A stretch of DNA of 46,746 nt, taken from the NCBI GenBank assembly GCA_009692045.1, contig SIAA01000014.1, positions 1-46,746 of the forward strand, written 5' to 3'. The stretch comes from Phycisphaerales bacterium. Its GTDB lineage: Bacteria; Planctomycetota; Phycisphaerae; Phycisphaerales; SM1A02. Below, piece by piece: positions 1 to 46,746 of the stretch. A model generated the notes under the pieces. That model had not been told where the DNA came from and ran no database searches. It worked only from the letters and a program-made list of their open reading frames with translations. Both the position numbers and the translations under genes were made by a program. Position 1 is the first letter of the stretch. Each line of letters begins with the position of its first letter.

Positions 1-833
1 AGGTGGGCGTGATCCATGGTGGTGCGGTAATCGTGGCGCACATGGGGCACCATGTCGATCACCAGCAACTTTCCCCCTGGGCGCAGCGCCCGTGAGAGCT
101 GCCCCATCACTTCGCTCGGCCGCGGAATGTGATGAAACACCAGCACGGCAATCACCGCATCGAACTCCGCCGGGGTTGCGGGCAGGCGCGAGAGGTCACC
201 ACAGCGCACTTCAGCGTTGGCGTGCGGCGCCAGACGCGCACGGCAAGCGTCGATCATTGCGCGCTCGCGATCGATCGCCACGACCTTGCGCACGAAGGGC
301 GCAATGCGCGCCGCTACTTGCCCGGTTCCACAGCCAACATCCGCTACGCACCATGTCGGATCGAGCAATGCGAGCATGCCCTCGTCAGCGAATCGATCTC
401 CGAACAGTTGCCCGCGCAGAGCGTCCCATCCCTGCCCCAACTTGCCGATGAATCCATGACCGGCCACGCGTCGCTCCGCTAAGACGGCTGCGAGGCGAGA
501 GTCGTCATCTCCCCCAGTTGAATGCATGGAGGCGCGTCCCAATGCCATGGCGATGAGTTCCTGGCCATCGGTCGCAAGCGAACTGCTGAGCTGATATAGC
601 CGAGCCGTCCCCTGCCGACGCCCTTGGGTCAGAAGGGCCGCACCTAGACAGGCAAGGTGTCGGCTGGCCGTGCTCTGGGGAAGCTGCAATACGCGCGCGA
701 GCTCGCCTACGCTCAGTTCACGCCCCGAAATCAGCCGCACCATCCGCACCCGAACGGGATCAGCCAGCGCCTCCAACAATCGCTGCCAAACGAGATCGGA
801 CCGAGTGCCGCGACTAACTTTGCGTCCGCTCAC
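1..833 (-). CDS. ArsR-type regulator fused to SAM-dependent methyltransferase (3' end cut by window edge)
   Basis: Reading leftward from a GTG at 833, residues about 12-85 form an ArsR-type winged helix: LADPVRVRMVRLI, then ELSVGELARVLQLPQSTASRHL. Residues from about 140 form a class I methyltransferase with the SAM-binding motif VADVGCGTG at residues 163-171 and a later LRPGGKLLVIDMV strand. The order HTH-methyltransferase matches a known bacterial fusion family in which the HTH part probably controls transcription and the enzyme part methylates an unidentified acceptor. The start is constrained: an in-frame TGA lies upstream and GTG 833 is the only usual start codon after it. An AGGA sits about 11 bases ahead. 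The gene lies 95 bases downstream of the TPR lipoprotein gene on the same strand. The C-terminus is outside the window. Confidence 0.88.
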   Translation of the reverse strand, partial: MSGRKVSRGTRSDLVWQRLLEALADPVRVRMVRLISGRELSVGELARVLQLPQSTASRHLACLGAALLTQGRRQGTARLYQLSSSLATDGQELIAMALGRASMHSTGGDDDSRLAAVLAERRVAGHGFIGKLGQGWDALRGQLFGDRFADEGMLALLDPTWCVADVGCGTGQVAARIAPFVRKVVAIDRERAMIDACRARLAPHANAEVRCGDLSRLPATPAEFDAVIAVLVFHHIPRPSEVMGQLSRALRPGGKLLVIDMVPHVRHDYRTTMDHAH

Positions 834-841
834 GGCAGCAA

Positions 842-855
842 CATTCCTGGGAATG
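842..855. promoter_or_regulatory. Perfect 14-bp palindrome just upstream of the ArsR-fusion start
   Basis: CATTCC-tg-GGAATG is a perfect inverted repeat ending 8 bases before the GTG at 833, and it overlaps the likely ribosome-binding site on the minus strand. ArsR-family repressors bind inverted repeats near their own promoters, so an autoregulatory operator is a reasonable inference. A chance palindrome remains possible. Confidence 0.35.
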
Positions 856-928
856 CATCTCGGGCGCGCTCGATCACAGCACGCTCATTCCACAATCGGC
901 ACGCTCACCAAGAGCTCTCAATGTTGGC

Positions 929-1594
929 TCATGCTCCTGGAGGTAGCGCCACTGATGGATCGGGAGACACACCGGCGGCGCGAAGTGCTTCAAGCACTCG
1001 CGGATCAGTGGGACTGATCCCATATGCCTGCCGCAATCGCCTTGTTGATGCATCTGCGTTCCCCAACTTGGCCTGCACCACACTAAGGTAGTAGTAGGCG
1101 TCACTCGACATAGGGCCTGAGAATCCGTCATCCACTTCGATGGCAGCGCTGAGCGCCATCACGGCTGAGTCGAGGTCATTCAATTTCTCGGCGTACTCCG
1201 CCAGTTTTACATAGGCCTTGGCGCTGTGAAGATCAGCGCCAGCTCCGCGCAACACCTGATAGAGGGCACTGGCCTCGTTCGCCTGAAAGAGAACTTCGGC
1301 ATAGGCGAAGACAACCGTAGTGTTGCGAGGCTGCGCGTCATAAGCACGCTCAAGGGCTCGGCCAGCCGCCGCAAGATCACCCAGGTGCGTCATGGCAACC
1401 CCATAGACATATTGCGTTTTCCAGTAACCGGGCTGCGCATCGACAATCGGTCGCGCCTCCGCGGCCGCTCGTGCCCAATCGTGGTGGTCTAGATAGTGCT
1501 GCCCCAACTCGGCCGACTTCTCAGGATTGAGAGTGTTGCATCCGAAGCCGAGCATTGAGACCGCGAGAACGATTTTCAGTTTGTTGGGAAACAT
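929..1594 (-). CDS. TPR-repeat lipoprotein-like exported protein
   Basis: A 221-residue protein. The N-terminus (MFPNKLKIVLAVSMLGFGC) has lysines, a hydrophobic stretch and a cysteine, as in lipoproteins, although the residues before the cysteine fit the lipobox poorly. The rest is helical TPR-like repeats (for example AGRALERAYDAQPRNTTVVFAYAEVL), ending in a proline-rich tail. TPR proteins usually act as protein-binding scaffolds; no specific partner is visible. The frame is open further upstream to 1822, but the ATG at 1594 has a strong AGGAGGG ribosome site about 9 bases ahead, and the extension is antisense to the next gene. Only 38 bases separate this start from the divergent start at 1633. 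Confidence 0.82.
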   Translation of the reverse strand: MFPNKLKIVLAVSMLGFGCNTLNPEKSAELGQHYLDHHDWARAAAEARPIVDAQPGYWKTQYVYGVAMTHLGDLAAAGRALERAYDAQPRNTTVVFAYAEVLFQANEASALYQVLRGAGADLHSAKAYVKLAEYAEKLNDLDSAVMALSAAIEVDDGFSGPMSSDAYYYLSVVQAKLGNADASTRRLRQAYGISPTDPRVLEALRAAGVSPDPSVALPPGA

Positions 1595-1632
1595 GGGTAG
1601 ATGCCCTCCTGGCAAGCGTGGATGATAGAGGG

Positions 1633-2073
1633 ATGGACGGCTCACCTGCTTGCGACAATCCCGCTGCCATCTCACTGGCGCTGCTCGAGCATCGCTGCCT
1701 TGACGGAAGCGTCCATTTTGATCTGCTGCTTGCACCCCCCAAATGCGAGGGCGATCCGAGCGGCATCGCCACCTGGCGTGTGCGGGAGCGGATCGATCTG
1801 GGCTGCCTTCCCGCCCACGCACTTCGGATCGAAGATCACCGCACCCTCTACCTCAATCTCGCGGAGGAGCGTGACCTAGGCCCCAGAGGCTCGGTGCGGC
1901 GAGTCGCGAGCGGCTGGTGGCGCCGTGGCGCATCTCCCGGCACCGTGCATCTGCACTGGAGTGCTCAGGCGACTGTGCTCGTGAATCTGGATTGGCAGCA
2001 GACCGGCGAGTTCTTCATCACGCGAGCCGAGCAAAGCGCCCAGCCAATCGCTGGCTCTATCAGCAAGTGCTAG
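1633..2073 (+). CDS. Small protein resembling the LigD 3'-phosphoesterase domain
   Basis: A 146-residue soluble protein. Its pattern follows the phosphoesterase domain of bacterial LigD: H20, then HFD at 28-30, ATWRV at 46-50, RIEDH at 65-69 followed by Y73, and RGSVRRVASG. In LigD these histidines, the aspartate and the tyrosine form the metal and phosphate site that trims 3' ends during DNA repair. The arginine that normally follows HYDF is leucine here, so activity is uncertain. Stand-alone copies of this domain occur in planctomycetes as uncharacterised proteins. The ATG at 1633 has GAGGG just ahead; the longer frame from 1555 runs into the divergent gene. The DUF456 gene follows 9 bases later. 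Confidence 0.68.
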   Translation: MDGSPACDNPAAISLALLEHRCLDGSVHFDLLLAPPKCEGDPSGIATWRVRERIDLGCLPAHALRIEDHRTLYLNLAEERDLGPRGSVRRVASGWWRRGASPGTVHLHWSAQATVLVNLDWQQTGEFFITRAEQSAQPIAGSISKC

Positions 2074-2082
2074 GCTGCCTTC

Positions 2083-2625
2083 GTGGGACTCGCGCAACTT
2101 ACTGCCGCCACCGTTTTCTCTGTCTTGGGGCTGGTCTGCATCACGCTCAATTTGGTGCTGCTTCCGGGAAACTGGCTGCTTCTGCTGCTGGCTATATTGT
2201 TTGAACTGATGGATAACGCTTGGCGACCGGTGGATGCGACCTGGAGTTTCCACATCTGGGCACTGCTGGCAGCGACCCTTCTCGCCATCCTCGGTGAGGT
2301 GATCGAGCTTGCATCAGGAGCGGCGGGCGCGAGGTTCGCCGGTTCGAGCGCAAGGGGAATGTGGGGAGCACTTCTTGGTGGAGTGATCGGCGCGGTGCTG
2401 GGCACTATCTTCCTGCTACCCGCAATCGGAACACTGCTGGGAGCGATTGCCGGATGCGCTCTCGGCGCCATCATCGCCGAGATGTCTCATTCGGGCCGCG
2501 ACTTCGCCTCTACTTTGCGGCCAGCCATGGGAGCAGTTCTAGGCCGCATTGCAGGAGTACTGGGCAAGACCGCAGCCGGACTCGCCGCTTGGTTGGCACT
2601 GACTATCAGCGCGTTTCTGCGCTGA
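2083..2625 (+). CDS. DUF456 family integral membrane protein
   Basis: A 180-residue, strongly hydrophobic protein. It has an N-terminal helix pair (about residues 5-42, including LLPGNWLLLLLAILFEL), a third helix near 58-75, and glycine-rich helices at about 92-135 with the GALLGGVIGAVLGTIFLLP pattern typical of DUF456. The function of this family is not established. Translation starts at a GTG 9 bases after the preceding gene, so the two are probably co-transcribed. It converges on hisS: the two stop codons are one base apart. Confidence 0.82.
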   Translation: MGLAQLTAATVFSVLGLVCITLNLVLLPGNWLLLLLAILFELMDNAWRPVDATWSFHIWALLAATLLAILGEVIELASGAAGARFAGSSARGMWGALLGGVIGAVLGTIFLLPAIGTLLGAIAGCALGAIIAEMSHSGRDFASTLRPAMGAVLGRIAGVLGKTAAGLAAWLALTISAFLR

Positions 2626-2626
2626 A

Positions 2627-3940
2627 TCAGATGGCACGGACGCGGGCAGCCAGCTCACTAAGCAGAATGCTCTCCTGTCCCCCGCCATCGAGGTCCTTTA
2701 GGGCGACTCTGCCTTCGGTCAGTTCCGCCCCGAATATTGCGGCAAATCGGGCGCGGCATTTCCCCGCCTCCGCCAGCAACTTGCCCACATTCCTCGTGGC
2801 TTTGTAAGAGTGGCGCACATGGAGCCCCACTCGGCGCAGCTGCGCCGACTGCTGCCGAACTGCGGCGTCAGTCTCTTCGCCCGCGACGCTCAACAGAAAC
2901 ACATCTGGCCGCGGAAGCAGCGCCGCTCCATCTGCGGGCAACAACGCCTTGTCGCGCAGCACCAGCCCTAGCACTACATCACCCATGCCGAAGCCGACTG
3001 CTGGCATCGATGGGCCACCGAAAGTCTCAACGAGCTTGTCGTAGCGACCCCCACCGGCGATGGCGCGCTCCGCTCCGCTGGACTCGTGAATCTCGAACAC
3101 CGTCCCCGTGTAGTAAGCCAGCCCGCGCACGATGCCGAGATCGAACTCACACCACTGAGCGAGAGATGCATCGGTCAGCCGCGTTGCCAGAGACTCCAGG
3201 TTGGCAAGACTCTCCAGCGGAATCCCCAGAGCTTGGGCCGCTGCCGCGGCTCCGCCGGCGAGGGGCAATCGCATGCTCGCCACTTCAGCCAAGCGCTGCA
3301 AAGCCTCGATCCCAAAGCCAATCGCCTTGGCCCGCGTTTCAAACTCAGCGGCCTCCAGCCTGTCCTTGCGATCGAGCAGTTCAAACGCCGCTCCGTGCGA
3401 TTCCCCAGGAATCCCCAGCGCAATCAGGGCCTGAGCCAACGCAGCGCGGTGGCTGATCCTCACACGCACATCGACCGGAGACAGTCCGAGCGACTCGAGT
3501 GCAAGGACCGCTACCGAGATCACCTCAACATCGGCATCCACGCTCTCGCTGCCGAGCATGTCCACATTCCACTGATAGAACTCGCGCAGCCTGCCCCGCT
3601 GCGGGCGCTCGGCTCGAAAGAAGTTGGGGACTGCGAACCACTTCACCGGAACCGCCAGCGATGGCCCCTTGGCTGCCACCATGCGCGCGAGCGTTGGGGT
3701 GAACTCCGGTCGCAGCGCGTAATCATCGGTGCCACCGGCGCGCCGGAAAGAGAACAGTTCGTTGACGATGGCATCACCACTCTTGGCTCGGTACAAGTCG
3801 AGGTGTTCAAATGTCGGCCCGTCAATCTCCTCGAAACCATGGCGGATGCTGGCCTGTCGCCACGCCGCCTCGATGTGATGGCGCACAGCCATGTCGGCGG
3901 GATAGAAATCGCGTGTTCCTTTAGGAGATTGGAACTTCAT
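2627..3940 (-). CDS. hisS: Histidyl-tRNA synthetase
   Basis: A 437-residue class II synthetase that charges tRNA-His in the cytoplasm. It opens with the typical PKGTRDFYP. Motif 2 lies at about 106-127 (FFRAERPQRGRLREF), and the histidine-binding signature GLAYYTG is at 273-279. A C-terminal anticodon-binding domain runs from about 345. Motif 3 is unusual: where most bacterial enzymes have GFxxGxER, this one reads GFGMGDVVL (316-324), without the usual Glu-Arg pair. That is probably a lineage variant, since the rest is intact. The gene is last in a leftward series, 88 bases after the mutase gene. No clear Shine-Dalgarno site precedes the ATG. Confidence 0.96.
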   Translation of the reverse strand: MKFQSPKGTRDFYPADMAVRHHIEAAWRQASIRHGFEEIDGPTFEHLDLYRAKSGDAIVNELFSFRRAGGTDDYALRPEFTPTLARMVAAKGPSLAVPVKWFAVPNFFRAERPQRGRLREFYQWNVDMLGSESVDADVEVISVAVLALESLGLSPVDVRVRISHRAALAQALIALGIPGESHGAAFELLDRKDRLEAAEFETRAKAIGFGIEALQRLAEVASMRLPLAGGAAAAAQALGIPLESLANLESLATRLTDASLAQWCEFDLGIVRGLAYYTGTVFEIHESSGAERAIAGGGRYDKLVETFGGPSMPAVGFGMGDVVLGLVLRDKALLPADGAALLPRPDVFLLSVAGEETDAAVRQQSAQLRRVGLHVRHSYKATRNVGKLLAEAGKCRARFAAIFGAELTEGRVALKDLDGGGQESILLSELAARVRAI

Positions 3941-4028
3941 CGGTGTAGTGCCATTCTCGCATGTAGCAACTGGGGCTGCTCACCGAGGATTGACAGAACC
4001 GGGGCGCGGCGCATCTGGGCGCGACTCG

Positions 4029-5699
4029 TCACCACTCGGGGCCACCGCCATAGCGGCCGTAGACATCTCCCATCGCCTGGACCATTTCCCCAAGAGTGCA
4101 TTTGCGATGAGATGCCTCTACCAATGAGTCCATCACATTGCTGCCACCTCGGCACGACGCGCGAATGGCCTCGAGAGATCGCTTCACATCACCGGCGTCA
4201 CGCTTAGCGCGGAACTCCGCCAGGCGGGCGCACTGCTCAGCCTCAACGGTGTGGGGAATCTGCAGGATGGGAACGGAGTGATCATCTGCGCCATCCTGAT
4301 AGGCATTCACTCCGACGATGATGCGATCTCCGGACTCAAGTTCCTGACCATATCTATAGCTGGCCTCGGAGATGGCACGACGGAAATACCCCTTATGGAT
4401 ACCCGCTACCACGCCGCCCATAGCGTCGATCTCCTGAATGATCGCCTTGGCATCAGCCTCCATCTGATCGGTGAGGGACTCAATGAACCACGAGCCGCCC
4501 AGTGGATCAACGGTGCGCTGAACTCCGGTTTCGTGGGCGAGAATCTGTTGAGTGCGCAGCGCCACGCGAACGGCCTGTTCGGTGGGAAGCCCGAGTGTCT
4601 CGTCCATCGAGTCGGTGTGGAGACTCTGACAGCCGCCCAGCACACCCGCCATGGCCTGGAATGCCACGCGCACGATGTTGTTCATCGGCTGCTGCTCCGT
4701 CAGCGAGCATCCGGCAGTCTGCACATGGGTACGCATGAGAAGCGATCGCTCATTCTTGGCGCCGAATCGATCACGCATGGCATGGGCCCAGATTCGGCGC
4801 GCCGCCCGCAGCTTGCAGATCTCCTCAAAGAACTCGTTGTGACTGTTGAAGAAGAATGAGAGTCGAGGCGCGAAGCCGTCCACGGGCAGGCCGCGCTTGA
4901 TGCAGGCTTCGACATACTCCATGCCATCGCGCAGGGTGAATGCCAACTCCTGCACCGCGTTCGATCCAGCTTCACGAATGTGGTAGCCGCTTATCGACAC
5001 CGAGTTCCACTTGGGAAGGTGCAGACTGGCAAACTCGATGGTGTCGACCACGAGTTTCACGCTGGCCTCAGGCGGGTAAATGAACTCGTTCTGGCTGTGG
5101 AACTCCTTGAGAATGTCATTCTGCAATGTGCCGCCGAGAGAGTCCCAGGAAATACCGCGCTCTCGAGCCATCGCCAGATACATGGCCCAGATGACGCAGG
5201 CGGGCCCGTTGATGGTCTGGCTGACTGTCACCTCTCCGATGGGGATATCGGCGTACAGACGATGCATGTCATCGACGGTGGAGATTGCTACCCCGCAGCG
5301 ACCGACCTCACCGCAGGCCAGAGGGTCATCGCTATCTCGACCCATGAGCGTGGGCAGATCGAAAGCCGTGGAAAGGCCGGTGTTTGCCTGAGTTCCCTTG
5401 GCGTTTTCCAGCAGATACTTGAATCGCTTGTTGGTGTCATCGGCAGATCCGAAGCCGGCGAACTGCCGCATGGTCCACAGGCGCGAGCGATACATGGTCT
5501 TGTGAACGCCGCGAGTGAAGGGGAACTGTCCCGCAGCTGCGATGCGCGGCTGGGGCACTGCCTGATTGGTCGCGGTGCTAGTTGCGACTGTCTCTGGACC
5601 GTAACTTTCTTGCAGCGCGTAGCCGGAGATGGTGACCGTGTCCGGAGACACCTTGGATGGCGCGACCGCGTTCGTGGTCTGCTTGGGAGTGGTAGTCAT
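4029..5699 (-). CDS. Acyl-CoA mutase large subunit, isobutyryl-CoA mutase-like
   Basis: A 556-residue B12-dependent mutase catalytic subunit (methylmalonyl-CoA mutase family). It lacks the C-terminal cobalamin-binding domain, so a separate small subunit is needed and is not in the window. Specificity residues point away from methylmalonyl-CoA. RQFAGF has Phe80 where methylmalonyl-CoA mutase has Tyr89, and KEFHSQNEF has Gln203 where it has Arg207; Phe and Gln are the isobutyryl-CoA mutase pair. PTLMGRDSDDP also matches that branch. The likely reaction is isobutyryl-CoA to n-butyryl-CoA, or a related branched substrate. The ATG at 5699 has AAGGA 8 bases ahead; an in-frame ATG at 5729 has no suitable site. 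It sits between the hydroxyacyl-CoA dehydrogenase and hisS genes. Confidence 0.88.
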   Translation of the reverse strand: MTTTPKQTTNAVAPSKVSPDTVTISGYALQESYGPETVATSTATNQAVPQPRIAAAGQFPFTRGVHKTMYRSRLWTMRQFAGFGSADDTNKRFKYLLENAKGTQANTGLSTAFDLPTLMGRDSDDPLACGEVGRCGVAISTVDDMHRLYADIPIGEVTVSQTINGPACVIWAMYLAMARERGISWDSLGGTLQNDILKEFHSQNEFIYPPEASVKLVVDTIEFASLHLPKWNSVSISGYHIREAGSNAVQELAFTLRDGMEYVEACIKRGLPVDGFAPRLSFFFNSHNEFFEEICKLRAARRIWAHAMRDRFGAKNERSLLMRTHVQTAGCSLTEQQPMNNIVRVAFQAMAGVLGGCQSLHTDSMDETLGLPTEQAVRVALRTQQILAHETGVQRTVDPLGGSWFIESLTDQMEADAKAIIQEIDAMGGVVAGIHKGYFRRAISEASYRYGQELESGDRIIVGVNAYQDGADDHSVPILQIPHTVEAEQCARLAEFRAKRDAGDVKRSLEAIRASCRGGSNVMDSLVEASHRKCTLGEMVQAMGDVYGRYGGGPEW

Positions 5700-5771
5700 G
5701 GTTGAATCCTTGGGGGAATCAGCCCTCATCCTAGCACTTCACTGCCAGTTTCCCGCCGACCAACTTTGCCT

Positions 5772-6635
5772 TCAACGCGTTGAGTAGTCAAACACGCCGC
5801 GGCCGCTCTTGTCACCGAGGCGACCCGACTGCACCAGTTGACGCAGCAGCGGGCAAGGAAAGAACTTGGGGTTCCCCAACTCACGGTGCAGAACCATCAT
5901 GATGTCATGGCAAACATCGAGTCCGATGAAGTCGGCGAGGCGCAGTGGGCCCATGGGAAAGTTGCAGCCCAGCTTCATCACTTCGTCAATGTCCTCGGGC
6001 TTGGCGACGCCCTCCATCCATGCGAAGAATGCCTCATTGATGAGGGGCATGAGCACGCGATTGGAGACGAATCCAGCGCGATCGTTGACTGTCACAGGAG
6101 TCTTGCCCAGAGCGGTTGCCAACTCGATGGTGCGCCTAGTCGTCTCATCGCTGGTGGCGAGACCACGAATCACCTCCACCAGCTTCATCAGAGGGACGGG
6201 GTTGAAGAAGTGCATGCCAATGACGCGGCTGGCATCGGATCCGACTGCCGTGGCGATGTCAGTGATGGAGATGCTGCTGGTATTGGTGGCAAGGACGACT
6301 TCAGACCCAAAGCTCGCCTTCATCTCCTGAAAGAGTTTCTTCTTGAGGTCGCCGTTCTCGGTGGCCGCCTCCACGACCCAGTCGGCGGAACTCGCTGCCC
6401 CCATGGCCGACACATATTGGATGCGCGCGAGGGCGGCATCGGCATCCGGCCTGGTGAGCTTCTGCTTCTCCACCGCGCGATTCAGAGTCTTGGCGTGATA
6501 AGCCCGAGCGCGCTCCAACTGCGCAGAACTCACATCAATCTGGAAGGCACTGATGCCGGATTGCGCCGCGGTGAGGGCAATGCCAGAACCCATCGTTCCC
6601 GCCCCGATCACTGCCATGCATTTCACGGTTGACAT
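5772..6635 (-). CDS. 3-hydroxyacyl-CoA dehydrogenase (3-hydroxybutyryl-CoA dehydrogenase type)
   Basis: A 287-residue NAD-dependent enzyme that interconverts 3-hydroxyacyl-CoA and 3-oxoacyl-CoA. The Rossmann motif VIGAGTMGSGIA lies at the N-terminus. ATNTSS and the catalytic IGMHFFNPVPLMKLVE follow, and the C-terminal domain contains the usual MGPLRLADFIGLD. The length is that of single-domain hbd/paaH proteins. The frame stays open to 7091, but that part covers the XRE gene in another frame, so I start at the ATG at 6635, just before the Rossmann fold. No clear ribosome site is visible. It lies 53 bases after the XRE gene and 72 bases before the mutase gene; together with the mutase this suggests four-carbon acyl-CoA conversion. 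Confidence 0.93.
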   Translation of the reverse strand: MSTVKCMAVIGAGTMGSGIALTAAQSGISAFQIDVSSAQLERARAYHAKTLNRAVEKQKLTRPDADAALARIQYVSAMGAASSADWVVEAATENGDLKKKLFQEMKASFGSEVVLATNTSSISITDIATAVGSDASRVIGMHFFNPVPLMKLVEVIRGLATSDETTRRTIELATALGKTPVTVNDRAGFVSNRVLMPLINEAFFAWMEGVAKPEDIDEVMKLGCNFPMGPLRLADFIGLDVCHDIMMVLHRELGNPKFFPCPLLRQLVQSGRLGDKSGRGVFDYSTR

Positions 6636-6688
6636 GGGTGTAATAGTAGTGAACCACAACCTGCACGGTCGGTGGAACCTGGCCCCAG

Positions 6689-7048
6689 CTAGGCGCGGCG
6701 CCGGCGGCGAAGATCGGGAGCCTTGGGCTCCACCCCGAACACTCGGCCGTCTCGCATTATGGCCGACATTGCCAGCCGCGCTTCCAGTCCTCGGAGAAAC
6801 CTCCGAATCGTGCTCACCTGCGGATCTAGAGAACGCTCGATCCGAGAGACGCTCGCCTGATTGACCTGCAATCGACCCGCCATCTGCACCTGAGTCACTC
6901 CGAGGGCCTGCCGCAGAAGTCCAAGCGGGAGTGTGGAGCCATCCTTGGCTCCACGCTGCCCACTTGAAGAGATACGCCGCAGTGGTTTCCGGGCATCCTG
7001 CCCCTGAGATCGTGCGGCGCGTGAGAGGGTTCGAGACCGGCGTGGCAT
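6689..7048 (-). CDS. XRE-family helix-turn-helix regulator
   Basis: A 119-residue protein with a basic, disordered N-terminus and a Cro/C1-type HTH at about residues 41-75 (LGVTQVQMAGRLQVNQASVSRIE). The tail STIRRFLRGLEARLAMSAIMRDG is common in short XRE regulators, some of which serve as antitoxins. No toxin gene adjoins it. It is the first gene of the leftward series with the dehydrogenase, mutase and hisS genes, so it may regulate that series and itself. Its ATG lies only 8 bases after a good -10 box, so the message is probably leaderless. Confidence 0.82.
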   Translation of the reverse strand: MPRRSRTLSRAARSQGQDARKPLRRISSSGQRGAKDGSTLPLGLLRQALGVTQVQMAGRLQVNQASVSRIERSLDPQVSTIRRFLRGLEARLAMSAIMRDGRVFGVEPKAPDLRRRRRA

Positions 7049-7056
7049 TCGCGAGG

Positions 7057-7085
7057 ATTATGCGCTGTAACACATATGTTGTCAA
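7057..7085 (-). promoter_or_regulatory. Sigma-70 promoter, likely leaderless, for the XRE gene series
   Basis: On the minus strand TTGACA (7085-7080) is followed by a 17-base spacer and CATAAT (7062-7057). This is the best sigma-70 match I found in the window. Transcription should start at or within a base or two of the ATG at 7048, leaving no room for a ribosome-binding site. Two CATATG hexamers (7073-7078 and 7089-7094) flank the -35 box and could be operator half-sites for the XRE protein. Confidence 0.6.
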
Positions 7086-7118
7086 TGGCATATGAAAGTA
7101 ACGAGTAGGATCCCACTC

Positions 7119-8177
7119 ATGTCCTCACTCGCCATGTGGCAGGGGCGATCACGCGTTACGGCAGCAGCTCTCCTAGTGATGCTGCCGGGATGCAACCCCG
7201 CTCCCACTTCCACTGAAGGGTCGGTTGAGCCTGCGGAGATTGCGGAGCTTCCAGAGATTGCGGTTTCTGCAGAGATTGCTCCCGAGGAGTGCTTCGTCAC
7301 CCAGACGGTCTCGCTGCTAGGAGAGCCACTGCAGGCACTACCGCTCTCTGAGGCGGAACAAACAGTGCGCGAGGCCGATGTCGCTGCGGCACTCGCGCAG
7401 TTGCAAGAGACTCCGACCTCCGAAACCGCCGCGATCTGGCTGGGACGGCGGCAGGCATATCTGGGCGACTACCGCGATGCCATTGCCACCTACACAAACG
7501 CACTGCAGCTTCACCCGGACTCCTATCGACTGCTTCGCCACCGCGGCCACCGCTGGATCACGCTTCGATCGTTCGACCGCGCCCAAGCTGATCTCTCACT
7601 GGCTTGGGAGTTGGCCAAGTCACAGCCCAACCAGATTGAGCCAGACGGCATCCCTACTCCGGGAGTGCCGCCGCGCTCGACCGATCACGGAAACATTCTC
7701 TACCACCTCGGTCTGGCTCACTATTTGACCGGCAACTTCATCGCAGCAGCCCAGACATTTGCCCAAGAGGTGGAACTTGCCAGCAATGACGACACTCTCG
7801 TTGCCTCGACTTACTGGCTCTACCTCTCATGGCAGCGGGCGGGGCAGCCTGCCTTGGCGCAGGAAGCGCTCGCTCGCATCAAGTCTGATGCCGAAGGCGG
7901 GATGGATGTCCGAGAGAACCAGTCCTACTACCGGCTGTTGCTCTTTTACAGGGGAGTTCTTCCCCGCGAAACACTCAAGCCGGTTGACGGCCCGCTCGGT
8001 CTCGGGGTCGATGAGGCCACGATCGGATACGGACTCTCGATGCCGCTATTGCTTGCAGGAGATCAAATGGCGGCAGCCGAGATGTGGAAGACTGTAGTCG
8101 AATCGACAAACTGGCCCGCCTTTGGCCATATCGCCGCCGAGGTGGATCTGGCCCGAATGCGCGGCGAATCTCGCTGA
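7119..8177 (+). CDS. TPR-repeat lipoprotein
   Basis: A 352-residue exported protein. The signal peptide ends in a lipobox-like LPGC (VTAAALLVMLPGC), so it is probably a lipoprotein. A low-complexity Glu/Ala linker follows (EIAELPEIAVSAEIAPEE). TPR-like helices run from about residue 95, for example LGDYRDAIATYTNALQLHPDS, and again around LAHYLTGNFIAAAQTFAQEV. The role is unknown; TPRs imply protein binding. I prefer the ATG at 7119 because AGGA lies 8 bases ahead; an ATG at 7092 in the same frame has no such site. The gene diverges from the XRE gene and shares its short control region. The ankyrin gene follows 67 bases later. Confidence 0.8.
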   Translation: MSSLAMWQGRSRVTAAALLVMLPGCNPAPTSTEGSVEPAEIAELPEIAVSAEIAPEECFVTQTVSLLGEPLQALPLSEAEQTVREADVAAALAQLQETPTSETAAIWLGRRQAYLGDYRDAIATYTNALQLHPDSYRLLRHRGHRWITLRSFDRAQADLSLAWELAKSQPNQIEPDGIPTPGVPPRSTDHGNILYHLGLAHYLTGNFIAAAQTFAQEVELASNDDTLVASTYWLYLSWQRAGQPALAQEALARIKSDAEGGMDVRENQSYYRLLLFYRGVLPRETLKPVDGPLGLGVDEATIGYGLSMPLLLAGDQMAAAEMWKTVVESTNWPAFGHIAAEVDLARMRGESR

Positions 8178-8244
8178 TTGGCGGCATCCGACTCAGGGTC
8201 ACCCTAGTTGCGCAATCCAACCAAGGGTGAAACACTGTGCAGCC

Positions 8245-10266
8245 ATGAAGCCAATGGGAACTCTCAGCCGACTCATCGCCATCGCTCTCTATTCCACACT
8301 CTGCCTGGGCACTACTACTCCAGTACCGCCAGAACTCGGCCCGTTCATGCCGGAGTCGACCTCGACAATCATTTGCTTCAAGGACTTGGCTGGACTCGAG
8401 AAGCGCGTTCTCGACATCCTCAATGATGCCAATCCCGAGGCGGCCGCCATGATCAGCGGGACGATTCCGACGACACTTCTGGAGAGCTTCATCGTTACCA
8501 AGGGCAGACTTGAGTTGAGCAAGCCGATGTATGTCGCGATTCTCGCACCCGCAAAGGACGGCGTTGAGGGGGTACTCCCCGACATCAGATTGTTCCTACA
8601 GGTGAGTGGTACCGACTCAGCGCCCAGTGCCTATCCGCCCTTTGCTAGTGCCACCGCCATCGGCAACTCCCCATGGATCGTGGTTGCAACAACCCTGGAA
8701 TTGACGGCCAGCAAGACCGCTGCCTCCAAACTCATGACAACCATGCCGGAAGGCGACCTCACTGTCAACATCTCTCAAGTGCCTGCCATGGTGCGCCCGG
8801 CGCTTGATGGTGCTCTAGAGTCACTGCCCGATCAGCTTGAGGGAATCGCTCGCGAGACGCTTACCAACAGCAAGACTCTCGCCCTCTCTCTCACGCTGCA
8901 GGATGACACTCTGGAACTTACAGCGAGCTCTCGGCGCACCGAAGCACCGGCGGCCATGACAGCTACCGATGCGCAGATGCGAGATGCACTGGGGAAAATG
9001 CTCACCGCCGGGGCATTCGCCGCAGTAGCGGTCTCACCCTTCCAAGCCAATTCACTTCTGCAGGAGCGGTTGAGCCAGAACTCGAAGCAAAGCAAACCAG
9101 ATGAGATTCTGGCCCAAATCACCAGCGAATTGCTCTCGATGGCGCGCGGCCCAGTCGCGTTTGGGGTGACCGCACCGAGCGCCGCGCAGCCGAGCTTCAC
9201 CACGGCTGATTCCACGAGCGGGGATTCGCCACTGCGCTATCTGGTCACTATGAACATCGAAGAGGCAACGGTTGTGACCGCGCAGATCGTCAAAGCGATG
9301 GAGGCCGCCGATGATGCCGGTCTGTTGCCCGTGACCGCAGCAGGTGGATCGAGCCCTACATCGGCAGCTTGGACTATCAACCGCACCAATGGGGAGCCGC
9401 CACTTAGCTTCGCAACTGTCGCGCGTGCGCACGCGGTAACCATGTCAGTTGCGCCCAGCGCCGCCGAAGCGCGCGTTGGGGCCGAAAGATGCAGCACGGT
9501 GCCGGCAAGAGCTATAGAGGATGCACCTAGCGGATGGCTCGATGGTTGCTTTGCCGCCGCGCGCGTCGATCTCCGTACTGCCAGTCAGATTCAGGCAGCC
9601 AGCGACCGCCGCGCCGGTCGCACCAACTCTTACCTTCTCTTGCCACCAGGGGATGCCGTCCCGATTCTCGGCTGCATGCGAAACACTCGCGGCAGTGCCT
9701 CCTCCACCGCCACTGTGGACTTGAAGTTTCGCTGTGACATCCGCGATGTGGCGCGGCTCATTCGCGACACGCGAAGTGTGGAACCGTGGGAAGTTCTGGC
9801 GGCCGCACGAGCTGGCGATATGAGTCGGCTCCATAGATTCATCTCTTTAGCGCCGGGCAACTTCGAACTGAACCATGTTGGGTCTGGCCCATATGATCAG
9901 TCGCCCCTCATGTCTGCGGCACGCGGCGGCCACATTGAGGCAATGCAAGCGCTGCTGGATGCGGGAGTGTCAACCTCATTGACCAACCGCAGCGGCTACT
10001 CACCACTGATGGCTGCCAGTGAGAGCCGCCAGCCCGAAGCCGTGAACTTTTTGCTGAAGCTCGGGGGAGATGTCAACACTTCCACCACCGAGGGGAGAAC
10101 CGCGCTCTTCTACGCCGTGCGCAACTGTGATGCGCCAACCGTGAAAGTTCTCCTCGCCGCGGGTGCCAAGATCACCGCGAAAATCCGAGAACTTCCAGGC
10201 CTGAAAGCAAATGCCTGCAATGAGGTGCGGGAACTACTGAACCTGCCGCTTCAAGCCGATAGTTAG
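8245..10266 (+). CDS. Exported protein with C-terminal ankyrin repeats
   Basis: A 673-residue protein. The N-terminus (MKPMGTLSRLIAIALYSTLCLG) looks like a signal peptide. A long middle region of about 500 residues matches nothing I recognise; it is rich in Ala, Thr and Ser. The last 150 residues contain three ankyrin repeats: QSPLMSAARGGHIEAMQALL, YSPLMAASESRQPEAVNFLL and RTALFYAVRNCDAPTVKVLL. Ankyrin repeats bind other proteins. The frame opens at 8122, but that part overlaps the previous gene, so I start at the ATG at 8245, before the signal peptide. The caspase-like gene starts 3 bases after its stop, so the two are almost certainly co-transcribed. Confidence 0.78.
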   Translation: MKPMGTLSRLIAIALYSTLCLGTTTPVPPELGPFMPESTSTIICFKDLAGLEKRVLDILNDANPEAAAMISGTIPTTLLESFIVTKGRLELSKPMYVAILAPAKDGVEGVLPDIRLFLQVSGTDSAPSAYPPFASATAIGNSPWIVVATTLELTASKTAASKLMTTMPEGDLTVNISQVPAMVRPALDGALESLPDQLEGIARETLTNSKTLALSLTLQDDTLELTASSRRTEAPAAMTATDAQMRDALGKMLTAGAFAAVAVSPFQANSLLQERLSQNSKQSKPDEILAQITSELLSMARGPVAFGVTAPSAAQPSFTTADSTSGDSPLRYLVTMNIEEATVVTAQIVKAMEAADDAGLLPVTAAGGSSPTSAAWTINRTNGEPPLSFATVARAHAVTMSVAPSAAEARVGAERCSTVPARAIEDAPSGWLDGCFAAARVDLRTASQIQAASDRRAGRTNSYLLLPPGDAVPILGCMRNTRGSASSTATVDLKFRCDIRDVARLIRDTRSVEPWEVLAAARAGDMSRLHRFISLAPGNFELNHVGSGPYDQSPLMSAARGGHIEAMQALLDAGVSTSLTNRSGYSPLMAASESRQPEAVNFLLKLGGDVNTSTTEGRTALFYAVRNCDAPTVKVLLAAGAKITAKIRELPGLKANACNEVRELLNLPLQADS

Positions 10267-10269
10267 TTC

Positions 10270-10914
10270 ATGCCTAAGCGATCCAAGCAGCCAGAGCCAA
10301 AGCGGATCCACTTCAAGGCCCAGACCCACAAGGGGATTTTCTGCCTCGAGTCCGATTGGCATCGCCGCCTCGACAAGGGATCAAGTCTTCGTCCCATGCT
10401 GGACCTGCTCTGGCACTGGGGTGATTGGAATGTCCCTTACATTCACAGGGACATCGGCACGCGCGATGAGTTTGATTACTACCTGCGCAAGTGGGCCCAG
10501 CGCCAGGCAGATCGCTTTCCCATTCTCTACCTTGCCACCCACGGTGACTCAGGCGAGATCACCTTTGGCGATTGGCGACGCAGCCGCAATCATGTGACTC
10601 TCGATCAGATTGCAGAGCAGCTTGAGGATCGATGTCATGGGCGGATAGTCCACTTCGGCGCCTGCGAGGTTCTGGCTACGCGCAGTCGGGACATCCGCAG
10701 GTTTCTGAACAAGACCGGGCTCCTCGCGGTGAGCGGCTATCAGAGTCAGGTTGAGTGGTTCGACGGAACAATCCTTGATGCCACGATCTTTGCCTCTATG
10801 CAGCGCAATGCCCTAACTCGGCCCGGAGCGCAGGCGATGCACCGCGCGATTCTTGCCAGCGTGGGGGGGCTAGCCAAGAGGCTTCAGTTTCGCATGATGG
10901 TGGCTGATAGTTAG
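10270..10914 (+). CDS. DUF6642-like protein with caspase-type His/Cys dyad
   Basis: A 214-residue soluble protein without a signal peptide. It resembles the DUF6642 family: KGIFCLESDWH, RPMLDLLWHW, YIHRDIGTRDEFDYYL, LYLATHGDSGEI, IVHFGACEVL, LLAVSGYQSQVEW. A histidine before glycine after a hydrophobic strand (H91), and a cysteine after a second strand (C132), are spaced as in clan CD cysteine peptidases (caspase, CHAT). A peptidase-like fold with a His-Cys dyad is therefore likely, but neither activity nor target is known. The gene begins 3 bases after the ankyrin gene. Its stop faces the CDF gene across 43 bases. Confidence 0.72.
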   Translation: MPKRSKQPEPKRIHFKAQTHKGIFCLESDWHRRLDKGSSLRPMLDLLWHWGDWNVPYIHRDIGTRDEFDYYLRKWAQRQADRFPILYLATHGDSGEITFGDWRRSRNHVTLDQIAEQLEDRCHGRIVHFGACEVLATRSRDIRRFLNKTGLLAVSGYQSQVEWFDGTILDATIFASMQRNALTRPGAQAMHRAILASVGGLAKRLQFRMMVADS

Positions 10915-10957
10915 GCGCGATCACTCGCTTCGGTCAAGGCAGCTGCAATTGTCAGAC

Positions 10958-11881
10958 TCAACCGCGTGAGCAAATCGGACAATCCGACTCTTCACATGGC
11001 TCGATATGCGCTGTTGCCTTGCCCTGTCCCCCTACAGCGGCAACAACTTCCTGCTCAAGAGCGCTGGCGATGGCATGACTCTCCGCCACACTCATGGAAC
11101 CCGGCACTCTGATGTGCATGTCGATCCAGTGCTGCATGCCATCGTGCCGAATTCGCACCTTTTCATAGCTGCATAGGCGTGGCAACTCTGCCTTGCTACC
11201 TCGGTGCCGATCCAAAGCCGCACGAACCGCACTGGCATCACGAGCATCCTGGCGATCAAGCAGCCCGCCCAGACTTCCCCAGATCACCGATCCGCCCAAG
11301 TAAGCGAGGAACAGACCAACCACGATTGCCGTAGCCCCATCTAGCCAGTTCCAACCGGTCAGCCTCACTAGCACAAGGGACGCTGCAACACCAACCGTGG
11401 TGATGAGGTCGCCAAGCAGGTGCCTGCCGTCGGCGTTAATTGCGGCGGATCCGGTTCGCCTTGCCACCCACAGCAAGTAGCCCGCCAAGACTCCGTTGAC
11501 TAGTCCTGCACTCAAGACGATGGCGAGACCAAGTTCAGAGTTCTCAACCTTCGGTGCGCCCTGCAAGAAAGAGGATGCGGAGTGTGTCACTAGGAGAACT
11601 CCCGCGATGAGCAGCATCCCCCCTTCAACTGCCGCCATCACAAACTCGATGCGGCCGTGGCCATATGGGTGTTCCTGGTCCGGCGGTCGCGCGGCATACC
11701 AAACAGCCAGGCACACCATGACACTTGCCACCACATTCACCACAGACTCGATTGCGTCGGCAAGAATCGCCTGGGAGTCGGTGCTGTACCACGCAACTAC
11801 TTTGGCGCCGAGTACGACGACACAGACCACCAGGGCAACTCGGGAGGCCCGTCTCACCAGCTGCTGGTTATTGTCAGTCAT
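10958..11881 (-). CDS. Cation diffusion facilitator (CDF) metal exporter
   Basis: A 307-residue inner-membrane antiporter that exports divalent metal ions (Zn, Fe, Co or similar) against protons. It has about six helices. The helix 2 signature is ILADAIESVVNVVAS, the HPYGHGRIE loop follows, and helix 5 carries HLLGDLITTVGV, which supplies the His and Asp metal ligands. A cytoplasmic domain starts near residue 205. The last residues form a short cysteine-containing tail, CEESDCPIC, which could bind metal. The ATG at 11881 shares one base with the stop of the NHL gene (TGATG), so translation is probably coupled. An in-frame ATG further upstream overlaps the NHL gene. Confidence 0.92.
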   Translation of the reverse strand: MTDNNQQLVRRASRVALVVCVVVLGAKVVAWYSTDSQAILADAIESVVNVVASVMVCLAVWYAARPPDQEHPYGHGRIEFVMAAVEGGMLLIAGVLLVTHSASSFLQGAPKVENSELGLAIVLSAGLVNGVLAGYLLWVARRTGSAAINADGRHLLGDLITTVGVAASLVLVRLTGWNWLDGATAIVVGLFLAYLGGSVIWGSLGGLLDRQDARDASAVRAALDRHRGSKAELPRLCSYEKVRIRHDGMQHWIDMHIRVPGSMSVAESHAIASALEQEVVAAVGGQGKATAHIEPCEESDCPICSRG

Positions 11882-12897
11882 CACACATGCCTCAGGAGAG
11901 TCACGCGTCCGATCGGCACCCACTCGGCCACAAGAATGTCGCCGCTGGCCAGCCAAATGGCATCGTGGGGATGCACGAACTTACCGGCGGTGAACTGCTC
12001 TCGAGGGGCTCCGCGCAGATTGGTGGGATGACCATCTCCCAGCGAAACCACCGGGCGGAACTTCTCATCGTAAACCGTCACCACACTCTCGAGGTCGGGA
12101 ACCAGCATCAGCCCATTCTTGAATTTCATGTCACAGGGCATGCGCACACCCTCCCGGTAGTTCGCCACGTGTTTGCCCTGCAAGTCCATCACCTGGATTC
12201 GTCGATTTCCTCGATCAGCCACTACCAGCAGAGGGGAATCACCTCGCGGGTCAACTCCCATTCCATGAGGACAGGATGTCTCGCCATCACTGGAACCTGG
12301 CTTCGAGATCACTGCCTTCCATTGGCCATCCGCGGTGAACCGATGGATGAATGACTTGCCATAGCCATCGCCTACAAAGAGCTCGCCGCCAGGAGCAAAT
12401 GCGACATTGGTCGGACACCACTCATTGGCGTCTGCGTACACGCCGCTCTCCATCGGGCAGGTCGCCGACCAAAGTAGATTGCCTTCGAGATCAGTTTTTT
12501 CCACACAGCGCCTGCGGGTGTCGCAGTGATACAGGAACTCCCTACCGTTCTCCTCGCACATGTCGAGCCCGTGAGCGCCGCCGGCATATCTCTCGCCCCA
12601 GGCGGTGATGAACTTGCCCTCGGCGGAATAAACGCAAACACTTTGTTGCTGCTCGCTCAGAGCTCCGACTGTATGGGCGACATAAATCCGCCCCGATTTG
12701 TCCTGTGCCAACCCATGGGTATCACCAAAGGCGAGGCCAGTCGGCGCCACTATCCAATCGTGAACGCATTCATAGCGATGCTCGCCCGAGCCGAGGATCG
12801 GTCCCTCAGATTGTCGATTGAATCCGCGTGGCCACAGAGAGGGAATGGCAGCCGATGAGGCCATCGCCGCCATGAAGGATCGCCTACCCAGGTTCAT
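11881..12897 (-). CDS. Tat-exported NHL-repeat beta-propeller protein
   Basis: A 338-residue protein. The N-terminus MNLGRRSFMAAMASSAA carries a twin-arginine motif (GRRSFM), so export of a folded protein is likely. The rest has NHL-type propeller repeats: GLAQDKSGRIYVAH, VAFAPGGELFVGDGYGKSFIHRF, GMGVDPRGDSPLLVVADRGN and HPHDAIWLASGDILVAEW. These resemble the peptidyl-amidoglycolate-lyase/NHL group common in planctomycetes, but the substrate is unknown. It starts 17 bases after prpC and overlaps the CDF gene by one base, so it is part of that leftward operon. Confidence 0.82.
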   Translation of the reverse strand: MNLGRRSFMAAMASSAAIPSLWPRGFNRQSEGPILGSGEHRYECVHDWIVAPTGLAFGDTHGLAQDKSGRIYVAHTVGALSEQQQSVCVYSAEGKFITAWGERYAGGAHGLDMCEENGREFLYHCDTRRRCVEKTDLEGNLLWSATCPMESGVYADANEWCPTNVAFAPGGELFVGDGYGKSFIHRFTADGQWKAVISKPGSSDGETSCPHGMGVDPRGDSPLLVVADRGNRRIQVMDLQGKHVANYREGVRMPCDMKFKNGLMLVPDLESVVTVYDEKFRPVVSLGDGHPTNLRGAPREQFTAGKFVHPHDAIWLASGDILVAEWVPIGRVTLLRHV

Positions 12898-12914
12898 CGG
12901 GGCAGATTACGCCT

Positions 12915-14090
12915 TCAGTCGTTCCACTGGCGCAGCGCTGGGCCCTTGTACTCAGCTAGCGGTCGGATGATGCGATTGCTCGCATGCTGCTCCATGATGT
13001 GGGCGCACCAACCGGTGATGCGCGCTGCCACAAAGATGGGGGTGTACTGGGGCACAGGAACTCCCATGACGAAGTAGGTCATGCCGCAGGGGAAGTCGAC
13101 ATTGGGATGGATGGCCTTGTCACGCAGCATGATGGCCTGCACTTCGTCGCCGAGGTCGAACCACTTCTTTGCAGTGGGTCCAAGTTGCTCGGCAAGTTGT
13201 AGTCCACACTTACGCAGGATGGGAGCGCGATGATCGCCATTCTTGTAAACACGATGTCCGAATCCCATCAGTTTGCGCTTGGTCTCGAAGGCTCGCTTCA
13301 TCCACTCTTCAGTAGACATGCGGCCGCCGGCGCAATCCCGATCAATCTCCTTCAGCATCTCCATCGCTTCTTCATTGGCGCCGCCGTGCAGCGGCCCCTT
13401 GAGGGCGCCGATTCCCCCACAAACCGCGCTGTGCAGGTCAGTTTCCGTGCTGGCGATCACGCGGCAGGCGAAGGTGCTGGCATTGAAATCGTGCTCGGCG
13501 TAAAGCACGAGGCTGACATCCATGATGTGCGCCGCGAGATCACTGGGCTTCTTGCCGGTGAGGCACCAGAGCAGATTGGCGGCATGCGAAACTGAGGGGT
13601 CCGGATCAACAGGAGACTTCCCCTCCAGAGTTTGCTGACACGCGCCCATGATGCTGGGGATCTGTGCTAGCAGTCGCTTGGACTTGCGCAACTCGGCTGC
13701 TGGCGAGCAATCCTCGCATTCGGGGTCCAGATGGGAGAGCAGTGAGACACCAGTGCGCAGGATCGACATCGGATGCGAGGCAGGACTCTCTTTGCAGATG
13801 CGAACAATGTCGGCCTTCACGCTGGCGGGGATCGCGCGCATCGCACCCTGCTCAGCCTTGAATGCCGCGAGTTCGGCGGCGCTGGGCTTGTTACCAACGA
13901 GCAGGAGAAAGGCCACTTCTTCAAAGGTGGCATGTGCCGCGAGATCGGCGATTTCATAGCCGCGGTAAATGAGCTGCGTCTGGTTGACGGAGCAAATCGA
14001 AGTATCGCCCGCGGTCTGACCCGCGAGCCCTCTGGTGTCCGCGACTTTTGTTGATGGCGTTGGCATAGCTGTGGAAGCAGTTGTACTCAT
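12915..14090 (-). CDS. prpC: 2-methylcitrate synthase / citrate synthase
   Basis: A 391-residue citrate-synthase-fold enzyme. Next to prpB it most likely condenses propionyl-CoA with oxaloacetate to 2-methylcitrate. The N-terminal GLAGQTAGDTSIC and the YRGYEI motif fit the PrpC branch. The catalytic residues are present: H235 in PLHGGANEE, H279 in GFGHRVY and D332 in PNVDF. The length matches short bacterial PrpC and archaeal-type citrate synthases, so it could also serve the main citric acid cycle. It begins 96 bases after prpB and ends 17 bases before the NHL gene. The dehydratase (prpD or acnD) is not in this window. Confidence 0.9.
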   Translation of the reverse strand: MSTTASTAMPTPSTKVADTRGLAGQTAGDTSICSVNQTQLIYRGYEIADLAAHATFEEVAFLLLVGNKPSAAELAAFKAEQGAMRAIPASVKADIVRICKESPASHPMSILRTGVSLLSHLDPECEDCSPAAELRKSKRLLAQIPSIMGACQQTLEGKSPVDPDPSVSHAANLLWCLTGKKPSDLAAHIMDVSLVLYAEHDFNASTFACRVIASTETDLHSAVCGGIGALKGPLHGGANEEAMEMLKEIDRDCAGGRMSTEEWMKRAFETKRKLMGFGHRVYKNGDHRAPILRKCGLQLAEQLGPTAKKWFDLGDEVQAIMLRDKAIHPNVDFPCGMTYFVMGVPVPQYTPIFVAARITGWCAHIMEQHASNRIIRPLAEYKGPALRQWND

Positions 14091-14154
14091 GGATCAGAAG
14101 GCCTCTTGTTACAGAGAACAAATCCTAGCGAGTAGCGCCTCAGGAATAAAGCCT

Positions 14155-14171
14155 CCGGCAACGATTTGCCG
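14155..14171. promoter_or_regulatory. Perfect hairpin between prpB and prpC
   Basis: CGGCAA-cgat-TTGCCG (14156-14171) is a 6-bp inverted repeat with a 4-base loop in the 96-base gap. Read leftward there is no U-run directly after it, so it looks like an intercistronic stability or processing stem rather than a terminator. A smaller repeat, TTGTT-acagag-AACAA (14106-14121), lies closer to the prpC start. Confidence 0.3.
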
Positions 14172-14186
14172 CACTGCAAGGTGGAT

Positions 14187-15050
14187 TTATCCCCGAGGGA
14201 ACTGCCAAGTCCGCCCTGGTTTGTAATCCAGTAAGTCGTACAAATCCTGCCGGGTTTGCATCTCGCCCAGAAGGGGTTCCACCGTGCCGTTTGCCTTGAG
14301 AAAACTTAATCCATTCGAGGCGGCTTTCATCGCAAGCCGCATGATGCTCAGCGGATATATGACAGCCGAATACCCCATGGAGGAGAATGTGGCTGCATCA
14401 ATGTGCTCGGTCTTGCCGAACTCCGTCATGTTGGCAAGGAGAAGTCCGGGGGAGCGACGGGCAAAGTCGGTGAACTCTGAGCGGTCAGCGAGCCCCTCGG
14501 GGAAAACCATCTCGGCGCCAGCCTCACGGTAGAGATTGGCGCGCGCAACAGCGTCGTCCATGCCGGTTACGGATCGAGCATCGGTGCGCCCGATTATGAG
14601 AAAGTCCCGCGAGCATCGAGCCGAGACCATGGCCGAGATCTTGTCGGCCATATCTTGCGGGGAAATCAACTCCTTGCCCTCAAGATGCCCGCACCGCTTG
14701 GGGAATACCTGATCCTCTATATGGAGGGCCGCGGCTCCTGCACGCTCGTAGTCAACTGCTGTCCTCACGGCGCACTCGACTTCACCGAATCCGGTGTCAG
14801 CATCGGCAATGACCGGCAGCGCGGAGGCGTCGCAGATTTCTCGAATGGTGCGGCACATCTCGCCCAGAGTCAGAAGCCCCACATCGGGGTACCCGGCGAC
14901 ATTGGAACTCGCTCCCCCCGAGATGTAGCACGCTTTGAATCCCTCGCGGGCAACCGCGCGAGCCACCAGTGCATTGAAAGCCCCGGGAATCATCAGGGTC
15001 TCTGCTGCAAGCGCTTCTCGTAACCGTGCACCCGCTGAAAGGTTGCTCAT
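14187..15050 (-). CDS. prpB: 2-methylisocitrate lyase
   Basis: A 287-residue enzyme of the isocitrate lyase/PEP mutase superfamily that splits 2-methylisocitrate into pyruvate and succinate. The active-site loop KRCGH is at residues 118-122 (FPKRCGHLEGKELI), the magnesium-binding segment DADTGFG is at 83-89, and IGRTDAR follows. The length is standard for PrpB. The ATG at 15050 has GGAG 6 bases ahead; the frame extends to 15182 but that part overlaps the upstream gene. Pairing with prpC defines a methylcitrate module for propionyl-CoA disposal. Confidence 0.93.
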   Translation of the reverse strand: MSNLSAGARLREALAAETLMIPGAFNALVARAVAREGFKACYISGGASSNVAGYPDVGLLTLGEMCRTIREICDASALPVIADADTGFGEVECAVRTAVDYERAGAAALHIEDQVFPKRCGHLEGKELISPQDMADKISAMVSARCSRDFLIIGRTDARSVTGMDDAVARANLYREAGAEMVFPEGLADRSEFTDFARRSPGLLLANMTEFGKTEHIDAATFSSMGYSAVIYPLSIMRLAMKAASNGLSFLKANGTVEPLLGEMQTRQDLYDLLDYKPGRTWQFPRG

Positions 15051-15096
15051 CGACTCCAAAGGGTACCGCCTAGGTCGGAGTAGGAATGCCACCTCC

Positions 15097-16374
15097 TCAG
15101 TCGCGCCGCTCGATGCGCCAAGCCCATGTGCCCGGTTCCGCTCCCTTTCGCCAAAGAAGCTGCAGTTCAGGAGAACATCCACTAGTAAGGATTCTTCCGG
15201 GAGAGTCCCTGCCTGCGAGGAACTCGAACTTGGGGCCAGTCCCCCGCTGACCTCTGGCCGGCTCAGATTCTCCTAGCGGTGCATGGTTCTCCCCATCGGA
15301 GACCCGCACTGGTCGCTTCGCTCCGTAACACTCAACCACACAGAAGGTGTCATCATCAACGAGTCTCTGCCACAGACCATCGAATGAGGTTGGCTGGACT
15401 CCCCGGCGTAGGAGGTCATCGATGCCTCTTGCCAGGAACTCCATGCGATCAAGTGTCACTGATTGAGGATCAGGAGTCAGCCCTGACAACCACTTCTTCC
15501 ATGCAACCTCCATATCTGAGATCGATTGCTCGTCATCACCAAAGGACTCTGACCAAGCAACCGAGCCAGCCACGCCCCGACTGACTTCGAGCAGGAATCT
15601 ATCGAACAAGGCGCGGTACCTGCCCCCGTCAGCGAACATCAAGAACTCCACCAGCGACCAAGCTGCGATGGCACTGACAGATCCACGCATGCCAACACCG
15701 GCGCTCCATCTCTTGCGGTCGCAGTGAACAAGGGACGAAAGCGCAATCCCCGGCGCTCCTTCGCCAGTGGGCCTCAGCGCTCCCAGCGCAGCAGAGGTCA
15801 CTAGAGCGCGCTCCGATGCACCGAAGCCGCCACCGCCTTCGGCATGAAGGCACAAACCAGTCTCGACCCACGGGGGAAGGTCTGTTCCAAAGTGAATGAT
15901 GATCGAGTTGTGCATCAACTCGCCTGCGAGCCGCCTCGAGAGTTCGAGATCGCTGATGCCCTCGGTGCAGACAGCGATGGTGTCACCGAGCGACGAACGG
16001 ATCAGCACAACGGGCGCTGATCTTCCCGCAGCGCCGAATCGGGTGCGAAGCGTCTCCAAGTAGTCCGCCTGACTGCCAAAAATATGGAGTGATTTAATAC
16101 CGCTCGAGCGCACCACGACTCCGGCGGGCATGGCCCCGCGCATTACAGTGGCTCTGGCTAGTTGGCTGCCGATGATCGCCACCACCTCGCTAGGGGCATC
16201 GCTGCGGATGGTGAATCCGCTGCTGACCGGGAAGCCACTCTTCCCTGACTCTGCGGTTCGATCCCACCACGATGCCTTGAGGTCCTGGCCGCGCTGACCT
16301 GCGGAGCCCGCTGCCAAGAGCGGGATCACCAGCAGCACACTCCAGATAACCGAATCGGCAACCGACCGCTCCAT
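15097..16374 (-). CDS. Secreted protein resembling a degenerate DUF1570/peptidase MA-like domain
   Basis: About 425 residues, exported through a signal peptide (MERSVADSVIWSVLLVIPLL). The middle reads LAGELMH...LPPWVETGLCLHAEG. That follows the DUF1570/peptidase MA-like layout, HELTH...LPPWLNEGLAEYFE, but the first metal-binding His is Gly, so it is probably inactive as a metalloprotease. The rest is not recognisable. In-frame ATGs at 16419 and 16452 are possible starts; none has a convincing ribosome site, and I chose the one that gives a normal signal peptide. The gene ends 46 bases before prpB and may be the first gene of that operon. Confidence 0.62.
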   Translation of the reverse strand: MERSVADSVIWSVLLVIPLLAAGSAGQRGQDLKASWWDRTAESGKSGFPVSSGFTIRSDAPSEVVAIIGSQLARATVMRGAMPAGVVVRSSGIKSLHIFGSQADYLETLRTRFGAAGRSAPVVLIRSSLGDTIAVCTEGISDLELSRRLAGELMHNSIIIHFGTDLPPWVETGLCLHAEGGGGFGASERALVTSAALGALRPTGEGAPGIALSSLVHCDRKRWSAGVGMRGSVSAIAAWSLVEFLMFADGGRYRALFDRFLLEVSRGVAGSVAWSESFGDDEQSISDMEVAWKKWLSGLTPDPQSVTLDRMEFLARGIDDLLRRGVQPTSFDGLWQRLVDDDTFCVVECYGAKRPVRVSDGENHAPLGESEPARGQRGTGPKFEFLAGRDSPGRILTSGCSPELQLLWRKGAEPGTWAWRIERRD

Positions 16375-16789
16375 GGCTGGTGAAATCGACGACAGCCGCG
16401 TTTTATTGGACGAAATCATTTGATCTGAGCGACACGGGTTGAATTCTTTCATTTCCGGCCAAGTTCAAAACAGAGGGGAACCACACGGGTGCTTCCACCG
16501 AACTACACTAGTGCACCTCGTTAGGTTCCTCAACAGAACTTGCCGAGGTCGAATGTTGTGGAGGTGGCTCGAGGGAACACGGGTCGGAGGTAAAAGGGCT
16601 GACCAAGTGTTCAATGTGGAGGATCAAAGGGAAAAGGATCCTCGTTTCACGCGGAGTACTAGTCCGCAGTCTCGATAGCACCTAAAGCATCATTCAGGAG
16701 TAAGGGAATTGGGAGGCCGACCGCGTTCGAAAAGGGCGCGGTCGAGCCGTTTTTGGGGGCTATACTCGACCGCTCTCCCCAACCACACC
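16375..16789. other. 415-base intergenic region with three hairpins
   Basis: No convincing gene lies here. Going right there are three inverted repeats: GAGGATC/GATCCTC (16619-16625 and 16637-16643), GCGGA/TCCGC (16651-16655 and 16663-16667), and CGACCGCG/CGCGGTCG (16718-16725 and 16737-16744). The third is followed by AGCCGTTTTT, like a rho-independent terminator read rightward. A TATACT at 16761-16766, 23 bases before the next start, could be a -10 box, but no good -35 box precedes it. The region separates divergent genes, so it should hold promoters for both. A leader or small RNA is possible. Confidence 0.4.
16718..16754 (+). terminator. Terminator-like hairpin upstream of the PQQ-propeller gene
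   Basis: An 8-bp GC-rich stem (CGACCGCG/CGCGGTCG) with an 11-base loop, followed after five bases by five T residues. No rightward gene ends nearby. It would therefore either end a short upstream RNA or attenuate transcription into the gene at 16790. Confidence 0.4.
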
Positions 16790-18019
16790 ATGCTTGTAAC
16801 CATCGCAGCCTCACTCGCTCTCCATTCTGTTGTTTTTTCCCCCTCGCCTCAGGGCTCCGAAACTGCCAAGCCATCGGCAGCCGAGCGTGCGGTAACGGTC
16901 GAAAAATCATTTCTGCTGGGGCCCGCTGCCGCGACCAAGCTCGGCCTGACTGTTGCTTGGCAAATCGGCGTACCTGTCGCCAGTGGTGCGAGTTTGGTCA
17001 AGGTAGTTCCGCTTGGTGACAGCGTCATCACGCTTTCATCCGACAAGGTGATCTCCCGATTCCGAACCGAGACCGGCGATGAACTCTGGCAGCGAATGTC
17101 CAGCAACTCCATTGATGAGATTCACGGGATAAACCTGCTGCGGGCTGATGGCCGCGATGATGTGCTGCTCAGCACAGACACCGACATCATTGTCCTCGAC
17201 GGCGGCACCGGCGCTCCACGCAACGAGCAATCAATCACTGCCTTCCCCTCGTGCGCCTCGGTGCTGTACGGTCCCTTCCTAATCTTCGGTTCCAAGACCG
17301 GCATCCTGCAGTGGCAGCAGGTTCATGTCGGTGTGCCTTGGCACAAGAACAAGTTGCGCGGCGAGATCCGCGCTTCGCCGCAACTGAACGGAACGCGCGT
17401 AGTGGCGGCTAGCCTCGGCGGCACGGTCATGATGCTCGATGCCGCCACTGCTGAAGAGTTGTGGACCAGAAGGCTTGCCGGCGGCGTGCGGGGCGAGATT
17501 GCCTTTGACGGCAGGTCCGTTTGGCTCGCCAGCGATGATCAGTATGTCTACGCCATGAATGCCATCAGCGGCAAGACGGAGTGGCGCTACTTCACCGAAG
17601 CTCCGATTCGCAGCAGCGTCTCGCTGCTGGGGGATGCCCTGCTTGTTGACCTTCCTGACGAAGGACTGGTTTGTTTTGAGGCGCACCCTGAGGGGCTCTC
17701 TGCTGTAGTTCGCTGGAAGCGCCCCGGCTTCCACTCGCTAGCCATCGCCAAGGTCGGCAACACATTCCTGACATGGGATTCTCAAACGCACGAGTTGACA
17801 GCTCTTGACGCGGTCACCGGCACCGAGGTCGTACGAGCGGCTTTGCCAGCGGTGGCTGATGTTCGATCTAGCGTTGCCGTCGATGGTGACCTATACCTGA
17901 TCTGCGCCGACGGATGTCTGGAGCGTCTGAGACCGGCGGCGGCAAAGAGCATTCTGGGAACCAAGTCGAGTACCGACTCAGAGAAGGACCAGAAGGTTGT
18001 CGGCTCCCGCGGGCAATGA
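16790..18019 (+). CDS. Exported PQQ-type beta-propeller protein
   Basis: A 409-residue protein with a short signal-like start (MLVTIAASLALHSVVFS). The body has repeated propeller blades of the PQQ/BamB type: GDELWQRM, VMMLDAATAEELWTRRLAGG, VYAMNAISGKTEWRYF and LTALDAVTGTEVVRAAL. Such propellers serve as protein-binding scaffolds (as BamB does in outer-membrane assembly) or as cofactor-binding enzymes. Catalytic PQQ ligands are not evident, so a scaffold is more likely. The ATG at 16790 follows a possible TATACT -10 box. The 3' end overlaps the purH start by 23 bases. Confidence 0.78.
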   Translation: MLVTIAASLALHSVVFSPSPQGSETAKPSAAERAVTVEKSFLLGPAAATKLGLTVAWQIGVPVASGASLVKVVPLGDSVITLSSDKVISRFRTETGDELWQRMSSNSIDEIHGINLLRADGRDDVLLSTDTDIIVLDGGTGAPRNEQSITAFPSCASVLYGPFLIFGSKTGILQWQQVHVGVPWHKNKLRGEIRASPQLNGTRVVAASLGGTVMMLDAATAEELWTRRLAGGVRGEIAFDGRSVWLASDDQYVYAMNAISGKTEWRYFTEAPIRSSVSLLGDALLVDLPDEGLVCFEAHPEGLSAVVRWKRPGFHSLAIAKVGNTFLTWDSQTHELTALDAVTGTEVVRAALPAVADVRSSVAVDGDLYLICADGCLERLRPAAAKSILGTKSSTDSEKDQKVVGSRGQ

Positions 18020-19673
18020 GTCGGTCGTTCTCGATCTGGTCCGCGTTCGACGCGCGCTAGTATCGGTGAGCGACAAGTCAGATCTTGTTCCATTTGCACG
18101 GGCACTGGTGGAGATGGGAGTTGAGATTATCTCCACAGGCGGCACCGCTGCCGCCCTGCGCGGCGCCGGAGTTGCTGTTCGATTGATCGAGGATGTCACC
18201 GGGCTTCCGGAAATGCTCGATGGCAGAGTCAAGACACTGCACCCCAAGGTGCACGGCGGATTGCTGGCACGGCGCCATCTCGCTTCCCATCAGCAAGCGA
18301 TGAAGGCACATGGAATCGAACCCATAGATCTCGTCTGCGTGAATCTTTATCCCTTCGAGCAGACGATTCAAAAAACAGGAGTGAGCGAGGCTGAGGCGAT
18401 AGAGCAGATCGATATCGGGGGTCCATCGATGATCCGCTCCGCCGCCAAGAATCATGAATCCGTTTGCACCGTGACCTCGCCGAACCAGTACGACCTGCTG
18501 ATGAGGGAGCTGCAATCTCAGGATGGGCACACTCGCTTCGCAATCAGACGCGAGCTAGCGGCGGCAGCCTTCGCGCGCACGGCCGAGTACGACGCCGCCA
18601 TTAGCGCTTGGTTTGACGGTCGCAGCGAGAAGGATCTCCCCTCCGTGCTGCGCACGACGCTCATTCAATCGCGCGAACTTCGCTACGGCGAGAATCCCCA
18701 TCAGCGCGCTGCCCTCTACCGCGATCCGGCAGCCCAGGAGGCCACTGTGGTCTCGGCGCCGCTGTTGGCAGGCAAGCCACTCTCCTACAACAACATCCTC
18801 GATGCCAGCGCTGCCTTGGAACTGGTACAGGACCTTCACGATCTCTGTCTGAATACCGTGGCAACGCCGGCGAAAGACGACCTCTCTTCGCAGGGGAGCG
18901 CCCGCTGCGCATGCGCCATTCTCAAGCACACCAATCCCTGCGGAGCAGCCCTTGCCGCTGATCCTCTGCGGGCATTTGCCGCGGCGTACTACGGCGATCC
19001 GCTAGCTGCCTACGGTGGAATCGTGGCATTCTCGACGGTGGTCGATGAGACCACCGCCCTGGCGATGGCAACAGCAGATCGATTTCTGGAGGTAGTCATC
19101 GCCGAGGCTTTCTCCGATCGCGCCATCGAAGTTCTCGCATCCCGCTGGAAGAATGTTCGGCTGCTTGCGGTCGGCTCGGTGCGGCACCGGGTTGATCGAC
19201 CTATGAGTTTGCGCACAGTTCCGGGCGGCGCTTTGGTGCAGGAGCGGGACACGCGGCCCACCAAGTCGAGTGACTTCGTTCACGCGGCTGGTCCGGCGGC
19301 GAGTGCTGAGACCCTTGCCGAGGCGGCATTTGCCATGACAATCGCCAAACACCTCAAGTCGAACGCGGTCTGCATTACCAGAGGACACACGCTGCTTGGC
19401 GGCGGCGCAGGGCAGATGGATCGAGTGGCAAGTTGCCGCATCGCAGTAGCCAAGGCGCAAGCTCATCTTGAGACCGGCACCGGCGCAGCGCATCTAGTCG
19501 CCGCATCCGATGCCTTCTTCCCCTTCGCTGATGGCCCCATGCTGCTCGCCGACTCTGGGGTGAAGTGCATCGCTCATCCCGGCGGATCCAAGCGAGATGA
19601 AGAGACCAATGCCCTGTGCAACGCTCGAGGCATCACCTGCCTGACCACGGGAGTTCGGCACTTTCGCCACTGA
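17997..19673 (+). CDS. purH: Bifunctional AICAR transformylase / IMP cyclohydrolase
   Basis: A 558-residue enzyme for the last two steps of IMP synthesis. The N-terminal MGS-type cyclohydrolase domain shows RRALVSVSDKSDL, STGGTAAAL, DGRVKTLHPKVHGG and VNLYPFEQT. The transformylase domain carries LRYGENPHQ and the catalytic KHTNPCG. The C-terminus ends in the usual SDAFFPFADGP and IAHPGGSKRDEE. No ATG or GTG is available before the conserved start, so the TTG at 17997 is the best choice; it overlaps the propeller gene by 23 bases. A GAAGG lies directly before the TTG, too close to be an ideal ribosome site, so translation may depend on coupling. Confidence 0.93.
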   Translation: MSAPAGNESVVLDLVRVRRALVSVSDKSDLVPFARALVEMGVEIISTGGTAAALRGAGVAVRLIEDVTGLPEMLDGRVKTLHPKVHGGLLARRHLASHQQAMKAHGIEPIDLVCVNLYPFEQTIQKTGVSEAEAIEQIDIGGPSMIRSAAKNHESVCTVTSPNQYDLLMRELQSQDGHTRFAIRRELAAAAFARTAEYDAAISAWFDGRSEKDLPSVLRTTLIQSRELRYGENPHQRAALYRDPAAQEATVVSAPLLAGKPLSYNNILDASAALELVQDLHDLCLNTVATPAKDDLSSQGSARCACAILKHTNPCGAALAADPLRAFAAAYYGDPLAAYGGIVAFSTVVDETTALAMATADRFLEVVIAEAFSDRAIEVLASRWKNVRLLAVGSVRHRVDRPMSLRTVPGGALVQERDTRPTKSSDFVHAAGPAASAETLAEAAFAMTIAKHLKSNAVCITRGHTLLGGGAGQMDRVASCRIAVAKAQAHLETGTGAAHLVAASDAFFPFADGPMLLADSGVKCIAHPGGSKRDEETNALCNARGITCLTTGVRHFRH

Positions 19674-19702
19674 GACCGCTCCTCGGTACGATTGCTGAAA
19701 TC

Positions 19703-20257
19703 ATGACGGTGGCAACTCTCACTCATCCCTCGCTCGCGACGATCAAAGGCGCGTTTCCGTCAGTGGCGTTTCTCGCGAGTGAGTTCCGCGGCCAGACAAC
19801 TCTAGTAGTTCCTGCAGCGCGATTGCACGAGGTGATGCGAGTGCTACGGGATCACCCTGATTGCGATTTTAATTTTCTCGTCGATGTCACGGCTGTTGAC
19901 TACTTGGGCTATCCGGCGCCGGTCCAAGCCAGGTTTGCGGTGGTGTACTGCCTGCTCTCGCACCAACACGATCGGCGTCTCACAGTAAAGGTGAATCTCG
20001 ATCCAACGCTGGACACCAAGGGCACTGCGGCTGACCCGGCTCTGGAGGTTGAATCGGTAACCGATCTTTGGCCCGGTGCCGAGTGGCTTGAACGCGAGGT
20101 CTTTGACATGTTTGGCATCCGTTTCCGCGGCCACCCCGATTTGCGCCGCATCCTGTTGTGGCGGGATTTCCCGGCGTTCCCGCTGCGCAAGGATTACCCC
20201 TTGCGGGGTCGAGGCGAACGCGAGCACTTCCAAACGCTCACGCGCGAATCGCGCTGA
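19703..20257 (+). CDS. nuoC: NADH-quinone oxidoreductase subunit C (lone copy)
   Basis: A 184-residue peripheral-arm subunit of respiratory complex I. The C-terminal signature is complete: WLEREVFDMFGIRFRGHP, then DLRRILL and FPLRKDYPLRGRGE. The N-terminal half reads FNFLVDVTAVDYL, as in other NuoC proteins. It is not fused to NuoD. No other nuo gene is in the window, which is unusual because nuoC normally sits in the nuoA-N operon. It starts 29 bases after purH. The frame extends to 19616, but the ATG at 19703 avoids overlap with purH. Confidence 0.92.
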   Translation: MTVATLTHPSLATIKGAFPSVAFLASEFRGQTTLVVPAARLHEVMRVLRDHPDCDFNFLVDVTAVDYLGYPAPVQARFAVVYCLLSHQHDRRLTVKVNLDPTLDTKGTAADPALEVESVTDLWPGAEWLEREVFDMFGIRFRGHPDLRRILLWRDFPAFPLRKDYPLRGRGEREHFQTLTRESR

Positions 20258-20295
20258 TCTCAAACCAAGCGAGATTCCCCGGGCAGCATCGACAA

Positions 20296-20475
20296 TCAGT
20301 TCAGCCACAGTCCGATGACAACGGCTAGGTCGATCCGGTTCACTACCTGATCACCATTGAAGTCGGCGGCGCCCCCAGATCCAGGGCATCAACTGCGTTG
20401 TCGCCATCGACATAACCGGCAGCCAAAGGCCGCAGCAGAAACGGCGTACCCACAGGCGAATGCGGGAACGCCGCT
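20296..20475 (-). pseudogene. Frameshifted C-terminal remnant of a dockerin/EF-hand protein
   Basis: On the minus strand one frame reads GYVDGDNAVDALDLGA. A second frame, offset by two bases, continues as ADFNGDQVVNRIDLAVVIG and ends LWLN-stop at 20296. Together these are two calcium-loop repeats of the dockerin type that end many secreted planctomycete proteins. No start codon or full gene lies upstream, because the tRNA is there. This looks like the decayed 3' end of a lost gene. Confidence 0.55.
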
Positions 20476-20488
20476 AGACTTGAGACAA

Positions 20489-20562
20489 GCCCCGGTAGCT
20501 CAGTTGGACAGAGCAGCGGCCTTCTAAGCCGCAGGTCGGTGGTTCGAGTCCACCCCGGGGCG
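20489..20562 (+). tRNA. tRNA-Arg (anticodon TCT)
   Basis: A full 74-base cloverleaf. Acceptor GCCCCGG (20489-20495) pairs with CCGGGGC (20555-20561), with discriminator G. The D stem is GCTC/GAGC. The anticodon stem GCGGC/GCCGC encloses the loop CTTCTAA, with anticodon TCT at 20523-20525. The T stem GGTGG/CCACC encloses TTCGAGT. The CCA end is not encoded. It reads AGA (and possibly AGG) codons. Confidence 0.97.
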
Positions 20563-20591
20563 CTTTGTCGGAATTTGCGGAGCACTTTGGG

Positions 20592-20636
20592 GATGCCTCT
20601 GCAGCCATCGCTAGTTTGGCTGCTCTAGGAGGCATC
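20592..20636 (+). promoter_or_regulatory. Long hairpin that masks the ribosome-binding site of the next gene
   Basis: GATGCCTC (20592-20599) pairs perfectly with GAGGCATC (20629-20636). Inside it, GCAGCCA (20601-20607) pairs perfectly with TGGCTGC (20617-20623) around a 9-base loop. The strong Shine-Dalgarno AGGAGG (20627-20632) lies mostly inside the outer stem, just before the ATG at 20639. No U-run follows, so this is not a standard terminator. It may control translation by hiding the ribosome site, or bind a ligand or protein. Confidence 0.6.
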
Positions 20637-20638
20637 TC

Positions 20639-21544
20639 ATGCAATACCGCGCTCACTCAGTCATGGTCTCGGCAGCGATCCTCATCGGCTCAAACTCGGT
20701 CTCGGCAGTCGCCGAGAAGTGCCCCGAACTGATGGAGATCCCTTGCGGAGCCACTACGACAATTCCGACGGCATCCGGCGAACTTGTGTTCAACTGCGAG
20801 TGTGGCCCGGGGGCATGGGTCACCGAGGTTTTTCCAAGTCACATCAGTCCCACTCCACCTCTTGAGGAGAGCGTTGTTGGACACAAGATCGGCCCGACCG
20901 AGTGGAACTGGCAGATCTACGCCTGGGCGGATGAAATGTGCGCCCATACCTCGGTGACGCTGGGAGGGCGGAGCCACTGGCTGGGAGCGGGCTCGCAGAC
21001 ACAGTTCGCTTCTGCGCACTACGACACTCGGCGAGGTGAGTCTTGGAGAGGCAAGCGTCCCGCCTGTCCGCGGATTGTGATGCTGCTGGCCTCTGGCGGT
21101 GCCGTCATCAATATTGGAGTCAGCTGCTCGGCGCACTTCGGGTGCAGCGCCTCGGCTTCAGCCTGTGCCTCGGGCTACTGCAGATCACTCGGAGATGCGT
21201 CCGCGATGATCAGCGATCTGTGTGTCTCCGGCGAGGTCAACTACAACGCAGCGCGATCGAACTTCGAAGTCGGCGGGGATCTCGGACCGCTCGTCCCCTT
21301 CGGCTCCAACTCCGTCTCCGGAAGCATTTCCGCAAGCAGTGGATGGTCCACTACCGGCACAGGGGCGGCAACAGGAATGGCGCTGGTGAGTGTCAATCCG
21401 GATCGCTGCTACTGCGCCTTCACCAACCGGCCTTACCGGTTGAGCGCGGGGGGCACTGTGTCGGCAGCAGTCGCAGGAACCGTTGATGATGACGGCTCAA
21501 TCGCAGCGCACGCTGCCGCCGAAATCTTTCTAGGAGTCGGTTGA
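20639..21544 (+). CDS. Secreted cysteine-containing protein of unknown function
   Basis: A 301-residue protein with a signal peptide (about residues 1-25, ending SAVA before EKC). The mature part has many cysteines, in CGATTT, NCECGPG, a serine/alanine stretch with GCSASASACASGYC, and RCYCAF. Disulfide bonding outside the cytoplasm is likely. The C-terminal half is Gly/Ser/Ala-rich and probably beta-structured. I do not recognise the family. The ATG has a strong AGGAGG 6 bases ahead, which the upstream hairpin can mask. The stop overlaps the next start by one base (TGATG). Confidence 0.72.
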   Translation: MQYRAHSVMVSAAILIGSNSVSAVAEKCPELMEIPCGATTTIPTASGELVFNCECGPGAWVTEVFPSHISPTPPLEESVVGHKIGPTEWNWQIYAWADEMCAHTSVTLGGRSHWLGAGSQTQFASAHYDTRRGESWRGKRPACPRIVMLLASGGAVINIGVSCSAHFGCSASASACASGYCRSLGDASAMISDLCVSGEVNYNAARSNFEVGGDLGPLVPFGSNSVSGSISASSGWSTTGTGAATGMALVSVNPDRCYCAFTNRPYRLSAGGTVSAAVAGTVDDDGSIAAHAAAEIFLGVG

Positions 21545-23223
21545 TGACTAATAACATCATGAAACAGACTTCGGTTGCCCTGCTTCTGATGGGCGCACTA
21601 TCCGCCTCATCTGCCCGTGGCACTCCCGTGGTGGGCGTTGGCGCCCCTGTAGCGCAAGGTCACGACTCCCTCGTTCAGCGCAGCGGAGGAGTCGTGGCAC
21701 GCTCGCTCAATGAGTCAATAGAAGGTCTCAAGCTCGGCCTCACCAAGTCGCTAGAGGCAGAGGACCACGAGGCTCTGCTTGGCCGCAAGCTCACCGCGGA
21801 CTGCACTCTCCTCGGCGCCCTCACTATCGCCGAAATCGCCTCTGGTCTAGAGGGCGATGCGGCAATCGCGCTGGGATTCGACTACTCATCGGAGCCAAGG
21901 ATTTGCGACGAGTGGCCCGAGGACTTCCGCGCGGCGATGACACCGCTGACTCCCACCCTAGGGGTATGCACGGCATTCCCCATGCTCACCATCGCCCATG
22001 CCAGCGCCGTGGGGGAATGGCCCGTAGCAGCCGCGTGGCTGTGCGCCATCGACTCCGAGAGCGGATTCATGCAATCACGCTGGCATCAACCCTCGCTCAC
22101 GCAGACTCGGTTGGACCTCCCCCTCTCTCCCACTGAGCTCATCATCCAGTGGACAAGGCGCGGAGCGCAAGTTCAGAGCGGAGCACTAAGCCATCAGGAA
22201 TCCTGGAGAGCAGAACAGCCCGTGCTGGCAACTCGGAGCGACCTCTATGACTTTTTTTCAGGACTGCGCGCATGGCACTGGTGCCGTGACCGCACCGAGG
22301 TGCGACCCTCGCATGAGGCCAGCGGGGACGGGCACCGCGTGCGCGGCGGCCTCGGAGAAGTTTGCCGCACCATCATTTTCGAGAGAACCTCAGGTGGAGC
22401 GCCCTCTGCCATCGAAGTGACTCAGAAGCCAATCAGGATTCTGCGCCGAACTCCTGAGTCGTTCCTGATAAAGCGAACTGTGAACCAGATTGATGTCGAT
22501 CTATCGAGCAGCGAGTCAATGTTGCCGGAGGAAACATTCATCCCCAGTCATCCGCTCGACATGTTTCCACAGGGGGCGAGAATCCGCATCGAGTTGCGGA
22601 GGGCCGATAGAGCGAGAGGGGACATTCTTCCGCTCGATGCTGATGGATCCCCTGCGGTAGTCCCAGAACGCATTCGAGTTTGGTGCGGAGAGGTACTGGT
22701 GCATGAGGTTCGCTACGGCGGATTCAGACGCTCTGGCGGCCCTCCCAGCGTCTATGCAAAACGCGACTTCGATGCCGACCTGATGGGCGCTGACATTCTC
22801 TGTGCTCCCGCTGGGGACGAGTTTGATGTCGATGAGGCGATTGCCAGTCAGAACGCAGCTGATCTCGAAGTTGCGCTGCAGCAATCCATACTTCACTGCC
22901 AGGGGCTCAATCTGCCAACGATCTACCAGTTTGCCAACGCGCGAAGTGTCTTGGATCGCGCTAGCGAAATGGGAGCGAGCCCGGCGCTTCTCGGTGTGGC
23001 GCGGTTCCATGAGGCAGAGGCGCGTTCGGGGCTTCCACTTGGTGGGCTTCTGACCTCGTACTTGGGAGCCTTGGTCGGAGAACGGCAGGATGAGGCGTTG
23101 GACTGTCTGCAGGCGATTCATCAACATCCATCGGCATCCACCGCGGCAGTTGAGTTTGTCAGGCGCGCGCGCGAAGTGCAGTTGGCACTTGAGCGCGCTG
23201 CAAGTATGGCGGTCCAGCAATGA
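21544..23223 (+). CDS. Large secreted protein of unknown function
   Basis: A 559-residue protein with a signal peptide (MKQTSVALLLMGALSASSA, after a few extra residues). An ATG at 21559 is an alternative start that gives a cleaner signal. The mature part has scattered cysteines and many charged residues; I see no known domain. The start shares one base with the stop of the preceding gene, so the two are probably translated together and may act together. The Trp/Asp-rich middle (FSGLRAWHWCRDR) and the helical C-terminus are the most distinctive parts. Confidence 0.7.
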   Translation: MTNNIMKQTSVALLLMGALSASSARGTPVVGVGAPVAQGHDSLVQRSGGVVARSLNESIEGLKLGLTKSLEAEDHEALLGRKLTADCTLLGALTIAEIASGLEGDAAIALGFDYSSEPRICDEWPEDFRAAMTPLTPTLGVCTAFPMLTIAHASAVGEWPVAAAWLCAIDSESGFMQSRWHQPSLTQTRLDLPLSPTELIIQWTRRGAQVQSGALSHQESWRAEQPVLATRSDLYDFFSGLRAWHWCRDRTEVRPSHEASGDGHRVRGGLGEVCRTIIFERTSGGAPSAIEVTQKPIRILRRTPESFLIKRTVNQIDVDLSSSESMLPEETFIPSHPLDMFPQGARIRIELRRADRARGDILPLDADGSPAVVPERIRVWCGEVLVHEVRYGGFRRSGGPPSVYAKRDFDADLMGADILCAPAGDEFDVDEAIASQNAADLEVALQQSILHCQGLNLPTIYQFANARSVLDRASEMGASPALLGVARFHEAEARSGLPLGGLLTSYLGALVGERQDEALDCLQAIHQHPSASTAAVEFVRRAREVQLALERAASMAVQQ

Positions 23224-23262
23224 CCTCTCCCTGTCACCGTGATACAGTTATCCCACAGCAGT

Positions 23263-23895
23263 ATGGACTTCTCGACCATCAATCCAGTTCATCTGTTGAG
23301 CGCGACCATCATGGGAATCGCACTCAGCGCCGCCTGCGGCCTTCGGGTGTTTGTGCCGCTTCTGACACTGGCACTGGGCGCTCGCTGGGGTCTGGTCTCG
23401 CTGGGATCGGAGTTCGAGTGGCTTGGTTCGGGAGTCGCAATCGCAACATTGACGCTCGCCTGCGTAGTGGAGGTCCTGTCCGCCTCGATCCCCTTGGTGG
23501 ATCACGCTCTGGATCTGATTGCGGCGCCGATGGCCTTGGTAGCCGGAACAGTCGTGATGGCCGCGCAGCTCGGGTTCGTACCCCAAGGGTCTCCGGAGGG
23601 TCAAGAGATGTCGCCTCTGGTGATGTGGACCTGCTCGGTGGTGGTGGGCGGAGGAACCGCGATCGGGGTGCACTCGCTCGCAGCGCTGCTGAGGGTTGGA
23701 TCGACAGTAACAACACTGGGCATTGCCAATCCAGTAATGGCGGCAGTGGAAACGACTGGCTCATTTCTCACCAGCGTGACCGCGCTGGTGTTTCCTCTGT
23801 GCGGGCTGATGTTGGTCATAGTCGCTGCGGTCCCTCTCTCTCTGTTGGCGCTTCGCATTCTAAGAAAGCGGCGCACGGCACCGCTGCCTCAGTAG
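23263..23895 (+). CDS. DUF4126 membrane protein
   Basis: A 210-residue protein with about five or six hydrophobic segments. The opening LLSATIMGIALSAACGLRVFVPLLTLAL and the later GIANPVMAAVETTGSFLTSVTALVFP are typical of DUF4126, a membrane family of unknown role. A short basic tail (RKRRTAPLPQ) ends it. The frame opens with a GTG at 23239, but I prefer the ATG at 23263; neither start has a clear ribosome site. It lies 39 bases after the preceding secreted-protein gene. A long overlapping frame on the same strand is only a shadow here and becomes real after its stop. Confidence 0.8.
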   Translation: MDFSTINPVHLLSATIMGIALSAACGLRVFVPLLTLALGARWGLVSLGSEFEWLGSGVAIATLTLACVVEVLSASIPLVDHALDLIAAPMALVAGTVVMAAQLGFVPQGSPEGQEMSPLVMWTCSVVVGGGTAIGVHSLAALLRVGSTVTTLGIANPVMAAVETTGSFLTSVTALVFPLCGLMLVIVAAVPLSLLALRILRKRRTAPLPQ

Positions 23896-23936
23896 GCCGC
23901 CGGTCGAACGCATCAAAGATCTCGCTCGCTGCCGCA

Positions 23937-24905
23937 ATGCTGACTCTGGTGCTGTGCGCTCAGGGGCGGGCAGGTCAGTTTGACTCGAAGGCTCTCGCTG
24001 ATCAATTGTGCCAGCGGCTTGCCCAGAGCAGCGGGCTCGACGAGGCCCTCAGCAGCAGAAGCCAAGCAGTCATTCATAGCGTTGTGGACGCCGCGGTTCT
24101 CGATGAGGATCGGCTATCGCACGCCGCCGATGACTTCCGATACGCACTTGAGGCTCGCCTGTCACCATTCGATTGGCTTGGTGAGTTGACCGAAGATTCG
24201 CGCGCGGGGTTTCTGGAGGCGCTCCCCCTTTCTCTCCACCGGATGATTCAACTGCCGCCACTTTCCGCGGCTGACAGAGAGCGTCACCAAGTAGCGGTAG
24301 CGTGGCTCGAAGCCCTGATTGCTGCCAGCACGAGTATTGCACTGGCCGATGCGGCGCCCGTTCTGCAAGCCGCGGCACAGACTCAAATCGAACAACACCT
24401 GCGTAGATGTCGTCAGTCTCTGGGCAACTGTTTCGTGCCCTCACAAATGGCCCCGATTCCGCCCTCGGCATTGATCGACGATGCGGAGATGCAAGTGTCA
24501 CGCTTCGCGCTAAGTCGGCTCGGCCACACTCTCAAGTTCTGGCAGGATCATCTACCGGAGCGGGATCAAGCTGGATTCCTCCCTGGTGTTGTAAGCCGCG
24601 CAACTTCAGGAGCGGTGTCATCATCTTTCGCTGCCCTGCTCCAGCGCCGCGAATCCGGCTCGGTGGCTCGCTTCACTTTGGCAGGTCAGGTGTTGCCACA
24701 TCCAACGGGCAGAGTCGGAGACTCCACTGGCGCGGTGGCTGACGATTCGACAGGCCTCTCTGTTGAGGGCGCCCTCGCCATGAACGGGCGCAATGCTCTC
24801 TCTGCACTTGCGGCGGTACTGAACGAGCGCGCTGGCGCGGGGTCGACCATCAGGACATGTCACTTGAGAGTGTTGGTTCCCGAAAGCTTCACTCGCGTCC
24901 CGTAA
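23937..24905 (+). CDS. Exported protein of unknown function
   Basis: About 322 residues. The N-terminus (MLTLVLCAQGRAGQF) looks like the end of a signal peptide. The upstream residues in frame (SKISLAAA) would complete it, but no ATG, GTG or TTG is close enough there. A GTG about 140 bases upstream would overlap the DUF4126 gene, so the start is uncertain. The rest is helical, without a recognised domain (for example LHRMIQLPPLSAADRERHQVAVAWLEALI). Its 3' end overlaps the convergent cytochrome-LRR gene by 17 bases. Confidence 0.58.
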   Translation: MLTLVLCAQGRAGQFDSKALADQLCQRLAQSSGLDEALSSRSQAVIHSVVDAAVLDEDRLSHAADDFRYALEARLSPFDWLGELTEDSRAGFLEALPLSLHRMIQLPPLSAADRERHQVAVAWLEALIAASTSIALADAAPVLQAAAQTQIEQHLRRCRQSLGNCFVPSQMAPIPPSALIDDAEMQVSRFALSRLGHTLKFWQDHLPERDQAGFLPGVVSRATSGAVSSSFAALLQRRESGSVARFTLAGQVLPHPTGRVGDSTGAVADDSTGLSVEGALAMNGRNALSALAAVLNERAGAGSTIRTCHLRVLVPESFTRVP

Positions 24906-26337
24906 TGACCTGCACCCCGGGGTTCTCCAAACGAAATTTTATCGCAGCGTCATCCGTGACTTTGGTATCCCAGACGAATATTCGTTGCAGTGACCTACTG
25001 GCAGCCAACCCGAGTAAGGTCCTGTCATCGATGGCTGTCCCGCAAAGGTTCAACACTTCTAACTTGGGAAGAGATGCCAGCAGCTCAGCGCACCCCGGTC
25101 CAACTTGAGTACGGTCCAGCCGCAGGCGCACCAGCCTCGGCATCTGACTCAGGCAAGTCAGCCCGTCGTTGCCGACCTGAGTTCTCGCCAGATTCAGATT
25201 CGTGATGGCGCAGCACACGCCAGCCATCAGCGGCATGTCAGCATCAGAAAACTTAGGGCGTACCAGACTGGCATTGACCTCGTAAGCATGACTCTCCAGA
25301 GAGACAGGAAGCGCGAGAACTCCGCGGTCTGTGAGCGCCTTCACTGCTAGATCAACATCGCACTGCTGCTGGGCGCTTAGAAACTGCTCGGGCAACTCCC
25401 GTCGTTCGCCGGAGACGGCACCGGGTGATACCGCGACTGGGGCGCCATCACCGATCCACTTGCGGATCGCCCCGATCTGAGCTGCCGTGAGTCGGGCGCC
25501 ATCGGCAGGCATCGCGTCCTCATTGTCGGCGGGGAGTTCGATTCTGCGCACCATCTCGCTGGCGTCAACATTTCCCGGATCGATGGCGCGCCTGCCCTGC
25601 TCATCGGGCTCTGTTGCTGTGGCCATCACCTCAAGATTCAATCCACCCTTGGACTTCTTGTTGCTATGACACTCATAGCAGCGCGACTCGAACACAGGCA
25701 GGACTTCCGTGACAAATTGGCTACCGGCAGAATGGCTGACCTCCCCTTGGGCAGTCTCGCCGACCTTCGCAACCTCTCCAACACCCGCAACCTCAACCAC
25801 TGGCACCACGGCTGGAGTCTGCGCATCCGCGGCAACCTCCACATCCGCTTGCGTCGACATTCGCATCGCGGACCAGAATGCCTTGCCGATATATCCCTCA
25901 CCGTAGGCCAGTTCGCCCCCGAAGTAGCCCGCGCCCGTAACAGCCAGCGCCGACAGAGTCAGTCCCACCCGCCAGAATCCAAACTCGAGAGAGTCCGGGC
26001 GCGATCGTCCCCGTACTCCGCAGTAGGCAACCACCGCCAGCAATCCAGCTGTCACGACGCCGGTCCACCGATGGATGAAGAGGTCTGGACCCGCCTCGAC
26101 CCCTTCGAAGAAGGCGTTCTGCCAGCCGCTAGTGGCTGCCACTAGCGCCACACTCGCACCGATGACAACGCTGGTCAAGGCGAAGGGGCTTGGACCAGGC
26201 GCCCTTCGCACTGCGCGGACCGCCTCGGCGCAGGCGGCTGAAATCACCAGCGCGATGGGGAAGTGCACGAGAATCGGATGCAGTCTGCCCAGCAGTCGAA
26301 GCCAAGCATCCGTGAGGTCTATCGTCTCTGCAAGCAT
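24889..26337 (-). CDS. Membrane protein: DUF2231-like domain, planctomycete cytochrome c motif, leucine-rich repeats
   Basis: A 482-residue fusion protein. Residues 18-140 form a membrane part with about four helices and the HPILVHFPIAL motif of DUF2231-like proteins. A Val/Glu-rich linker follows. Residues 205-300 form a planctomycete-type c-type cytochrome domain with one heme site, CYECH at 220-224, and MPADGARLTAAQI near the distal side. The last 130 residues are leucine-rich repeats (LNLARTQVGNDGLTCLSQMP, LEVLNLCGTAIDDRTL). It is probably membrane-anchored with heme and repeats outside the cytoplasm; the electron partner is unknown. This architecture is characteristic of planctomycetes. 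Confidence 0.85.
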   Translation of the reverse strand: MLAETIDLTDAWLRLLGRLHPILVHFPIALVISAACAEAVRAVRRAPGPSPFALTSVVIGASVALVAATSGWQNAFFEGVEAGPDLFIHRWTGVVTAGLLAVVAYCGVRGRSRPDSLEFGFWRVGLTLSALAVTGAGYFGGELAYGEGYIGKAFWSAMRMSTQADVEVAADAQTPAVVPVVEVAGVGEVAKVGETAQGEVSHSAGSQFVTEVLPVFESRCYECHSNKKSKGGLNLEVMATATEPDEQGRRAIDPGNVDASEMVRRIELPADNEDAMPADGARLTAAQIGAIRKWIGDGAPVAVSPGAVSGERRELPEQFLSAQQQCDVDLAVKALTDRGVLALPVSLESHAYEVNASLVRPKFSDADMPLMAGVCCAITNLNLARTQVGNDGLTCLSQMPRLVRLRLDRTQVGPGCAELLASLPKLEVLNLCGTAIDDRTLLGLAASRSLQRIFVWDTKVTDDAAIKFRLENPGVQVITGRE

Positions 26338-26426
26338 CGGATCCCAAGCATACTGCGCCGACTCTCGCTGCCAAAGAGAGAGACACCTACCGGCCGTTTC
26401 TCACCCTCCCCCCTCGGCCTGAGTCA

Positions 26427-27059
26427 TCATCCCCCCGCTTCCAACCACTTCACCAACTGCCGCACCGCGTTCCCTCGATGACTTCGAGAGTTCTTCTCTG
26501 CCGCCGAGAGTTCGGCGCTGGTGCAGCCGCACTGCGCCAGATACAAATGCGGGTCGTATCCAAATCCATTGCTGCCACGGGGCACCTCCACGATTTCTCC
26601 GGCGAGTTCACCTCGGCACTCAAACCGCAACTCGCCATGGGGGTCAACCAGACACACGCAACAAACAAAACGCGCCGCCCGCTGTTGCAGCGGCACCCTG
26701 CCCATCGCCGCGACCAACTTTTCGTTGTTGCGCCGGTCGCGCTCCGACCGAGTGCCGGCCTCGCCCGCCCAAATCGCGCTGTCAACTCCTGGTTCACCAC
26801 CGAGCGCATCCACTTCCAAGCCGGAGTCATCGGCGAGAGCCCACATTCCTGTCGCGCGCGCATATGCCCGAGCCTTGATTCGGGCATTGGCGCTGAAACT
26901 CCCGCCATTCTCGGCGGGCTCTTCCATCGACTGAGCTAGCTCCCGCAGACCGCGGCACTGAATCCCCAGCGGTCCAAGCATTGCCTTGAACTCTTCCAAC
27001 TTGTGAGGATTGCCGGTAGCGATCAGAATGACCCGAGGCCGAGGCTCTGATTCGCTCAT
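26427..27059 (-). CDS. rdgB: XTP/dITP diphosphatase (non-canonical purine NTP pyrophosphatase)
   Basis: A 210-residue Ham1/RdgB protein that hydrolyses dITP, XTP and ITP to monophosphates, keeping deaminated purines out of nucleic acid. The motifs are complete: ATGNPHKLEEF at the N-terminus, ALADDSGLEVDALGGEPGV, FGYDPHLYL and SHRGNAV near the end. The ATG at 27059 overlaps the stop of the carboxylase gene by four bases (ATGA), so the two are co-translated. Confidence 0.95.
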   Translation of the reverse strand: MSESEPRPRVILIATGNPHKLEEFKAMLGPLGIQCRGLRELAQSMEEPAENGGSFSANARIKARAYARATGMWALADDSGLEVDALGGEPGVDSAIWAGEAGTRSERDRRNNEKLVAAMGRVPLQQRAARFVCCVCLVDPHGELRFECRGELAGEIVEVPRGSNGFGYDPHLYLAQCGCTSAELSAAEKNSRSHRGNAVRQLVKWLEAGG

Positions 27060-28702
27060 GTCTGCAGCACACCCGTGCGCAACTCACCAACAACGGGAGC
27101 CTGCGCCGCGATGCGCAGCGCCATCACAAGTTCGTCTCGCGTGAGTACCGGCTCGATGATGCGGTCGATCCAGCCCCGGCTAGCACCGTAGCGAACATCC
27201 TGCTGCCCGCTGTAACTAGCGGTGATCGCCGCGAGCAGTTGCTTGCGCATGTCCTCATCCACCTTCTCGCCTCTGCGCTCTCGCGCGGCGAGATCGATCT
27301 GCAAGAGTGTGCTGGCAGCTTGCGCCGCCCCCATCACACTGCACCGAGCACTGGGCCAAGCCAGAGTCAGCATCGGATCAAAGGCCCGCCCGCACATGGC
27401 ATAGTTGCCTGCACCATACGAGCCGCCGACGATCAGGGTGATCTTGGGCACGATCGAGTTGCTCATGGCATTCACCATCTTTGCTCCCGCGCGAATGATC
27501 CCACCCTGCTCGCTGTCTCGCCCCACCATGAATCCCGTGGTGTCATGAAGGAACACGAGAGGAATTCGTCGCTGGTTCACATCGAGGATGAAGCGAGCTG
27601 CCTTCTCCGCACTGTCGTCATAGATGACCGCGGGCATGTTGGAGGAAGTTGCTGGACCACCCTTCCCACCCGGCATCTGCCGCTTGGTCAACTGCCGCTG
27701 ATTGGCGACGATTCCGCAGGGGAATCCCCCGATGCGCGCATACACACACACGAGCGAGCAACCATACTCAGCGCGATACTCATCCATCGACCCGCCATCG
27801 ACAATGCAGCGGAGCAACTCCAGCATGTCGTACTGAGAGCCGGACTCACCGCGGTACACCTCAAGAATGTCGCTCGGCTGCCGCTCGCTGGCAACTGCCG
27901 CCACCGGTGGGTGTGCCGCCAGAGGGGCGCTGGCATTGGCCTTCATCAAACGGCGCAAGCGATCTATGCAACTGGGATCGTCCTTCTCGCGAAAGTCAAT
28001 CGTGCCGCTGATGGCCGCGTGCATCGCAGCTCCCCCGAGCTCCTCACTGCTGACCTCCTGGCCGATCGCAGCGCGCACTAGGGCGGGGCCAGCGAGATAG
28101 AGACCGCTCCCCTCCGTCATCAACAGAGTGTCACAGAGAACTGGCAGGTATCCGCCGCCTGCGACGCAGTTGCCCATGATGGCGGCGTACTGCGGAATGC
28201 CCTGAGCCGATATCACGGCGTTGTTGCGAAAGATGCGACCGAAGTCATCTGTGTCAGGAAACACATCTTCCTGGAGCGGCAAGAACACTCCGGCGCTGTC
28301 CACTAGATAGATCAGTGGTAGTCGCGCCCGCTGCGCCATGGTCTGGGCGCGAATGATCTTCTTGCAGGTCATGGGAAAGAAGGCGCCCGCCTTCACCGTC
28401 GCATCATTGGCAATGATCATGCAAATGCGACCATCGACCTGCCCGATGGTGGTGACAACTCCCGCTGCCGGCGCACCGCCGTACTCGCGATACATCTCCC
28501 AGGCTGCCAGTAAACCGCACTCCATCGTCTGCGTGCCGGGATCCAAGAGGAGGTCCAGCCGCTCTCGCACCGTCAACCTCCCGTGACGATGTTGGCGCTC
28601 AGCGCCTGATGGCCCCCCTCCCTGCTCAGTTTTCGCAGCCAAAGCCAGATACTCGGCTGTCACCGTCCTCAGAGAACTGGTTGTGGGCGCCTGCTGGGAC
28701 AT
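27056..28702 (-). CDS. Acyl-CoA carboxylase, carboxyltransferase (beta) subunit
   Basis: A 548-residue protein of the methylcrotonyl/propionyl-CoA carboxylase beta family. It transfers a carboxyl group from biotin to an acyl-CoA. The sequence contains CMIIANDATVKAGAFFP, IYLVDSAGVFLPLQ, GNCVAGGGYLPVL, and in the second half TGFMVGRDSEQGGI and VGGSYGAGNYAMCGRAFDP. These fit the methylcrotonyl-CoA branch slightly better than propionyl-CoA, but the substrate cannot be fixed from sequence alone. The biotin-carrying alpha subunit is absent from the window. I use the ATG at 28702; the longer frame overlaps rpsO on the other strand. It overlaps rdgB by four bases. Confidence 0.88.
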   Translation of the reverse strand: MSQQAPTTSSLRTVTAEYLALAAKTEQGGGPSGAERQHRHGRLTVRERLDLLLDPGTQTMECGLLAAWEMYREYGGAPAAGVVTTIGQVDGRICMIIANDATVKAGAFFPMTCKKIIRAQTMAQRARLPLIYLVDSAGVFLPLQEDVFPDTDDFGRIFRNNAVISAQGIPQYAAIMGNCVAGGGYLPVLCDTLLMTEGSGLYLAGPALVRAAIGQEVSSEELGGAAMHAAISGTIDFREKDDPSCIDRLRRLMKANASAPLAAHPPVAAVASERQPSDILEVYRGESGSQYDMLELLRCIVDGGSMDEYRAEYGCSLVCVYARIGGFPCGIVANQRQLTKRQMPGGKGGPATSSNMPAVIYDDSAEKAARFILDVNQRRIPLVFLHDTTGFMVGRDSEQGGIIRAGAKMVNAMSNSIVPKITLIVGGSYGAGNYAMCGRAFDPMLTLAWPSARCSVMGAAQAASTLLQIDLAARERRGEKVDEDMRKQLLAAITASYSGQQDVRYGASRGWIDRIIEPVLTRDELVMALRIAAQAPVVGELRTGVLQT

Positions 28703-28729
28703 GCGGGGGACAGGATAACCCCTAAAGGG

Positions 28730-28758
28730 TTGCGTTTGACCGCTCCAGGCACTACATT
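28730..28758 (+). promoter_or_regulatory. Possible promoter for rpsO
   Basis: TTGCGT (28730-28735), a 17-base spacer and TACATT (28753-28758) lie 61 bases before the rpsO start, in the divergent control region. The -35 match is weak. A short inverted repeat, AACCC-ctaaa-GGGTT (28717-28731), sits next to it. Confidence 0.35.
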
Positions 28759-28819
28759 GGGCGACTCTAAACATCCCAAGTAAAGCCGCGACCCGGGAAT
28801 GGGTCGACAAGAAGGACCA

Positions 28820-29089
28820 ATGACAATATCTGCAGCGACCAAGAAGAAGACCGTCAGCGCCCATCAGCGCCATGAGAAGGATTCGGGAAGCCCCGAAGTC
28901 CAGATTTCGATTCTGACTGAGCGAATCAACGCGCTTCAGCCGCATTTCAAGATCAACCCCAAGGACCATGGCGGTCGCCGGGGACTCATCCTTATGGTGA
29001 GCCAGCGCAATCGCCTCCTCCGATTCCTATCGGAGACGCACCGAGATTCATACTCAGCGCTGATCAGAAAACTGGGACTGCGCAAGTAG
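28820..29089 (+). CDS. rpsO: 30S ribosomal protein S15
   Basis: An 89-residue small-subunit protein that binds 16S rRNA early in assembly. The sequence shows the usual HEKDSGSPEVQISILTERI, then HGGRRGLILMVSQRNRLLRFL and an ending close to IRKLGLRK. The ATG at 28820 is preceded by AAGGA; a longer frame from 28799 is less likely. It is followed by pnp, the conserved rpsO-pnp pairing. Confidence 0.96.
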   Translation: MTISAATKKKTVSAHQRHEKDSGSPEVQISILTERINALQPHFKINPKDHGGRRGLILMVSQRNRLLRFLSETHRDSYSALIRKLGLRK

Positions 29090-29121
29090 CGCCCCGCAAC
29101 CGCGGATGGCCTCTTGTATTT

Positions 29122-29154
29122 GCGCAGCGGCTCGGCTCCTCGGCGAGCTGGCGC
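29122..29154 (+). promoter_or_regulatory. Hairpin in the rpsO-pnp intergenic leader
   Basis: GCGC (29122-29125) and GCTCG (29130-29134) can pair with CGAGC (29144-29148) and GCGC (29151-29154). In Escherichia coli the pnp leader forms a stem cut by RNase III and used for autoregulation. This stem has the same position, but similar use is only an inference. Confidence 0.35.
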
Positions 29155-29213
29155 TTACCTCAACTCTGATCAACAGCTAACTCGAACCAGCAACAAAGAA
29201 GGACTGAAACAAC

Positions 29214-31466
29214 ATGACTACCAAGACTTATGCACTCGTAGAAAAAGAAATCGGCGGCCGCATGCTTCGCTTTGAGACCGGCCGTATTGCCAAGCTGGCA
29301 TCCGGAGCCGTTCTCGCTACCTATGGCGAGACCACTGTTCTCGCCACCACGGTTCGCGCGGTTCCTCGCCTCGGTATCGACTTCTTCCCCCTGACTTGCG
29401 ATTACCGAGAGCGCACCTCTGCCGGCGGCAAGTTCCCCGGCGGCTTCCGCAAGCGAGAAGGACCGCCGAGCGAGAAGGAAGTCCTCACCATGAGGATGAT
29501 TGATCGCCCCATTCGCCCCCTGTTTCCCGTGGGATTCATGGATGAGATTCAGATTCAGGCCTGGGTGATGAGCCACGACGGTCAGAATGACTCGGATGTT
29601 CTTGCTTGCAGCGCCGCCAGCGCCAGCTTGGCGATCACGGATGCGCCCTACGAAGGCCCAGTAGCCACCGTGCGCGTCGGTCGCATTGTCACTGAGCAAG
29701 GCAATCAGTTCGTCATCAATCCAACCCAGGCACAGATGGATTTCAGCGATCTCGACCTCGTGCTCAGTGGACACAAGGACGGCATCAATATGATTGAGGT
29801 CGGCGCCGCCGAAGTTGACGAGAAGGCCATGGTCGAGGCAATCAGCTTTGGCTACGAGAAGGGCATCAAACCCATCCTTGAACTCATCGCCGAGTTGCGC
29901 CGTGCCTGCAATGCACCCGCACCTCGTGCCGGCGAGGACTTCAACCCCCCAGCCGAGGTGCTGGCACTGGTGAAGTCCAAGGCCTACGAAGAGATGAAGA
30001 AGGCTCGCCAGATCAAGGGCAAGCAGGCTCGTAACGAGGAAGTGGACCGCATCAAGAAGTGGACTATTGAGTCTTTCTTCCCGGTGGCCGCTGGACTCAC
30101 CTACTCCGACCACCTCGCCGCCGACAAGCGGCAGCGTCAGGCCAAGGAAGCATTGCGCATCCTTGAGAAGAAGCTGACTCACGAGTTGGTAGCGGTTCAC
30201 GGGATTCGCGCCGATGGTCGTGACCTGCGTCAGATTCGCGCCCTCGATATGTCGGTGGCAGTGTTCCCTCGCACCCACGGCTCGGCCTTCTTCCAGCGCG
30301 GCGAAACGCAGTCACTGGTGACGGCAACATTGGGCACGGTCAAGGATGAGCAGATCGTCGATGGCCTGCTCCCCGAGTACGCCAAGAAGTTCTATCTGCA
30401 CTACAACTTCCCCCCGTTCTGCACGGGCGAAGCTGGACGCATCTCCGCTCCCGGTCGACGCGAGCAGGGACACGGTGCTTTGGCGGAGCGCAGCCTGCTG
30501 GGAATCCTGCCCTCAACCGAGGAGTTCCCCTACACGGTTCGTTTGGTGAGTGACATCACCGAGTCCAATGGATCCTCGAGCATGGCGAGCGTCTGCGGCG
30601 GATGCTTGGCTCTGATGGATGCCGGCGTCCCCATAAAGGGAACATGCGCTGGTATCAGCGTTGGTCGATTCACCTCGCCCGATGGCAAGGTGACCCATGT
30701 GACTGACATCATCGGTGAAGAGGACTTCTTTGGCGAGATGGACTTCAAGGTGTCGGGTACCCGCACCGGAATCACGGGCATTCAGCTCGACCTGAAGGCC
30801 CGCGGCATCGGCTTCGATGAAATCGCCTCAATCTTTGAGCAGGCCCGCGAGGGTCGCATCTTCCTAATCGAGCAGATGGAGAAGGTGCTCGAGAAGCCAC
30901 GCGCCGACATTTCTCCGCTTGCACCTCGAATCATCATTGTGAAGATCGATCCCGAGAAGATCGGCAAGCTCATTGGCCCCGGTGGCAAGACGATTCGCGC
31001 CATCCAGGAGCGCACGGGTGCCCAGATCGATATTGAAGAGGATGGCACGGTGTTTATCGCATGTGCCGATTCCTTCAAGGCCGGACAGGCAAAGGCTGAA
31101 GTCGAAGCGCTTGGCGCCGAGATCAAGATCGGCGCGGTCTATGAAGGTAAAGTCGTAAGCACTAAGGACTTCGGTGCATTCATCGAACTTGCTGCTGGAA
31201 CCGATGGCATGTGCCACATCAGCGAACTCGCCCATGGGTATGTCAAGAATGTTGGGGATGTGGTCAAGATCGGTGACATGGTGCGGGTGAAAGTGATCAA
31301 TGTCGACGACACTGGACGCATCAAACTGAGCCGAAAGGCACTGCTTGAGGCTCCTGCCGATGCCCCTGGAACCGGTGACTCAGGCGGGGACCATGGTGGC
31401 GACCGCGGCGGCCGAGGCGGGCACGGGGGCGGCGGAAACCGCGACCGAGAGCGCTCACACTCCTAA
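29214..31466 (+). CDS. pnp: Polyribonucleotide nucleotidyltransferase (PNPase)
   Basis: A 750-residue phosphorolytic 3'-5' exoribonuclease of the RNA degradosome type. It has two RNase PH domains (about residues 10-145 and 320-550; FQRGETQSLVTATLGT and GRREQGHGALAERSL mark the second), a KH domain with KLIGPGGKTI at about 585, and an S1 domain from about 645 (YEGKVVSTKDFGAFIELAAG). The C-terminus is a glycine/arginine-rich tail (GGDRGGRGGHGGGG) of about 30 residues, probably an RNA-binding extension. The ATG at 29214 follows an AAGGA about 10 bases upstream. Confidence 0.97.
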   Translation: MTTKTYALVEKEIGGRMLRFETGRIAKLASGAVLATYGETTVLATTVRAVPRLGIDFFPLTCDYRERTSAGGKFPGGFRKREGPPSEKEVLTMRMIDRPIRPLFPVGFMDEIQIQAWVMSHDGQNDSDVLACSAASASLAITDAPYEGPVATVRVGRIVTEQGNQFVINPTQAQMDFSDLDLVLSGHKDGINMIEVGAAEVDEKAMVEAISFGYEKGIKPILELIAELRRACNAPAPRAGEDFNPPAEVLALVKSKAYEEMKKARQIKGKQARNEEVDRIKKWTIESFFPVAAGLTYSDHLAADKRQRQAKEALRILEKKLTHELVAVHGIRADGRDLRQIRALDMSVAVFPRTHGSAFFQRGETQSLVTATLGTVKDEQIVDGLLPEYAKKFYLHYNFPPFCTGEAGRISAPGRREQGHGALAERSLLGILPSTEEFPYTVRLVSDITESNGSSSMASVCGGCLALMDAGVPIKGTCAGISVGRFTSPDGKVTHVTDIIGEEDFFGEMDFKVSGTRTGITGIQLDLKARGIGFDEIASIFEQAREGRIFLIEQMEKVLEKPRADISPLAPRIIIVKIDPEKIGKLIGPGGKTIRAIQERTGAQIDIEEDGTVFIACADSFKAGQAKAEVEALGAEIKIGAVYEGKVVSTKDFGAFIELAAGTDGMCHISELAHGYVKNVGDVVKIGDMVRVKVINVDDTGRIKLSRKALLEAPADAPGTGDSGGDHGGDRGGRGGHGGGGNRDRERSHS

Positions 31467-31576
31467 CTGAAACACTTTTGTCAATAAGTTGGCACTGATC
31501 GAGCAATCCACACTTGCAGGATGATCGAATAGCCTCCACAATGTCGTAGCGGGTCGACCCATGTCGACTTTCCCTT

Positions 31577-31607
31577 TTGCACACCTCGTGGGGACGAGGC
31601 TAAACCG
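31577..31607 (+). promoter_or_regulatory. Palindrome and possible promoter before the cold-shock gene
   Basis: CCTCG-tggggа type repeat: CCTCG at 31584-31588 pairs with CGAGG at 31595-31599 across six bases. It lies between a TTGCAC and a TAAACC spaced 18 bases apart, which could be weak -35 and -10 boxes. Upstream is a perfect GGGTCGACCC palindrome (31551-31560). The arrangement suggests either an operator or a leader hairpin; the promoter match is poor. Confidence 0.28.
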
Positions 31608-31622
31608 ACTGTTGGAGACGAA

Positions 31623-31877
31623 ATGACGACCGAACAGCGCCTCGAGAATGTAGAAGGAACAGTCAAGTGGTTTGATGCGCGAAAGGGATTCGGCTTTATT
31701 GTCGGCCCGAGCGATCAAGATATTTTTGTCCACTTCACGGTTATTGACCAGGAGCAGGGCTTCCGCACCTTGAAAGATGGGGAGAGCGTGATCTACTCGG
31801 CAAACTGCGGGCCCAAGGGCTGGGCGGCTACCGCTGCACGCTCAACTGTGCGGATCAGTACTCCCACAGAGGCTTGA
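31623..31877 (+). CDS. Cold-shock domain protein
   Basis: An 84-residue single-stranded nucleic-acid-binding protein of the CspA fold. The first strand is GTVKWFDARKGFGFI, containing RNP1 (KGFGFIVG); RNP2 (DIFVHF) follows. The C-terminal part diverges from typical CspA (GPKGWAATAARSTVRI). A GGAGA precedes the ATG. The stop overlaps the TTG start of the histidine kinase by four bases (TTGA), so this RNA-binding protein and the kinase are made from one message. Confidence 0.93.
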   Translation: MTTEQRLENVEGTVKWFDARKGFGFIVGPSDQDIFVHFTVIDQEQGFRTLKDGESVIYSANCGPKGWAATAARSTVRISTPTEA

Positions 31878-32770
31878 TCCAAACGTCGTTACAGATTATT
31901 GGGGATGCACTGAGCGGCAGATCGCTGGCGCTCGTGGGCTTCGGGCTGACCTGCGGCGTTATCGCCGGCTGGTTGGTCTTTCGCCGGCTGCTGCGACAGC
32001 GGGAGCTGCAGGTGCGGCACGCGGAGCGCCGCGCGGCAGAGTCGGAGCGACTTGCGGCGATGGGGACCCTGACCGCGGGGCTGGCTCATGAGATCAAAAA
32101 TCCGCTCTCAACACTAGTGCTGAACGCGCAACTGCTGCGAGAAGAGATTCTCGACTCGAGCATGGGAGGTGACGATCGGGATCGTTCCGTGCGTCGCATC
32201 GACGCCCTCGTCCGCGAGACCGGGCGACTCAAGGACATTCTCGAGGACTTCTTGCGCTTGGCTGGTCGCGTCAAGCCCGATCCGCAGCCGCAGGATCTTC
32301 GGGAGATTGCCTACGACTTACTCAACTTCTTTGAGCCCCAGTGCCAGCAGGCTGGAGTGCTGCTGCGGCAGGACCTGCCTGCCGATCCCGTTAGCGCCAG
32401 TGTTGATGTCAAGCTGGTGAAGCAGGCGCTTCTCAATCTCCTGCTCAATGGGCTGCAAGCGATGCAAACAGGTGCATCCGCCACCTCGGCGCGCGAGTTG
32501 ATTCTGCGCCTCGATCCTGCAACCGAAGAGGAGGCATGTTTTCATGTGATCGATACTGGGCCAGGCATTGCGCCGGAGCAGATCCCCACACTCTTTCGAC
32601 CATATTTCACCACGAAGAAAAACGGTACTGGCCTCGGGCTCTCGGTGGCGCGAAGAAACATCGAAGAGCACGGCGGACGAATCGAAGTGTTTAGCCAAAC
32701 TGGCCGGGGAAGCGACTTCACCATCCGCCTGCCCATTGTGCCGGTGATGCCTGCGAACCCCGCGCCTTAG
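31874..32770 (+). CDS. Membrane-anchored sensor histidine kinase
   Basis: A 298-residue kinase. One hydrophobic segment (about 15-36) is followed by a coiled-coil-like stretch (RQRELQVRHAERRAAESERL). The H box is LAHEIKNPLS with H72. The N box is LVKQALLNLLLNGLQAM, G1 is DTGPGIAPE and G2 is GTGLGLSVARRN. It has no periplasmic sensor domain, so the input is probably intracellular or through the membrane. No response regulator adjoins it, making it an orphan kinase. The start is the TTG at 31874, with AGAGG just ahead. Confidence 0.92.
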   Translation: MIQTSLQIIGDALSGRSLALVGFGLTCGVIAGWLVFRRLLRQRELQVRHAERRAAESERLAAMGTLTAGLAHEIKNPLSTLVLNAQLLREEILDSSMGGDDRDRSVRRIDALVRETGRLKDILEDFLRLAGRVKPDPQPQDLREIAYDLLNFFEPQCQQAGVLLRQDLPADPVSASVDVKLVKQALLNLLLNGLQAMQTGASATSARELILRLDPATEEEACFHVIDTGPGIAPEQIPTLFRPYFTTKKNGTGLGLSVARRNIEEHGGRIEVFSQTGRGSDFTIRLPIVPVMPANPAP

Positions 32771-32816
32771 AGTCCAGCAGCCACATCGGCTTAGCGGTTG
32801 CTAGCTCGAGGCATGA

Positions 32817-33968
32817 TCACTCCAGCCAATCCTTCGCCTTCAATCGCTCGGGAACATAAACCTCCGTGACATAGGAAATGTTCTTGGTGATGAGCGACTC
32901 GACCTCCATCTTGAAACCGTTGCGCAGCATGCGCTGGATCTCTTTTTGCCAGGGCTTGTTGCCCAAGAACCAGGGATACTCGGCGATTTGCTTGGCGCGC
33001 TCGGTGTCGCGATCGTTCAACTCAATCTTGACATCGTCCTTCAATCCGCATCGCTCATAGTCGGCGGCGCGAATGCCGAGAAACTTGGCATCGGGAATGG
33101 CCAGCCGACTCGACTCGAAGGCCAGATTGATCGAGCCCTGCTTGATGACACTAAAGATGTAGTGCCCCCAGGGATCGCAATCAAGAAGACAGTAAACGGG
33201 TAGACCCAACTCGCGATTCAATCGCGAGAGCAGGCGGCGCACCCCGCGCGGAGGTTGACCGGAGCCCTCGGTGAGGATGCAGTTGTGTTTCTCCCAGAAG
33301 CGATCCTCGTTGAACCGACTCCACACGGTGTCTTTTTCAACATGGAGCACGAACTTGGCCTCGCACTTGCCAAACTCCAGCACGCCGGGCTCGCAGATGG
33401 AGGGAATGGCGTAGCCGCCCGTCCCCATGCGACGGCAGTCGATCTCGTCACCGTTGTCCCGCACCGTGATGTTGCCCACCATCGTGCCGCGTTTCTTGGC
33501 AAAGAGGTGCAGGTTCTCCCTAAGAGTTTCCATAGCGACCTCGATGTCCTCCAGGATCCCATCGGACTCGTCCTGCCCTGCAAAGGTCTTCTCCTTCGTT
33601 CCCGGAATACTGTGCAGGCTCATGTAGTACATGCCACGCAGGCTCAGGGTCTTTCTTGCTTCAATCAGGTCCTTGCATCCCTTGGACAGCAAGAGAGTCT
33701 GCATGAACTTCTTGGCCTGAGCCGTATTGAATAGGTTGCGGCGCAGCTTTGACTGCCCCATCTCCAACAGGCGCTTGCGCTCGTTGTAAGTGGTGTTGGA
33801 GAGCGTTCGTTGCGGCACATCTACGAATGGATCGATCTCCGCGAGAGACTGCTTCACAACGCGTGCGCCCATGCCGCAGATGCTCTCGAGCGTTTTCTTG
33901 TCGGTCGCCACGCTCACTGCCGCTCGCCGTGGCGCGCCAACTGAGATTGATTCCTTCTTCTTTGTCAT
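32817..33968 (-). CDS. top6A: DNA topoisomerase VI subunit A (Spo11-like)
   Basis: A 383-residue type IIB topoisomerase subunit that cuts both DNA strands through a tyrosine. RGMYYMSLHSI carries the probable nucleophile, Y115 (aligned with RDIFY of Spo11). The Toprim metal-binding residues are E211 in LHVEKDTVW, and D263 and D265 in LLDCDPWGHYI. The length matches archaeal Top6A. The N-terminus is basic and probably disordered. A GGAG lies 6 bases ahead of the ATG, 30 bases after subunit B. Top6A is typical of archaea and plants; bacterial copies are rare. Confidence 0.93.
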   Translation of the reverse strand: MTKKKESISVGAPRRAAVSVATDKKTLESICGMGARVVKQSLAEIDPFVDVPQRTLSNTTYNERKRLLEMGQSKLRRNLFNTAQAKKFMQTLLLSKGCKDLIEARKTLSLRGMYYMSLHSIPGTKEKTFAGQDESDGILEDIEVAMETLRENLHLFAKKRGTMVGNITVRDNGDEIDCRRMGTGGYAIPSICEPGVLEFGKCEAKFVLHVEKDTVWSRFNEDRFWEKHNCILTEGSGQPPRGVRRLLSRLNRELGLPVYCLLDCDPWGHYIFSVIKQGSINLAFESSRLAIPDAKFLGIRAADYERCGLKDDVKIELNDRDTERAKQIAEYPWFLGNKPWQKEIQRMLRNGFKMEVESLITKNISYVTEVYVPERLKAKDWLE

Positions 33969-33998
33969 TACTTCTCCGTGGCTCTTGCAGCCCCGACA

Positions 33999-35882
33999 TC
34001 ACATGCCGAACAGGTTGCCATCTGAGGGTTTCGCTTTAGGTTTCACTTTGGGTTTCACTTTGCCGATGAGTGCGGGCGCCGATCTGGGCGCAGCCGGCTT
34101 TGCCCCCGACAGTGGCTCATGGATCGCTAGCGCCTCATGCAGCGGCAAGGTGGGCTCAACCTCTTGCCGCGCTGCGATGCGATTCTCCACGATTACTACC
34201 GACTCGTCGCTCTCTAGGTGAGACTCCAACACCTGCCCCTCATCATCGAGAGACTGGTCGGCTTCCTCCGTCTTGGTTTTCGCCAGTCGCATCAGAGCGT
34301 CGTACACAGACTGAGCTGGTGTGCCCGTGATGGCCTCGCAGGCTCGCGCGGTCTCGCCGATGTATCGCTCAAATATCCCGCGCCGCTCCGTCTCGTGTTT
34401 CATGCGCTGGCGGCGCTTTATGTAAGCGCCCAGTTTGCGTCCCGCCTCCTGTAGCGCCAGCCGCATCTCCTTGCGAATCTCGTCATAGTCGGCGACCGCC
34501 TCCTTGGACTCGCTCGTGAATGGCACCCAAGCACTGGCCATGTGAATCATGATTACTAGTGGCCCCTCGGGCAAGGCATCTCGACCCTGACTCAAACCAT
34601 ATGGTCGCCAGTTGGTTTCCACAATCGACTTGAAGGAACAGCAGGCTGACTGCTGGTAGAGGAGCGGCACTCGATTGGCAAAGCGAATGACCCGCGCGCT
34701 CTCATCCTTGGGAAGTTCGCCACCGAAGGCGATACCCACTTCAATCTGAAATGGATTGCCCCGGTAGACATCGGCCGGCCGTGTTGCCGCCGAGAAGAAC
34801 TCGGCCTTCACGCCCTTGAGCAACCCGGAGAGCAGCGCCTTGGTGCCGATCGGCACCAGACAATCGGTGCTAGGCGCCATTATGCGCACCTCTTGAATCG
34901 CTTTGTAAACAGCCTCGGCCTCCTTGTGGCCGACTTGTTTGATCCAAGTGCGATTCGTCACGCCCGCGCGTTCACACAACTCGCGCGCAACCGAGGGCGA
35001 GACGCGACAGAACTCCTCCTGCAGGAAGGAGCCGAGCTGTGTCCTCTCTGTTCGCTCCATCATTTGGATCAGAGTGCCCAGTTCGATGCCCTTGGGGTGC
35101 GGCTTGATCTCCTTGGCTTCGGGCGGCAACTCCTCAACACCGCGCGGGAACTCCATGCGCTCATTCTCGGGAGTCACATAGGTGAACGAGGCATGGGGAT
35201 TGGCAATCGCCGTCTGCTCCAAGTACTCATCGACCGACTGCCGACCCTTCTGATGGCGACCCTCCAACTCGATGGTCACCTGCGTTCCGTGTCCATCGGG
35301 AAAGAGCGAGTCGTCTTCGGGATGCTCGGTCTCACTCACGATGTCGGCGCGGTTCTTTGATGTGTCCATCTTGAGCACCACTTCATGAGAGGGGTGCTTC
35401 TTGCCAATCTTGGAGACAATGAGCAGTGGTTGACCGGTGGTCATCAAGCCATACATTCCGGCAGCGCTGATACCGATCCCCTGCTGCCCGCGGCTCATCT
35501 TCAATCGATGAAACTTGCTGCCGTAGAGAAGGCGCCCGAATACATGCTCGATCTGCTTGCGCACAATTCCTGGACCGTTGTCGCGAACCGTCACTTTGAA
35601 TCGCGTCTCGCCCAGCTGAGAAATCTCAACATGAATCGAGGGAAGGATGCCCGCCTCTTCGCACGCATCGAGCGAGTTGTCGACTGCTTCTTTCACTGTG
35701 GTGAGAAGCGCCTTGCGGGGATTATCAAACCCCAACAAGTGTCGATTCTTGGCGAAGAACTCGCTCACGGCGATGTCTCGCTGGCGATCCCCCATCTCTT
35801 CTGCGGTCGCGCGCCGCACTTTCGCTGACTTGGGCTTTGTCTCGGTCACGGCAACTCCATTAGCCGACTCTAGCGTTGTCAT
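33999..35882 (-). CDS. top6B: DNA topoisomerase VI subunit B
   Basis: A 627-residue ATPase subunit that drives strand passage with Top6A. The GHKL ATP site is complete: KEAVDNSLDACE at 64-75, DNGPGI at 101-106 and GQQGIGISAA at 132-141. The transducer domain follows (about 230-460). The tail after about 530 is an extension rich in Glu, Ala and Pro, ending in KVKPKVKPKAKP and NLFGM, which is not part of the conserved core. The start ATG at 35882 follows AAGGAGG at a somewhat long distance (13-14 bases). Gene order B then A is the archaeal order. Confidence 0.94.
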   Translation of the reverse strand: MTTLESANGVAVTETKPKSAKVRRATAEEMGDRQRDIAVSEFFAKNRHLLGFDNPRKALLTTVKEAVDNSLDACEEAGILPSIHVEISQLGETRFKVTVRDNGPGIVRKQIEHVFGRLLYGSKFHRLKMSRGQQGIGISAAGMYGLMTTGQPLLIVSKIGKKHPSHEVVLKMDTSKNRADIVSETEHPEDDSLFPDGHGTQVTIELEGRHQKGRQSVDEYLEQTAIANPHASFTYVTPENERMEFPRGVEELPPEAKEIKPHPKGIELGTLIQMMERTERTQLGSFLQEEFCRVSPSVARELCERAGVTNRTWIKQVGHKEAEAVYKAIQEVRIMAPSTDCLVPIGTKALLSGLLKGVKAEFFSAATRPADVYRGNPFQIEVGIAFGGELPKDESARVIRFANRVPLLYQQSACCSFKSIVETNWRPYGLSQGRDALPEGPLVIMIHMASAWVPFTSESKEAVADYDEIRKEMRLALQEAGRKLGAYIKRRQRMKHETERRGIFERYIGETARACEAITGTPAQSVYDALMRLAKTKTEEADQSLDDEGQVLESHLESDESVVIVENRIAARQEVEPTLPLHEALAIHEPLSGAKPAAPRSAPALIGKVKPKVKPKAKPSDGNLFGM

Positions 35883-35973
35883 ACTTCTGACTTCGCCTCC
35901 TTGCGTGTCCGAGTTTTATCAGGGATTGGGATCGAAGCACTGACTAAGGCTGATCTGGTATCTTCCCTGCCCC

Positions 35974-36444
35974 ATGGAAACGACCCTCATCATCCTCAAG
36001 CCCGATGCCGTCCAGCGTGGCCTGATCGGTCAGATAATCTCTCGGCTCGAGGACAAAGGGCTGCAGATTGTCGGTGCCAAGATGATGCAAATCAGTCAGG
36101 ATCTGGCTGCAAAGCACTATAAGGATCATGCTGGGAAGCCCTTTTATGAGGGTCTGGTTCGGTTCATGACCAGTTCGCCTGTGGTTGTTCTGGCGGTGCG
36201 CGGCATTGGCGCCATCGCCATCTGCCGTGGGTTGATGGGGGCAACTTTCGGCTCAAAGGCTGCTGCTGGAACCATCCGTGGCGATTTTGGGGTCTCCAAC
36301 TCGTTCAACCTGATTCATGGCTCCGATGGCCCGGAGGCAGCTCTACGGGAGATAGGCTTGTTCTTCCAAGCTGGCGAGGTATTGGAGTTCAAGCGCCCCC
36401 AGGATGCCTGGGTGTACGATTTTTCAGGTCCGCGCCCCGAATAG
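35974..36444 (+). CDS. ndk: Nucleoside diphosphate kinase
   Basis: A 156-residue enzyme that moves a phosphate between nucleoside di- and triphosphates. It opens with TLIILKPDAVQRGLIG. GTIRGDFG and the active-site histidine H115 in NLIHGSDG are intact. The C-terminal 15 residues (FKRPQDAWVYDF) extend a little beyond the core. A possible TATCTT -10 box lies ten bases before the ATG, but no clear -35 box or ribosome site is visible; the 5' leader would be very short. It diverges from top6B. Confidence 0.96.
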   Translation: METTLIILKPDAVQRGLIGQIISRLEDKGLQIVGAKMMQISQDLAAKHYKDHAGKPFYEGLVRFMTSSPVVVLAVRGIGAIAICRGLMGATFGSKAAAGTIRGDFGVSNSFNLIHGSDGPEAALREIGLFFQAGEVLEFKRPQDAWVYDFSGPRPE

Positions 36445-36545
36445 GGCGTCGTAACCAATCTGACCAAAGCAATCTAAGAGTATAGGGGGCGATTGCAGAA
36501 CCGTTTTGCAAGCGGTTGCGTATGTATTGCCGCAAGACTTAAGAC

Positions 36546-36593
36546 TTGAACACGCTGGTTATCAGACTCACAATCATCTTGAATACCTAAAAT
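36546..36593 (+). promoter_or_regulatory. Possible promoter region of the sigma factor gene
   Basis: TTGAAC (36546-36551) and CACAAT (36569-36574) are spaced by 17 bases. A TAAAAT at 36588-36593 is an alternative -10 box but lacks a -35 partner. An inverted repeat, AACCG/CGGTT, lies further upstream (about 36498-36517). The assignment is tentative. Confidence 0.3.
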
Positions 36594-36632
36594 CGTGTGG
36601 CGGAGGCAGGAAGAGGAGTCTCGGAGCCCCCC

Positions 36633-37679
36633 ATGATCGACCCAGTATTCGACCCCGAAATCACACTCCACGACAGTTCGACCTCTAACGGCACCCGGTC
36701 TCGGCGCGCTGCAATCAGGCTTCGCCCACGCAGCGCAGGCGCAAGGTTTACCCCAGAAGCCGCCGCCCGGCTAGCCATGATCCTGGCTGAGGGTGTCGAC
36801 TTTGTGGAATCTCCGATGTTTGGCAGAGGTGGGGCGGAGGAACGGATTTTCGACAACGCCCCTGCTGTCCGGACCGCCGATGTGGGCTGGTACCGGCCGC
36901 TGATGGATGACATGAACAACAAGGATCGCGACTCCATTCGCAGCACGAAGCGCGTGGTCTTCACCGCGGCCGAGGAGCGGACCATTTTCTATCAGCTCAA
37001 CTACGCGCGGTACTGCATGGCTCGAATTATCAAGCGCACCGGAAAGCGCGGCCCTGACACCGCGACGGCCAGGACTCTGCTGGGTTGGGACCGGAGAGTC
37101 GAGAGTTTGAGAGACAGGATTGCCGAGGCCAATCTCGCCCTCGTGCTTGCCATGGCCAAGCGTGTTCGCGCCGGCGATGGTGACTTTGGCGACTTCATCA
37201 GCGAGGGCAACATGGCGCTCATGCGCTCGATCGACAAGTTCGATGTGGGACGCGGATTCAAGTTCTCAACCTATGCGTGCCGCGCCATCTTGAAGGCGTT
37301 CAGCCGTCATGGCATGAAACTCACCAAGTATCGGCAGCGATTTCCTGTGGGGTTTGATCCAGAGATGGAGCAGGGAAACCACGCCAGTGATGTGCGCGTG
37401 CTGCAGGATGGCGAGTCGGCCGCCGAGGTAAAGCACCTGGTTCAGTCCAATGCGGCAGACCTTTCCATCGTGGAGCGACGCGTTCTATCGTTTCGATTCG
37501 CACTCGGGCTCCCCGTGGGAACCGCGCAAATGACGCTTGAACAGGTCGGCAGTCAGATCGGGGTCACCAAGGAGCGCGTGCGGCAGATTCAGAATGCCGC
37601 GATCGCAAAACTCCGCGTGGTCTTGGAAAACTCAGGTCCACGAAGTTCTCTTGCCTCAACCTGCGGTCAGCTCAACTGA
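36633..37679 (+). CDS. RNA polymerase sigma factor, sigma-70 family
   Basis: A 348-residue sigma factor. Region 1.2/2.1 begins near FTAAEERTIFYQLNYARY. Region 2 is clear (LALVLAMAKRV, FGDFISEGNMALMRSID, FKFSTYACRAI), and region 4 has the HTH TLEQVGSQIGVTKERVRQI. The first 100 residues are not conserved and look unstructured. Its size lies between the housekeeping factor and small alternative factors, so it is probably an alternative group 2/3 factor, not an ECF factor. The ATG at 36633 has CGGAG 6 bases ahead. No anti-sigma factor is adjacent. The 3' end overlaps the convergent MFS gene by 8 bases. Confidence 0.9.
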   Translation: MIDPVFDPEITLHDSSTSNGTRSRRAAIRLRPRSAGARFTPEAAARLAMILAEGVDFVESPMFGRGGAEERIFDNAPAVRTADVGWYRPLMDDMNNKDRDSIRSTKRVVFTAAEERTIFYQLNYARYCMARIIKRTGKRGPDTATARTLLGWDRRVESLRDRIAEANLALVLAMAKRVRAGDGDFGDFISEGNMALMRSIDKFDVGRGFKFSTYACRAILKAFSRHGMKLTKYRQRFPVGFDPEMEQGNHASDVRVLQDGESAAEVKHLVQSNAADLSIVERRVLSFRFALGLPVGTAQMTLEQVGSQIGVTKERVRQIQNAAIAKLRVVLENSGPRSSLASTCGQLN

Positions 37680-38868
37680 CCGGCTGTGCCGCGATCTCAT
37701 TTTGGGCGGCGGCACGCGACACCCCTAAGAGTGCCACGATGTTGGTGGCGAAGTGCGCCACCGCGAAAATAACGATCACCGACGCGTAGTTAGCGATTCC
37801 CGGGTCCGCCCCACCAAGCGATGCGGCTAGTGCTGCGGCCAGACCTAATCCCGCAAAATAACCCATGTCGCCGGCGGCGCGGAATCCCCCCATTGCTGCC
37901 GAGCCCGCACTGCATCCGGCAACTAGCACCAGACTTGATGCCAGAAGCGCGGCTCCCGACACCCCCACCACCGTCAGCAGCACCGCCAAACCTAGAGAGT
38001 CCTCAGATGCAAGTGGGATGCAGGCCATGGCCCCGGCGTACGCCAAACCGCCCCCAAGGCGGACCCGAAATGCGCCAACTTGATCCACTAGCCAGCCCGC
38101 CGGGGTAGCCCCTAGTGCCATCAGCCCCAGCGGCAATCCGATCAACCATCCGCGCTGCGCCGAGGAATAGCCGAGGTAGGAGCCAAGCACGACTGGAAGA
38201 ACTGCCGTCATTACGCCTCCGGTCGAGCGATCAACAAAAGTCATGGCAAGGGGCGGCCACATCGACGGAATGTGGACTCGCATCCGTGGTGCTTTGCGCG
38301 TCATCGCGCATGGTGCAGCAGATTCGGAGGCAATCACCGCGCCGCGCCGCCAGAGAGCCACCACGGCCACGATGACGCAGGCAAGAGCTGCTACGGGAAA
38401 CACGAATGTCGCTCCGGCATCGCGTGCTGTGATGCCTCCCACTATTACCCCGGTTGCCAATCCCAGAGTCAGCGCCGTGGAGGCCGCGCCCAGCCCTACA
38501 CCCCATGAATGACCGCTAGTGCGGCGCACACCATCAAAGAGAAGTGCGAACACGACTACATCCGTGACACCCTCGGCGGCTCGCAGCGCCAAGGTTGGCC
38601 CGAACCCAATGTCACACCACATGCATAGAAGCAGGAGGGCATCGGCCATCGAAGCCACCGCCAACAACTTGTATGGCGCGACCCGCCGCCGCAATAGCGA
38701 GAGGAGCGGCACCGCTAGCAAAGCACCTGGCAGGTTCACTGCCAGAAAAACCTGCGCCGCTGGAGTCGAGACGCCATAGCGATCCACAAATAAATCCTTG
38801 ATCACCGACACCACGATGGTGTCCGGAACGGCGGAGACAAAGATGATTAGGGCGAGCAGCCAGCGCAC
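37672..38868 (-). CDS. Major facilitator superfamily transporter
   Basis: A 398-residue membrane protein with about 12 hydrophobic segments in two halves, separated by a basic central loop ([25 protein letters not shown]). [12 protein letters not shown] after the second helix fits the MFS loop 2-3 region loosely. The substrate cannot be told. Translation seems to begin at a GTG (38868), giving [10 protein letters not shown]; no ribosome site is evident. It converges with the sigma factor gene. Confidence 0.85.
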
Positions 38869-38884
38869 GGATCAAGGAGGGTAT

Positions 38885-38956
38885 CGGCTGCGCGCCGCTG
38901 AACACACCACGCCCGCTGATCGGCTGCGTGTCGCTGGATACACTACGCCCCTAATG
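38885..38956. repeat. Imperfect 36-bp tandem duplication upstream of the CoA-transferase gene
   Basis: The unit beginning CGGCTGCG at 38885 recurs at 38921. The two copies share blocks CGGCTGCG, CGCTG, ACAC and ACGCCC at identical spacing, with a handful of substitutions. The second copy runs into the start codon at 38954 and contains TACACT, a possible -10 box; the first has CACACC there. A duplicated promoter or binding site is plausible. Confidence 0.6.
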
Positions 38957-39652
38957 GCCATCAATAAGGTGTTTCCCTCTGCTGCTGCCGCCCTCAGTGG
39001 ACTCACCCGCGATGGCATTACCGTCGCTGTAGGCGGCTTTGGCCTGTGCGGAATCCCCGAGCAACTCATCATTGCTCTGCGCGATAGTGGAGCCAAGAAC
39101 CTAACGGCCGTCAGCAACAACGCCGGTGTTGATGACTGGGGCTTGGGGCTGCTGCTGAAGACAAGGCAGATCCGCAAGATGGTTTCCAGTTATGTGGGCG
39201 AAAACGGGGAGTTTGAGCGGCAGTTCATGGCTGGAGAGCTGGAGTTGGAGTTCACACCTCAGGGAACTCTGGCCGAACGGCTACGCGCTGGCGGAGCTGG
39301 CATCCCTGCCTTCTACACAGCGACAGGTGTCGGCACCGTTGTGGCTGAGGGAAAGCCCCACGAGGTGTTTGACGGAAGGCAGTTTGTTCTGGAGCGGGGA
39401 ATCAAAGCTGATCTGGCACTGGTAAAGGCCTGGAAGGCTGACCGTTTCGGCAACCTGGTATTCCGCCGCACGGCTCGAAACTTCAACCCCATGGTGGCTA
39501 CCAGCGGTGCAGCTACAGTTGCGGAAGTTGAAGAACTCGTTGAAACCGGGGAGTTGGATCCTGATGGAATCCACACACCTGGAATCTTCGTGGATCGGAT
39601 TGTGGTCACCAAGTCTGAGAAACGAATCGAGCAGCGAACAACCTCTTCGTGA
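38954..39652 (+). CDS. scoA: 3-oxoacid CoA-transferase subunit A (lone copy)
   Basis: A 232-residue subunit that normally pairs with subunit B to move CoA from succinyl-CoA to acetoacetate. The conserved N-terminus reads [14 protein letters not shown], with [12 protein letters not shown] after it. [32 protein letters not shown] and [11 protein letters not shown] follow, as in SCOT/AtoD-type subunits. The catalytic glutamate lies in subunit B, which is not downstream here: the next gene is unrelated. The ATG at 38954 lies within the tandem repeat; the frame extends to 38798 but overlaps the MFS start region. Confidence 0.92.
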
Positions 39653-39681
39653 GGCACTTGGAAAAACTGCGCACCCAAGTT

Positions 39682-39695
39682 TTATAGTCCTATAA
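39682..39695. promoter_or_regulatory. AT-rich palindrome upstream of the secretion operon
   Basis: TTATAG-tc-CTATAA is a perfect 14-bp inverted repeat in an otherwise GC-rich region, between the CoA-transferase stop and the start at 39813. It contains TATAGT, a fair -10 box, with TTGGAA 19 bases upstream. It could be a promoter or an operator for the secretion genes. Confidence 0.38.
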
Positions 39696-39812
39696 CCCAG
39701 TTTCATGGAGCTTGCGGCACATTCGATCAGAACTTGAATGCCATATCAGCGTCCCATCGGCGTTAGACCGTAGCCACATCTTCAACTCACCTGACAGAAA
39801 ACGGATCCCCCC

Positions 39813-41210
39813 ATGGTTACCCATCTCACGATCGTCGAGTCTGCCCGAAGGTTTCTATCTGCTGGCGCGATCGGCACCGCCGCGATCGCCTGCACTCTCT
39901 TTGTGACCGCGCCAAGCTCGGCCCAACTCGGAGCCGCGGCGGGATTCAAGGAAGCGTTCACCCCTGAGTACATGAATCGCGATATGGATCTGTTCGTAGA
40001 ATTCCTCGAGCTTGAGCCCTGGCAGCAGCCCATAGTTCAGGCACTCCTGTCTGACTATCAAGACGACTTCAAGGCCGGAGTCGATGGCATGAGAGATCGA
40101 ATGGAGTCGATTCGCGACAAGATCACCGGGAGCGATCAGAACGCGATTGCCATAGTGATGCAACCGATCAATCAGTGGAGCCTAGAGAGAAAGGCGCTCG
40201 GTCTTCGCTTCATTGAAAACCTGCGCAGCCAGTTGAGCGAGGAGCAACTTCGAGACAACTGGACAAGGCTGGAACGAGCGATACGCCGAGACAAGGAACT
40301 CCCGCGCGGCGTGATCGGCGGGGAGTCGGTGGACATTGTGGTGATCACCCGAGAGTTGGATGTTCCGCCGCCGGTGATGGACTCCGCCAAGGAGGCTCTG
40401 GAGCGCTACGAGATCAATCTCGACGCTGCGCTAGCCGCCCGCGCCCAACAAATGGATGAGTCTCAGCCGCTCATCAAGCAGGCGATGATTGACAATGACC
40501 TTACGGTCGGGCTGCGCGAGTTGGAGAAAATCGTGGCGCACCGTGTGGGGGTTCGTTGCGCCCAAGACATTGGCATCACCGAGGTGACAGCCGCGATGGG
40601 TGCGCCCTGGGGCGAGACTGTTCGCATTGAATCGCTAAGACGGAGTTTCCCCATTGCCTACCGTACAACTTCTCTCGAGAGCTTTTTCGCCGAGGCTCTG
40701 GGACTGGAGGGCATCACCCCGGAGCAGATAGCCAAGATCGAAGCATTGCATCTCGATTACCAGAGCCAGTTTGATTCATATACGGATCGCATAGTCGAGA
40801 GTCAACGAGTCGAGGAACCCAAGCAGCAAACTCAATCGGTACGCCAGTCAGTCGCGCGCCAGAGTGGACAGCCCGCGATCAAGCCGCTGGAAAACCCCTA
40901 CAAGGACCTGCTTGACGAACGCGAGGCTCTGAGCGGGAAGTACCGGGGACTCATTGCCGATGTCTTGGGAGAAGTGCTCACGGCAAAGTTGACAGGAGCC
41001 GCCAAGTTTGATTCGCTGGAGGCGGCAAGAATGGCTGCCGAGGCTGGCCGCGCTGCCGCATCTGCGGAGCGCGATGGCAAGGCGTCCTCTACTGGTTCGC
41101 CCGTGGGCGGACTATCTGGCGCGGGTCGTGGCGGTCGAGGAAGTGGTTCGGCAAGCCCGGGCAGTGCTGCGGGCGCCGCAGGCACCCCCGCCAGCATCAC
41201 CGAAGATTGA
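39813..41210 (+). CDS. Exported helical protein at the head of the type II secretion operon
   Basis: A 465-residue protein with a signal peptide (ends near TAPSSAQLG). The mature part is mostly helical and charged, with repeated LxLxxxQ-like segments (LELEPWQQPIVQALL, LGLEGITPEQIAKIEAL) that recall stress-type LTxxQ proteins and planctomycete exported helical proteins. The last 40 residues are Gly/Ser/Ala-rich (GLSGAGRGGRGSGSASPG). No known domain is certain. It ends 18 bases before gspE, so it is probably made with the secretion machine and may be an assembly factor or a substrate. Confidence 0.72.
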   Translation: MVTHLTIVESARRFLSAGAIGTAAIACTLFVTAPSSAQLGAAAGFKEAFTPEYMNRDMDLFVEFLELEPWQQPIVQALLSDYQDDFKAGVDGMRDRMESIRDKITGSDQNAIAIVMQPINQWSLERKALGLRFIENLRSQLSEEQLRDNWTRLERAIRRDKELPRGVIGGESVDIVVITRELDVPPPVMDSAKEALERYEINLDAALAARAQQMDESQPLIKQAMIDNDLTVGLRELEKIVAHRVGVRCAQDIGITEVTAAMGAPWGETVRIESLRRSFPIAYRTTSLESFFAEALGLEGITPEQIAKIEALHLDYQSQFDSYTDRIVESQRVEEPKQQTQSVRQSVARQSGQPAIKPLENPYKDLLDEREALSGKYRGLIADVLGEVLTAKLTGAAKFDSLEAARMAAEAGRAAASAERDGKASSTGSPVGGLSGAGRGGRGSGSASPGSAAGAAGTPASITED

Positions 41211-41228
41211 ACGGGTAGTCGCACAAGG

Positions 41229-42887
41229 ATGAGCCAGCAACCCAACGCAACAACCGGTTTTGAGTATGTCGTAGCAGCACCGATTGAGGCGGAGAGCGTC
41301 GCCGTAGGCGCGCTCTCCGATAGGCGACTGCGCAATCGATGTGAATCCTTCGGTATCGGTTGGCTTGAGAAAGCAGCCGAGGTGGATGTGGCGGTTGCCG
41401 GTCTGCTCACCGCAGACATCGCCGTCCGGCTACGAGTCGTTCCTCTGCGGATCGAGGGCACCAGGCTGCTGGTAGCCATGGTTGACCCTCTAGACCTCGC
41501 CGCAATGGATGAGGTTTCAACCTTGGTCCGCATGCCTGTGAGTCGGGTCGGCCTCGATCCGGAGCCGTTCGGCGAACTAATGCGCCGTGCCTATGGAACA
41601 ACTGCGGCTCGAATCGCTGAGAGTCTTGCCGGTCAGACAGAGGCTGGCGGCGGGGATTCCGAGCACAATCTCGACACGATCGAGGCGGACGATGTGCACC
41701 GGATGGCCGAAGCACCGACTCTGGTAAACCTCGTCAACCTGCTCCTCTTGGAAGCAATTCAGAGTCGCGCATCGGATGTGCACATTGAGCCATTTGAGCA
41801 AGATTTGAAGGTCAAGTATCGCATTGACGGAGTGTTGGTCGAACAGCCGCAGCCGCCCAAGCACCTGCAGGCAGCCTTGATCGGCCGCATCAAGATCATG
41901 GCCAACATGAATATCGCCGAGCGATACATACCCCAAGATGGCCACATCACGCTGCGCTTTGAAGGTCGCAAAGTTGACATCCGCGTTTCCACCGTTCCCA
42001 CCATCTACGGCGAGAGCGTGGTCATGCGCATCCTCGACAAATCGAGCCTGCCCCTCGATCTGAAGAGCTTGGGAATGGATGAGGCGCATCGAGCTCAGGT
42101 CGACAAGTTGATCGCCAAGCCTCATGGAATGGTGCTGGTGACTGGACCAACCGGAAGCGGCAAGACCACAACTCTTTATGCAGCGCTGAGCAAACTGTAC
42201 GACCCCCGCAAGAAGATCATCACCATCGAAGATCCGGTGGAGTACGAACTCAGCGGCATCAATCAAATCCCGGTGAATCCCAAGCGCGGGCTTACCTTCG
42301 CCACCGGACTGCGGGCCATTCTGCGCCAAGACCCCGATGTCATATTCGTCGGAGAAGTTCGCGACGGTGAAACCGCTGACATCGCCATTCGTAGCGCCCT
42401 AACTGGGCACCTTGTGTTCAGCACTCTGCATACCAACGATGCCATCAGCTCCGTCGGTCGCCTCGTCGATATGGGCGCCGAGCCCTATCTCGCCGCTAGT
42501 GTTCTGGAAGGACTGCTGGCACAGCGACTGGGAAGACGCATTTGCCATGCCTGCTCCAAGCGCATGCCGATGTCGGAGGACACCAGGGTGCGTCTCACTC
42601 AAGCCGAAGTCGCGCTGTTCCATGACGGGGTGTGCGAAGGAGCGGGCTGCGACGAGTGTCATGGCTCCGGCTTCAAGGGTCGACTCGGCTTCTTCGAACT
42701 CGTGCGCATATCTCCGCAGGTGCGGGCGGGCATCGCCGGGAATCGACCCATTCTGGAACTTCGTGCCGCGCTGGGCAAGGATTTCGTCAACATGCGCGCG
42801 GATGGCATGGCCAAAGCAGCGCGCGGCCTCACATCAGTCGCAGAGGTTCTCCGCGCCACGCAGGATGTCGACGAAGTGGTGACCTGA
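41229..42887 (+). CDS. gspE: Type II secretion ATPase GspE
   Basis: A 552-residue cytoplasmic ATPase that powers pseudopilus assembly. The N-terminal GspE-N-like domain (about 30-125) is followed by the catalytic part. Walker A is GPTGSGKTT at 306-314, the Asp box is TIEDPVEYEL, Walker B is VIFVGEVRD at 371-379 and the His box is STLHTNDA. A zinc-binding tetracysteine is complete (C439, C442, C474, C477), as in true GspE/PilB. A short AAGG lies just before the ATG. The pilB/pulE family is hard to separate by sequence; the downstream gspF-J order supports a type II system. Confidence 0.95.
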   Translation: MSQQPNATTGFEYVVAAPIEAESVAVGALSDRRLRNRCESFGIGWLEKAAEVDVAVAGLLTADIAVRLRVVPLRIEGTRLLVAMVDPLDLAAMDEVSTLVRMPVSRVGLDPEPFGELMRRAYGTTAARIAESLAGQTEAGGGDSEHNLDTIEADDVHRMAEAPTLVNLVNLLLLEAIQSRASDVHIEPFEQDLKVKYRIDGVLVEQPQPPKHLQAALIGRIKIMANMNIAERYIPQDGHITLRFEGRKVDIRVSTVPTIYGESVVMRILDKSSLPLDLKSLGMDEAHRAQVDKLIAKPHGMVLVTGPTGSGKTTTLYAALSKLYDPRKKIITIEDPVEYELSGINQIPVNPKRGLTFATGLRAILRQDPDVIFVGEVRDGETADIAIRSALTGHLVFSTLHTNDAISSVGRLVDMGAEPYLAASVLEGLLAQRLGRRICHACSKRMPMSEDTRVRLTQAEVALFHDGVCEGAGCDECHGSGFKGRLGFFELVRISPQVRAGIAGNRPILELRAALGKDFVNMRADGMAKAARGLTSVAEVLRATQDVDEVVT

Positions 42888-42891
42888 CGCG

Positions 42892-44169
42892 ATGGGGCTC
42901 TACCGATATCAGGCGCTGGGAACTGATGGCGCGACCACAAGTGGATCGATCGCCGCAGCCTCTCGGTCGGCGGCGCTTAGACAACTCTCTCAGCTGGGCG
43001 TGGTTCCTATCGCAGTTGAGGAGGAGAGTGAGCACTCAAGCGGCAAGAAGGCCGATGGGGTCCTGAGGTTGGGCGCCAAGGCTCCCAATGCTCTGCTTCT
43101 GCGTCTCGGACTAGCTCGCCTTCGACCGACACTTTCTCGAACAGAACTGGGCTCACTGATCCGTGAACTTGCCACGGCACTGGAAGCGGGACTGCCGCTG
43201 ATGCAAGCCCTGCGCACCATCCGCCGGCAGGCCCACGGCAAGAGCATGCCCCACATTCTCGATCACCTAATAGAACAGGTGGAGACGGGAAAGACCCTGC
43301 ATCAGGCGGCCAAGCAATACGGTGACCCCTTCGATGACATGGTGCTGGGAATGTTCAAGGCTGCGGATGCCACCGGTCGCATGAGTGAGGTGCTTCATCA
43401 GCTCGCCGACCTGCTCGATCGATCAGTAGAGCTTCGGCGCGAAGTGATCGGCGCCACCGTGTACCCCGCCATCGTCTTCATGCTCATCATCTGCAGCGTG
43501 ACCATTCTGGTCACAGTCGTAGTGCCCAAACTGGTGAAGGCACTGCCATCCGGCCCCGGTCAAGAGCTCCCAGCACCAACGCAAATCCTTATGTGGATCG
43601 CCAGTGTCGTGGGCGGCTATTGGTGGGCGCTTCTCGCAGCAACAATGGCGGGATGGGTAGGCCTACGCGCCTGGCTCGCTGTTCCCCGCAATAGGATGCT
43701 CGTCGACTTGATGCTGCTTCGAGCGCCCCTGATAGGCCCGCTCCTGCGGGATGTTGCCGTAGCTCGGTTCACGCGAACTCTGGGAACGCTGGTATCGGCA
43801 GGCATCCCCATTCTGCCCGCGCTGCGCGTGGTGCGCGACACCCTGGGCAACCGAGCTCTAATCGCCGCGATCGACCAAGTACAGGAGAAAGTAACTACGG
43901 GCAGTTCGCTGGCCGACCCGCTAGAGAGGTCGGGTTTCTTTCCTCCCCTGCTTGTTCAGATCGTGAACATCGGCGAAAAAACAGGGCGCCTCGAGAGCAT
44001 GCTTCTGCATGCGGCCAATGCCTTCGACAGACAGGTAAATTCCTCCATAAAGGTGTTCACCAAGGCTCTTCCTCCAGTACTTCTCATATTCATGGCGATT
44101 ATTGCCGCCTTCGTTCTGGCAGGAATGCTCCTGCCCCTCTTGGAAATGCAGTCCCGAATCGGTGGCTAG
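42892..44169 (+). CDS. gspF: Type II secretion inner-membrane platform protein GspF
   Basis: A 425-residue polytopic protein with two repeated GspF domains. The first (about 85-215) contains LIRELATALEAGLPLMQALRTI and ends in hydrophobic VYPAIVFMLIICSVTILVTV. The second (about 285-415) contains FTRTLGTLVSAGIPILPALRVV and ends with the last helix LLIFMAIIAAFVLAGMLLPL. It couples GspE to pseudopilin assembly. It begins 4 bases after gspE. Confidence 0.95.
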   Translation: MGLYRYQALGTDGATTSGSIAAASRSAALRQLSQLGVVPIAVEEESEHSSGKKADGVLRLGAKAPNALLLRLGLARLRPTLSRTELGSLIRELATALEAGLPLMQALRTIRRQAHGKSMPHILDHLIEQVETGKTLHQAAKQYGDPFDDMVLGMFKAADATGRMSEVLHQLADLLDRSVELRREVIGATVYPAIVFMLIICSVTILVTVVVPKLVKALPSGPGQELPAPTQILMWIASVVGGYWWALLAATMAGWVGLRAWLAVPRNRMLVDLMLLRAPLIGPLLRDVAVARFTRTLGTLVSAGIPILPALRVVRDTLGNRALIAAIDQVQEKVTTGSSLADPLERSGFFPPLLVQIVNIGEKTGRLESMLLHAANAFDRQVNSSIKVFTKALPPVLLIFMAIIAAFVLAGMLLPLLEMQSRIGG

Positions 44170-44213
44170 TGCGCCCTCGCCCGCAATTGGACCCGAACTC
44201 GGGCGTTATCCAC

Positions 44214-44224
44214 CTAGTAACTAG
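44214..44224. repeat. Short inverted repeat in front of gspG
   Basis: CTAGT-a-ACTAG (44214-44224) is a perfect 11-bp palindrome overlapping the AGAGG ribosome site of gspG. Its stem is short, so any role in translation is uncertain. Confidence 0.2.
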
Positions 44225-44234
44225 AGGTACCCAT

Positions 44235-44645
44235 ATGAAACACTCCCGCCTCCGCAGAGGCTTCAGCCTCATTGAAGTCATCGTCGCCATCACCATCGTT
44301 GCCATCATGGCTGCAGTGGTTGTTCCTCGACTCATCAAGTATGTCGGCCAAGCGAAGGAAAAACGGGCTAAGGCTGAGGTGGCCCAGTTGGCCCAGCTGG
44401 TTCGTCTCTACATGACCGACAGCGGGGTCTCGACCGTACCGGCCGACTTCGACCTGATGTTGCTTGCTGAGGGTGATGACGCCTATCTGGACAACAAAGA
44501 TGGGCTTCTGGATCCATGGGGAAACTCCTACGAGATTCGCATCCCCGGTGAAGTGAACATCGACTTCGACATTATCTGCCTAGGCGCTGACGGCATCACC
44601 GGCGGTGAGGGCGAAGGGACGGATGTCATAAGCGGGCAGAGGTGA
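44235..44645 (+). CDS. gspG: Major pseudopilin GspG
   Basis: A 136-residue type II secretion pseudopilin. The prepilin peptidase site is RRG-FSLIEV: cleavage follows G9, F10 becomes the first mature residue and E14 the conserved Glu5. The C-terminal GspG hallmark is complete (DPWGNSYEI, then CLGADGITGGEGEGTDV); the Asp residues are the usual calcium ligands. AGAGGT precedes the ATG at 44235. The longer frame from 44169 overlaps gspF by its stop. Confidence 0.95.
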   Translation: MKHSRLRRGFSLIEVIVAITIVAIMAAVVVPRLIKYVGQAKEKRAKAEVAQLAQLVRLYMTDSGVSTVPADFDLMLLAEGDDAYLDNKDGLLDPWGNSYEIRIPGEVNIDFDIICLGADGITGGEGEGTDVISGQR

Positions 44646-44685
44646 GCCGACAGTCGCGACGATCGAGTCGCCTCACTCGCATGCC

Positions 44686-45282
44686 GTGAAACGAAGCATG
44701 AGGAAACCAATCGCACGATCTTCGGGCTTTACCCTCATTGAGGTGGTGATTGCCGCCGTGATCTTCGTCATCATTGCCGTGGCGTTCATCCCGAGATTCA
44801 ACTCCCTCCCCAAAAGGGAAGCGGAGACGAGCATCGAGCGGGTCCTTGACATTCTCGTGATGTTCGCCCACAGAGAGAGCACTGGCTCACAGCAAGTTGC
44901 CATCTGGCATGATCCAGAAACTGGTTTCATTTCTCTGGTTCTGATGACCAGACCAACGGATGGGAGCGAGGAACCGCCAGCATGGGTCGAGGATCGCCTG
45001 GTGGAGCCGATCAATCTGGGCGACCGAGTAATCATCGATGAAGTCACCATCGACGACCAGCCCATAAAGGGCGAGGATGAATGGCTCATTGCCAGCGTGC
45101 CTGCGGGCGGCCGCCCCTCCGTGATGATCCATCTCACGGGAGAGGATCTTGACACAATGCTGATTCTTGATTCGACCTCACTGAGTCCCCGTCGCATTGA
45201 TGCCTCGGGTGGAGAACAGGCGATCGAGCCGCGCGAATCTGTGGATTTAGATGAGACGGGTCGGGAGCATGAGAAGTGGTGA
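44686..45282 (+). CDS. gspH: Minor pseudopilin GspH-like
   Basis: A 198-residue prepilin-like protein. The leader MKRSMRKPIARSSG ends before FTLIEVVIAAVIFVI, with Glu at mature position 5. The rest has no strong hallmark; position in the gspE-F-G-H-I-J order supports GspH. Translation could start at the GTG at 44686 or the ATG at 44698; both give a workable leader. The stop overlaps the next gene by 7 bases. Confidence 0.78.
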   Translation: MKRSMRKPIARSSGFTLIEVVIAAVIFVIIAVAFIPRFNSLPKREAETSIERVLDILVMFAHRESTGSQQVAIWHDPETGFISLVLMTRPTDGSEEPPAWVEDRLVEPINLGDRVIIDEVTIDDQPIKGEDEWLIASVPAGGRPSVMIHLTGEDLDTMLILDSTSLSPRRIDASGGEQAIEPRESVDLDETGREHEKW

Positions 45283-45770
45283 TTCACCCTGCCCACCAGC
45301 TAATTGAGGCCGAGGGATCAACCGCGCGTCGTGGATTTGCCTTGATGGAGGTGGTGATCGCCGGAATGATCCTTGCCGTCGGACTGGCTGGTGTGGTTTC
45401 CATCGCAACCCGCAGTCTCGCCATGCAGCAACGCGGCGAACGAGAGGTCGCGTCGGCAGCACTTCTAGACGAGATCCTCGGATTGGTGCTGGCTGAGGGT
45501 CCAACTGACTTTCCCAAGCTGCATGACATGAGTGGCAAGTGCGACCCGCCGTGGTCAGACTTTGAATACGAAGTGACAATCGAAGATGGCGGTCTGGGTG
45601 ACCCCTATGAAGTCATGGCTCTAGTGCGGGACCCGACGGGTCGGGAGCACCGAGTCGCAACCCGAATCGCGGGTAGAGCCGGAGAGGAACCCAACCCGGA
45701 CCGCGCCCCCACCACTCCCCTTGATCGGCGTGCCCGCGATGAAGAGGCAGCGGAGAAGACCAATGGCTGA
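45276..45770 (+). CDS. gspI: Minor pseudopilin GspI-like
   Basis: A 164-residue prepilin-like protein. The processing site is ARRG-FALMEVVIAGMIL, with E25 at mature position 5. GspI proteins are small and sit before GspJ, as here. Starts at 45276 or 45279 are both GTG. The C-terminus ends in a charged, Pro- and Arg-rich tail (PNPDRAPTTPLDRRARDEE). It overlaps gspH by 7 bases and gspJ by 8. Confidence 0.78.
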   Translation: MVIHPAHQLIEAEGSTARRGFALMEVVIAGMILAVGLAGVVSIATRSLAMQQRGEREVASAALLDEILGLVLAEGPTDFPKLHDMSGKCDPPWSDFEYEVTIEDGGLGDPYEVMALVRDPTGREHRVATRIAGRAGEEPNPDRAPTTPLDRRARDEEAAEKTNG

Positions 45771-46746
45771 GTATGAGCGCAAGCGGCGGGGATTCACCAT
45801 CGCCGAACTCCTGATTGCCGGCATCGTGGCATCAATCGTTTTGGGAGTCGTTGCCGTGGCAATGAATCAGGTGGTGCGCGTGCGCTCAACGAGCCGCACT
45901 CGCCTCGAGGCACATCAACGAGCCTCGAGCGCCCTCGATCGACTCCGCAAGGAGGTTGCCTCCGTGGTCCGGAGTAATGATCTCTATCACGCCCGTGTTC
46001 TGGTGCTGAATGACACGCAGACGACTCCCATTGGAGAGATCGATCGCGATGAACTTCTTATCTTCAACTCTCGTCTGAATCCTGTTCGGCAGGCGGAGTA
46101 CACCGGCGATGGGCTGGAGCACGAGACGCAAGTTCGAGTTGAGGACGATGATCTGGGCAGCGCCCTTTGGATTCGCAACGACTCAGTACCTGATGACATC
46201 CCAGATGGAGGCGGCATGGCTTCGCCGCTGATGGGCGGGGTGCTGGGATTGCGTGTGGAGGCCTATGACGGTGAGTCTTGGTATGACGAATGGGATTCCG
46301 ATATGCAAGGGCTTCCTTGGGCGCTCCGCCTGACAGTCACCTCGACTGGTGATCGGGACGGGGAGGATTATTTCGCTGACGCTCGCGACATGCTGAGCCT
46401 GCGCACCATCGTTGCGATCGATCGGGTTGAGCCTCCATATGAGCCACCAACTGCCGAAGAGTTGGGTGAGACCGCGGGCGCCGACGGTGCTGCCGATGCT
46501 GCACCAGCAGGGGCCGATGCCCTTGCAGCACCAGGGTTTGTGAACCCCGGGGGCGGAACCAGAAATCCCGGAGCAACTGGCTCGGTGGGTGGAGGCAGAG
46601 GTGGAATGGGAGGTGGAATGGGAGGCGGAGGAGGACGCGGTGGTCGGGGTGGCCAAGGCGGTCGTGGTGGTCAAGGTGGTCGTGGTGGTCAAGGTGGTGG
46701 TAGCGGCCGAGGCGGTTCGGGCGGTCCCGGAGGCGCGGGCGGATTT
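45763..46746 (+). CDS. gspJ: Minor pseudopilin GspJ-like with glycine-rich tail (3' end cut by window edge)
   Basis: At least 328 residues; the frame is open at the right edge. The prepilin site is KRRG-FTIAELLIAGIVA, with E15 at mature position 5. The first 200 residues fit GspJ in size and order (LDRLRKEVASVV, GVLGLRVEAYDGESWYDEW). An Ala/Pro linker and a glycine-rich tail of at least 60 residues follow; this is unusual for a pseudopilin. The tail contains GRGGQG repeats. GGAG lies 8 bases before the ATG at 45763. Confidence 0.82.
   Translation, partial: MAEYERKRRGFTIAELLIAGIVASIVLGVVAVAMNQVVRVRSTSRTRLEAHQRASSALDRLRKEVASVVRSNDLYHARVLVLNDTQTTPIGEIDRDELLIFNSRLNPVRQAEYTGDGLEHETQVRVEDDDLGSALWIRNDSVPDDIPDGGGMASPLMGGVLGLRVEAYDGESWYDEWDSDMQGLPWALRLTVTSTGDRDGEDYFADARDMLSLRTIVAIDRVEPPYEPPTAEELGETAGADGAADAAPAGADALAAPGFVNPGGGTRNPGATGSVGGGRGGMGGGMGGGGGRGGRGGQGGRGGQGGRGGQGGGSGRGGSGGPGGAGGF
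46642..46695 (+). repeat. Three 18-bp tandem units encoding GRGGQG
   Basis: Units at 46642-46659, 46660-46677 and 46678-46695. The second and third are identical; the first differs at several third-codon positions, so selection on the peptide or recent duplication are both possible. They lie inside the GspJ glycine-rich tail, which extends from about 46540 to the edge. Confidence 0.8.

Follow-up and report, generated by a model that had tools for sequence, protein, structure and literature searches.

In archaeal DNA topoisomerase VI (topo VI), ATP closes subunit B on one DNA duplex, and subunit A cuts a second duplex so that the first passes through. The archaeal enzymes from M. mazei (2Q2E, 9O0G) and S. 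shibatae (2ZBK) have the same two subunits, fold and catalytic residues as the bacterial pair described here. Bacterial topo VI is already in print: the accessible text of Allen and Maxwell (2024; PMC11302465) counts 17 bacterial families with the enzyme, including Sedimentisphaeraceae, Anaerohalosphaeraceae, Pirellulaceae, Thermoguttaceae and Lacipirellulaceae, infers at least two transfers from archaea, and states that further work is needed to establish the role of topo VI in bacteria. Its main text, as far as accessible, contains none of the terms phycisphaer, planctomy, sliding, PCNA, disordered, linear motif or exchange, and uses clamp once, for the GHKL clamp. The newest point of the present analysis is the tail of subunit B.

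The topoisomerase VI locus

The window, a 46,746-nucleotide stretch of a Phycisphaerales genome, encodes a complete DNA topoisomerase VI on the minus strand at 32817-35882. Subunit B (33999..35882, minus strand; 627 aa) comprises a GHKL ATPase, an H2TH-like region, a transducer and a tail, as found by profile, PDB-sequence and fold searches, while subunit A (32817..33968, minus strand; 383 aa, type AI) has a winged helix with the catalytic Tyr and a Toprim domain. The B stop and A start are separated by 30 bp (33969..33998, minus strand), and the two genes are presumably read as one unit with B first. A ribosome-binding-site-like AAGGAGG was seen by eye upstream of the B start (35896..35902, minus strand). 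Topo VI came first in all three kinds of search for both subunits. B exceeded the cut-offs of NCBIfam topo VI-B models at 675.9 and 520.7 bits and contains the Pfam domains Topo-VIb_trans and HATPase; A exceeded the cut-off of NF003333 at 517.5 bits and contains TP6A_N and TOP6A-Spo11_Toprim. Because NF003333 bears the title 'DNA topoisomerase IV subunit A', automatic annotation of topo VI-A can fake a topo IV.

A sequence-only reading of this DNA had proposed a complete operon, B then A, with catalytic residues kept in both subunits and a base composition like that of the surroundings. The ORFs, their spacing and the profile matches bore out the operon. The GC contents of B (58.5%) and A (56.8%) agree with the third claim, lying near that of the whole window (59.9%); GC3 of B (0.704) equals the maximum of 12 other genes compared (0.571-0.704), and that of A (0.758) lies above all 12. 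Read by eye, the divergent gene upstream of the pair is ndk, and the neighbors (PNPase, a histidine kinase and ndk) give the locus a chromosomal look; topo VIII, a type IIB enzyme, is carried by free or integrated plasmids.

The catalytic residues were also found as proposed. In a 12-row alignment, Y115 of A (codon 33624..33626, minus strand) occupies the column of the invariant Tyr that the chains of S. shibatae, M. mazei and M. jannaschii carry, and E211, D263 and D265 are likewise invariant, the last two forming the DxD of the Toprim fold (33174..33182, minus strand). In a 10-row alignment of B, residues E65, N69, D101, G103, G105, R131, G132, G135, G137 and K460 are invariant, and the GHKL N, G1 and G3 boxes and the transducer are present. 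The catalytic residues of topo VI are among these aligned positions of A and B. Both subunits fall with topo VI and not with an unrelated GHKL/Toprim pair, and the hallmarks of Spo11/topo VIB-like proteins (no H2TH, degenerate GHKL) do not apply to B, whose GHKL residues are intact.

AlphaFold models of B and A had mean pLDDT values of 77.6 and 77.5. Foldseek ranked topo VI A first for the model of A and topo VI B first for that of B, with TMq values of 0.76 and 0.64 for the respective first hits. Helices 268-305 of B sit between the GHKL domain and the transducer in the model, an interval that is presumably occupied by the H2TH of topo VI, which is why we call them an H2TH-like region. Helices continue up to residue 557 and are followed by a three-residue strand (562-564), and ten-residue blocks past residue 570 average a pLDDT of only 40-49. 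M. mazei B has a folded C-terminal domain according to the accessible text of PMC11302465, whereas the model of the window's B shows, past the transducer, helix, the short strand and a low-confidence tail without such a domain. By its sequence the pair is predicted to have topo VI activity as an A2B2 complex, in which ATP-closed B would capture one duplex and A would cut a second via Tyr115 and let the first through.

Distribution and reciprocity with topoisomerase IV

The sequence-only reading had described bacterial copies of topo VI as sporadic, which the distribution contradicts. In a sample of 294 Planctomycetota genomes of at least 80% completeness, the B transducer was found in 148 and the A Toprim in 145, and within the window's order B was present in 143 of 201 genomes. 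A control set of 14 named genomes gave topo VI matches in the four listed archaea and nowhere else. The A and B genes are adjacent in 10 of 13 loci fetched from the window's order.

The locus also has several variants. In contrast to the window's order, A occurs without B in the fetched stretches of L098, L109, L111, L113, L114 and other Sedimentisphaerales/Phycisphaerae loci. In some planctomycetes, second, divergent A-like Toprim genes lie beside a normal A (G158:C2:2430165-2430680 in L093, G070:C97, G131:C80 and G014:C70) and are possibly mini-A or topo VIII-like. An insertion of ~75 residues inside the B transducer, which splits the PF09239 hits in L053 and other B genes of families f67, f76 and f50, may be the helical bundle that has been described in Pirellula staleyi. 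Carriage by plasmids or phages was considered and rejected, as a tblastn search with A matched three haloarchaeal plasmids and no phage record. One IMG/VR viral contig (L094:1408-5149) encodes a full AI-type topo VI pair, and is either viral or mis-binned planctomycete DNA.

The window's genome, which is 95% complete, encodes one GyrA-family protein, which has GyrA-box motifs, and one of the GyrB family, and a second member of either family was not found in it; this is the answer to the check for gyrase and topo IV that the earlier reading had suggested. To place this genome among its relatives, PF00521 copies were counted against topo VI in the 294 genomes, 7 of which had no copy. Two or more GyrA/ParC-family genes were present in 17/143 genomes with topo VI and in 76/144 others; the counts were 10/97 and 49/80 at completeness of at least 90% and contamination of at most 5% (p 7e-13), and 1/35 and 32/48 at completeness of at least 95%. 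Scored by family majority, 4/45 families with topo VI and 15/30 without it had an extra copy (6 ties; p 1e-4). Families f59, f24, f30 and f66 account for 13 of the 17 exceptions among topo VI genomes.

The 30 GyrA-family copies of 18 chosen genomes divide into 18 with a GyrA-box and 12 without. Ten of the 12, none of them from a genome that has topo VI, group in one clade (support 99), which we take as ParC. The remaining two come from the two inspected genomes among the 17 exceptions: G017 has a divergent protein of 708 aa, and G107 a fragment of 119 aa that was not in the tree. Topo VI and ParC replace one another among relatives in families f35, f67 and f19, and between f4 and other families of the window's order, which by eye are four independent cases. 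Genome G159 has neither topo VI nor a ParC-type copy, and since 31 of the 80 topo VI-less genomes have a single GyrA-family copy, neither decatenase is obligatory.

This reciprocal distribution makes it likely that topo VI stands in for topo IV. As gyrase was the one further type II enzyme found in the window's genome, topo VI would most likely serve as decatenase and precatenane remover in place of topo IV. The accessible text of PMC8837201 reports that M. mazei topo VI favors decatenation and proposes precatenanes as its substrate, and that of PMC11302465 mentions, as unpublished, that the M. mazei enzyme complements an E. coli parE mutant. The latter source also describes topo IV as lacking outside Pseudomonadota and Terrabacteria, and stresses that the link between topo VI and topo IV fails within these two groups. 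The reciprocity found here extends its report on five planctomycete families.

Two types of subunit A and the origin of the pair

Scored against the window's A, the A subunits of the phylum reach either 387-876 bits (type AI) or 144-187 bits (type AII), without such a gap in the B scores; five A rows at 44-122 bits are paralogous, read out of frame or truncated where the locus ends. The nearest PDB chain is S. shibatae for the window's AI-A and M. jannaschii (394.8 bits) for the one AII-A tested, while M. mazei is nearest for B of both AI and AII genomes (one each tested). After the catalytic Tyr, AI has an insertion in common with S. shibatae, and both lack an Asn insertion that is present in AII and M. 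jannaschii. Type AII occurs in five genomes from other orders of the window's class (families f6-f8), in which B is close kin of the window's.

Archaeal and bacterial relatives were taken as the best 80 of 550 matches to an AII-leaning consensus, a sample that cannot show the absence of AI. These best 80 include one Methanococcales locus, many Woesearchaeota/Nanoarchaeota and several bacterial phyla; all score higher to AII than to AI, and 59 have B in the fetched stretch. In the phylum of one Woesearchaeota genome, A was found in 178 of 193 genomes, of which 81 are AI-like, with at least 266 bits against the window's A, and the rest AII-like, with at most 194 bits. B subunits from the 20 fetched loci score 387-612 against the window's B, and the Methanococcales B ~305. 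Four DPANN topo VI-B ORFs (L159, L165, L198 and L208; 1067-1132 aa) contain insertions of ~500 aa, some with an intein-like end such as the NFIANGVLVH of L208, and these insertions are probable inteins by their sequence.

Trees were quick IQ-TREE runs on hand-chosen rows (98 and 99), with SH-aLRT as the only support, and the AU conflict was assessed on fewer rows (59 B, 61 A) with groups that were partly named after the first trees had been seen. L198_dpaAI, with a long branch and an intein-like insert, was left out of later trees, including the A tree with the DPANN clade, and two short A sequences (G079, G137) were left out of an early A tree. In the A tree, AII joins Methanococcales (99) and a single clade of AI and AII is rejected (AU p 0.0014), whereas in the B tree AI joins AII (100) against Methanococcales and the grouping of AII with Methanococcales is rejected (AU p 0.019). 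This conflict indicates that subunits were exchanged, and the AII enzyme reads as a putative combination of a Methanococcales-type A with a DPANN-type B.

For the window's own type, a single clade (98) unites the 21 planctomycete AI-A, four DPANN rows and the viral contig, and planctomycete AI-B join two DPANN rows (90). A single clade of all AI-paired B is not rejected (AU p 0.55), and a common tree for both subunits is rejected. The window's AI pair is probably a native DPANN pairing, and the trees speak with reasonable confidence for a DPANN source, the pair having presumably been acquired from a DPANN-like archaeon. Our first reading, in which AI came from an exchange of A within the phylum Planctomycetota, was set aside because DPANN genomes with AI made a second import likelier. 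It is rather unlikely that bacteria acquired topo VI once, in an ancestor, and exchanged A later among themselves. An all-bacterial B clade without DPANN rows is not rejected (AU p 0.64), with the constrained tree even scoring higher, and planctomycete AI-B lay inside AII-B in a first, narrower tree; however, both A types occur in the one Woesearchaeota-genome phylum and planctomycete AI-A group with DPANN AI-A, so that two imports are the simpler account.

The C-terminal tail of subunit B

The C-terminal extension of B past the M. mazei match spans residues 511-627 (34002..34352, minus strand). The sequence-only reading had noted an extra tail as a possible partner- or DNA-binding element, and a partner element does seem likely, but the tail, which counts 117 residues past that match, does not end in Lys/Pro repeats. 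These occupy residues 607-619 (34026..34064, minus strand), have low confidence in the model and are probably a linker; directly after them B terminates in SDGNLFGM. Within this end, DGNLF (residues 621-625; 34008..34022, minus strand) holds a conserved LF element and is a candidate clamp-binding motif. It keeps L4 and F5 of the QxxLF found in clients of the sliding clamp DnaN, but has D where those clients have Q at position 1, and so lies outside the strict client pattern.

Among the tails compared in the window's order, the element that is kept is the LF motif and not the Lys/Pro run. LF is present in 14/14 first-set and 66/68 fresh tails, against a mean of 6.7 and a maximum of 16 in 2000 shuffles, and its excess is the largest of all 400 dipeptides. 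A VVIV/VIIV-like element, which in the window is VVIV at residues 562-565 (34188..34199, minus strand) and coincides with the short strand of the AlphaFold model, recurs in 33/68 order-mates' tails (shuffled mean 1.2). The strict QxxLF-type pattern is rare in the order (3/14 first set, 5/68 fresh), the residue at position 1 before LF being D in 17, G in 14, S in 9, E in 9 and Q in 5 of 66. We consider LF very probably a selected binding motif on these sequence counts.

The QxxLF idea arose from reading first-set B tails, 16/68 of which carry the strict pattern, and the pattern (Q..[LM]F or Q[LM].[LF].[LFM]) was then fixed before it was tested on the tails of 60 further B genes of the phylum. 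It occurred in 28/60 fresh tails, the same motif as in DnaN clients (QL[S/D]LF, QxxLF), while shuffles averaged 0.22 with a maximum of 2 in 500 and the mirror pattern gave 0. Tails of order and phylum relatives carry QDSLF, QKELF, QLNLF, QLSLF, QADLF and the like, and motif density in tails is 2.1 and 4.7 per 1000 residues, compared with 0.07-0.09 for B cores, A and GyrA/ParC. In the first set the motif is N-terminal in AII (10/35) and C-terminal in AI (6/27), and never the reverse. In the fresh set, where a C tail of at least 40 residues stood proxy for AI, short-C-tail sequences have an N-terminal motif in 20/38 cases and long-C-tail ones a C-terminal motif in 7/16, plus one N-side case (1/15 such sequences).

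Outside the phylum, the strict motif was found in 2/22 bacterial and 1/52 DPANN B tails. An archaeal PIP box in the DPANN tails was rejected, the full pattern matching 0/52; in exploratory counts, 24/53 DPANN tails have Q..[LI] (shuffled 11.6, mirror 10), and 26/53 fit a loose pattern that was picked after viewing the tails (shuffled 3.6). A clamp motif general to the ParC clade was likewise rejected at 1/10. The one case is L296, from a genome without topo VI (G012), with QPSLF near the N terminus at residue 22.

Since related tails carry canonical QxxLF, DnaN is the most likely partner, and we somewhat favor it as the candidate to which the disordered tail would tether topo VI through its terminal LF motif. 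In their accessible texts, PMC12309361 gives QxxLF as the general bacterial clamp-binding consensus and, for DnaE3 polymerases, xxxLF whose first position varies, PMC4549789 reports that clamp peptides are able to cross between DnaN and PCNA, and PMC4929162 reports topo VI subunits of P. abyssi among the proteins that co-purified with NucS, a partner of PCNA. Topo VI as a clamp client was absent from the titles and abstract openings listed, a scope that leaves preprints and most subscription journals outside.

The main competitor, less probable but to be taken seriously, is that the enzyme is a bacterial topo VI of the ordinary kind and that its tail motif binds not the clamp but a partner of an SSB-like hook, SMC, the A subunit or a division protein. 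SSB tails bear a terminal Phe, and 15/68 order tails, with LF as their exact terminus, recall it; D, G, S or E outnumber Q at position 1 by 49 to 5, and the VVIV-like element recurs in the same tails. Yet related tails of order and phylum match the QxxLF consensus of PMC12309361, whose accessible text also reports that DnaE3 polymerases keep xxxLF with a variable first position, and motif copies at the N terminus cannot be a C-terminal hook. That LF is inherited drift without function is highly improbable: relatives do share ancestry, which shuffles ignore, but the last 60 residues are barely alignable (median pairwise identity 0.25 versus 0.23 shuffled, and 0.74 in the adjoining core) and nevertheless contain LF in 65/68 tails, the reversed FL occurs in just 2/68 full tails, and in the first set the strict motif is at one end of B in AI genomes and at the other in AII genomes.

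The clamp consensus, the co-purification with NucS, the crossing of peptides between DnaN and PCNA and the preference for decatenation are, taken together, best read as a decatenase that the clamp would tether behind the fork. For the window, our best explanation as a whole, which we hold by a modest margin over its negation, is a topo VI that replaces topo IV, derives from DPANN and is putatively clamp-tethered by the tail of B. For Planctomycetota, the chances seem evenly balanced that topo VI is a clamp-tethered decatenase that ousted topo IV behind the fork, with a hook, N-terminal in AII and C-terminal in AI, that would have been gained or re-tuned on the move from PCNA-using DPANN to DnaN-using bacteria; the window would then hold a Q-less variant. 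If true, this would give bacterial topo VI a concrete role as a fork-coupled replacement of topo IV. It would also supply a natural case of a heterotetramer that exchanged one subunit between archaeal lineages, and a candidate short peptide-clamp interaction that is amenable to a simple binding assay.
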